From NCBI GenBank assembly GCA_027014115.1, contig JALWEJ010000045.1, positions 1 to 41,158 on the forward strand: 41,158 nucleotides of DNA, in the 5' to 3' direction. The stretch comes from Desulfurellales bacterium (GTDB lineage: Bacteria; Campylobacterota_A; Desulfurellia; Desulfurellales; Hippeaceae). The notes under the pieces are model-generated. The model was not told the DNA's origin. It searched no databases and was given only the letters and a program-made list of their open reading frames with translations. The first letter of the stretch is position 1. Each line of letters begins with the position of its first letter. The position numbers and the translations under genes were made by a program. Shown piece after piece: positions 1 through 41,158 of the stretch.

Positions 1-28
1 AAACTGGGCTGAAATTATCTCCCAGTTT
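1..28. terminator. Hairpin at the window edge, possible terminator
   Basis: The arms AAACTGGG (1-8) and CCCAGTTT (21-28) are perfect inverted repeats around a 12-nt loop, and the plus strand runs on into TTTTCC. This could be a weak terminator of a gene to the left of the window, or part of the mobile-element end that seems to follow. The stem is short and moderate in G+C, so the call is tentative. Confidence 0.35.
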
Positions 29-129
29 TCCATTGTTTTCAAAGACAGACTTAGTGGATATATCAGGTGAGATTGTGTATAATACTTTCATAGAAAAGGA
101 TGCTTACACAAAATCGGGGACGGTCTCAC
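29..129. mobile_element. Possible remnant of an IS256-like element end
   Basis: At about 104-128 the sequence TTACACAAAATCGGGGACGG continues into TCTCA. Read on the minus strand this begins TGAGACCGTCCC and continues into TTTTGTGTAA, which resembles the terminal inverted repeats I associate with IS256-family elements. If so, the element lies to the left, beyond the window, and its outer edge is near 129. No transposase reading frame or second end is visible here and the target duplication cannot be tested. The call rests on remembered similarity only. Confidence 0.3.
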
Positions 130-344
130 TGCATTAGATAGTATTGTCGGTTAATTCTATCTGATTAAAACATTAGGTAGTGCAAGCTATATTTATGGTT
201 CAACGGCTAACATTATAAATTTTTCATGCCTTACAATAATCATTACCAATCACATCCTCACTTCCTCATCAACTCATTTACTCTTCTACCCATCCACTCC
301 TTCACCCTTTTTACCATCAAAATTCTATAGACTAAAGAAAAAAT
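130..344. other. Gene-free stretch left of the VanZ-like gene
   Basis: I find no gene, RNA or clear regulatory site here. The plus strand is markedly pyrimidine-rich from about 240 to 310. On the minus strand a frame ending at 258 encodes a short basic, helix-like peptide (last 19 codons 258-317), but it has no ribosome binding site and no recognisable family, so I do not call it a gene. A promoter for the downstream operon probably lies here but no convincing -35/-10 pair stands out. Confidence 0.5.
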
Positions 345-752
345 ATGTGTATCATTGCATTTATGGAAAAGGCAGTTGATGTTTTTAAAGCTTCTATAAA
401 ATACCTATTTTACGGCTGGATTTTGAGTGTTGCGTTTTTGTCTTTGTATAACTTCGGGCAGATTGATGCACCGCAGAATTCAGACAAGCTTGTTCACTTT
501 GCAATGTACTTCATTATGACAGCGCTCGGCTATCCATATTTTTTAAAATTTATAAGCTCAAAAAAACTTATATCGGTTATATCTGTGCTTTTTGCCTGTT
601 CTTTTGGTGTTTTAATGGAATTTATCCAATATTTTCTGCCGTACCGCAGCTTTTCTACAGAGGATATAACAGCAAACTGCCTTGGTGCTTTGATATGCGG
701 CATCATAATCATTCCGAAAAACAGGCTTACAATAAACGGACAAAAAATATAA
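345..752 (+). CDS. VanZ-family small membrane protein
   Basis: A 135-residue protein with about four hydrophobic segments (roughly residues 18-38, 50-66, 74-95 and 110-125). The pattern is that of VanZ-like proteins: a first membrane helix, a short loop with DKLVHFAMYF (about 46-55), a conserved acidic EFIQYFLPYRSFSTEDI stretch (about 91-107) and a final helix after the DITANCLGALIG-like motif. In the VanZ family the DK.xH and ExxQ..xxR...D residues are the conserved core. The biochemical role is unknown; VanZ itself gives low-level teicoplanin resistance. The start at 345 has no good ribosome binding site and ATG 363 is an equally possible start. It lies 10 bp before pdxJ and probably opens the pdxJ-acpS-folC operon. 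Confidence 0.8.
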   Translation: MCIIAFMEKAVDVFKASIKYLFYGWILSVAFLSLYNFGQIDAPQNSDKLVHFAMYFIMTALGYPYFLKFISSKKLISVISVLFACSFGVLMEFIQYFLPYRSFSTEDITANCLGALICGIIIIPKNRLTINGQKI

Positions 753-762
753 GGGGGTTGAA

Positions 763-1488
763 ATGGAACTTGGCGTTAATATAGACCATGTGGCAACAAT
801 CAGACAGGCAAGAATGACAAATGAGCCTGAGCCTGTTTATGCAGCTCTTCTCGTGCAGGAGGCTATGGCTGATGGAATAACAATACATTTAAGAGAAGAT
901 AGAAGGCATATTCAGGATAGGGATGTTTATCAGATAAAAGAAATCATAAAAATAAAGCTCAACCTTGAGATGAGTTTAAACGAAGAAATTGTCAATATAG
1001 CCTTGGATGTAAAACCCAATCAGGCAACATTAGTTCCCGAAAAACGGCAGGAGATAACAACAGAGGGCGGGCTTGATATTGTTAAGGAATTTGACAGAGT
1101 AAGCAATGTAACAGAAAGACTAAAATCAAAGGGTATATTTGTCAGCCTGTTTATAGACCCGGACAAAGAGCAGATAGATGCAAGCAAAAAATCAAATACA
1201 CAGGCAGTAGAGCTGCATACCGGAGCATACGCAAATGCAAAAAATGAAAAAGAGAGAATGTTTGAACTAAACAGGCTTATAGATGCTGCAAAATATGCAA
1301 AATCCATAGGATTGACAGTTCATGCAGGACACGGTTTAACCTACGAGAATGTAAAGCCTGTTGCTGCAGTAAAAGAGATAACAGAACTCAATATCGGACA
1401 CAGCATAATTGCCAAAAGCGTGTTTGTAGGTATAAAAGACGCCGTTATAATGATGAGAAACCTCATAAAAGAAGCAAGATGGAAATAG
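763..1488 (+). CDS. pdxJ: Pyridoxine 5'-phosphate synthase
   Basis: PdxJ condenses 3-amino-2-oxopropyl phosphate with 1-deoxyxylulose 5-phosphate to make pyridoxine 5'-phosphate, the last ring-closing step of the DXP-dependent vitamin B6 pathway in the cytoplasm. The 241-residue length is normal. The N-terminus MELGVNIDHVATIRQAR is diagnostic, followed by HLREDRRHIQDRD (about 42-54), the LVPEKRQEITTEGG loop (about 90-103) and HAGHGLTYENV (about 187-197), all lining the TIM-barrel phosphate sites. The start has the ribosome binding site AAGGGGG about 6 nt upstream. Its end overlaps acpS by 10 bp, so the two are translationally coupled. Confidence 0.97.
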   Translation: MELGVNIDHVATIRQARMTNEPEPVYAALLVQEAMADGITIHLREDRRHIQDRDVYQIKEIIKIKLNLEMSLNEEIVNIALDVKPNQATLVPEKRQEITTEGGLDIVKEFDRVSNVTERLKSKGIFVSLFIDPDKEQIDASKKSNTQAVELHTGAYANAKNEKERMFELNRLIDAAKYAKSIGLTVHAGHGLTYENVKPVAAVKEITELNIGHSIIAKSVFVGIKDAVIMMRNLIKEARWK

Positions 1489-1808
1489 GCATAGATATTG
1501 AAGAAATTGACAGAATCAAAAAAGTGCATAAAAAATGGGGTGATAAATTCTTAGACAGGGTCTTCAACAAAGAAGAGATTGACTACTGTTTCAAAAAAAA
1601 CAACCCTTACCCTTCGCTATGCGGAAGATTCTGCGCAAAAGAGGCAGTAATAAAGGTTTTGGATGTTCCTGTTGATTTCAAGGATATAAAAATAACAAAT
1701 TTGAAAAACGGAAAACCCGTTGTTTCAATAAAAAACAAGCCCTCAGATATAAAAATATCCATAAGCCACTCAAGAGCATACGCAGCAGTAGTAGCAGTCA
1801 AGCAATGA
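1479..1808 (+). CDS. acpS: Holo-[acyl-carrier-protein] synthase
   Basis: AcpS moves 4'-phosphopantetheine from coenzyme A to the serine of apo-ACP, activating fatty acid synthesis. The 109-residue protein has the short AcpS-type architecture: MEIGIDIEEIDRI at the N-terminus with the Mg-binding Asp in GIDIEEI, FCAKEAVIKVL at about 50-60 with the second metal ligand Glu, and SISHSRAYAAVVAV at the C-terminus. It is slightly shorter than E. coli AcpS (126). It starts inside the 3' end of pdxJ and ends 4 bp inside folC. A pdxJ-acpS pairing is common in bacteria. Confidence 0.95.
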   Translation: MEIGIDIEEIDRIKKVHKKWGDKFLDRVFNKEEIDYCFKKNNPYPSLCGRFCAKEAVIKVLDVPVDFKDIKITNLKNGKPVVSIKNKPSDIKISISHSRAYAAVVAVKQ

Positions 1809-3013
1809 ACGAAATAGATGCATACAAACAGTTCTCAAACATACTAAACAGCCTACAGCCTTACTCTATCGACTTATCACTTGATAGAATTAAAGAATGT
1901 TTAAACAAAATCGGCAATCCTCAGAACAGTTTTAAATCCATAATAGTGGGCGGAACAAACGGAAAAGGCAGTGTATGTCAATTTTTAACAGACACATTGA
2001 TGTATGCAGGATACATTGTCGGCACATACACATCTCCACACCTTATTCAAATAAACGAACGATTTAGGATAATCAACAAAACCATACCTTACAATCAACT
2101 GCTTAAATATGCTAAACAGATACAGTTTAAACAAAATGTCACAAATCTCACATACTTCGAATTTTTAACCACTTTGGCTTTTTTGGCTTTTCGGGATTTA
2201 AAGATTGACATAGCTGTTCTTGAGGTTGGAATGGGCGGTGAGTATGATGCTGTCAATACGGTAAATCCTATTCTGAGTATAATAACAAGGATTTCTCTTG
2301 ACCATGAGGAATATCTTGGCAAAACACACAAAGATATAGCAAAAACAAAGTCTAAAATAATAAAAAATATCGGCGTTGTAGGAAAAAACTCAAAAACGGT
2401 TATTGAGACAATCAAAAAAAACACACAGGCAGAACTGTTTTTTGTTGATGATTCTTACTTAAAAAAAGCCGACAGCATGGAAACATATATGAACAGCAAA
2501 TCGGCAAAAGAAAATCTTGCTTCAGCACTGCTTGCCATAGATATTCTAAAAAAAGAATATAAAATGAATTTGAGTTATAAGCCTCTTAAAAAAACACTCT
2601 GGCCCGGGCGGTTTGAAATTATAAAATCGAATAACAAAACATTTATACTTGACGGTGCGCATAACAAAAGCGCAGTATTTAAGCTTGTTTTATCCCTGCA
2701 GCAATACAAAACAGACAAGATACTAATTTTTTCAGCTTTAAAACAAAAAGATTGGAAAAACAACTTAAAAATCCTAATACCGCATTTCACAAAAATTATA
2801 TTAACACCTATTTCTCAGCACAAGTTATCGGAAAGCTTATTGAATATTCAAAAATTTATAGGAAAAGATAAGAAAACAGTATTAAGCAAAAACACAAATG
2901 AAGCCGTAATAACAGCAATGAAAGAAGAAGAAAAGGTTGTCGTAATAACCGGCTCTTTGTATTTGATAGGCGAAGCAAAAGCCTCACCTATCAATACAAA
3001 TTTTTTACCTTAA
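1805..3013 (+). CDS. folC: Bifunctional folylpolyglutamate/dihydrofolate synthase
   Basis: A 402-residue Mur-ligase-type ATP-dependent enzyme that adds glutamate to dihydropteroate and/or reduced folates. Visible signatures are the DLSLDRIKECL start region, the P-loop GGTNGKGSVCQFL (about 48-60), the YTSPHL substrate loop (about 74-79), the EVGMGGEYDAVN motif (about 139-150), DHEEYLG (about 167-173) and the C-terminal-domain motif LDGAHNKSA (about 283-291). Whether it has both activities cannot be told from sequence. Its ATG overlaps the acpS stop. Its stop codon overlaps that of the convergent porB gene, leaving no room for a terminator between them. Confidence 0.93.
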   Translation: MNEIDAYKQFSNILNSLQPYSIDLSLDRIKECLNKIGNPQNSFKSIIVGGTNGKGSVCQFLTDTLMYAGYIVGTYTSPHLIQINERFRIINKTIPYNQLLKYAKQIQFKQNVTNLTYFEFLTTLAFLAFRDLKIDIAVLEVGMGGEYDAVNTVNPILSIITRISLDHEEYLGKTHKDIAKTKSKIIKNIGVVGKNSKTVIETIKKNTQAELFFVDDSYLKKADSMETYMNSKSAKENLASALLAIDILKKEYKMNLSYKPLKKTLWPGRFEIIKSNNKTFILDGAHNKSAVFKLVLSLQQYKTDKILIFSALKQKDWKNNLKILIPHFTKIILTPISQHKLSESLLNIQKFIGKDKKTVLSKNTNEAVITAMKEEEKVVVITGSLYLIGEAKASPINTNFLP

Positions 3014-3951
3014 TATCCTATACCTGCTTCTTCTCTTTTTAAGAGCCACTCCCAGTGTCTATCGACCTGCTTTTGATATTCTTCAATGAGGTGCTCATTT
3101 CCTTTTTTAAACAGATGAGCAAATCTCTTTTGTGGTTTTAGGTAATCCTCAACTGGAAGTTTGTTTTTTGGTTTGTAGTTGATAATAACCTTGCCTTCAA
3201 CAACCTCATAAATAGGCCATACGCATGTATCAACAGCCAGTTGTGCTATCTTTATGGCATCCTGAGCGGGGAATCCCCAACCGGTTGTACAAGGCTCAAT
3301 TACATTGATGTATGTAGGACCGTTAACATCCAAAGCCTTTTTAACCTTATCCATCAGGTCTCTCCAATTTGACGGAGAAGCTTGGGCAATATACTGCATA
3401 TGGTGACCCTCAAGAACGCTCATTATATCTTTTTTGGGCTGCTCTTTTCCGTGCTTTATTGTTCCATTCGGACTTGTTGTTGTATTTGCACCAAACGGTG
3501 TTGCACTTGAACGCTGGTTACCGGTATTTTGATAAGCATTATTATCGTTACATACATAGAGAAATTGATGTCCTCTCTCTATTGCACCGGAAAGTGCCTG
3601 AAGTCCGATATCGTATGTTCCACCGTCACTTGCTACAGCTATAAATCTTATGTCTTTATTCGTTTTTCCCTTTTTTTTCCATACCTTATACATAGCCTCA
3701 ACGCCTGAAATCGTGCTTGCAGCATTTTCAAATGCGTTGTGAATCCATGACATATTCCAACTTGTATAAGGATAAAGTCCTGTTGACACCTCAAAACATC
3801 CCGTAGCAGCTGCAGCTACAATTTCGTATTTATCCGTATCGGCTGCAGCCAAAACCTGTCTCATAATAACGGAATGGGTGCAACCGGGACACAATCTATG
3901 GCCATTAACAAGACCTTCTTTTTTCTTTGCCAATTCATTTAAAAGAGCCAT
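3010..3951 (-). CDS. porB: Pyruvate:ferredoxin oxidoreductase, beta subunit
   Basis: The beta subunit binds thiamine pyrophosphate and a 4Fe-4S cluster in the enzyme that interconverts pyruvate + CoA and acetyl-CoA + CO2 with ferredoxin as electron carrier. The 313 residues show the cluster motif LCPGCTHS (about 21-28), a second Cys in TGCFEVS (about 50-56), the TPP/Mg motif ASDGGTYDIG (about 107-116) with NDNNAYQNTG (about 135-144), and EPCTTGWG near 219-226. It is the last gene of the order porC-porD-porA-porB, starting 3 bp after porA. Substrate preference for pyruvate over other 2-oxoacids is inferred from the four-subunit layout and PorA resemblance. Confidence 0.93.
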   Translation of the reverse strand: MALLNELAKKKEGLVNGHRLCPGCTHSVIMRQVLAAADTDKYEIVAAAATGCFEVSTGLYPYTSWNMSWIHNAFENAASTISGVEAMYKVWKKKGKTNKDIRFIAVASDGGTYDIGLQALSGAIERGHQFLYVCNDNNAYQNTGNQRSSATPFGANTTTSPNGTIKHGKEQPKKDIMSVLEGHHMQYIAQASPSNWRDLMDKVKKALDVNGPTYINVIEPCTTGWGFPAQDAIKIAQLAVDTCVWPIYEVVEGKVIINYKPKNKLPVEDYLKPQKRFAHLFKKGNEHLIEEYQKQVDRHWEWLLKREEAGIGY

Positions 3952-3954
3952 ATC

Positions 3955-5145
3955 TTACCCCCATGCTCCTCTTAGATTTAAGCAGTCAAACTGTTTCTCA
4001 ATCTTTCCTGTTTCAACTATTCTCTTTAGAGAATCATAAACGGAATTTATATGGACAGGCTGAGTATCCCTTCCACCAAGTCCGTATGAATAATTTATAA
4101 CCGGAGGTCTGTTGCTCATATCGTATAAAGCGCTTCTTATTTCAGTAAAAAGAGGTCCACCCTGTGCACCGGCAGGAGAAACTCTGTCCAAAACTGCAAC
4201 GGCCTTTGCAGCGGATAGTACATCCGACAACTCTTGATACGGGAACGGCCTGAACAGTCTTACCTTTAAAAGACCTGCCTTTACACCGTTTTCTCTCAAC
4301 GAGTCAACAACATCCTTTGTTGTTCCGCAAACAGAGCCCATTGCAACTATTACATATTCCGCATCATCCATCTTGTATGCTTCATATAAGCCGTAATCTC
4401 TGCCAAATGCCTTGCCAAAGTCTTTTCCGACACTTGCAACAATATCTTTTGCATTTAATAAGCCGTGAAGCTGATTCATTCTGTGTTCAAAATACCAATC
4501 AGGCGGAGCCCAAGCGCCGTGTGTTACAGGCTCGTCTGTATTAAGAAGAGGAAGAAGCGGCTCATATTCTCCGACAAACTCTTTAACCTTATCATCCTCT
4601 TCCAGCTCCCATATTTCTATGGAGTGTGATATATTGAAACCATCAAATGCAGCCAAAGCCGGTGTCATAACATCCTTGTTTTCTGCAATTTTTACTGCTT
4701 GAATAAGATTGTCGTATGCCTCTTGCGAATTCTCGGAAACAAGCTGAATCCAGCCAGTATCTCTTCCGCCCATAATGTCTGAATGGTCACCGTGAATATT
4801 TAAAGGTCCGGACAATGCCCTTGCCGCAACAGCCATAACAATCGGCAATCTGGCACCTGATGCAATATAAAGTATCTCCCACATCAAAGCATAACCGTTT
4901 GCACTTGTTGCAGTCATAACCCTTCCGCCTGCTGCAGAAGCTCCAACACATGCACTCATAGCTGAGTGTTCGGATTCGACGGTAACAAGCTCGGTATCCA
5001 TCTTGCCGTCAGCTATAAACTGAGCAACATTCTGAGGAATAGGCGTAGATGGAGTTATTGGAAAAGCTGCTACCACATCAGGGTTAATCTGCCTAATTGC
5101 GTGAGCAGCAGCCTCATTTCCTGTCAACGCTACTTTTCTACCCAT
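3955..5145 (-). CDS. porA: Pyruvate:ferredoxin oxidoreductase, alpha subunit
   Basis: The 396-residue alpha subunit contributes the pyrimidine-binding half of the TPP site and the transketolase-C-like domain. Characteristic stretches are LTGNEAAAHAIRQINPDVVA (residues 7-26), AAFPITPSTPIPQ (about 25-37), the TVESEHSAMSACVGA segment (about 57-71) and TATSANGYALMWE (about 79-91), plus a C-terminal domain with LLKVRLFRPFP (about 294-304). It has a good ribosome binding site (GGAGG about 6 nt upstream of the ATG) and lies 13 bp downstream of porD. All four subunits of the archaeal/anaerobe-type enzyme are encoded side by side. Confidence 0.93.
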   Translation of the reverse strand: MGRKVALTGNEAAAHAIRQINPDVVAAFPITPSTPIPQNVAQFIADGKMDTELVTVESEHSAMSACVGASAAGGRVMTATSANGYALMWEILYIASGARLPIVMAVAARALSGPLNIHGDHSDIMGGRDTGWIQLVSENSQEAYDNLIQAVKIAENKDVMTPALAAFDGFNISHSIEIWELEEDDKVKEFVGEYEPLLPLLNTDEPVTHGAWAPPDWYFEHRMNQLHGLLNAKDIVASVGKDFGKAFGRDYGLYEAYKMDDAEYVIVAMGSVCGTTKDVVDSLRENGVKAGLLKVRLFRPFPYQELSDVLSAAKAVAVLDRVSPAGAQGGPLFTEIRSALYDMSNRPPVINYSYGLGGRDTQPVHINSVYDSLKRIVETGKIEKQFDCLNLRGAWG

Positions 5146-5158
5146 TATATCCTCCTAT

Positions 5159-5503
5159 TTATTTAGAAAACACTTCTTTTCTTATTTCTTCTTCACTCTT
5201 ACCTTTAACCTCAGACTCAAGCAACATAGTCAGAGATTTTGGTTTGGAAGGACACTGCTCAACACAGATACCGCATCCTTTGCAGTGGTCATAATCTATT
5301 CCGCTCATCTTCCCATCTTTATCAACCAATATTGAGCTATCCGGGCAGTAAACCCAGCAGAACATACACTGTATACATGTATCAGGATTCCAAACAGGTC
5401 TCTCCACTCTCCAAGAACCTGTTTCATAGCTTTTACTATTACCAGGGTCTTTTATGGCAGCCCCAATCAAAACCTCATTCCAATCAAGCAATTTTTCCGA
5501 CAT
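5159..5503 (-). CDS. porD: Pyruvate:ferredoxin oxidoreductase, delta (ferredoxin-like) subunit
   Basis: A 114-residue 2x[4Fe-4S] electron-transfer subunit that wires PorB to external ferredoxin. Two cluster motifs are visible: CIQCMFCWVYCP (about 42-53) and CKGCGICVEQCP (about 73-84), both of the CxxCxxCxxxCP type. The ATG overlaps the porC stop codon (TAATG) and is preceded by GGAGG. It sits between the gamma and alpha genes as in other four-subunit enzymes. Confidence 0.94.
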   Translation of the reverse strand: MSEKLLDWNEVLIGAAIKDPGNSKSYETGSWRVERPVWNPDTCIQCMFCWVYCPDSSILVDKDGKMSGIDYDHCKGCGICVEQCPSKPKSLTMLLESEVKGKSEEEIRKEVFSK

Positions 5504-6078
5504 TATTTTACCTCCTCATAAGCCTTTTCAATGGCCTGCTTGTTCCCATCTATAATCTTCTGTGGGAATTTTCCTTCATGTTCAAGTAAATCAACAACAC
5601 CTTTTGAGATCTCGTTCTTAGAAAAAAGCCCTGTAACTTTTGCCAAAGCTCCAATCATAGGAGTGTTTGGAATTGCCCTACCCAAGGCTTCCATACTTAT
5701 CTTGTTTGCATCAACAACATAAACATCATAACCCTGCAGTCCAAGCTCGTCAATAACACTTTGTTTATCAAATGCAGTATTGACTATAACCTTTCCGTCT
5801 TTTTTTAATCCCTCTTTAACATCTACAAGTCCCAGTAGTGTAGGATCAAGCAAAAGGACAATATCCGGCTCCATATATTCCGAATGATCTCTAATAATCT
5901 TATCATCTATTCTTGTGAAAGCTATAACCGGAGCTCCCCTTTTTTCCGCACCATATACAGCAAAACCTTGGGCATAAACGCCCTCTTCTTGAGAAATTAA
6001 CTCAGCCAAGGTTTTAGCAGCGGTAACAGCACCTTGGCCGGCTCTACCGTGCCATCTAATATCCATCTTCTTAGACAT
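5503..6078 (-). CDS. porC: Pyruvate:ferredoxin oxidoreductase, gamma subunit
   Basis: A 191-residue protein of the 2-oxoacid:acceptor oxidoreductase gamma family, which closes the CoA-binding side of the complex. The N-terminal RWHGRAGQGAVTAAKTLAE (about 8-26) is the conserved glycine-rich motif of the family. Next come GFAVYGAEKRGAPVIAF (about 38-54) and a C-terminal segment with IPNTPMIGALAKVTG (about 136-150). The start has GGGGGT about 8 nt upstream. It is 25 bp from recR with no visible terminator, so the por genes may be read through from the upstream dnaX-ybaB-recR unit. Confidence 0.92.
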   Translation of the reverse strand: MSKKMDIRWHGRAGQGAVTAAKTLAELISQEEGVYAQGFAVYGAEKRGAPVIAFTRIDDKIIRDHSEYMEPDIVLLLDPTLLGLVDVKEGLKKDGKVIVNTAFDKQSVIDELGLQGYDVYVVDANKISMEALGRAIPNTPMIGALAKVTGLFSKNEISKGVVDLLEHEGKFPQKIIDGNKQAIEKAYEEVK

Positions 6079-6103
6079 CTTAAAAACCCCCGTTCAAATT
6101 AGT

Positions 6104-6706
6104 TTATACGGCATGTCTACCTTTAAACGCCTCTATCAATGTACTCTTATCAACAAAATTAATACTTGTTCCCAAAGGAACACCAGATGCTATTTTTGTG
6201 ATTTTTACCTTTGAATTTTTTAAACTCTCTTTTATGTACTGTGTTGTCAAATCCCCCTCCAATGTTGAACTGACTACCAAAATAACTTCATTGATGCTTT
6301 CTTCAATTACTCTTTTAACTAAGTAGTCTAATCCCAGTCTATATAAATCTATACCGTATAGTGGTGAAACAAGCCCCCCAAGAATGTAGTAAGTGCCATT
6401 ATACACAGAACTTGATTCAATTGCAAGAAAATTTTCAAAGCTTTCAACAACACATATAACGGAATTGTCCCTTGTTGTGTCTTTGCATAACTCACATACA
6501 CCGTCAGCATTTCTTGTTAGATTTCTGCACAGTTTGCAAAGCTTTATTTCATCTGCAGCACTCTTTAAAGCATTTGACAACAACAACGCATCCTCTTTAT
6601 GTTCAACCATCCATAAAGCATACCTTGTTGCAGTCTTTTCACCAATACCCGGCAGCTTCGATAAATGGCGAACAACATCGTCCAATACGGAAAAACCGTC
6701 AAGCAT
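6104..6706 (-). CDS. recR: Recombination mediator RecR
   Basis: RecR acts with RecF/RecO to load RecA at single-strand gaps. The 200-residue protein has the usual order: helix-hairpin-helix region LSKLPGIGEKTATRYAL (about 16-32), a four-cysteine zinc finger CKLCRNL...CELC (Cys at about 57, 60, 69, 72), a Toprim domain beginning ICVVES (about 84-89) and the C-terminal ITKIASGVPLG Walker-B-like segment. Its ATG directly follows the ybaB stop. The dnaX-ybaB-recR order is widely conserved. Confidence 0.95.
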   Translation of the reverse strand: MLDGFSVLDDVVRHLSKLPGIGEKTATRYALWMVEHKEDALLLSNALKSAADEIKLCKLCRNLTRNADGVCELCKDTTRDNSVICVVESFENFLAIESSSVYNGTYYILGGLVSPLYGIDLYRLGLDYLVKRVIEESINEVILVVSSTLEGDLTTQYIKESLKNSKVKITKIASGVPLGTSINFVDKSTLIEAFKGRHAV

Positions 6707-7036
6707 TTAGAACATTCCGGGTATATTCATACCACCTGTTAAAGCAGCCAACTTTTCTTCCACTGCAGATTTCGATTTCCTTATAGCCTCATTTACACCC
6801 GATAGAATTAAATCTTCCAATGTTTCTATATCTTCAGGGTCAACAATATCTTTAGAAAGTTTTATATCTACGATTTCGCCGGCTCCGTTTGATTTTACAT
6901 TAACCATACCACCGCCAACACTAACCTCTGTTATCTCCTTTGCAGCCTCTTCTTGTGCCTTGGCTATCTCTTTCTGCATCTTTTTAGCCTGAGACATAAG
7001 AGAATTCAAATCCATTCCTCCAAAACCCTTAGCCAT
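6707..7036 (-). CDS. ybaB: YbaB/EbfC family nucleoid-associated protein
   Basis: A 109-residue DNA-binding protein of the YbaB/EbfC family, which forms tweezer-like dimers on DNA. Seen here are the Met/Gln/Lys-rich N-terminal helix (MSQAKKMQKEIAKAQEE, about 14-30), the central SVGGGMVNVKSNGAGEIVDI sheet (about 39-58) and a second helix rich in Glu/Lys. The ribosome binding site GGAGGT sits 4-5 nt before the ATG. It lies between dnaX and recR, its classical position. Confidence 0.93.
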   Translation of the reverse strand: MAKGFGGMDLNSLMSQAKKMQKEIAKAQEEAAKEITEVSVGGGMVNVKSNGAGEIVDIKLSKDIVDPEDIETLEDLILSGVNEAIRKSKSAVEEKLAALTGGMNIPGMF

Positions 7037-7073
7037 ACCACCTCCAAAGAATTAAACTAAATTTAATTATAAA

Positions 7074-8333
7074 CTAATTATTTATTTTTTCAACGGAAAC
7101 AATCTTACCGCCAAATTCATTCAAAATCTTTTCAACATATTTGCTTGTTATTTGAGTTTCGTTATTTTCTTTGCTCACTTGGTCGTTTTTTGCAATTTCT
7201 TCATTCACCGGATTTATATTATCATTTGCTTGTTGTTTGTATTTTATTTCAATACTTTCTTCTTTGCTTTCAATAATCGGCGACAAAGATGCATTCAACA
7301 GTTTTTCAACCACATCACCGATTTTATCAAGGTTTGAAATAGCTACGGATTTGTAAGAAGCTATTGAAAAAACGCTCAAAGAATCAATACCCTGTTTTAT
7401 ATCCAAAAGTGCTTTATAGTAAATATTAAGAAGACCCGCTTTATATTCATCCTGCAGTTCAGCATTTAGAAGATATTCTATGCACTGTTTTGCCAAAACC
7501 TCAAAATTTACATCCTTATTGTATAATTCCTTTATTAAATCAAGCGCACTCTCTGCGTCTTTATTAAATAGAAATCCAAAATATTTTTCAACTGTCTGAA
7601 CATCCGTTATGCCTACAACTATCGAAACATCTTCTGTTGTCAATGTATCATTTGAATATGATATACATCTGTCGAGATATCCTTCGGCTACTCTTAATGA
7701 GCCGAAACTTGCGAAAGCTACGATATCCAAGGCATCATCCTCAATTGATATCTGCTCTTTGCTGACAATATCTTTCAGCTTAAGCTTTATGATATCTTTC
7801 GGTATCTTTTTAAGATTTAAAATTTGACATCTTGATAGTATCGTATCGGGAAGTTTATCCATAGCCGTTGTTGCAAAAATAAATTTTACATAATCAGGTG
7901 GTTCTTCAATTGTTTTCAAAAGAGCATTAAACGCCTCTTGGGTAAACATATGAACTTCATCAATAATATAAATCTTATACCTGCTTTTCAAAGGAGGATA
8001 TTTTACACTTTCTATGATGGAACGGGCATCTTCAACCTTTCTATTGGATGCACCGTCTATTTCATAGACATCAACATTTTTGCCTTCGGATATAGATACA
8101 CAGGATTCACACTTATTGCATGGTTCAATAGTGGGGCCTTCTGAACAGTTAAGAGACTTTGCTATTATTCTTGCTGTGGATGTTTTTCCAACCCCCATGG
8201 GTCCTGCAAGCAAAATAGCATGATGAAGCCTATTGGATGAAATAGCATTTTTTAATATTCTAACTGCAACATCCTGTCCTACTACTTCATCTAACTTGGT
8301 CGGTCTGTATTTTCTTGCTAATACCTTATACAC
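7074..8333 (-). CDS. dnaX: DNA polymerase III clamp-loader subunit tau/gamma
   Basis: The ATPase subunit of the clamp loader. It shows Walker A GPMGVGKTSTAR, a zinc-binding group CSEGPTIEPCNKCESC, Walker B IYIIDEVHMFT, sensor 1 IFATT and an SRC motif (ILSRCQIL). I place the start at GTG 8333, giving about 419 residues beginning VYKVLARKYRPT, because AAGGGAG lies 5 nt upstream and conservation starts there. The longer GTG start at 8357 would add eight non-conserved residues and run up to the SRP RNA. The protein is short (gamma-like length) with a low-complexity C-terminus and no tau-type polymerase-binding region; I see no frameshift site that would make two products. Confidence 0.92.
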   Translation of the reverse strand: MYKVLARKYRPTKLDEVVGQDVAVRILKNAISSNRLHHAILLAGPMGVGKTSTARIIAKSLNCSEGPTIEPCNKCESCVSISEGKNVDVYEIDGASNRKVEDARSIIESVKYPPLKSRYKIYIIDEVHMFTQEAFNALLKTIEEPPDYVKFIFATTAMDKLPDTILSRCQILNLKKIPKDIIKLKLKDIVSKEQISIEDDALDIVAFASFGSLRVAEGYLDRCISYSNDTLTTEDVSIVVGITDVQTVEKYFGFLFNKDAESALDLIKELYNKDVNFEVLAKQCIEYLLNAELQDEYKAGLLNIYYKALLDIKQGIDSLSVFSIASYKSVAISNLDKIGDVVEKLLNASLSPIIESKEESIEIKYKQQANDNINPVNEEIAKNDQVSKENNETQITSKYVEKILNEFGGKIVSVEKINN

Positions 8334-8361
8334 CTCATCTCCCTTAGCGATGCCCACCTCA

Positions 8362-8455
8362 AGCAGAATTCCACACGCTCACACAACCTTGCCTACCGTT
8401 GCTTCCTTCCGGACCTGGCGGGGTTCGGCAAGGAGTGCGTCATGCGGGTCCGCAA
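8362..8455 (-). ncRNA. ffs: Small bacterial signal recognition particle RNA (4.5S)
   Basis: The minus strand holds the invariant SRP domain IV core GCCAGGTCCGGAAGGAAGCA, with the GGAA tetraloop and asymmetric internal loop. It is flanked by the complementary arms CCTTGCC and GGCAAGG and an outer imperfect helix (CGCAC with GTGTG, then ACGCC with TGTGG). The RNA pairs with Ffh for co-translational targeting. The ends are approximate. It lies directly upstream of dnaX, an order also known from Bacillus (scr-dnaX). Confidence 0.92.
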
Positions 8456-8479
8456 GAGATAGACATCGCCAAAAGAAAC

Positions 8480-8556
8480 TGGCGCGCCCAAGAGGATTTG
8501 AACCTCTGACCTCAAGAACCGCAATCTTGCGCTCTATCCAACTGAGCTATGGGCGC
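8480..8556 (-). tRNA. tRNA-Arg, anticodon GCG
   Basis: A 77-nt cloverleaf including an encoded CCA: acceptor GCGCCCA/TGGGCGC, D-stem GCTC/GAGC, anticodon stem CAAGA/TCTTG around loop TTGCGGT, T-arm AGAGG-TTCAAAT-CCTCT, then G-CCA. The loop puts GCG at positions 34-36, reading CGC and CGU. Most bacteria read this box with ACG (inosine) instead, so the anticodon is unusual. It follows tRNA-Ser in the same transcript. Confidence 0.94.
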
Positions 8557-8570
8557 AAATTTAGTTCGTT

Positions 8571-8665
<95 letters not shown>

Positions 8666-8681
8666 TTATTCAGCCAGAGGA

Positions 8682-8710
8682 ATGATAACACAAAACCCTT
8701 TTTCTGTCAA
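8682..8710 (-). promoter_or_regulatory. Strong sigma70 promoter for tRNA-Ser/tRNA-Arg/SRP RNA/dnaX
   Basis: On the minus strand TTGACA (8705-8710) and TATCAT (8682-8687) are separated by exactly 17 bp. The -10 ends 16 nt before the first base of tRNA-Ser, a typical stable-RNA leader. This is the best promoter match I see in the window. Confidence 0.8.
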
Positions 8711-8739
8711 AATCAATCAAATCGCAATACAAATAAATG

Positions 8740-9408
8740 CTATTTTAATAAGCTTTTCCATATCTCTTCGCCATCATGCCCAAGATCGCCTACAGCTCTT
8801 TCTGGGTGAGGCATAAGACCAAATACATTGCCTTTTTCATTACAGATACCTGCAATATTTCCAAGTGAGCCGTTTAGGTTAAATTCATCTTCTACACTTC
8901 CATCTTTTGATGAATACCTCAAGACAATCATGTTGTTATCTTCCAAATACTTAAGTTGATCAACTGAGCAGAAATAGTTACCCTCTCCGTGTGCTATAGG
9001 CATTTTCAAAACTTTTTTTTCTATATCTTGTGCAAAACCGCAAACGCTATTTTCAACTTTTAAATATACATCTTTATGGATAAATTTAAGGTTTGTGTTT
9101 TTCAGAAGTGTGCCGGTCAGAAGCCCTGATTCTGTTAAAATCTGAAATCCGTTGCAAATTCCAAGAACATAACCGCCGTATTTGGCAAAACTTTTAACTG
9201 CATTCATAATCGAAGAAAATTTTGCCAAAGCACCCGAGCGCAAATAATCACCATACGAAAAACCGCCGGGCAGTATAACGCAGTCAAAGTTTTTTAATTC
9301 ACCTTCATCATGCCATACAAACTCAGACTCAATACCCATACAGTCACAAGCATACTTGCAGTCAAAATCACAATTTGTCCCAAGAAATTGTATTATTGCC
9401 ACCCTCAA
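8740..9408 (-). CDS. purQ: Phosphoribosylformylglycinamidine synthase, glutaminase subunit
   Basis: PurQ releases ammonia from glutamine and passes it to PurL in step 4 of purine synthesis, in a PurLQS complex. The 222 residues form a class I glutaminase: QFLGTNCDFD start, PGGFSYGDYLRSG oxyanion region (about 47-59), nucleophile Cys in GICNGFQIL (about 83-91) and the His/Glu pair in MPHPERAVG (about 204-212). The start codon is TTG, overlapping the purS stop (TTGA), with AGGTGA about 8 nt upstream. purL is not in the window. Confidence 0.95.
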   Translation of the reverse strand: MRVAIIQFLGTNCDFDCKYACDCMGIESEFVWHDEGELKNFDCVILPGGFSYGDYLRSGALAKFSSIMNAVKSFAKYGGYVLGICNGFQILTESGLLTGTLLKNTNLKFIHKDVYLKVENSVCGFAQDIEKKVLKMPIAHGEGNYFCSVDQLKYLEDNNMIVLRYSSKDGSVEDEFNLNGSLGNIAGICNEKGNVFGLMPHPERAVGDLGHDGEEIWKSLLK

Positions 9409-9629
9409 GGCTTAATCACCTCATAATCCTCAATAACATCGTTTGATAAAATCTTTTTTGCCAAATCCTCAACAATTTCTTGTGATTCTTGGGTTTCTAT
9501 CTCAAAATATTTACCGACACGAATATCACCTATATCTTTTTTAAAATAGTTTTGAGCAACCTTTTTTATTGCTTGACCCTGAGGGTCAAGTATGGCTTTT
9601 TTTGGTTTTACTATTACTATATATTTCAT
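9405..9629 (-). CDS. purS: Phosphoribosylformylglycinamidine synthase subunit PurS
   Basis: A 74-residue protein that dimerises and bridges PurQ to the short form of PurL. The sequence matches the family along its length: a first beta strand YIVIVKPKKAILDPQGQAI, the DIRVGKYFEIE strand (about 35-45) and the C-terminal NDVIEDYEVIKP. Its presence implies that the organism has a short PurL rather than the fused enterobacterial form. It starts 2 bp after purC and overlaps purQ by 4 bp. Confidence 0.94.
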   Translation of the reverse strand: MKYIVIVKPKKAILDPQGQAIKKVAQNYFKKDIGDIRVGKYFEIETQESQEIVEDLAKKILSNDVIEDYEVIKP

Positions 9630-9631
9630 TG

Positions 9632-10345
9632 TTAGATTCTTGAAATTTTCATCATTATTTTTTCATAGCCCTCTATCAAATCGCCTAAATCTTTTCTAAA
9701 TCTGTCTTTATCTAAAATTTCACCCGTTTCTTTATCCCAAAGTCTTGAACCATCAGGCGTAAATTCATCTCCGACAAGCAGATTACCGTCATTATCAAAT
9801 CCGAACTCTATCTTGAAATCTACAAGTGTAATTCCTGCTTTATCAAACCTTGTTTTTAAACACTCGTTTACTCTAAAAGCTATCTCCTTCATTTTATCAA
9901 GCGTAGCCTCGTCAGCCCACTTAAAAACCTTTATATGGTTTTCATTAATCATAGGGTCATCAAGCTCGTCGCTTTTATAGAAAAATTCCAAAATAGGCTC
10001 AGGCAGAGGCTCGCCCATCTTTAAACCAAGACGCTTTGCCAATGAACCAGCCACAACATTTCTTACAACAACCTCAACAGGAATCATTTTTAGTTTTTTT
10101 ACAACTATCTCTCTTCCGGAGTTTTCCTCAACAAAGTGGTTTGGTATACCGCACTCGTTCATCCACCCAAATATTTTAACGGTAATAGCCTTATTCATGG
10201 CTCCCTTTTCGTCTATTACGGCATGTTTTTTACCATTAAAAGCAGTTGCATCGTCTTTAAAGTATTCTATCAGAAGATTAGGGTCACTTGTCTCGTACAT
10301 TTTTTTGGCTTTACCTTCATATAAGAGCTTTGTTTCTTCAACCAT
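9632..10345 (-). CDS. purC: Phosphoribosylaminoimidazole-succinocarboxamide synthase
   Basis: PurC (SAICAR synthetase) joins aspartate to CAIR with ATP. The 237-residue protein starts KLLYEGKAKKMYETSDPN, has KDDATAFNGKKHA (about 30-42), the conserved MIPVEVVVRNVVAGSLAKR segment (about 87-105), LVDFKIEFG (about 175-183) and GDEFTPDGSRLWD (about 192-204). The ATG has AAGGAG 7-8 nt upstream. It is first in purC-purS-purQ and begins shortly after the terminator that closes hppA. Confidence 0.96.
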   Translation of the reverse strand: MVEETKLLYEGKAKKMYETSDPNLLIEYFKDDATAFNGKKHAVIDEKGAMNKAITVKIFGWMNECGIPNHFVEENSGREIVVKKLKMIPVEVVVRNVVAGSLAKRLGLKMGEPLPEPILEFFYKSDELDDPMINENHIKVFKWADEATLDKMKEIAFRVNECLKTRFDKAGITLVDFKIEFGFDNDGNLLVGDEFTPDGSRLWDKETGEILDKDRFRKDLGDLIEGYEKIMMKISRI

Positions 10346-10406
10346 TTTACAACTCCTTCATCAATTTTTTGCAATAGCCCTCAAATAACGAGAACCACAA
10401 CAAAAA

Positions 10407-10438
10407 AGAGAGGGCTAATGTTATGAAAAGCCCTCTCA
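10407..10438 (-). terminator. Rho-independent terminator after hppA
   Basis: On the minus strand GAGAGGGCT and AGCCCTCTC form a perfect 9-bp stem around about 13 nt, followed by TTTTTTG. It lies about 20 nt past the hppA stop and before purC, so it separates the hppA unit from the pur unit. Confidence 0.85.
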
Positions 10439-10456
10439 ACTCCAATCAAAAAAAAT

Positions 10457-12523
10457 CTAAAAACTTGTTAGAACTATCAAAATAGCAATAATGTTGATGA
10501 TTTTAATCATAGGGTTGATAGCAGGACCTGCTGTATCCTTGAGCGGATCTCCAACAGTATCTCCTGTTACCGCAGCCTTATGAGCCTCGCTGCCTTTCCC
10601 CCCGAAGTTTCCATCTTCTATATATTTTTTGGAGTTATCCCATGCACCGCCACCGCTTGTCATTGCAACCGCTAAAAAAAATCCTGTAATGATAGAGCCC
10701 ATAGAAAGAGCACCGAGAGCAATTTTACCGAAGAAAACATATATCAGAATAGGTCCCAAAACAGGAATCAAACCGGGGATTATCATTTTTTTCAACGATT
10801 CCCTTGTGACAATATCAACACAGGCCGCATAATCGGGCTTTGCTTTACCTTCCAATATACCCTTTATTGTTTTAAACTGTCTTCTAACCTCTTCAACCAT
10901 CATACCACCTGCCACACCGACAGCTTCCATACTCATGGCTCCAAAATAGAACGGTAAAAGCCCTCCAAGTAGCAATCCGACCAAAACAAGCGGATTGCTC
11001 AAGTCAAATGAGTGAATACCTGCTCCGATTGCCCTTGTATATTCAGCAAACAAAACAAGTGCGGCCAATGCGGCAGAACCTATTGCAAAACCTTTTGTAA
11101 CAGCCTTTGTTGTGTTGCCAACAGCATCAAGAGGATCTGTAACGGCTCTAACAGACTCATCGAGTTCAGCCATCTCTGCAATACCACCTGCATTATCTGT
11201 AATAGGGCCGTATGAGTCGATGGATATAACTATACCGGTTAATGAAAGCATCGATGCTGCAGCTATACCAATTCCATAGATTCCTGCCAATTTGTATGCA
11301 AAAAATATGCCAAGAGCAATAACAATTGCCGGAAAAGCGGGTGCTTTAAGCATCACAGCCATACCCTGAATAATATTTGTTGCATGTCCGGTAACAGAAG
11401 CCTTAGCAATAGATTTTACAGGCTCATACTCATAGGATGTATAATATTCCGTAATAAACATCAAAAGCCCCGTGATACCCATACCTATAACAGCTGCCAT
11501 AAATATATTTATATTAGTTATACGCAAATCGCCAATCGTTAAACCTGCTGAAAAATATTTATTTGTTGCAAACCATATTATACCGAGTGCTATAATAGCC
11601 GTAGCGAACATACCTTTATAAAAAGCACCCATAATATTTTCCGATTTTCCAAGCTTAACAAAAAAGACTCCTATGATTGCAGCCACAGATGCAATTGCAC
11701 CAATTAACAAAGGAAACATTGCAGCTATGCCTATACTACCCGGCTGGTCAAACAGTGTGTGCCCCAAAACCATTGAAGCAACCGTTGTAACTGTAAATGT
11801 TTCAAAAACATCAGCAGCCATTCCTGCACAGTCACCGACATTGTCACCAACATTGTCTGCAATAACTGCAGGGTTTCTGGGATCATCCTCGGGAATTCCG
11901 GCTTCAACCTTACCAACAAGATCAGCACCGACATCGGCGGCTTTTGTATATATTCCTCCACCGAGACGCGCAAAGACACTTATTAAGCTTGTTCCGAAAG
12001 CCAAGCCAATCAAAGCCTTTATAGTATGCTCTACAGGCTGTTTGAAAATATAAACAGCAACATAATAAAAACCTGAAATTGCCAAAAGACCAAAACCCGT
12101 TACCAAAAAACCTGTAACCGAGCCACCCCTAAAAGCCAAACTCAATGCTTTGGCAAGTCCGTTCTTAGCCTCCTGAGCTGTTTTAACATTTGTTTTAACA
12201 GCTATAACCATACCAATATAACCTGCCAAACCCGAAAGTATGGCTCCTGTCAAATATCCCAAAGCTGTCAAAAGACCAAAATGTTCGCTTTTGGCTCCCA
12301 ATGCCCACAATATAACGAATACAACCACAGCTACAACTGCTATGGCTCTGTACTCCCTTGATAGAAAAGCATAAGCACCTTCCTGAATGGCTTTTGCAAT
12401 CTCTTGCATTCTCTCATTGCCGCTGTCTTTAGACAAAACGCTAAATGCGGTAATAACGGCATAGCCAATGGACAAGAAAGATGCAGCAAACGTCAGATAG
12501 AGCATCATAGTTGTGTTGTCCAT
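10457..12523 (-). CDS. hppA: Membrane H+-translocating pyrophosphatase, K+-independent type
   Basis: A 688-residue integral membrane enzyme with about 16 helices that couples pyrophosphate hydrolysis to proton export, saving energy in slow-growing anaerobes. The catalytic loop around residues 197-240 carries DVGADLVGKVEAGIPEDDPR and DNVGDNVGDCAGMAADVFE; other conserved acidic motifs are SYGPITDNAGGIAEMAELD (437-455) and TGDTVGDPLKDTAGPA (653-668). The determinant of cation dependence is GNTTKA (469-474): Lys473 where K+-dependent enzymes have Ala, so I read it as K+-independent and H+-pumping. The gene directly upstream, 20 bp away, is a CBS/DHH pyrophosphatase-like protein, probably in the same transcript. 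Confidence 0.96.
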   Translation of the reverse strand: MDNTTMMLYLTFAASFLSIGYAVITAFSVLSKDSGNERMQEIAKAIQEGAYAFLSREYRAIAVVAVVVFVILWALGAKSEHFGLLTALGYLTGAILSGLAGYIGMVIAVKTNVKTAQEAKNGLAKALSLAFRGGSVTGFLVTGFGLLAISGFYYVAVYIFKQPVEHTIKALIGLAFGTSLISVFARLGGGIYTKAADVGADLVGKVEAGIPEDDPRNPAVIADNVGDNVGDCAGMAADVFETFTVTTVASMVLGHTLFDQPGSIGIAAMFPLLIGAIASVAAIIGVFFVKLGKSENIMGAFYKGMFATAIIALGIIWFATNKYFSAGLTIGDLRITNINIFMAAVIGMGITGLLMFITEYYTSYEYEPVKSIAKASVTGHATNIIQGMAVMLKAPAFPAIVIALGIFFAYKLAGIYGIGIAAASMLSLTGIVISIDSYGPITDNAGGIAEMAELDESVRAVTDPLDAVGNTTKAVTKGFAIGSAALAALVLFAEYTRAIGAGIHSFDLSNPLVLVGLLLGGLLPFYFGAMSMEAVGVAGGMMVEEVRRQFKTIKGILEGKAKPDYAACVDIVTRESLKKMIIPGLIPVLGPILIYVFFGKIALGALSMGSIITGFFLAVAMTSGGGAWDNSKKYIEDGNFGGKGSEAHKAAVTGDTVGDPLKDTAGPAINPMIKIINIIAILIVLTSF

Positions 12524-12542
12524 AAAAACCCTCCTCCAATTG

Positions 12543-13841
12543 TTAAGAATTTACAGCTTTTTTAATTTCACCAATAACAGATTCAACACTTTTATCATAT
12601 AAATTACATATCCATTTAAGCATCTTTACATCGTTTTCTGTTGTTTTGTTTTTTGATAGGAAATCCGTATTATAGATTATACCGCCAGCCAACAACATAG
12701 CAGTAGATTTCGTTGGTTTTACACCGTTCTTTGCAAACTCATCAACAACAATGGACGATGTTGCACCCCAAGGTTCTATTCTATATCTTGTCACTAAACC
12801 TGTCTGTATGTCTCCAAGTCTGTGGTGGTCAATAATTTCCAATATATCACATCTCAAAATACCTTTGGGGGCATTTGTACTGCTTGAATGGTCTATCAAT
12901 ATGACTTTTCTTTTGTTGTATTTTATAATATCTGTTCTTGTAAGAATACCCAAAACATTTTTATCGTTATCTATAACAACAGCCGCCCTATGATTTGAAC
13001 CATATACAGCTTCTTTAATATCATCTATTAAATCATCATGCATAACAAAGCTTGTTGCTTTATCAATAAGCGTTTCGACAGGTGCACTCCACTCAATCAA
13101 ACCAGCTGTTGCAAAAGCATCATATTCAGACAAAATAATTGCAACATCCTTTCTTTTTGCCTCTTCAAGAAGTCTCTCGCTTATATTATAGCCATTTGAA
13201 ACTATGAGACATCTAACTCCCAACTCTATAGCTCTTTTTTGCAAATCTTCCCTATTTGCCAGAATCATAACTATATTTTCAGGATCAAACCGCTCAACAA
13301 CTTTCATTAAGCCTTCCGGATCTATAACACCCATTATGACATTTGCTATAAATACATCATCTTTTGAGGAGGAATACAAAACATCTCCACTTACTGCCTT
13401 TGAAATCATATCTATGCTCGTTTTTATCTTTCTGAATATATCCGGCATAACGGATGATATGCTTTTTCTTGCAATATCAACCATACCAAAGTAACCAAAA
13501 AATCGTTTATTTTCTTCAACAACAGGAACAACCAAGATATCGTTTTTTAACATGATTTTAAAGACTTCCGTAACAGGGGAATCCTTGCTGACCTGTATAA
13601 CATTCTTTGTCATTACATCTTCAACTCTCAATCTCAAATCCAAAATGTATTTCGGCAGTAAAGAACCAAACAGACTAAGTATCTTTTGTGTGCTTAAATC
13701 CATATTTCCGCTAACAGTAGCTATGTAATTGTTTTCTCTATCCAACGCATTCTTAAGCTCTGCATAACCTATGGTAGATGTAACACTGTCAACATCAGGG
13801 TTTTGCCTTCCTACCACATATATATTTTTTACCTCTCTCAT
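12543..13841 (-). CDS. CBS-DRTGG-CBS/DHH family II pyrophosphatase-like protein lacking DHHA2
   Basis: A 432-residue relative of CBS-domain manganese pyrophosphatases. The DHH domain is split (about 1-65 and 312-432) by CBS1 (about 73-130), a DRTGG-like domain (about 145-250) and CBS2 (about 255-312). DHH features remain: NPDVDS (14-19), IDHSS (316-320) and IDHHR (337-341). However, Arg12 stands where the family has the metal-ligand His (GHxNPDxDS), Asn391 seems to replace the ISD Asp, and the protein ends where the roughly 115-residue DHHA2 substrate-binding domain should begin. I infer that it is not a working pyrophosphatase but a nucleotide-sensing regulator, perhaps of HppA encoded 20 bp downstream. 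The domain call is firm; the role is a guess. Confidence 0.85.
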   Translation of the reverse strand: MREVKNIYVVGRQNPDVDSVTSTIGYAELKNALDRENNYIATVSGNMDLSTQKILSLFGSLLPKYILDLRLRVEDVMTKNVIQVSKDSPVTEVFKIMLKNDILVVPVVEENKRFFGYFGMVDIARKSISSVMPDIFRKIKTSIDMISKAVSGDVLYSSSKDDVFIANVIMGVIDPEGLMKVVERFDPENIVMILANREDLQKRAIELGVRCLIVSNGYNISERLLEEAKRKDVAIILSEYDAFATAGLIEWSAPVETLIDKATSFVMHDDLIDDIKEAVYGSNHRAAVVIDNDKNVLGILTRTDIIKYNKRKVILIDHSSSTNAPKGILRCDILEIIDHHRLGDIQTGLVTRYRIEPWGATSSIVVDEFAKNGVKPTKSTAMLLAGGIIYNTDFLSKNKTTENDVKMLKWICNLYDKSVESVIGEIKKAVNS

Positions 13842-13875
13842 TTTAAAACCCCCGACATCCTACAAGAGTGTGCAC

Positions 13876-13904
13876 CTTATATAAAATTTTTAATTTTTTT
13901 TCAA
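13876..13904 (-). promoter_or_regulatory. Probable sigma70 promoter of the CBS/DHH-hppA operon
   Basis: On the minus strand TTGAAA (13899-13904) and TATAAG (13876-13881) are 17 bp apart. The pair lies between the uspA stop and the CBS/DHH gene start at 13841. The region is A/T-rich, so chance matches are possible. Confidence 0.5.
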
Positions 13905-13919
13905 CAAATATCACACATA

Positions 13920-14369
13920 TCAGGCATTTTTTCTTGTTATGATTGTAGTGATAGGTGATTTTTTTATAACCTTCTCTGTCACGCTTCCGTAGATAAAATC
14001 ATTCAAATCGCTTAAACCTTTGGCACCTATAACCAAAACATCAGCCTTTGAATCCTTCACCTCTTTTAATATCTCGCTGTATGCAACACCCTCTCTAATT
14101 TTAAATTCATGCTCTATATATTTCAGTTCGGGTATTTCTCTTTTCATATTATCCATCATTTCAAAAGCCCTTTTCTTGGCTTTCTCTTTTACCGCATCGG
14201 CATTTTTGTCTTTTGAGCAGAATGCAGCAAGCTGCTCATCCATTGATATAACATGCAGTACAACAAGCTTGTATTTAAATGTTTTTGCCAAATCAACGGC
14301 ATTCTGCAAATTCTTAAAAGAACATTTGGAAAAATCAATAGGAACCAAAACAATCTTCGAATTTATCAT
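13920..14369 (-). CDS. Universal stress protein (UspA family)
   Basis: A single-domain Usp of about 149 residues. It begins MINSKIVLVPIDFSKCSF with the beta-1 Asp, and ends with the ATP-binding signature VIGAKGLSDLNDFIYGSVTE followed by ITTII. The G-2x-G-9x-G(S/T) pattern is visible, so it is probably the ATP-binding type. I start it at ATG 14369, which has GGAGGT 6 nt upstream; an upstream start at 14399 would add ten residues and lacks a binding site. It stands alone, diverging from tRNA-Thr. The specific role is unknown. Confidence 0.9.
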   Translation of the reverse strand: MINSKIVLVPIDFSKCSFKNLQNAVDLAKTFKYKLVVLHVISMDEQLAAFCSKDKNADAVKEKAKKRAFEMMDNMKREIPELKYIEHEFKIREGVAYSEILKEVKDSKADVLVIGAKGLSDLNDFIYGSVTEKVIKKSPITTIITRKNA

Positions 14370-14392
14370 AAAAAACCTCCGTAAACTAATTC

Positions 14393-14422
14393 TTGACAAA
14401 TAACTCTCTTTTATGAGAATAT
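14393..14422 (+). promoter_or_regulatory. Probable promoter of tRNA-Thr
   Basis: A consensus -35 TTGACA (14393-14398) is followed after about 18 bp by a weak -10 such as GAATAT (14417-14422). This would start transcription some 7-10 nt before tRNA-Thr at 14439. The -35 is clear; the -10 is uncertain. Confidence 0.5.
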
Positions 14423-14438
14423 TATTTTCCGTTTAAAA

Positions 14439-14513
14439 GCCAGCGTAGCTCAGGGGTAGAGCAGCTGATTCGTAATCAGCAGGTCGCAGGTTCAAATCCT
14501 GTCGCTGGCTCCA
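14439..14513 (+). tRNA. tRNA-Thr, anticodon CGT
   Basis: A 75-nt cloverleaf including encoded CCA: acceptor GCCAGCG/CGCTGGC, D-stem GCTC/GAGC, anticodon stem GCTGA/TCAGC around TTCGTAA (anticodon CGT, reading ACG), T-arm GCAGG-TTCAAAT-CCTGT. It is a lone plus-strand tRNA between uspA and the ferritin-like gene. Confidence 0.95.
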
Positions 14514-14662
14514 TTCAAGCTTTAATTTATCATTAATTAATAAACATAAAGCTCAACAATTAATAACCGTATTGTTTTTTAAAAGAACTGTTTAAAACCA
14601 GCATCCTATGTAAGCGTTTGGATTATACAAAAATAGACAAATAAATAAAAACAGATATTTAA

Positions 14663-15130
14663 TTAAGAGTCGAAATGCTCCTTTATATACTGCTTTATTC
14701 TGTCTGCATGATTTTTATCCTCTTTGGCAAGCTGTTGAAATATCTGCTCCAATTTGGTATCCGGAGACTTTGTGACAAATTTCTGAAAATGAAGCTCGGT
14801 TGCAGAATTTTCAAGCTTTTGAGCAATTCGGAAAGCATCTTGTCTTGAAAGTGTCTTACTCTTACACTCTTTCACAAATTTTTTTAATTCTTTTACCTCT
14901 TTTTTAAGCACATCGTGTAGTTGAGACAAAGAATCTGTAAAGTAATTTTTTTCTTTTAATAATAACTCCTCAGCACCTTTTATCAGTGCCGCATGCTGCT
15001 CTTCTTCTGTAGCTATTCTATACCAAAAATCAAAATCCTCTTCGAATTTTGTGGAAAAAAATTCATACAGCTCACCAACTATCAACTCTACATCTACAGC
15101 AAGTTGAATAACCTCTTTCATTTTATTCAT
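14663..15130 (-). CDS. Ferritin-like diiron protein (rubrerythrin-type four-helix bundle)
   Basis: About 155 residues, nearly all helical, with Glu/His pairs spaced as in ferritin-like diiron proteins: ELYEFF in helix 1, EEEQHAAL in helix 2, ATELHFQKF in helix 3 and KEDKNHADRI in helix 4. No rubredoxin-type Cys domain is present, so it is not a full rubrerythrin. A role in oxidative stress or iron handling would fit an anaerobe but is inference. I start at ATG 15130 behind GGGGAG; ATG 15121 is possible, and an upstream GTG at 15148 would add a glycine run without support. Confidence 0.75.
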   Translation of the reverse strand: MNKMKEVIQLAVDVELIVGELYEFFSTKFEEDFDFWYRIATEEEQHAALIKGAEELLLKEKNYFTDSLSQLHDVLKKEVKELKKFVKECKSKTLSRQDAFRIAQKLENSATELHFQKFVTKSPDTKLEQIFQQLAKEDKNHADRIKQYIKEHFDS

Positions 15131-15163
15131 AATCTCCCCACCCCCCACGCTTTCTTTCTTATT

Positions 15164-17257
15164 TTACTCTATAGGTATCGAAATTTCAAAAACTGCACCG
15201 CAATCTTCATTGAACGCCTTGATAGAGCCATTGAAGTTTTTCTCTATGCTCATTTTTGCCATATACAAACCAATACCTGTACCCTTTGAGTTTTCTTTTG
15301 TTGTAAAATACAACTCGAATACTTTATCAAGTATGCTTTCGTCTATTCCACCTGCATTGTCTTTTACAGAAATAATACAAAAATTGTCCTTTTGTTTTGC
15401 TTTTATGGTTATCTTTCCTTTTTCAATATCGTTTTCCCTAATTGCGTCTTTGGCATTGTTTATAAGATTTATCATAATATGCACAAGCTCCTGCGGATAT
15501 CCTACAATTACAATACCGTCTCCAATATCCAATAAAAGTTCAATATTATTTAGACTAAAAACATAATCAAGCATCTTTACAGACTTTTCAACAGCTTCTT
15601 TGACATTAAATCTCAAAGGCGTATCACTCTTTCTAAAAAACGTCATAAAATCATTTATTGTGTTTGAAAGGTCTCTATTCCTATTCTGCACAAAAGATGC
15701 ACATTTCTCAATCTCTTCTGTGCCGACATTCTCGCCCAACATGGCCTTCATCTGTATATTAACAACAGCAGAGCTTACAGCATTGAGCGGCTGTCTCCAC
15801 TGGTGTGCAATCATCGACATCATCTCCCCCATTTGAGCATATTTGCTTCTTTCAAAGATAACCGCATCCTTTTCTCTCAATTTCTTTGTTGCCTCATCAA
15901 TCCTTTTTTGCAGTGTCTTGTTAAATTCGTTTAACTTTTCCTCCTGAGTTTTCACAAGGTCTATTATGCTGTTTCCATACTCTATCACATCTGACATCTC
16001 TTTTATACATATAGAATCTTTATCTATCATGGTTTTGTTATGGACGGAATGTTTGAATTTATTAGCATAACCCTCAAGTATCCGCTTTGTAAATACATAG
16101 AGTGTAAACACGACTAATACGACAAATATAGATACTGCCAATACATAACGCCCTGCCTTGTACTTAAGTTTTTGCGCAATCATATCCACACTCTCTAATG
16201 TTTTTTGCATCGCAAACTCAGCATCCTTGACATAAAATCCGCTACCCACAATCCAATTCCACGGCTTGTATAGTTTTATATAGGCAATCTTTTTTCCGTA
16301 TTTATTGGAATCCGGAATCTTATAGTAATACTTTACCAAAGCCCAACCCTTCTTTCTAAGTTGCCTTAATGCATCCCTTCTAAAATACTTACCTTTAATA
16401 TCTTTTACATTTGATGATATGCATTTTCCCTCATACTCTTTTGTTACATTAGGACTTAAGATGCCAAGAGCATAACAGTCTCCGCCATTTATATTTATAA
16501 GACGAGATATAAAGATATAATTATGCATACTGTCACCATATCTGTAATTTCTCAAAATATCTCTAATATCATTTTTTATTGTCTGACTAAACTTATCAAC
16601 ATAATACCCCGAACCCACAACCCATCCGTAAGGTTTAAACAATTTTACATAAGAAAGCCTTTCAGTAGAAAAACTTCTTTTTGGCGAATACCATCTGCAG
16701 TTAACGAACCCGCCGCCGTTTTTAGCTTTTTCTATTTCCTCTTTTACAACATATTTGCCGTATCTATCCTGAATATAAATAATATTGTTATCTTCAAGTG
16801 CAGGCAGGGTTGTACATAAAACACACCTGCCTTTAGTATTAACAATAAATGCATAGCTATCCCTATTTCTCTTCACAAACTCTTTTATTTTTTTTCTTAC
16901 AATATTTTTAATTTTTTCATGCGGTAGTTTACCGTTGTATTTTTTGTATACAGAATCAATAATATAATATACTCTTAAACTCCTGTCTTTCGTAAACCGT
17001 TTTAGTATGTTAAGTCTTTGTTTTCTTTCTTTATCTATAAAGTTTATAACGGTCTCAACATGATTTTTTGTAGAGTCTATATATTTTGCCATAACCTGTT
17101 TTTTTATCATATTTTGATGCCTGATAAACTCCTCATTAAAAGACTTAATCCAAAGAAAATACAAAACAATAAACATCAAAATTATAGGAACAAACAGCAG
17201 AACAATTAAGATTTCCAGTATGGAGAATTTGGTATTTTTTAAAAACTTTTTAAGCAT
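15164..17257 (-). CDS. Membrane sensor histidine kinase with two Cache domains
   Basis: A 697-residue sensor: TM1 about 13-36, a periplasmic region with two successive Cache modules, TM2 about 368-390, a linker coiled coil (about 430-470), DHp and HATPase. The Cache modules each end in a repeated phrase: KLFKPYGWVVGSGYYVD (205-221) and KLYKPWNWIVGSGFYVK (328-344). The phosphoacceptor is His485 in MIAHQWRQPLNAV. ATP-site boxes are NLINNAKDAI (597-606), KDNAGGI (632-638) and KGTGIGLYMAK (658-668). The ligand is unknown; Cache domains usually bind small organic acids or amino acids. It overlaps the 3' end of the REC-GGDEF-EAL gene by 19 bp, so the two form a likely cognate pair. Confidence 0.93.
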   Translation of the reverse strand: MLKKFLKNTKFSILEILIVLLFVPIILMFIVLYFLWIKSFNEEFIRHQNMIKKQVMAKYIDSTKNHVETVINFIDKERKQRLNILKRFTKDRSLRVYYIIDSVYKKYNGKLPHEKIKNIVRKKIKEFVKRNRDSYAFIVNTKGRCVLCTTLPALEDNNIIYIQDRYGKYVVKEEIEKAKNGGGFVNCRWYSPKRSFSTERLSYVKLFKPYGWVVGSGYYVDKFSQTIKNDIRDILRNYRYGDSMHNYIFISRLININGGDCYALGILSPNVTKEYEGKCISSNVKDIKGKYFRRDALRQLRKKGWALVKYYYKIPDSNKYGKKIAYIKLYKPWNWIVGSGFYVKDAEFAMQKTLESVDMIAQKLKYKAGRYVLAVSIFVVLVVFTLYVFTKRILEGYANKFKHSVHNKTMIDKDSICIKEMSDVIEYGNSIIDLVKTQEEKLNEFNKTLQKRIDEATKKLREKDAVIFERSKYAQMGEMMSMIAHQWRQPLNAVSSAVVNIQMKAMLGENVGTEEIEKCASFVQNRNRDLSNTINDFMTFFRKSDTPLRFNVKEAVEKSVKMLDYVFSLNNIELLLDIGDGIVIVGYPQELVHIMINLINNAKDAIRENDIEKGKITIKAKQKDNFCIISVKDNAGGIDESILDKVFELYFTTKENSKGTGIGLYMAKMSIEKNFNGSIKAFNEDCGAVFEISIPIE

Positions 17258-18954
17258 TGCTCTATATCTTTAACCGGTTTTGAGATAACATAGCCCTGCG
17301 CATAATCAACGCCTATCTCTTTCACGGTTTTTAAAACTCTATCAGAACATACAAATTCAGCAATGGTTTTTTTATTTGTCTTTTTGGCATAAAAAACAAC
17401 GGTTTGAGCTATTGTTCTTTTGTCTGTTTCTGTATCTATATCTTTTATAAACATGCCGTCTATTTTTATGTAGTCAATATCAAGCGACAAGAGACGGCTG
17501 AAATTGGAGCTTTCTGCACCAAAATCATCAACAGACAGCTGAAATCCTTCTGTTTTCAAAACTCTAAGCTGCTGTAAAAAAAGATTATAATCTTTATCTG
17601 GAATATTCTCCAAAATCTCTATACAGACCCTTGATGGTTCAAGCGAAAACTCTTTGGCTTTTTGCATAATATATTCAACAATGTCTGCATTCTTCAAATC
17701 TTCGTTTGTTACATTTATAGAAAAATCAAATTTTTTATCTTTAAAATAATCAAAAGACTTATCAATCATAATCTTGGTTATCCGCGTTAACATACCTGCC
17801 TGTTTGGCGGCATTTAGAAATTTGGCAGGCGGTATTATATCGGGTTCATCTTTCATTCTTGCAAGACATTCAAACTTCTCAATCTTATTGGAATTTAGAT
17901 TGTATATAGGCTGAAAAAACGGAACAATCAAATCATTATCTATGGCATGTTTTGTTTTGTTGACCCAATTTATCAGCTCTTTTTGGGATTCTTCAAATTT
18001 TAATGCATCTTTATAAAGATAAATGCCTAATAAATTCTTATCCGCCATTTTCAATGCAGTATACGCTTTTCTTATTGATACTGACGAGTCTATTTCGCCA
18101 TCTGCAATACCTACTGAAAATATCGGCTGTATCGGATAGTGAATACCAACATTGAATCTTTCCGATTTTGATTTGTTTAAAATATCTTTTGAAAATTCCA
18201 AAGCCTCTTCTGAATTTTTATTCCACAAAACTATGAGAAACTTGTTGGACTCAGGCCTGTATACATCTTCACTAAACTGTCTTAAAAAATCTGCTGTCGA
18301 TTTCAAAAGCTCATCTCCAACATCAAACCCAAAAGCCATATTTATTGAAGAAAAATTTTTTAGACTAACCATTATCAATACATAATTTTCTTTTGAATCG
18401 GTATCTATGCTGAATTTTGCCCTTGAGTACACCTTTGTTAAATCATCATAAACTGTTTTTTCCAAAAGAAGCATATTTTTTTCTTTTATTTGATTTCCTT
18501 GAAGCTTGACAACATTTTCCAACTGCTTTTTGTATCTTTCTTTCTCTTTTTCAATCTTTATGAAACTGCATGTATTCATCAACACATTTACCAATTGATT
18601 GAGATTGACAGGCTTGTAAATGTAACCGTTTATATCTTCATTTATGGATTTAAACAGATATTCCTCTTGAGAATGAGCCGATACAATAATGCATCTTGTG
18701 GAGGGCTTTATAGCATGTATCTCATGTATTAACTCAATGCCATTCATTTTTGGCATGGTAATATCCGTGATGACAAGATCTATGCCGTCTGTTTCTTGAA
18801 ACAGACGGAAAGCCTCTTCTCCATCATGCGCCGAAACAACAAAATCAAACAGATTGTTTAAAACAACAAGAAACTGTTCATGAGCATCATTGTCGTCTTC
18901 GGCATACAAAACCCTTATATCCCTAAAGTGTTCTTTTATGGAAGCAAGATTCAA
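17239..18954 (-). CDS. Response regulator with REC, degenerate GGDEF and EAL domains
   Basis: A 571-residue cytoplasmic regulator. REC (1-125) has the acidic pair ED/D (19-21), phospho-acceptor Asp64 and Lys114. The GGDEF domain (about 168-315) has PESNK (234-238) where the active motif should be, so it should not make cyclic di-GMP. The EAL domain (about 340-565) keeps the phosphodiesterase residues: Glu362 (in ECL), Asn414, Glu446, Asp476-Asp477, Lys497, Glu533 and Gln553 (QGYVISKP). I predict a phosphorylation-controlled cyclic di-GMP phosphodiesterase. The start is TTG 18954 with AAGGGG upstream. It precedes the double-Cache kinase in one operon. Confidence 0.92.
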   Translation of the reverse strand: MNLASIKEHFRDIRVLYAEDDNDAHEQFLVVLNNLFDFVVSAHDGEEAFRLFQETDGIDLVITDITMPKMNGIELIHEIHAIKPSTRCIIVSAHSQEEYLFKSINEDINGYIYKPVNLNQLVNVLMNTCSFIKIEKEKERYKKQLENVVKLQGNQIKEKNMLLLEKTVYDDLTKVYSRAKFSIDTDSKENYVLIMVSLKNFSSINMAFGFDVGDELLKSTADFLRQFSEDVYRPESNKFLIVLWNKNSEEALEFSKDILNKSKSERFNVGIHYPIQPIFSVGIADGEIDSSVSIRKAYTALKMADKNLLGIYLYKDALKFEESQKELINWVNKTKHAIDNDLIVPFFQPIYNLNSNKIEKFECLARMKDEPDIIPPAKFLNAAKQAGMLTRITKIMIDKSFDYFKDKKFDFSINVTNEDLKNADIVEYIMQKAKEFSLEPSRVCIEILENIPDKDYNLFLQQLRVLKTEGFQLSVDDFGAESSNFSRLLSLDIDYIKIDGMFIKDIDTETDKRTIAQTVVFYAKKTNKKTIAEFVCSDRVLKTVKEIGVDYAQGYVISKPVKDIEQCLKSF

Positions 18955-18983
18955 CCAACACCCCTTTTACTTACAGTGTATAA

Positions 18984-19012
18984 ATTATACTTTTATTTAT
19001 GAAATAAATCAA
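18984..19012 (-). promoter_or_regulatory. Probable sigma70 promoter of the REC-GGDEF-EAL/kinase operon
   Basis: On the minus strand TTGATT (19007-19012) and a perfect TATAAT (18984-18989) are separated by 17 bp, about 30 nt before the TTG start codon at 18954. Confidence 0.65.
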
Positions 19013-19102
19013 GAATAATTAAATAATAATTCCTAACTGCAAGAACTTTTTCAAGCACAATATTTAAAATCTTTCAAGTTTCATAACACTACTCCCAGCA
19101 AC

Positions 19103-20494
19103 CTAAACATCTAATATCCTAATCATATTTGTTGTTCCTTGCTGTCCTATTATGCTGCCCATCGTTAGTATAATCTTATCGGACTTTTCAGCTGTTTTTT
19201 GTTTATTTAGAGTTTTCTTTATTATATTAATCATATCCTCATGGTTAATACTTTTCTCAACAACAAAAAATGGTTCAACGCCCCAAACAAGAGAGAGTTT
19301 TCTTAAAATATCTTCTGTATGGCTAACTGCCAAAATAGGTGTTTTAGGTCTGTATTTTGCGATGTTTTTTGCTGTTTCTCCACTCGATGTCACACTAACA
19401 ACAGCTTTTGGATTTATACCATTGCATAAATCGGCAACACTTGCAGCTATTGCATCATTGTTGCATGATTCGTATTTTTTGTAGTAAAGGTAAATATTTT
19501 GCGTCTCTAAGATAATATTCACAAGGGTTTCAACAGCCTTTTTCGGATAGCGCCCGACTGTTGTCTCATCGCTAAGCATAACAGCATCAGCACCATCCAA
19601 TAAGGCATTCGCAACATCACTAACCTCAGCTCTTGTAGGAAACGGAGAATTTACCATATTGAGCAGCATCTGTGTTGCAACAACAACAGGCTTTCCCAAA
19701 GCATTGGCTTTTTTTATTATCTTTTTCTGGATAACAGGCACCTTCTCAAGACCAACCTCTATCCCCAAATCACCGCGCGCAACCATAACGCCGTCTGATG
19801 CTTTTATAATTTCATTAATGTTTTCAACAGCCTTTTTTGTTTCAATCTTTGCAATAATCCAACTGTTTGAGCCGTTTTTATTTAAAATTTCTCTTGCTTT
19901 TTCAATATCATCCTTTGAATTAACAAAAGAAACGGCAACTATATCCACACCTTCTTCTGCACCGAATATCAAATCACCTACATCTTTATTCGTAATTGCA
20001 GATATTTTAAGATTGGTATGAGGAAAATTTACACCCTTTCTTGAAGATAAAACACCGCTGTTTTTTACAAAAAGCTCTGCATAATCCTTGTGTTTTTTCT
20101 TAACCATTGTCCTTATACTGCCGTCTGCAAAGAACACATATTCGCCCTCTTTAAGTCTGTCTATAATTTCCGGATGACTTATTGTAAGTGTATATATATC
20201 GTTCTTGCGGTCTTTTTTTGCAAGCTTTAAGATATCGCCCCTTTTGAGTTCAAGCACACCGTCAATCTCTCCTATTCTTATTTTGGGTCCGCCAATATCC
20301 TGCAGGACTGCAGTGTGGGTATTGAGTTTTTGTGAAACATCTCTTATGGTGCTTATTGTTTTTTTATGAGTTTCATGGTCTGCATGGGAAAAATTGAGCC
20401 TAAATACATCCACTCCCATCAAAATCAATTCCTCAATCATCTCTCTATAACTCGTAGATGGTCCTATGGTTGCAACTATCTTTACCTTTTTCAT
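19103..20494 (-). CDS. pyk: Pyruvate kinase
   Basis: A 463-residue glycolytic enzyme converting phosphoenolpyruvate and ADP to pyruvate and ATP. It begins KKVKIVATIGPSTS, has RLNFSHADHETH (about 33-44), LQDIGGPKIRIG (about 64-75), the active-site signature IIAKIETKKAVENI (about 213-226), MVARGDLGIEVG (about 236-247), KPVVVATQMLLNM (about 268-280) and the DAVMLSDETTVGRYP region (about 303-317). A C-terminal allosteric domain is present. Together with the por genes it marks the pyruvate node. The conserved TKGP phrase is GGPK here. Confidence 0.96.
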   Translation of the reverse strand: MKKVKIVATIGPSTSYREMIEELILMGVDVFRLNFSHADHETHKKTISTIRDVSQKLNTHTAVLQDIGGPKIRIGEIDGVLELKRGDILKLAKKDRKNDIYTLTISHPEIIDRLKEGEYVFFADGSIRTMVKKKHKDYAELFVKNSGVLSSRKGVNFPHTNLKISAITNKDVGDLIFGAEEGVDIVAVSFVNSKDDIEKAREILNKNGSNSWIIAKIETKKAVENINEIIKASDGVMVARGDLGIEVGLEKVPVIQKKIIKKANALGKPVVVATQMLLNMVNSPFPTRAEVSDVANALLDGADAVMLSDETTVGRYPKKAVETLVNIILETQNIYLYYKKYESCNNDAIAASVADLCNGINPKAVVSVTSSGETAKNIAKYRPKTPILAVSHTEDILRKLSLVWGVEPFFVVEKSINHEDMINIIKKTLNKQKTAEKSDKIILTMGSIIGQQGTTNMIRILDV

Positions 20495-20527
20495 ATAGAA
20501 ACTCCTTGCTTTAATATTCCTAAAATA

Positions 20528-20556
20528 ATACTATGTTATCTTAAAATCATTTGCAA
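20528..20556 (-). promoter_or_regulatory. Probable sigma70 promoter of pyk
   Basis: On the minus strand TTGCAA (20551-20556) and TAGTAT (20528-20533) are separated by 17 bp. The -10 lies 33 nt before the pyk start codon. An AAGGAG-type binding site precedes that codon. Confidence 0.55.
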
Positions 20557-20631
20557 ATTCAAAATTTTAGTAAGTTGATTTTTGATTTTTTTTGAATATC
20601 ATTAAATTTGATTATTTTTTGTGAGGTTGGT

Positions 20632-21795
20632 ATGGATTTTATCTATTATGCTCCGTTAAGGATTGTTTTTGCAGAGGGTGTTATATCAAAAATAGCATCA
20701 TACACATCAAGAAACGGCAGTAGAGTTTTGCTTGTTACAGGCAAAAGCCACCTTAGAAAAACCGGGGTTCTTGATAAGATACTAACCTCTTTTTCTAAAA
20801 GTCAAAAAATAGAAGAGGTTGTTGTTTTTGATAAAGCAGAAGAAAATCCCGATACGCAGCTGATAAATGAAGCTGCAAAAACAATAACGGATAAAAATCT
20901 AAATGTCGTTGTTGCAGTTGGCGGTGGCAGTGCAATGGATTTGGCAAAAGCGGCTTCTCTGTCGGCAAAACAGAAAAAACCCATAGAAGAGCTGATGGAA
21001 AATGGTGATTTAAACATATTGGAAGCATATCCTATTATATGTTCACCCACAACATCCGGCTCAGGCAGTGAGGTTACAAAATATGCAGTAATAAACAATC
21101 TAAGCAAAAACACAAAAACAGCCATAGGCAGCGAGACAATATACCCCAAAGTTTCACTAATTGACCCAAGTCTAACATATACAATAAGCAAAACAACAAT
21201 CGCAAATACCGGATTTGATGCTCTCTCACACGCCATTGAGGCATACATTTCACAATCATCTTCTGCCATAACTGATGCATACTGCAGAGAGGCAATATCT
21301 TTAATCAAGGAAAATCTAAAAAAAGTCTACGACACAAAGGACAAAACGGCTATGAATAATATGAGCCTTGCCTCGATGCTTGCAGGAATGGCTTTGAATG
21401 TAGGACGAGCAGCTCTGCCTCATGCAATGGAGCACTCTTTAAGTGCATACAACAGACAACTGCCTCATGGTTTGGGCTTGTCTATGGTGATGATTCCTTT
21501 TATAAAAAGAACATATAAGCACTCACAGAAAAAATTTGCAGATATTGCATATCTGATGGGTAAGGATATATCCAACATGACTTTGGAGGATGCTGCCAAA
21601 AAAGCAGTTGATGCTGTCGAAAAAATAAAAGCCTCTATAGGTCTTACACACAAACTCTCAGATTTCGGATTTGACAAAAGCACAGTCAACGATATGGTAA
21701 AAAACACATTCCATACAATGAAACACGGCATAGAAAATTCACCTAAAAAATTTCAAGAAAAAGAAATTCTCGATATGTATTTGGAAATACTCTAA
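20632..21795 (+). CDS. Iron-containing alcohol dehydrogenase
   Basis: About 387 residues of the group III alcohol dehydrogenase family, NAD(P)-dependent with an Fe or Zn ion. Seen are VLLVTGKSHLRKTG near the N-terminus, the nucleotide-binding VAVGGGSAMDLAKA, PTTSGSGSEVTKYAV, the metal-ligand segment GFDALSHAIEAYIS, and LPHAMEHSLSAYNRQLPHG carrying further ligand histidines. The substrate cannot be told from sequence. I start it at ATG 20632 (MDFIYYAP), preceded by GAGGT; an in-frame start at 20608 lacks support. It heads a plus-strand run ending with the DUF6812-like gene. Confidence 0.92.
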   Translation: MDFIYYAPLRIVFAEGVISKIASYTSRNGSRVLLVTGKSHLRKTGVLDKILTSFSKSQKIEEVVVFDKAEENPDTQLINEAAKTITDKNLNVVVAVGGGSAMDLAKAASLSAKQKKPIEELMENGDLNILEAYPIICSPTTSGSGSEVTKYAVINNLSKNTKTAIGSETIYPKVSLIDPSLTYTISKTTIANTGFDALSHAIEAYISQSSSAITDAYCREAISLIKENLKKVYDTKDKTAMNNMSLASMLAGMALNVGRAALPHAMEHSLSAYNRQLPHGLGLSMVMIPFIKRTYKHSQKKFADIAYLMGKDISNMTLEDAAKKAVDAVEKIKASIGLTHKLSDFGFDKSTVNDMVKNTFHTMKHGIENSPKKFQEKEILDMYLEIL

Positions 21796-21814
21796 ATCAT
21801 TTGAAGGAGATTTT

Positions 21815-22015
21815 ATGAAAACAACCGTTTTTTTTGTTATTGCAAGCTTTACTGTCTATATGCTTTCATCCTGCACACCTCTGCTTGTGGGAGGAGCTGC
21901 AGCAGGTGGAGCATACGCCGGTTACAAACTGCACGAAGACGGATATAGGATTGATATAACAAAAGAGGTCAAAGGAAAAAAAGAAACAAAAACAGATAAA
22001 GAATCAACAAAATAA
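21815..22015 (+). CDS. Small predicted lipoprotein
   Basis: A 66-residue protein with a lipoprotein signal peptide: basic start MKTT, a hydrophobic core, and lipobox LSSC with Cys20 as the lipidation site. The mature part has a short Gly/Ala-rich segment (LLVGGAAAGGAYAGYKL) and a charged Lys/Glu-rich tail. The GGAAAGGAYAGY phrase resembles glycine-zipper outer-membrane-associated lipoproteins. AAGGAG lies about 7 nt before the ATG, and the stop overlaps the mnmA start (TAATG). Function unknown. Confidence 0.8.
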   Translation: MKTTVFFVIASFTVYMLSSCTPLLVGGAAAGGAYAGYKLHEDGYRIDITKEVKGKKETKTDKESTK

Positions 22016-23010
22016 TGAAACAGTGCCTTGTGGGTATCAGCGGGGGCATAGACAGCCTTTTTGCTGCAGTTGAATTAAAAAAAATAGGCTATGATGTTCT
22101 ATGTGTAAATATGCATCTTCACTCGAAAAAAAAGCTCCCAAAGTATACATCAGAAGTTTTAAAAAAAGCTGGTATAGATTTCTACTATACAGATTATACA
22201 AAAGAGTTTAAAACTCATGTAATTGATTACTTTATCGATGAGTATTCAAAGGGGTATACTCCAAATCCGTGTGCTATATGCAATCAACATATAAAAATGA
22301 AAATGCTCTACAAAGAGGCTCAAAAAAACAATATAAGCCTTATAGCAACAGGTCATTATGCAGATTTTAAAGATGGATTTTTAACAAAGCATAAAAGCTT
22401 CAAAGACCAATCATACTTTCTATCCTGCGTGGACAGTGAAATACTAAAACATACGCTTTTTCCATTAAATAAATACTCAAAAGAAGAAGTAAAAAAAGCA
22501 TTCGATATAAACATAAAAGAAAGCATCGATTTATGCTTCATAAAAAATGACTACAGAGAACTCATTAAATCAAAAATAAAGCCCAAAAAAGGTGTAATGG
22601 TGAAAAACGGCAAAGTGGTCGGCTATCATAACGGATTTTTCAACTACACAATCGGTCAAAGAAAAGGTGTTAAGGTGGGCAATACACCCCACTATGTAAC
22701 GGCCACAAATCCTTTAAAAAATATTGTTTATGTTTCTGAGGAAAAAAAACTCTATTCGGATTCGTTCTATCTTGAAAATATAACTATACACAGCGGTGCA
22801 AATATGATAGATACAGACAGCGTGGAATGTTGCGTAAGGTATAACGCAAAACCCAAAAGGTGTAGGGTAGAAACAGATAAATTATTCGTTCAGTTAGAGG
22901 AAAAAGAAAGGGCTATAACACCCGGACAAATTGCCGTATTTTATTCTAAAAACAGGGTAATAGCCTGTGGAAAGGTTGCAAAAAATGGGGTTTACAGACT
23001 GGATTATTAA
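22015..23010 (+). CDS. mnmA: tRNA-specific 2-thiouridylase
   Basis: MnmA thiolates U34 of tRNA-Lys, -Glu and -Gln. The 331-residue protein has the PP-loop GISGGIDSLF (about 8-17), the first catalytic cysteine in NPCAICN (about 88-94), GHYADF (about 118-123), KDQSYFLS (about 132-139), the second catalytic cysteine in SIDLCFIK (about 177-184) and the C-terminal YTIGQRKGV barrel segment (about 212-220). It is somewhat shorter than E. coli MnmA (368) but all catalytic parts are present. Its 3' end overlaps the next gene by 26 bp. Confidence 0.94.
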   Translation: MKQCLVGISGGIDSLFAAVELKKIGYDVLCVNMHLHSKKKLPKYTSEVLKKAGIDFYYTDYTKEFKTHVIDYFIDEYSKGYTPNPCAICNQHIKMKMLYKEAQKNNISLIATGHYADFKDGFLTKHKSFKDQSYFLSCVDSEILKHTLFPLNKYSKEEVKKAFDINIKESIDLCFIKNDYRELIKSKIKPKKGVMVKNGKVVGYHNGFFNYTIGQRKGVKVGNTPHYVTATNPLKNIVYVSEEKKLYSDSFYLENITIHSGANMIDTDSVECCVRYNAKPKRCRVETDKLFVQLEEKERAITPGQIAVFYSKNRVIACGKVAKNGVYRLDY

Positions 23011-23497
23011 ACTCTCAAATGCTAAATTTTCAAGGAAATTTCAATATGAGCCGTATATAATAAAATCCACAGAATATATAGATATAAAAGAAAGCGAAAC
23101 AGTGCTTACAATATACAAAGAAACCGATTATATGCAGTCCATTATAACAACGCACTATGTAAAAAATGAAAACTACTACTCTTTTGAAACAAATCAAACA
23201 ATAAACATAGATAAAAAAATCAACAAAGTTATTCTGTTTTTTTCCTTATTTGATATTAATAAAACACATATAGAAACAATAAAACAAGTTCTGAAAAAAG
23301 ACGGAAAAATTTACTGCATAACATACCTAAACGACAGCAAATTTTTTGAACTTACACTAAAACTCATCGACAAAGACGAAGCAAAAAAACTTGATAAAAC
23401 GGAAAATATACTTGACGAAACAGGTTTTATATTGGAAGATACAGCTAACTTCACAAAACAACATGTAAGTGTAAAAAAGTATAAGGTAGGAAAGTAG
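22985..23497 (+). CDS. Uncharacterised protein, methyltransferase-like C-terminal half
   Basis: About 170 residues, overlapping mnmA by 26 bp in another frame. I do not recognise a family. The N-terminal part has YEPYIIKSTEYI; the second half follows the end of a class I SAM-methyltransferase fold: a hydrophobic strand KVILFFSLFDI, helix, LKKDGKIYCITYL (like the usual LKPGG motif), then DETGFILED and a final strand. No glycine-rich SAM-binding motif is present, so it may be a degenerate or non-SAM version. ATG 22985 is chosen because it fits the overlap; an in-frame start at 22967 also exists. It is coupled to mnmA and to the next small gene. Confidence 0.6.
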   Translation: MGFTDWIIKLSNAKFSRKFQYEPYIIKSTEYIDIKESETVLTIYKETDYMQSIITTHYVKNENYYSFETNQTINIDKKINKVILFFSLFDINKTHIETIKQVLKKDGKIYCITYLNDSKFFELTLKLIDKDEAKKLDKTENILDETGFILEDTANFTKQHVSVKKYKVGK

Positions 23498-23498
23498 T

Positions 23499-23765
23499 AT
23501 GGGTAACGCGGGTGGTTTGAAATTAGATAAGGATATTCACAAAGTTGTGATATTTATGGACGATTTGAAAATTGAAGGAAATATGTATTTTACACACAAA
23601 TCCAGATTTACAGATGTTTTAAATTCCACACAGATAAAGGATTTTATACCCATAACTAACGCAACGGTTGAAAAACTATCAACAAAGGAAATATTCGTAG
23701 TTGAATTGGTTGAAGTAAACAAGCATCAAATAAAAGCTTTATATCTAAAAAATAGCGAATTATAA
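23499..23765 (+). CDS. Small DUF6812-like conserved protein
   Basis: An 88-residue soluble protein. Its order of features, a strand with KVVIFMDDLKIEGNMYF, then RFTDVLNSTQIKDFIPITNATV and a closing strand ending NKHQIKALYL, matches the small conserved proteins I know as DUF6812 (a ligand-like domain with RxxDxLN and DFIPLT motifs). Its function is not known. It begins just after the preceding stop codon and is the last gene before the tig promoter. Confidence 0.65.
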   Translation: MGNAGGLKLDKDIHKVVIFMDDLKIEGNMYFTHKSRFTDVLNSTQIKDFIPITNATVEKLSTKEIFVVELVEVNKHQIKALYLKNSEL

Positions 23766-23772
23766 AGAATTA

Positions 23773-23801
23773 TTGAAAAAAAAATTTGCTTCTGATATAG
23801 T
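23773..23801 (+). promoter_or_regulatory. Probable sigma70 promoter of the tig-clpPX-hslVU operon
   Basis: TTGAAA (23773-23778) and TATAGT (23796-23801) are separated by 17 bp, with an extended -10 TGA just upstream. The -10 lies 28 nt before the tig start codon. I see no CIRCE or heat-shock-type operator here. Confidence 0.6.
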
Positions 23802-23829
23802 TGCGTGATTAAATTTATTGGGAGGATGT

Positions 23830-25149
23830 ATGTTTGAGGTAAAAGTTGAGGATGTAAAGCCTTCAAGAAAAAAACTTCACATAGAGGTACCTTTTGAAAA
23901 AATAAAAGAGAAAAAGGATGCCCTCATTGAACATTTGAAGAAAACAGTCAACATTAAAGGTTTCAGAAAAGGAAAAGTGCCGAAAGATGTTATCTTAAGG
24001 ACATATAAAAAAGACATCGAAGAGGATACAAAAAGAGATGTTATGAGTGAAGCCTACGAATATGCCGTTGAGGAATACAAAATAGAGGCAGTTTCAGAGC
24101 CTGTATTTACAGGTGTGGTGTTTGAGGAAAACAAGCCTCTATCATTTGATGTTGAGGTTGATATTAAACCTACAATAGAGCTAAAAGAGTATATGGGCAT
24201 AGAAATAACCAAAAAACAACCTGTAATTGGTGATAAGGATATGGAAAACACTCTAAAACAGCTCCAGGAAGCCTTTGCTGCTTTAGAGGATATTGACGGA
24301 GAGGCAAAAGAGGGCGACATAGCTGTATTGGAGGTAAAAACATTCCTCAAAGAAACAAACTACCCTGTCAAGGATTTTGCCGGGGACAACCTCTATGTTG
24401 AGCTTGGCAAAAAACAGATGATAGAAGAAATCGAAAAAGAAGTTTACGGAATGAAGGCAAACGAAACCAAAAAAGTTGAGGCATCGTTTGACAAAGACTA
24501 TCCGCTTAGGTCTTTAAAAGGCAAAGATGTTATATTTGAAATAACACTAAAATCCCTAAAGGGTAAAAAGCTACCGGAATTAGACGATGAATTTGCAAAA
24601 AAAGTCAACAAAGAATTTAAAACCTTTGATGATTTGAAAAAAGATATAGAAAAAAGATTGATGGAAAACAAAGAAGCCGAAGAAAAAGAAAGGCAGAAAG
24701 AAGAGATTTTAAATAAACTGCTTGACGAGTACGATTTTGATTTGCCAGAAAGTCTTGTAAACCAAGAAACAAATCAGATGATGATGGAGTATGTCCAGAA
24801 TGCATACTATATGGGCGCAGACATAAATTCAGATGAGTTTAAACCTCAGAATCTAAGAAAGAGATTTGAAAATGATGCATACAGAAGAGTCAAGGCAACA
24901 TTCCTGCTTCTTGCTATTGCAGAAAAAGAAAACCTTGATGTAACAGGTGAAGAGATAAAAAATGTTATAGCTCAGGATGCAAATGCAAGAAATACGACAT
25001 TTGAAGAGCTATACAAAGAATACCAATCAAAAAATATGATTCCCATTGTTAAAATGGATATTTTGGGCGACAAAGCACTTGAACTGCTACATAAAAACGC
25101 TAAGATAGTTGAAGAAAAAATCGAAAAAGAAGAACCAAAAGGAGAATAA
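23830..25149 (+). CDS. tig: Trigger factor
   Basis: A ribosome-bound chaperone and peptidyl-prolyl isomerase of about 439 residues. The N-terminal ribosome-binding domain carries the signature VNIKGFRKGKVPKDVILRTY (compare GFRxGKxP). The FKBP-like domain lies around residues 145-240 (GDIAVLEVKTF, KDFAGDN) and the C-terminal arm is Lys/Glu-rich helical. I start at ATG 23830, with GGGAGG 5 nt upstream, rather than the in-frame TTG at 23818 within that binding site. It is followed 7 bp later by clpP, a common tig-clpP-clpX order. Confidence 0.95.
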   Translation: MFEVKVEDVKPSRKKLHIEVPFEKIKEKKDALIEHLKKTVNIKGFRKGKVPKDVILRTYKKDIEEDTKRDVMSEAYEYAVEEYKIEAVSEPVFTGVVFEENKPLSFDVEVDIKPTIELKEYMGIEITKKQPVIGDKDMENTLKQLQEAFAALEDIDGEAKEGDIAVLEVKTFLKETNYPVKDFAGDNLYVELGKKQMIEEIEKEVYGMKANETKKVEASFDKDYPLRSLKGKDVIFEITLKSLKGKKLPELDDEFAKKVNKEFKTFDDLKKDIEKRLMENKEAEEKERQKEEILNKLLDEYDFDLPESLVNQETNQMMMEYVQNAYYMGADINSDEFKPQNLRKRFENDAYRRVKATFLLLAIAEKENLDVTGEEIKNVIAQDANARNTTFEELYKEYQSKNMIPIVKMDILGDKALELLHKNAKIVEEKIEKEEPKGE

Positions 25150-25156
25150 ATAATAT

Positions 25157-25768
25157 ATGAGCCTTGTCCCTATTGTTATAGAAAAAACGCCTCAGGGTGA
25201 AAGAGCATACGATATATATTCAAGACTGCTTAAAGACAGAATAATAATGTTAAACGGAGAAATAGACGACTACGCATCAAATGTCATAGTCAGCCAGCTT
25301 CTGTTTCTTGAATCGGAAGATCCTGAAAAAGACATTTTTATATACATAAATTCTCCCGGCGGCATCATAACAGCCGGTTTGGCAATATACGATACAATGC
25401 AGTATATAAAATGCGACATCTCCACAATATGCTTGGGGACAGCAGCATCAATGGCAGCTATTCTTCTTGCGGCAGGCTCAAAAGGCAAAAGATATTCTCT
25501 GCCGAACTCAAGAATTATGATTCATCAACCCTTGGGTGGATTTCAGGGTCAGGCAACAGAAATTGAGATACATGCCAAAGAAATCTTGAGGTTGAAAAAG
25601 ATAGTCAATGAGATAATGGCAAAACATACAGGGAAAAGGCTTAAAACAATAGAGAGGGATACGGAAAGAGATTATTTTATGGATGCCAACGAGGCACAAA
25701 AATACGGCATAATAGATAAGGTTATTTATTCAAGAGATGAGGAGTTTGACAATGATAACGACGGATGA
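25157..25768 (+). CDS. clpP: ATP-dependent Clp protease proteolytic subunit
   Basis: The 203-residue serine peptidase that forms a 14-mer chamber with ClpX. The catalytic triad is visible: Ser in [12 protein letters not shown] (about 95-106), His in [10 protein letters not shown] (about 118-127) and Asp in [15 protein letters not shown]. The N-terminus [22 protein letters not shown] is typical. Its last codons overlap clpX by 17 bp. Confidence 0.97.
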
Positions 25769-27008
25769 CAAAGGGCCTCTTAGATGTTCGTTTTGCGGAA
25801 GAAGTCAAGATGAGGTAAAAAAACTAATAGCCGGACCCGGTGTTTATATTTGTGATGAGTGTGTTGCTCTATGTGAAGACATCTTGGCAGAAGATATGGA
25901 GCTTGAGAAAAAGAAAGATACGGATTTTAAATCCCTGACTCCTCAACAGATAAAAAAGCATCTTGATGAATACATTATATCACAGGATTCGGCAAAAAAG
26001 ATTCTATCGGTAGCCGTATACAACCACTACAAGAGAATTTCTACAACGGTCGGTAAAACTAAAAAGAAAAACGACATAGAACTTGAAAAAAGCAATATTT
26101 TATTGATTGGACCGACAGGAACAGGTAAAACACTGCTTGCAAAAACACTTGCGAGAATATTAAATGTGCCGTTTGCTGTTGCTGATGCAACAAGTTTGAC
26201 AGAAGCCGGTTATGTTGGAGAGGATGTTGAAAACATACTCGTCAGATTACTGCAGGCTGCTGATTATAATGTTGCTTTAGCTCAAAAGGGTATTGTTTAT
26301 ATAGACGAGTTGGATAAAATTACAAGAAAAAGCGAAAATCTGTCAATAACAAGGGATGTTTCAGGTGAGGGTGTTCAACAGGCTCTTTTGAAGCTCATCG
26401 AGGGAAGTATCGTAAATGTTCCTCCATACGGTGGAAGAAAACATCCTCAACAGGAATTTATACAGATAGACACAAAGAATATTCTTTTTATATGTGGCGG
26501 TGCTTTTGAGGGTTTAAACAACATTATTGCAAAAAGACTCAACAAAAAGAGCATAGGCTTTACAAATCCTGTAACGCTCAACAAAAAAGAGGATATAAAT
26601 ATAATCGAACATGTAACACCAGAAGACTTAATGAGATACGGCTTGATTCCGGAACTTATAGGAAGACTGCATGTTACTGCAACCTTGGAAGATTTGAAGG
26701 AAGAAGAGCTTGTTAGAATATTGACAGAGCCAAAAAATGCTTTGGTCAAACAGTATACCGAAATGATGAAAATGGACAATGTTAAATTAACAATAACGGA
26801 TGGCGCCTTAAGCGCCATAGCAAAAAAGGCTGTAGAAAGAAAGGTTGGAGCAAGGGGTTTAAGAAGCATCATGGAGGATATCATGCTTGATATAATGTAT
26901 GATGTGCCTTCTTTGAACAATATTTCTGAGTGTATAATAAACAAAAATGTTGTTGAGGGAAAAGAGGAACCAATCCTTGTAACAAAGAAAAAAGGGAAGA
27001 CAGCTTAA
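25752..27008 (+). CDS. clpX: ATP-dependent Clp protease ATP-binding subunit ClpX
   Basis: A AAA+ unfoldase of about 418 residues that feeds ClpP. The N-terminal zinc-binding domain has CSFCGRSQ and CDECVALC, followed by the AAA+ module: Walker [12 protein letters not shown], Walker [11 protein letters not shown], the pore-loop segment GYVGEDVE and an RKVGARGLR sensor-2 region. I start at ATG 25752, with GAGGAG 8 nt upstream inside clpP; an upstream in-frame start at 25737 is less supported. The stop overlaps the hslV start. Confidence 0.97.
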
Positions 27009-27550
27009 TGATTGAAATGAAGGGTACAACCATTGTTTCTGTCAGAAAAAACAAAACCGTAGCAATTGGCGGAGACGGACAGGTTACAATGGGTAATACG
27101 GTTGCAAAATCAAATGCAAAAAAGATTAGAAGGCTTTATAATGATAAAGTGCTTGTAGGATTTGCAGGCTCAACAGCTGATGCCTTTACGCTGTTTGAAA
27201 AACTTGAAGACAAACTTTCGGAATATTCAGGAAACCTAACAAGAGCATGTGTAGAACTTGCAAAGGACTGGAGAACGGATAGAATCCTAAGAAGGCTTGA
27301 AGCGCTTCTGATTGCTGCGGATAAGAATAATACCTATATAATCTCAGGAAGCGGTGATGTGTTAGAACCGGACGATTATGTATGTGCTATAGGTTCAGGC
27401 GGAAACTACGCACTATCAGCCGCAAAGGCAATGCTGAATTTTTCAAACCTTGATACAAAAACCATAGTTAAAGAATCCTTAAAAATAGCTGCATCTATCT
27501 GTATATACACAAACGACAATATAACCATAGATTCATTGGGAGATGATTGA
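27008..27550 (+). CDS. hslV: ATP-dependent protease proteolytic subunit HslV
   Basis: A 180-residue proteasome-like peptidase of the HslUV complex. The N-terminal nucleophile is the first Thr of TTIVSVRKN; the short propeptide MIEMKG (or MKG from the second ATG at 27017) would be removed. [11 protein letters not shown] (about 23-33), KIRRLY and the C-terminal DNITIDSL agree with the family. The start codon overlaps the clpX stop (TAATG) and its stop overlaps hslU (TGATG). Confidence 0.96.
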
Positions 27551-28905
27551 TGGAAAATCAACTGACGCCAAAAAAAATAGTTGAACTTCTCGATAGATAT
27601 ATCGTTGGACAAAAGGATGCAAAAAAGGCAATAGCCATAGCATTAAGAACAAGATACAGAAGAAGCAAAGTTGACAACGACATAAAGGAAGAAATAGTTC
27701 CAAAAAACATACTGATGATTGGACCAACAGGTGTCGGAAAAACAGAAATAGCAAGAAGAATAGCAAAAATAACAAATGCTCCTTTTGTAAAGGTTGAGGC
27801 AAGCAAATTTACAGAGGTTGGCTATGTAGGGCGCGATGTTGAATCGATGATTAGGGATTTGGCAAGAATAAGCTACGAAATGGTTAAAAAAGAAGAGCTG
27901 AAAAAAGTCGAAGACAAAGCAAAAAAGGCTGCAGAAGACAGGATTTTGGAAATTCTTGTGCCGTCAATTAAAAAACCTAAAACAATATACGACACACCCG
28001 AAGAAGAGGAAAGATTAAGCAGAACAAAAGAAAAATTCAGAGAAAAACTCATAAACGGTGAGCTTGATGACAAAATAATAGAAATAACCGTAAATCCTCA
28101 GAAAAACGCTCAATTTATGCCGTTTATAGAGGTTGCAGCAGCCCCTATGGATGAGCTTGACAACAATTTGAAGGATATGCTTGATAATATAATTCCATCA
28201 AAAAAGAAAACAAGAAAGGTTTCTGTCAAAGAAGCAAAAAACATATTAAAAGAAGAAGAGGCTCAAAAGCTCATAGATAAAGAAAAGGTAAAAGAAAAAG
28301 GAATAGAAAGAGCCTCAAATTACGGCATAATTTTTATTGATGAAATAGACAAGGTTATGGGCAAAAATTCCGGCTCAGGTCCAGATGTTTCAAGAGAAGG
28401 TGTCCAAAGAGACCTACTACCAATAGTCGAAGGCTCAAGTGTTACAACAAGATATGGAACAATCAAAACAGACCATATACTATTTATCGCAGCAGGTGCA
28501 TTTCACCAAACAAAGCCGAGCGATATGATTCCGGAACTTCAGGGCAGATTCCCAATAAGGGTTGAGCTTCAGGCACTCAAAAAAGATGAATTTGTAAGAA
28601 TACTAAGAGAGCCGAAAAACGCACTCATAAAACAGTATAAAGCACTGCTTGAGATTGATGGTGTTGATTTGAAATTCGAAGACAGCGGAATAGAAAAACT
28701 TGCAGAACTTGCTGAAAAAATAAATAGAGAAACAGAAAATATAGGCGCAAGGAGACTTCATACCCTACTTGAAAGACTGCTTGAGGATGTATCTTTTGAA
28801 GCCCCCGATATAGATGAAAATCAAATCATAATAGACAGCGATTATGTAGACAAAAAGATATCAGGTATAGTTGAAAATAAGGATTTAAGCAGATATATTC
28901 TGTAG
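27550..28905 (+). CDS. hslU: ATP-dependent protease ATPase subunit HslU
   Basis: The AAA+ unfoldase partner of HslV, 451 residues. [23 protein letters not shown] at the N-terminus, Walker [14 protein letters not shown], pore loop GYVGRDVE, a long charged I-domain (about 110-240) and Walker [12 protein letters not shown] followed by [20 protein letters not shown] are all present. The C-terminus ends SRYIL, the tail that docks into HslV. Its 3' end overlaps the convergent engB gene by 21 bp. Confidence 0.97.
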
Positions 28906-29538
28906 ATAATCAACAATAAATCCGCAAAGTTTGCTTATACCCTTCTTTTTTGAAGCGGATGTCAAAAAATAGTTAAATTCGCCAAACTCTTTTTTGATAT
29001 ATTTTATATTTTCGGATATATCTTTCTGTTTTGATTTATCAATTTTTGTAAAAACAACACTAAAGCTTTTATTGTAAAACTTCAGCCATCGTATAAATTC
29101 CATATCGCTGTCCATCGGTTTATGCCTTGAATCGACTAAAACAAAGATATGAAACAGCATATTGGAATTTGATAAATACTCCTCTATCGACTTTTTCCAC
29201 CTATTTCTCATGGATTTGGAGCGTTTAGCATAGCCGTATCCCGGCAAATCAACAACATAAAAATTATCATTAACCAAGAATGTATTAATCAATATGGTTT
29301 TGCCCGGATTTTTGCCAACAAATGCTATCTTTTTAGAAAATACAGCATTAATTAGAGACGATTTACCGACATTGCTTCTTCCGCAAAATGCAATTTGGGG
29401 AAGAGGAAGCCTTGTTGGAGCTTCCTCAAAGCTTTTGTCAAAAATAATTTTCTTAAAGTTTAAACAGTTATTAATTCCGTTTCGTTTTTCGTTGTATCCA
29501 GTATCACCAGTGTTTTTTTCTTTGTCAGATATCCGCAT
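28885..29538 (-). CDS. engB: Ribosome-assembly GTPase EngB (YsxC/YihA)
   Basis: A TrmE-Era-type GTPase needed for late 50S assembly, 217 residues. G1 is [13 protein letters not shown]2 region GKTILIN, G3 [12 protein letters not shown]4 TKIDK and G5 TSASKKKG. The chosen ATG 29538 lies 79 bp inside the upstream phosphoesterase gene but has AGGAGA 4-5 nt upstream. It gives an unusual N-terminal extension of about 25 polar residues before the conserved [14 protein letters not shown]. No good start is seen closer to the conserved part. The 3' end overlaps hslU on the other strand. Confidence 0.9.
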
Positions 29539-29933
29539 AACTCTCCTGGGTTAATTATGTGTCCTCTTTCTGTCTTTCTTATATCCACTATGTGCAGATG
29601 ACCGTAGAGACAGTAATCATACTCTTTTGCAAGCTTTTCTATACCGAAAGGTTCATGCATTAAAACAAAGCTTTTTCCGTCCAACTCAATCTCATAGGGC
29701 GGTTTATGAAGTCTATTTCTTGCTTTTTCTTCCAGATACAGCCACTCACCATCGTTATTTCCAAAAACTCCCACAAATTCCATATTCAGCTTATCCAAAG
29801 CATCAAAACAAAAAGGTGCGACAATATCGCCAAGATGGATAACAAAATCAACACACCGTTCATTAAAAATATTAACAGAACTTTCTATTGCAGGTATATT
29901 GTCGTGAGAATCGGAAATAATACCTATTTTCAT
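29460..29933 (-). CDS. YfcE/MJ0936-type metallophosphoesterase
   Basis: A 157-residue calcineurin-like phosphodiesterase. Metal-binding motifs in order: DSHDN (8-12), HLGDIV (33-38), GNNDGE (58-63), LMHEPFG (about 91-97) and GHLH (GHTH in many relatives), then NPGELCG where most have NPGS. The family hydrolyses model phosphodiesters; the natural substrate is unknown. It overlaps leuB by 4 bp (ATGA) and contains the start of engB, so all three are co-translated. Confidence 0.88.
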
Positions 29934-31012
29934 GCAACATCACCTACTGCTTTTGCTATCAAATCACCCATTTGGGTCGTATTTACCTTTTTTGTACCGT
30001 CACTCATAATATCCGGTGTTCTATAGCCCATCTTTAAAACCAAGTCAACGGCTTTTTCTATTGTCTCAGCCTCTTTATCCAACTTTAAACCGTATTTCAG
30101 CATCATTGCTGCAGATTCAATCTGGGCTATCGGATTGGCTATACCAAGCCCAACAATATCTGGAGCTGAACCGTGAATAGGCTCAAACATTCCTACTTTA
30201 CCACCAACAGAAGAACTTGCCAGCATCCCTATAGAGCCTGTAAGCATACTTGCCTCATCCGAGAGAATATCACCAAAGATGTTGCCTGTTACTATAACAT
30301 CAAACTTTTTCGGGTCCCTAACAAGCTGCATGGCCGCATTATCAACAAGCAGATGATTATATTCAACATCGGGATAATCCTGCGCTACATCGTTTACAAT
30401 ATCCCTCCAAAATTGAGAAACATCAAGAACATTCGCTTTATCCACACTTGTCAATTTTTTTCTTCTCTGCATAGCAAGTTCAAATGCCAGCTTCACAATC
30501 CTTCTTATTTCATCCTCGTAGTAAACCATTGTGTTTAAGCCTTTTTTCTTTCCGTTTTCTTCAAAAACGCCCTTAGGTTGCCCAAAATAGATACCGCCTG
30601 TAAGCTCTCTCACAACAAGAATATCTATGCCTTTTACAACTTCAGGTTTGAGGGTACTTGCATTAACAAGCTCATCAAACACCTTTGCAGGTCTTAAGTT
30701 TGCAAAAGCTCCAAGAGCTTTTCTTATACCCAAAAGCCCTGTTTCCGGTTTCTTTTCCTGTGGAAGATTATCCCATTTAGGGCCGCCAACAGAACCGAAA
30801 AAGAGTGCATCACATTTTAATATTGTATCAACCTGAGACTGCGGAAGCGGTTCGTCAAACATATCAATAGCACACCCTCCAACATAAACCTTCTCATAAT
30901 TGAATGTATGGTTAAACTTTGCTGCAATCTCAGCTAAAACCTTTAAACCTTCTGCAACTATTTCTGGACCTATCCCATCACCCTCCATAACAGCTATCTT
31001 AAACTCAGCCAT
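29930..31012 (-). CDS. leuB: 3-isopropylmalate dehydrogenase
   Basis: LeuB oxidises and decarboxylates 3-isopropylmalate in leucine synthesis, using NAD+. About 360 residues: [14 protein letters not shown] at the N-terminus, [18 protein letters not shown] carrying substrate-binding arginines (about 90-107), [48 protein letters not shown] and [16 protein letters not shown] start at ATG 31012 (MAEFKI), behind GGAGG; an in-frame TTG at 31027 is inside that binding site. It follows leuD by 20 bp. Confidence 0.96.
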
Positions 31013-31032
31013 CTGAACATCCTCCAAAATTA

Positions 31033-31527
31033 CTATTTATCCAACAACTTTTTGGCATAACCAAAAAGACCGTTTGAGGCTATAAGCTCCTGCATAAACT
31101 CCGGTATGGGTGTTGATTTATACTCTTTGTTTGTCGTCAAATTTTTTATTATCCCGCTATCTGCATCAATCTCTATCTCGTCTGTATCTTTTATATCCTC
31201 TGCCGCTTCAACACTTTCAAAGATAGGCAGACCCATATTAAACGAGTTTCTGTAGAATATCCTTGCAAAACTCTTTGCTATAACACAAGATATGCCACTT
31301 GCCTTTATGGCAATTGGCGCATGTTCTCTGCTTGAACCGCTGCCAAAATTATATCCTGCAACAATCATGTCACCTGGCTTTATCTTTTTTATAAAGTTTT
31401 CATCTATATCTTCCATGCAGTGCTTGGCAAGTTCCGCTTCATCTGAGGTATTTAAATACCTTGCCGGTATAATTACATCGGTATCAACATTATCGCCATA
31501 AACCCATGCTTTTCCTTTAAATTTCAT
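31033..31527 (-). CDS. leuD: 3-isopropylmalate dehydratase, small subunit
   Basis: The 164-residue swivelling-domain subunit that completes the isopropylmalate isomerase site with LeuC. The motif [18 protein letters not shown] (about 12-29) and the active-site loop [20 protein letters not shown] (about 59-78) are clear, followed by [15 protein letters not shown]. The short length (about 200 in E. coli) is that of the archaeal/Thermotoga-type enzyme. It overlaps the leuC stop by 4 bp. Confidence 0.96.
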
Positions 31528-32795
31528 TTTACCACCTCATCTGGAGAAATTATCTTGCCGGCAACGGCACTTGCTGCAGCAACAGCGGGGGATGACAGAT
31601 ACAAAGCCGAGCTTTTTGAACCCATTCTGCCGACAAAATTCCTGTTTGATGTCGATATGCCAACCTCGCCGTCTGCCAATATTCCCATATACCCGCCAAG
31701 ACAAGGACCACAGGTCGGTGTTGATATAACAGCTCCTGCCTCCATAAATATATCAAACAAACCTTCTTTCAAAGCCTGTTTATACACATCAACCGTTGCG
31801 GGTATTATGATGAGTCTCACATATTTTGCAACCTTGTTGTTTTTTAATACACTCGCAGCTATTCTCAAATCGCCGATTCTCCCGTTTGTGCATGAGCCTA
31901 TAAATGCCTGGTCTATTTTTATATCTTCCTTTATTTCACTCAAGCCTTTTGCATTTTCAGGCAGATGAGGAAATGCAACCTGAGGTTCTATATCCTCAAC
32001 ATCAATTTCTATTATTTTGCTGTAGTAAGCATCAGGGTCACTCTTATATGCAGTATAGTCGCCCTCGCCCACTCCTCTTTCTTTTAAATACTCAAACGTT
32101 ATTTCATCCGGTTCAATAATGCCGTTTTTTCCACCTGCCTCTATCGCCATATTGCACATTGTGAGTCTGTCTTCCATTGGAAGTTCTTTAATTGTGTCAC
32201 CTGCAAATTCCATTGACTTATACAAAGCACCGGCTACACCTATTTTTCCTATTGTGTAAAGAATTAAATCCTTTCCACCTACCCACTTGTTTCTTCTGCC
32301 TGTATATACAAACTTTATTGATTCTGGCACCTTAAACCAGGATTTTCCCGTTGCGAAGGCAAAACCCACATCGGTAGAGCCCATACCCGTTGCAAATGCG
32401 CCAAGCGCTCCGTGTGTACATGTATGGGAATCAGCCCCAACAATCAGCATACCGGGTTTAATATAACCCTGCTCTGGTAAAAGCGCATGTTCTATTCCAA
32501 CCTCTCCGCTTTCCCAGTAGTTTGGCAAATCTCCATCACGCACAAAATCACGCATAATCTTGCACTGATTTGCCGAGCTTATGTCTTTGTTGGGTGTGAA
32601 ATGGTCAGGAATTAAGGCAACCTTGCCTTTATCAAATACATCAACACCTAATTTTTTTACAAAATCTATGGATATCGGCGCTGTAATGTCGTTTGCAAAC
32701 GCCAAGTCCACATCAGCCAAAACAATATCGCCAGGCGATACACTATCCTGCCTGCTCTTTGCAGACAGAATTTTTTGAGAAATACTCATCCCCAT
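31524..32795 (-). CDS. leuC: 3-isopropylmalate dehydratase, large subunit
   Basis: The 423-residue [4Fe-4S] aconitase-type subunit. Visible are [15 protein letters not shown] (about 65-79), [20 protein letters not shown] (about 121-140) with a cluster Cys, [13 protein letters not shown] (about 297-309) with the second, and [15 protein letters not shown] (about 356-370) with the CxxC. The length is that of the short LeuC/homoaconitase-like group rather than the 466-residue proteobacterial form. The ATG has GGGGGAG 7 nt upstream and lies 20 bp past the DUF2914 gene. Confidence 0.95.
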
Positions 32796-32815
32796 AAAAC
32801 AACTCCCCCGTTAAT

Positions 32816-33181
32816 CTATTTTACTACAAATATTTTTTCCTTTATCAGATTTCCTTTATCATCAAGAACCTCCATCTTCCAGACGCCTTTGTGATAAACC
32901 GTTTTATAAGACCATGTCCTAAATCTGAAAGACGGCTTTGTATTTAGCTTTATATCATACTTTATCTCATCAGAAATCCATCTGTTTATAATAAATTTCT
33001 CATTTTTTACATTTTTTAAAACACTCATGCAGTACACCTTATCGCCCACCTTAAACTCATCGCTTTTTTTGATTACTGCCCTGTTTTTTACACCAAGACC
33101 GCATACTATTGATTCCACATCCAGGGCAAATGAGGATGTTGAAAAAAAGACGAATAAGAAAAAAATTATTAAGCTTCTCAT
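32816..33181 (-). CDS. Exported DUF2914 protein
   Basis: A 121-residue protein with a Sec signal peptide (about 1-19, cleavage likely after SSFA). The mature part fits DUF2914: a strand with CGLGVKNRAVI, DKVYCMSVLKNV, then SFRFRTWSYKTVYHKGVWKM and EVLDDKGNLI at the end, a beta-sandwich-like domain found in periplasmic proteins. Two cysteines could form a disulfide. Its function is unknown. The ATG follows AGGAGG by about 9 nt. It seems to lead the leuCDB operon, with no obvious metabolic reason. Confidence 0.8.
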   Translation of the reverse strand: MRSLIIFFLFVFFSTSSFALDVESIVCGLGVKNRAVIKKSDEFKVGDKVYCMSVLKNVKNEKFIINRWISDEIKYDIKLNTKPSFRFRTWSYKTVYHKGVWKMEVLDDKGNLIKEKIFVVK

Positions 33182-33328
33182 TCTATCATACCTCCTCTTT
33201 ATTACTAAAATTATACTACTAAAAAAGCGATTAAGTGTCTATAATTTTTAAACAAAATCGATAAAAATTTATTGAGTGTTAATTTACTCCTTGAATTATG
33301 TAGCTTCAAAACATATACTAATAAACAA
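33182..33328. promoter_or_regulatory. Divergent promoter region between the leu operon and the Calp operon
   Basis: This 147-bp A/T-rich gap must hold the promoters of both operons. A perfect TATAAT is present on the minus strand at 33210-33215, about 30 nt before the DUF2914 start, and another on the plus strand at 33240-33245, about 85 nt before the Calp operon. Neither has a clear -35 at 17 bp. Since the Calp operon encodes its own sigma-like factor, a non-sigma70 promoter may also lie here. Confidence 0.4.
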
Positions 33329-33727
33329 ATGACTACAATTAATGATAAAATAGAAACCAAAGAGCATTATTCTATCATAGAAAAAGAGGCAAAAAGAAAA
33401 AACTACAAAAAACCAAGAAAAAACAGGCCGGTTGTAATAGTAGACAAACAAAACGACAACTACAAAATTATATTTTTAACAACATCTGATACTTCCATGA
33501 GACAAAAATTTGATTTAAGCCAATGCCAATACTACAACTGCAAAAAACAGTTTGCCTGGAGAAAGGATTCAGCTGTAATGCTCAGCCAAAAAAAACACAT
33601 AAGATTTTTTTTGTTTAACGAACAAGACATTGAGTATTTAATGCATTTCTGCGGAAACTGTGCAGAATATTACATAAACAACATAATACACACAAAGGAT
33701 ACAAAACGGTGTTTAATGACATTCTAA
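33329..33727 (+). CDS. Small Cys4 protein, possibly MazF/PemK-like, first gene of the Calp operon
   Basis: A 132-residue soluble protein of no family I can name with certainty. A basic, helical N-terminus (about 10-32) is followed by RPVVIVDKQNDNYKIIFLTT (33-52). That resembles the strand pattern opening MazF/PemK toxins, where RP-V is followed by a strand ending in T(S/T). Then come C66-x4-C71 and C108-x2-C111, which look like a zinc site. ATG 33329 is chosen over an upstream TTG at 33272; neither has a good binding site. It overlaps the sigma-like gene by 19 bp, so it belongs to the same operon. It could be a second sigma-binding or cleavable partner, or a toxin-like effector; this is inference. 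Confidence 0.5.
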   Translation: MTTINDKIETKEHYSIIEKEAKRKNYKKPRKNRPVVIVDKQNDNYKIIFLTTSDTSMRQKFDLSQCQYYNCKKQFAWRKDSAVMLSQKKHIRFFLFNEQDIEYLMHFCGNCAEYYINNIIHTKDTKRCLMTF

Positions 33728-34344
33728 AATCGTTTCTTGAGCTTAAAAAACTGCAGGAAACAGATGAAATAATACTCATCAAAGAGATTAAAAAAACCGT
33801 CTATTTTGCCGTACAACCGCTTAAAGGCTCTCGATTATTTGAACTTTATTCAAAAGAACACCTTGAAAACGAGATACTAAATGATATTTTTATCAAGCTT
33901 ATCAAAAAAAGAAATGTTATCCTTCCGAAAATCAACAATACAAACAACATAAAATCATATATAAAATTCTTGGCAGTAAACCACATAAAAGACAAATTAA
34001 AAACACATTTTTTAGACCAAAAAGAGATGAACTACACAACATATTCAACCACACAACCCACACTAAAAACAGAAGCAGAAGAATTTATAGATTTTACAAA
34101 AAAACAGCTCTCTAAAAAAGAAAAAGAGGCTTTATGTTTAGAACTTCTCAATACAAAACCAAATAAAAACATAAAAACAGCCTACGAAAAAGCAAAATCA
34201 AGGGCAAAACAGAGACTAAAAAACATAGCCGTAACATATAAATTTTCAAAAGATTGTGTTGAATATGCAGTTGAAAATCTTTTTTTGTCAGAAATCTGCA
34301 AAGATTTCGTTAATAATATAGAGGTGAAAAATGAAAATACTTGA
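33709..34344 (+). CDS. calpS: Divergent sigma-70-like factor, CalpS-like
   Basis: A 211-residue protein with the outline of an ECF sigma factor. Residues about 20-100 resemble region 2: a helical run, LENEILNDIFIKLIKK (52-67), then SYIKFLAVNHIKDKLK (83-98), matching the usual yL..ia.N...D.lR pattern. Residues about 125-175 resemble region 4: LSKKEKEALCLELL (134-147) and a recognition-helix-like AYEKAKSRAKQRLKNI (158-173). In the described CalpL system the sigma factor CalpS is held by CalpT until CalpL cuts it. Order and neighbours here support the same role. The GTG start lies within the preceding gene, with AAAGGA about 9 nt upstream. Confidence 0.7.
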   Translation: MFNDILKSFLELKKLQETDEIILIKEIKKTVYFAVQPLKGSRLFELYSKEHLENEILNDIFIKLIKKRNVILPKINNTNNIKSYIKFLAVNHIKDKLKTHFLDQKEMNYTTYSTTQPTLKTEAEEFIDFTKKQLSKKEKEALCLELLNTKPNKNIKTAYEKAKSRAKQRLKNIAVTYKFSKDCVEYAVENLFLSEICKDFVNNIEVKNENT

Positions 34345-35203
34345 TGCTGTATACAAATTATACAAACACAGTCTTGAAAATAAAAATAGCACTACAGAGA
34401 TTGAAATCAACATTAATAAAGACAACATCAATTCTTTGAGAAATGCCCAAAAATCCGCAGCAAACGACACATCATTCAATGGATACAGCAGTACAGATAT
34501 ACAGGTTGGCTCTCTGTTTATGATTGATAATCTGTTTTTTGTTGTATCCAATACGGACAATTATCCTTATGAGGTATTTGTAGCATCCCCCTTTTTTGAA
34601 CTTGCAGCAGACAAAGACATTATCGTTGAAGATAACGACAAAGAAAAATGGGTTATTGAAAGTATAGTCAGGTATGTCACAACCTCAATACTGGAAGCAT
34701 CCATAAAAATAAGCTCTATAGATGAAGAATATATAAATATAATGAAAAGCTACATCAAAGACGCCAAAAAACTGCCGAAAGATATGGTTGGCACTCCATA
34801 TAACGATTTTGAGGATTCAGAGCAAAAACAGTTTAGAGAAAACGAAATAAGAAGAAGTCTTTTTTTGACATTAGAAAATATTGAAGAAGGTGAAGATATT
34901 ACAGACCACAAAGTCATCTCCATCAAAAACAGTCAAGCAGAAACCAATATAATAAACAGATACAAAACAAAAATGGCAGCTGCATCATTCGACAGCTTTA
35001 TAAATACCAGATTTGGTGAAATGATACAAAAAGACGAACTTGTTACAATAAACTTTAAAAATGAATTTGTCGGAGAAACAGCAAGGATATTCATAGACAA
35101 AATGGTTTTATATGAAGGGGTACTGCCAAGAAAATTGGACATTAAAACAAAAATAGACAAGCTTGAAATTCTTAAAAACAATTTATCTTTAGAGGTTTTA
35201 TGA
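34331..35203 (+). CDS. calpT: CalpT-like anti-sigma protein and presumed CalpL substrate
   Basis: A 290-residue protein (about 33 kDa) between the sigma-like and the Lon-SAVED genes, as expected for CalpT, a MazF homologue that sequesters CalpS. A small beta-rich domain spans about 55-120, with VGSLFMIDNLFFVVS (59-73), YEVFVASPFFELAADKDII (80-98) and WVIESIVRYVTTSIL (107-121); this resembles SH3-barrel regulator domains. The rest is mostly helical and charged. A small-residue stretch KMAAASF (214-220) could be a protease site, giving roughly 25 and 8 kDa parts. The ATG is behind GAGGTG and overlaps calpS by 14 bp; the stop overlaps calpL (ATGA). Identity rests on size, position and weak fold cues. 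Confidence 0.65.
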   Translation: MKILDAVYKLYKHSLENKNSTTEIEININKDNINSLRNAQKSAANDTSFNGYSSTDIQVGSLFMIDNLFFVVSNTDNYPYEVFVASPFFELAADKDIIVEDNDKEKWVIESIVRYVTTSILEASIKISSIDEEYINIMKSYIKDAKKLPKDMVGTPYNDFEDSEQKQFRENEIRRSLFLTLENIEEGEDITDHKVISIKNSQAETNIINRYKTKMAAASFDSFINTRFGEMIQKDELVTINFKNEFVGETARIFIDKMVLYEGVLPRKLDIKTKIDKLEILKNNLSLEVL

Positions 35204-36678
35204 TTCAAGCAAGAATTCGTGAATTAAACATACTATTTGAATCCTATTCGGCAAACCCAACATACGAAATACAAAAAGACATTGCCGATTTGATAAGAAA
35301 TCAACAAACGCCCATATCGTTTAAAACAAAAGCGCTTCTGTTTTTAAGAAAACATAAAAATCAGATTGATATACAGCTGTTTGCAAATTCAATAAACAAA
35401 ACAAAACAGACAGCAAAAGAACTACTGCATAACAAATTGGTAAAAACCTATTTTCCTGTGGTCGGGGAAAACGAATCAAGACTTGCAGTGCTCTATTTAA
35501 TAAAAATAGACACAGAAGAATCCTTTTCATTTAAAAACGGCATAGAAAACATACTACTGCTATCAAAACAGATAACAGAGCAGTCTTTTTTTGTAACATT
35601 TGATTGCGACTTTGTCGGCAGTTCATTTATGCTGTCTTTGGCTGCAGCCATATTGACAAAAAATTCTCAAGCATCCAAAAACTTCTCATTCAGTGGAATA
35701 TTTGACGCCTCAGGAAACATTCTCACAAGTGACTATAAAAAAAAGAAAGAACAAATCAGCAAAGAACACTCAAAACTGTTCATAGATGAAACGGTGGTTA
35801 AAAATTTAGATGAGCTTGACTATATAATAAACAGCGAAAAAATAGATATACCGTTCAGTGTGGCAATAAAATCAAAAACAGCAGCTCAAACACCAAAACT
35901 CGATGCCCAAAAAAATCTTGAACTAATTAAAAACGAAATAGAATCAAACTACAACATAAGATTTAAAACAATAAAAAAATTGTATAATCTGCAAGATGAA
36001 GATTTTTTATTTTATACGAAACAAAGTTATCTACCAGATGATGATTGGAAAATATACCTCACAAAAGCCTATGAAAAAATTCAAAACTTAAAATCGAAAA
36101 TAGACAATAAAATATGCGTTTTTCATTTTTCTCTTTTTGCGTCAGCCACATTTTCATTTGGTCTTGGTGCACTGTTTGGATGCAAAGAACCGTTTGTTGT
36201 ATATCACTACAATGCCGGAAAATATCACTGCGTGTTGAATTTTAGAGATAAAGACCCAAGAATTCTAAAACAGATACCAAAAAATACAAAACATATAAAA
36301 TGCATCCACGATATACAAACAAGTGATGTATTGGCTTTGGTATTTTATGTAGCATCACACAATCCTAAAGGTGATATAGAAAAATACCTTGAAGATACAT
36401 ACAAGGATTTTGATATTGTCCACTGCGTATCAAAAGACAGGCAGGGCAAAATACCCCTAAAAGACTGGAGTATCTATGTTAGGGAAATGTATAAACACTA
36501 CAACTACACAAAGGATAAAAAAATAAAAAAACGGCTCTTTTTCTTCAGCTGTCCCGTCCCTCTTGCCTTCGGTTTTGGGGTAGATGTCGAAACCTTTGAA
36601 AATGCCGATGTATTTAATCTAAAACAGACCCAAAACAGCTACACAAAAGTCTTTAATTTAAGAAAGCTTAAAATCTAA
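35200..36678 (+). CDS. calpL: Lon protease-SAVED effector, CalpL-like
   Basis: A 492-residue soluble protein. After a helical N-terminus, about 80-235 is a Lon (S16) peptidase domain: CDFVGSSFMLSLAAAI (136-151) matches the Lon GPSAG region with Ser142 as nucleophile, and SGIFDASGNIL (165-175) then YKKKKEQI (179-186) matches the GEI..G.vlpiGGLKEK block with Lys183 as general base, 41 residues away. From about 305 a SAVED domain follows: FHFSLFASATFSFGLGALFG (308-327), VYHYNAGKYH (334-343), and the closing FFFSCPVPLAFGFG (447-460) with DVFNL (470-474). In CalpL, cyclic tetra-adenylate binding to SAVED drives oligomerisation and cleavage of CalpT. The 3' end overlaps cas6 by 21 bp. Confidence 0.85.
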   Translation: MIQARIRELNILFESYSANPTYEIQKDIADLIRNQQTPISFKTKALLFLRKHKNQIDIQLFANSINKTKQTAKELLHNKLVKTYFPVVGENESRLAVLYLIKIDTEESFSFKNGIENILLLSKQITEQSFFVTFDCDFVGSSFMLSLAAAILTKNSQASKNFSFSGIFDASGNILTSDYKKKKEQISKEHSKLFIDETVVKNLDELDYIINSEKIDIPFSVAIKSKTAAQTPKLDAQKNLELIKNEIESNYNIRFKTIKKLYNLQDEDFLFYTKQSYLPDDDWKIYLTKAYEKIQNLKSKIDNKICVFHFSLFASATFSFGLGALFGCKEPFVVYHYNAGKYHCVLNFRDKDPRILKQIPKNTKHIKCIHDIQTSDVLALVFYVASHNPKGDIEKYLEDTYKDFDIVHCVSKDRQGKIPLKDWSIYVREMYKHYNYTKDKKIKKRLFFFSCPVPLAFGFGVDVETFENADVFNLKQTQNSYTKVFNLRKLKI

Positions 36679-37473
36679 AAAAACCTCTCCAAAACCCATC
36701 GATGCATTTGTGCCTATATTCAGCAGACTTGATAAATACAGATACGGATAGAGAGCTTGAATTTCACCCTCAACGGAAAATCTGCATGTTATAGACGGTA
36801 TATTCATTGTTCTCTTTTTTCTGTTTGAATAACGCTTTATATTCTCATATCTGCACTCAATTATAGAAGTTTTGATTGCTGCATCAGGTAAAAAAACCTT
36901 ATAATTTTTATTTCCATAAAACTTATTGACAAGATATATTCTTTTTTCTACCGCCTTCAATATATCATAGAATGTCAAATTATCACATGAAATCATTTTT
37001 GAGTTCTGTTTTATGCGAACAAAACGAACTTCAATATTCAGTTTATCGGCCTCAAGATTTTTTTCTTCAATATCATTGGAATTTGTTAATACCTTTTTAT
37101 TAAACACACCTTTTGAGAATGGATTAACAAAGCCAGCCTTCTCGATATCAAGCTGCCTTTTAAAGGCATCAAGATACACTTCAGCAAATTCAGCAAAACT
37201 CCCGACAAACACAATTCTTAAGTAATCCCTCTCTGCCCTATTTATAACATACGGAGGAAATAAAACATCTTTGTAGCGCTCAAAAGAGAGCATATACAAG
37301 CATTTATCATTCAGTGGGCAGCTGTCACACTGCATATTCTTTAAAACACAAAATCTTCTTTTTAAATATCTACCAAGCATACCGCGGTAGTATGAGCCGT
37401 AAAACCTGTAGTTTTTCTCAACAGGCTTAAACTTTAAGCTTATAATGGAAAAATTGAAATTACCTATCTGCAT
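36658..37473 (-). CDS. cas6: CRISPR endoribonuclease Cas6
   Basis: A 271-residue Cas6 that would cut pre-crRNA within repeats. The C-terminal glycine-rich RAMP loop is NIGTNASMGFGEV (about 252-264). The N-terminal ferredoxin-like fold carries YYRGMLGRYLKRRF (28-41) and a four-cysteine group C42-x6-C49-x2-C52-x5-C58, typical of the COG5551-type Cas6 and possibly zinc-binding. Catalytic residues vary in the family and I cannot assign them. It overlaps the Can2-like gene upstream by 10 bp and is the last gene of the Csm operon. Confidence 0.9.
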   Translation of the reverse strand: MQIGNFNFSIISLKFKPVEKNYRFYGSYYRGMLGRYLKRRFCVLKNMQCDSCPLNDKCLYMLSFERYKDVLFPPYVINRAERDYLRIVFVGSFAEFAEVYLDAFKRQLDIEKAGFVNPFSKGVFNKKVLTNSNDIEEKNLEADKLNIEVRFVRIKQNSKMISCDNLTFYDILKAVEKRIYLVNKFYGNKNYKVFLPDAAIKTSIIECRYENIKRYSNRKKRTMNIPSITCRFSVEGEIQALYPYLYLSSLLNIGTNASMGFGEVFLDFKLS

Positions 37474-38600
37474 TGAAACCTTTCAAAAAATCCTTTTATT
37501 CCTTTATTTTCCACATCATCTCTAAAGACAAAATCTATACCGAGAAGGTTACTTCTTGCTAATAGTGACTTCTTTGTCTCTTTATTAAGAATTTTTTTAC
37601 TCAAACTTGCAAAATATGATTTTGCAGCAAGACCAAAATCCCTATTGAGCTGAGCAACCTTATACAAAGCGTTTGTTGTTTCATATCCCTCCATATTTCC
37701 CGTTTTGCACTCCACAACAAAAAGGTTATTGTCTTTAATGAAGACAACATCAAATTCATTCGGGACATCTTTTATATCTGTCTGCCTTTTAATCTTTACA
37801 TTTAATTTAATATCATCGATACATAATTCCTTGATTTCTGAGTAAACATATTCCTCAAACCATCCGCCGCTAAAAAAATCAACCCACCTTCTCTGTCTTA
37901 AGTTATATTTATCTATATCAATATTGATTTTGTTTAAAAGACGCTTTATTTCTCCATATTCCAAACTTTTGTTAATTTTTTTGAGTTCTTTGCCGTCTTT
38001 TCTGTATTTTCTTAAAATTTGTGTAACCTTATTGATAACACTATTATCTTTAATATAGGTTTCAAAAATAAATCTGCTTAAATCAATATCTAAAGCTTTT
38101 GAATCTTCATATTCCACATCAAGTGATTTTAAATATTCACCAACATCCATTTTGTAATTTATTTCTACATCAACAGCTTTCCCATTACCTCCAAGAGGAT
38201 AAATCTGTTTGTATGATGTGCTGCCTATCGGAAGATAAACAATGTTTGCGGTAAAAGATTTATCTTTAAAAAAGTTATAGGCTGCCAAAGACATAATTTT
38301 TGTTCCGCCTGTAATATTTACAAAAACCTTATCAAAATCGTTATTTTCAAAATATTCTTCGAGTTTTTTATTAACATCAAAAAGCATATTTTCATCAGTA
38401 AGCAGCTTGTCGTATTTCTTGTTGTCAAAAAAATCAAAACCTATCGCTTTGATTATTGTATCGCTTTTGCCCTGTTTCTCCATTTTCTCTGTCGTGATAA
38501 GCAAAACCTTGTCAAACCCTTCACCATATTTTAGCGAGTTTTTCAAATAAACAACATTGGGTATAGTTTGAGCGCTGACCAGAACAACCGTCAAATTCAT
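37464..38600 (-). CDS. can2: CARF-domain nuclease of the Can2/Card1 family
   Basis: A 378-residue cyclic-oligoadenylate-activated nuclease. The N-terminal CARF domain (1-145) starts LTVVLVSAQTIPN and has the ligand-loop motif VNITGGTKIMSLAAYNFF (94-111). The C-terminal PD-(D/E)xK domain (about 235-378, DUF1887 type) shows GGWFEEYV (245-252) with Glu249/250, NEFDVVF (281-287) with Asp284 and the E-x-K motif VVECKTGN (295-302) with Glu297 and Lys299, so it looks active. Characterised Can2/Card1 enzymes respond to cA4 and cut ssRNA and nick or cut DNA. The 373-378 residue length agrees. It starts directly after csx20. Confidence 0.92.
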   Translation of the reverse strand: MNLTVVLVSAQTIPNVVYLKNSLKYGEGFDKVLLITTEKMEKQGKSDTIIKAIGFDFFDNKKYDKLLTDENMLFDVNKKLEEYFENNDFDKVFVNITGGTKIMSLAAYNFFKDKSFTANIVYLPIGSTSYKQIYPLGGNGKAVDVEINYKMDVGEYLKSLDVEYEDSKALDIDLSRFIFETYIKDNSVINKVTQILRKYRKDGKELKKINKSLEYGEIKRLLNKINIDIDKYNLRQRRWVDFFSGGWFEEYVYSEIKELCIDDIKLNVKIKRQTDIKDVPNEFDVVFIKDNNLFVVECKTGNMEGYETTNALYKVAQLNRDFGLAAKSYFASLSKKILNKETKKSLLARSNLLGIDFVFRDDVENKGIKGFFERFQCR

Positions 38601-38601
38601 A

Positions 38602-39000
38602 TTAAATCCTTTCGTATTTTCTAAATCTCACATGTTCAAATTGAGAAACCTTTATCAACTTGCCGTTTTCCATTCTTTCAATTGTATTTCTCTTTGTTGT
38701 TGCATATATAGGAACAAGCGAGTGTTTAAAACAAAAATCCACAACAAGGCAAACAGCACCAAAATCACCCTGAACCAAAACCCAATCATTTGATTTAGCT
38801 TTGCTTTTTATCCACTCAAAAATCGGATTCAAATAACCATTCAAACTTTCCTTATTAGGCGGAACGCCGCTCCAGAGATTTTGTAAATTTCTTGGCAGAT
38901 ATTCAAAATTCGATATGCCCGTCCCTTTCAGCTCATCAATTTGAGCATCCGTAAGCTTATGAGAAAAGATGAGGAATATGGAATCAGTTGACTGTTTCAA
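38602..39000 (-). CDS. csx20: Csx20, ring-nuclease family CRISPR accessory protein
   Basis: A 132-residue protein that fits Csx20: FLIFSHKLTDAQIDELK (9-25), FEYLPRNLQNLWSGVPP (32-48), VLVQGDFGAVCLVVDFCF (74-91), PIYATTKRNT (97-106) and the closing HVRFRKYE (123-130). Csx20 proteins are small CARF-like proteins reported to degrade cyclic oligoadenylate, switching type III signalling off. The first 17 bp overlap csm5. Position between csm5 and the CARF nuclease fits a role in limiting Can2 and CalpL activity. Confidence 0.85.
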   Translation of the reverse strand: MKQSTDSIFLIFSHKLTDAQIDELKGTGISNFEYLPRNLQNLWSGVPPNKESLNGYLNPIFEWIKSKAKSNDWVLVQGDFGAVCLVVDFCFKHSLVPIYATTKRNTIERMENGKLIKVSQFEHVRFRKYERI

Positions 39001-40150
39001 TTTTCCCCTTCAACCAGCCCATAGGATAGCCGCCGGCAAGCCACAATGTGCTTTGGTTTTTTCCAATTTTGGATTCTCCTGTGTTGCCTATTTTTATTTT
39101 AATTTGCCTGCAGCCCTCTATCGTTTTTGAAACAGCACCGCCATGTTTTCCCAGCTTAACATAAAACATATTCTCTTCTATTTTAACAAGCTTGAAATTT
39201 TTCAATTTATCCAAATATGAATTGTGATACCTTTCTCCACCACTCATTTTAGTATTGGCATCAAAACCAAAATAATTATCTTCCCATTTATAAACCCAGT
39301 TTACATACATCCATCTCATCCAAGTTGATAATGTCTTTTCTGATATATTATTTAACGGTTTAAGCTGAAGGCTTTTTAATATTTTATTTAAATTGTCTAA
39401 AAATTGAGGATAAACTGCAATCTCTCCCTCAAATCTACTTTTTTTATCCACACATTCCAAAATATCGGGTATGTTTTTTATATCCCTAATGCCGTTTTTT
39501 GGTTTACCTATCGAAAATACCCTATAAACTTTTTGTTTTGTATCGCCAACAGGCAAAAAATCTGACACCTTAACAAATTTCATTATATCCTTTTGAGCGA
39601 AATTTCCCTGTCCGTCTATAATCAAAAAATCATTAAGCTTAGAACAATCTTTTTTAACCCTGCTTAACAAGGTTTTTCTGTCAATCTTTTCTTTGCTGTC
39701 TTTATCTTTAAACCGCTTCTCCAATCTTCTCATAAAAAAATCTATAACTGCATTTCTTAAAGCGCCTTTGATTGTTGAGCCGGGAATATAAACGTTATCA
39801 TCATAACGATTTCTTATAAATCTTGAAATTCCAGCCCTAAATGCCGCCGTTTGTTTTGTTATATAGCCAAATGCGCTGTGTTCAATATCAACACTGTATC
39901 TGTAATTATCATCAGCCAAACTCTTTATAAAGCCAAGAAGTGAATCGTTTGTCTTTGTGTAGCTTGATGCAAGTTTCGTGAATTCATCCAGTCTTCCGTC
40001 GCTCTCAACTCTATTCAATAACTTATTCTCATCTACAACGAAAAGTTTTTTCTCTTTATCATCGACAAAATATTCAAATGGGTAGTATTCCTCTCCGCAA
40101 CCAATATGGATGGGCGTAAAGGTTTCTAAGCTAACTTTAAATCTAAACAT
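38984..40150 (-). CDS. csm5: Type III-A effector subunit Csm5
   Basis: A 388-residue RAMP protein capping the crRNA 3' end side of the Csm complex. It begins RFKVSLETFTPIHIGCGEEY, the usual Csm5 start. YIPGSTIKGALRNAVIDFF (about 121-139) is the conserved RAMP-superfamily motif, and a glycine-rich loop is present near the C-terminus (GKHGGAVSKTIEG). The ATG follows the csm4 stop immediately. Length is normal. Confidence 0.93.
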   Translation of the reverse strand: MFRFKVSLETFTPIHIGCGEEYYPFEYFVDDKEKKLFVVDENKLLNRVESDGRLDEFTKLASSYTKTNDSLLGFIKSLADDNYRYSVDIEHSAFGYITKQTAAFRAGISRFIRNRYDDNVYIPGSTIKGALRNAVIDFFMRRLEKRFKDKDSKEKIDRKTLLSRVKKDCSKLNDFLIIDGQGNFAQKDIMKFVKVSDFLPVGDTKQKVYRVFSIGKPKNGIRDIKNIPDILECVDKKSRFEGEIAVYPQFLDNLNKILKSLQLKPLNNISEKTLSTWMRWMYVNWVYKWEDNYFGFDANTKMSGGERYHNSYLDKLKNFKLVKIEENMFYVKLGKHGGAVSKTIEGCRQIKIKIGNTGESKIGKNQSTLWLAGGYPMGWLKGKIETVN

Positions 40151-41056
40151 CTACTCCTCCACATCAATAAAAACAGGAATCATATATGAATTTTGATAAT
40201 GCCCATCATAATTAGAGACTCTCAATGCACTGCCGTAAACATCTTTTGTTTTATCAATCTTAAATATTGAGCCGCTTTTAAATAAAACAGCAGGGTTTTT
40301 AAACGGATTACCAAAAATTAAATCACCACCATGCTTTCCAAATTTCGTAAATGTCTTACCAAACAGAATTTCACAGTCTGTGCAGGGAATACCGCTTGAT
40401 AGGCTGACAAAGGCTGTTTTACCGTTTTTTTCTAAAATTTTTGGGGAATCCTCATATTTAACAACCCTAAATCTGCCCTTCCCCACCGACTTATCTTTTC
40501 CAAATCCGAATTTTCCTATACTTTCAAAAATCTGCTCAATATCTTTTCTTTTAATTTTTTTATCGTCGTATTTTGCATATATATCAACATTAACCATAAA
40601 AAATTTTTCCTGAGTGGTATATAATCCCGCATCGGTTGTATTACTTATGCGGTTTACGCTATTTTTCATACCGACAGAATTTTTAAAAGCAGACTTTTCA
40701 ACAATAAACTTTTCAAGACTAAACAAATCAACTTTCTCGTGCAACCAATTATCATCAAGCCTCACATAACGCGCCTTTTTGATGTTTTTCATCCTTATAT
40801 AATATTCATCACCAAATCTTTTTTTTATCTTGTCGTATTTTTGAGGCTTTACAAACGGCACTGCAATAGAACCTTCGGGAAATCCGTCGGAAAATACAAC
40901 AAAGGGACTGGTTTCAAAATCTTCTAAGACCTCTTTTAGTTTATCCTCACCGAAAATATACCTAAGCTCCCACGCAAACTGACCAAAAATAGTATCACTC
41001 TGCAGCTCAGAGCCAACAGGAGACTCAAATCCAACTGTTATTTTTAAACTCTGCAT
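40151..41056 (-). CDS. csm4: Type III-A effector subunit Csm4
   Basis: A 301-residue RAMP protein that binds the 5' crRNA tag and contacts Cas10 in the Csm complex. The start region LKITVGFESPVGSELQSDTI with TIFGQFAWELRYIFG (about 22-36) and the glycine-rich segment KFGFGKDKSVGKGRFRV are diagnostic, as is the central VEKSAFKNSVG region with NRISNTTDAGLYTTQEKFF (about 131-149). It ends immediately before csm5. cas10, csm2 and most of csm3 would lie to the right of the window. Confidence 0.93.
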   Translation of the reverse strand: MQSLKITVGFESPVGSELQSDTIFGQFAWELRYIFGEDKLKEVLEDFETSPFVVFSDGFPEGSIAVPFVKPQKYDKIKKRFGDEYYIRMKNIKKARYVRLDDNWLHEKVDLFSLEKFIVEKSAFKNSVGMKNSVNRISNTTDAGLYTTQEKFFMVNVDIYAKYDDKKIKRKDIEQIFESIGKFGFGKDKSVGKGRFRVVKYEDSPKILEKNGKTAFVSLSSGIPCTDCEILFGKTFTKFGKHGGDLIFGNPFKNPAVLFKSGSIFKIDKTKDVYGSALRVSNYDGHYQNSYMIPVFIDVEE

Positions 41057-41065
41057 AACAAAATC

Positions 41066-41158
41066 CTACTGTCTAACAAATTCATTAAGCTTATCTTTGT
41101 CCACACTAATCTCTTCAAAATTTATATTTTCCCCATTAACGGAAACATCTTCAAATTT
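41066..41158 (-). CDS. csm3: C-terminal end of Csm3 (partial)
   Basis: The minus strand is open from the window edge to a TAG stop at 41066-41068, giving 30 residues ending DKDKLNEFVRQ. It lies 9 bp upstream of csm4 in the same orientation. By order in type III-A operons this is most likely the end of csm3, the backbone RNase subunit. The fragment alone has no diagnostic motif. Confidence 0.65.
   Translation of the reverse strand, partial: KFEDVSVNGENINFEEISVDKDKLNEFVRQ

Follow-up and report, generated by a model that had tools for sequence, protein, structure and literature searches.

What might a relative of family II pyrophosphatases do for a cell after parting with much of its catalytic apparatus, and what keeps its gene beside that of a membrane pyrophosphatase? 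These questions are raised by an ORF at positions 12543..13841 (-) of the window (the whole 41,158-nucleotide stretch of DNA analyzed, from a bacterium of the class Desulfurellia), which encodes a truncated CBS-DRTGG-CBS relative of family II pyrophosphatases, 432 aa in length and predicted to be an inactive pseudoenzyme. Immediately downstream on the same strand lies hppA (10457..12523 (-); 688 aa; PF03030, E=7e-258), encoding a membrane H+-pyrophosphatase. We describe the anatomy of the truncated protein, its dispersal and gene context among related genomes, and the roles that these features suggest.

Anatomy of the truncated protein and its altered active site

The ORF is uninterrupted from its ATG to its TAA. 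Pfam models identify in its product a DHH domain (residues 6-388, interrupted by an insert; PF01368, E=1.9e-15), two CBS domains and a DRTGG domain, while DHHA2 (PF02833) is absent from the whole 432 aa. The CBS1-DRTGG-CBS2 insert lies inside the DHH domain. The first half of the latter (13656..13841 (-); aa 1-62) contains the Arg12 codon (13806-13808) and keeps Asp16 and Asp18. It is followed by CBS1 (13464..13625 (-); aa 73-126), where the ribose-phosphate motif, as defined elsewhere (PMC11172384), reads G-h-h-G-x-x-D with its Ser/Thr replaced; by a family-specific linker, DIARKSISSVMPDIFRKIKT (13419..13478 (-); aa 122-141); by DRTGG (13092..13406 (-); aa 146-250), which includes the family-specific invariant residues Gly247 and Glu250, with Trp251 just beyond; and by CBS2 (12912..13070 (-); about aa 258-310), whose ribose-binding motif G-h-h-T-R-T-D occupies aa 298-304 (12930-12950), its G, T, R, T and D being invariant in the family. 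The second half of the DHH domain (12627..12911 (-); aa 311-405) bears DHS at 317-319, DHH at 338-340 and the Asn391 codon at 12669-12671. The initial annotation had described retained CBS-DRTGG-CBS sensing domains and DHH motifs in a protein ending before DHHA2; both statements hold, as the Pfam domains are present, DHH 338-340 is invariant, and the stop after residue 432 is reached with no PF02833 match.

The C-terminus falls where DHHA2 would begin, and the SRKKQ signature is missing. In an AlphaFold model built from a 21-row family alignment (mean pLDDT 88), the closest solved structures are those of the regulatory region of the Clostridium perfringens pyrophosphatase (3l31/3l2b), and the DHH part resembles 1wpn, the isolated N-terminal DHH core of the Bacillus subtilis pyrophosphatase, with a target-normalised TM of 0.89; because of this match the protein is judged to stop at the DHH/DHHA2 boundary. 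Its scores fall under every cut-off of the curated NCBIfam models for CBS-PPases (NF011440-NF011449), for example 314.8 bits against a cut-off of 400 (NF011442) and 309.8 against 335 (NF011443).

The metal-ligand roles of DHH-domain residues have been described (PMC13219714, PMC7062746). The modelled active site of a Shewanella family II enzyme comprises His8, Asp12, Asp14, Asp72, Asp93, His94, His95 and Asp146, with Lys203, Arg293 and Lys294 contributed by DHHA2, and its metal center includes His8 and Asp146 (PMC13219714). When the metal-binding set of that enzyme (His8, Asp12, Asp14, Asp72, His94, Asp146) is mapped onto the truncated proteins, His8 has become Arg12 and Asp146 has become Asn391 in 22/22 family members, the other positions being kept, and the window protein, by alignment, has no equivalents of Lys203, Arg293 and Lys294. 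Among 93 aligned full-length homologues the corresponding residues are His in all 93 and Asp in all 93, which upholds the substitutions as first annotated. A third exchange, Ser319 (22/22 family members) for an Asn present in 90/93 full-length homologues, converts DHNE to DHS[SD]; the Glu that follows position 319 is lost, as is an S-P-T stretch. Residues D16, D18, D317, D338, H339 and H340 of the DHH domain are kept and invariant within the family, and two basic residues in this domain, Lys53 and Arg352, are newly invariant. If the numbering of dhPPase runs seven behind, Ser319 would correspond to Asn312, whose replacement by Ala in dhPPase switches ATP from activator to inhibitor (PMC11172384).

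These features support the loss of catalysis predicted at the outset, at the level of sequence: two metal ligands and the entire DHHA2 domain are gone, and their loss is fixed in 22 genomes. Since deletion of DHHA2 alone inactivated dhPPase, it is very likely, from anatomy and literature together, that the protein has lost pyrophosphatase activity. The family is best explained by a single loss of DHHA2 and the two ligands in an ancestor shared by three families of the class.

What the family has acquired is most apparent in the linker at residues 122-141. This is its most conserved stretch, with a mean entropy of 0.31 bits compared with about 0.9-1.9 in other segments, whereas the equivalent stretch of the enzymes, at 2.48 bits, is more variable than any domain compared. 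Invariance extends to 12 of the 20 positions (hypergeometric p 3e-5, about 0.013 when corrected for roughly 413 windows). Synonymous codon variation in the linker is ordinary (0.49 versus 0.53), which places the constraint on the protein and excludes a DNA-level cause of the conservation. Model confidence is low at 128-136. A basic, invariant and flexible linker of this kind suggests a partner-docking or switch site gained by the family.

Distribution and association with hppA

Of 25 genomes of Desulfurellia, a class of sulfur-reducing bacteria that comprises Hippea, Desulfurella and their relatives, 22 encode the truncated protein, with a length of 428-434 aa. Carriers include all 19 genomes of two families, f1 (that of the window's own genome) and f2, and all three of a third, f3; it is found in none of the three genomes of family f4. 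Outside the class, no short form was detected among 386 genomes, all other homologues being full length (536-607 aa), and the best 80 relatives listed in a GTDB scan are likewise full length outside the class, cuts at contig ends aside. Identity to full-length homologues is about 30% across 400 aa. In a phylogenetic tree the family forms one clade with support of 100/100 and a long stem; descent from the class's own full-length copy finds no support there, as the clade is not placed as sister of those copies.

In the window hppA starts 19 bp downstream of the pseudoenzyme stop codon, and this gap holds its own ribosome-binding site, GGAGGAGGG; the initial annotation was correct in placing the truncated gene directly upstream of hppA, its figure of 20 bp being one too many. 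The two genes adjoin in 19/22 carriers, which comprise 19/19 genomes of f1 and f2 and 0/3 of f3. The gap in f1 and f2 measures about 13-30 bp (by aligned start), and 13-21 bp in all but one partial match. The pair is retained even where the remaining cluster has broken up. A search of relatives for the same truncation beside hppA thus recovered it across two families, and the truncation itself in a third as well, although all 22 genomes belong to one lineage, and the adjacency represents one inherited and retained event rather than 19 independent ones.

A predicted promoter precedes the pair at 13876..13904 (-), with a -35 hexamer TTGAAA (13899-13904), a 17-nt spacer and a -10 hexamer TATAAG (13876-13881). 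A generic promoter scan overlooked it because the -10 hexamer does not end in T. The pattern TTGAAA-N17-TATAAR lies 22-34 nt upstream of the pseudoenzyme ATG in 16/16 f1 loci, a conservation of both position and sequence that substantiates the promoter originally proposed in front of this gene. With this promoter before the pair and a gap holding little beyond a ribosome-binding site, the simple reading is that the pseudoenzyme and hppA share one transcript. The leader yielded no Rfam match and no strong inverted repeat that would point to an RNA element.

Downstream of hppA the next gene in the window is purC (9632..10345 (-)), and purQ (8740..9408 (-)) belongs to the same downstream cluster. 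In the families examined purC, purS and purQ come after hppA or after the pseudoenzyme, the f2 cluster being without purC, and a Hippea- or Desulfurella-type order runs pseudoenzyme-hppA-(purC)-purS-purQ-hemL-atpZ-atpI-atpB-atpE. In clusters of this kind (L136:6756-14811 and L135:5402-12622), the gene for the PPi pump stands together with purine genes and with those for the F0 sector of ATP synthase. The window's genome has atpB on a different contig, and there tRNA genes, SRP RNA and dnaX come after purQ. The small SRP RNA (8357-8456 (-)) sits directly before the dnaX ORF and touches its listed GTG start; the true start of dnaX may lie further inside the ORF. At the far end of the window, a Card1-like CARF nuclease adjoins RAMP-type genes (37464-38600 and 38984-41056) and probably belongs to a type III CRISPR locus.

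Gene order in the remaining families bears on the identity of a partner. The f3 locus contains no hppA; purC-purS-purQ-hemL-F0 comes straight after the pseudoenzyme gene, whose product carries the residue switches and the invariant linker seen in f1 and f2. The HppA of these genomes is encoded elsewhere and shares 46% identity with the operon HppA, compared with 62-64% with HppA of distant lineages. It bears the signature GNTTAAIGKGF of the K+-dependent type of membrane pyrophosphatase in place of GNTTKAVTKGF, the signature of the K+-independent type that the window's hppA has. In genome G019, for instance, a distant hppA of K+-dependent type (L138:5966-7972) lies away from the operon, which lacks the ancestral hppA of K+-independent type. 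An additional feature of f3 is an upstream gene that overlaps the start of the pseudoenzyme gene and encodes a 350-aa protein containing several 4Fe-4S domains (L137:6073-7125). In f4 the arrangement is hppA-purC-purS-purQ, with an orthologous hppA and without the pseudoenzyme, which also weighs against a role confined to HppA. HppA appears to have been exchanged in the f3 lineage while the pseudoenzyme was retained. The link to HppA is strong in two families and is not obligatory; because f3 keeps the protein alongside a replaced, distant HppA, binding to the operon HppA is not its whole function.

The chief competing explanation is accordingly that the protein is a dead adenylate sensor whose partner is a different product of the cluster or some soluble protein, such as F0 components (AtpZ, AtpI, a, c), a purine enzyme or a target without linkage, its adjacency to hppA reflecting only an operon for energy metabolism. 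F0 and the purine enzymes are the main candidates here because of the f3 gene order, in which the run from the pseudoenzyme through the pur genes and hemL to F0 persists without hppA while the protein and its linker remain invariant, and the continuation of Hippea- or Desulfurella-type clusters into the pur, hemL and F0 genes points the same way. Separation of atpB onto a different contig in the window's genome argues against it, as do genera g1 and g2, which keep the pseudoenzyme-hppA pair with the pur genes behind, so that hppA is the closer companion in two families. We regard a partner other than HppA as possible but rather unlikely.

Less likely readings: a new activity, mixed oligomers or decay

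A different view of the altered active site is that the remaining Asp and His residues, together with Arg12 and Asn391, hydrolyze some other phosphate compound, using one metal or none. Invariance of D16, D18, D317, D338, H339 and H340 favors this view, and the newly invariant Lys53 and Arg352 would fit a re-shaped anion site. Two ligands of the transition-metal center have nevertheless been lost, the Lys and Arg residues by which DHHA2 holds the substrate are absent, and removal of DHHA2 was sufficient to end PPi hydrolysis in dhPPase (PMC10742508); a new activity of this kind therefore seems improbable.

The complement of pyrophosphatases in these genomes addresses a further alternative, in which the truncated protein is a regulatory subunit of mixed oligomers with a full-length CBS-PPase of the same cell. 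Such enzymes, with DHHA2, are encoded in the window's genome and in 12 further genomes of the class, and the CBS and DHH folds from which the tetramer is built are common to both proteins. The full-length CBS-PPase of the window's genome (contig C103; G000:C103, L002:284-2014), which has DHHA2 and all catalytic motifs, is encoded upstream of a thiC-like gene; it contains the only DHHA2 match in that genome, and a search for DHHA2 encoded elsewhere as a split subunit, a possibility raised initially, returned nothing but this enzyme, so that a split subunit is rejected. Full-length CBS-PPase is missing from several near-complete sister genomes. DHHA2 is absent from 12/25 genomes of the class, including the single-contig G005 and the near-complete G007, G010, G011, G019, G021 and G023, and no family I PPase occurs in any of the 25; the pseudoenzyme thus persists in at least seven near-complete genomes (those just named) in which HppA is the sole recognized PPase. 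Retention of the protein in near-complete genomes without any DHHA2 protein speaks against mixed oligomers, as does its identity of only about 30% to the full-length CBS-PPase, of which it is not a sister in the tree. By alignment, moreover, the positions of the dhPPase interface residues Tyr124 and Glu126 are taken by Ser127 and Ser129, both of them invariant or almost so in the family. We consider this alternative quite improbable.

That the ORF is a non-functional remnant or an artefact of gene modelling, for which nothing speaks beyond the missing catalytic parts, is scarcely credible given its intact state, constant length and strong purifying selection across 22 genomes of three families (dN/dS 0.02-0.09 in f1 and f2, where hppA is adjacent, and 0.11-0.17 in f3, values that are rough, dS being near saturation in several pairs); a pseudogene or sequencing error is likewise ruled out by the 22 intact orthologues.

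A candidate nucleotide-responsive regulator

We reason that the protein probably acts in regulation and not as an enzyme. This accords in part with the initial annotation, which read it as a nucleotide-sensing pseudo-enzyme tuning the membrane pyrophosphatase or its expression: lost catalysis, retained sensing domains, conserved proximity to hppA, the promoter and the absence of a split DHHA2 subunit speak for that reading, whereas nucleotide binding and an action on HppA are its predicted parts. Its nucleotide-site residues offer a mixed picture: the GhhTRTD motif of CBS2 is invariant, that of CBS1 is partly degenerate (Ser/Thr replaced by Gly), and the site that matches Lys100 of dhPPase varies. 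An engineered dhPPase lacking DHHA2 is inactive and still tetrameric, and its binding of Mant-AMP and Ap4A equals or exceeds that of the intact enzyme (PMC10742508). From this precedent and the domain anatomy, the truncated protein is predicted to bind adenine nucleotides, and likely does so, although the partly degenerate CBS1 motif leaves binding not assured.

Taken as a whole, the explanation that we favor is that of a catalytically dead adenylate sensor for which HppA is the leading candidate partner on grounds of linkage, the conserved promoter before the pair and metabolic logic; we advance it tentatively, at slightly less than an even chance. After loss of DHHA2 and two metal ligands, the protein would have been retained for a non-catalytic role. 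Its Bateman (CBS) module would bind AMP/ADP versus ATP/ApnA, while DHH and CBS surfaces would hold it in an oligomer. A nucleotide-driven change of shape could then be relayed, probably via the CBS1-DRTGG linker that has become invariant, to some partner involved in coupling PPi to energy; were this partner the HppA made from the same transcript, proton pumping would consume PPi as the cell's energy state dictates. That HppA is the direct target is conceivable, and we propose it with reserve. More speculative is the proposal that the protein serves as a dedicated nucleotide-responsive regulator of a bacterial proton-pumping pyrophosphatase, the regulatory half of a soluble PPase sensing the adenylate state and setting the share of PPi energy that enters the proton gradient. 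Control of HppA, if it occurs, would explain how pump-only cells, with HppA as sole recognized PPase, avoid wasting or starving the pump, and the family-specific linker would offer a short candidate interaction site. In the open-licence literature we found no description of a natural CBS-PPase lacking DHHA2, nor of any protein dedicated to regulating a bacterial membrane pyrophosphatase.

Three known systems invite comparison. With the CBS-PPases of Moorella thermoacetica, Desulfitobacterium hafniense and C. perfringens, the truncated protein shares a DHH domain split by a CBS1-DRTGG-CBS2 insert; it differs from them in being without DHHA2, in its three substitutions (Arg in place of a metal-binding His, Asn in place of a metal-binding Asp, Ser where DHNE has Asn), and in its new invariant linker. 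A second comparison is with the dhPPase lacking DHHA2 (PMC10742508), in which the same domain set was made by laboratory deletion, so that the family amounts to a natural repeat of a construct made to study CBS regulation; the engineered protein has intact metal ligands and no partner, whereas the natural one has further fixed substitutions and a cluster with hppA. The nearest functional analogue, and a precedent for the proposed role, is AcuB of B. subtilis, which has CBS domains but no catalytic function and inhibits AcuC, the product of a neighboring gene in its operon; Ap4A strengthens this inhibition (PMC13039410). AcuB carries CBS and ACT domains without DHH or DRTGG, and its target has been shown experimentally; in being a non-catalytic CBS protein encoded in the operon of its target and responsive to an alarmone, it exemplifies a mode of action in which the truncated protein may work alike.
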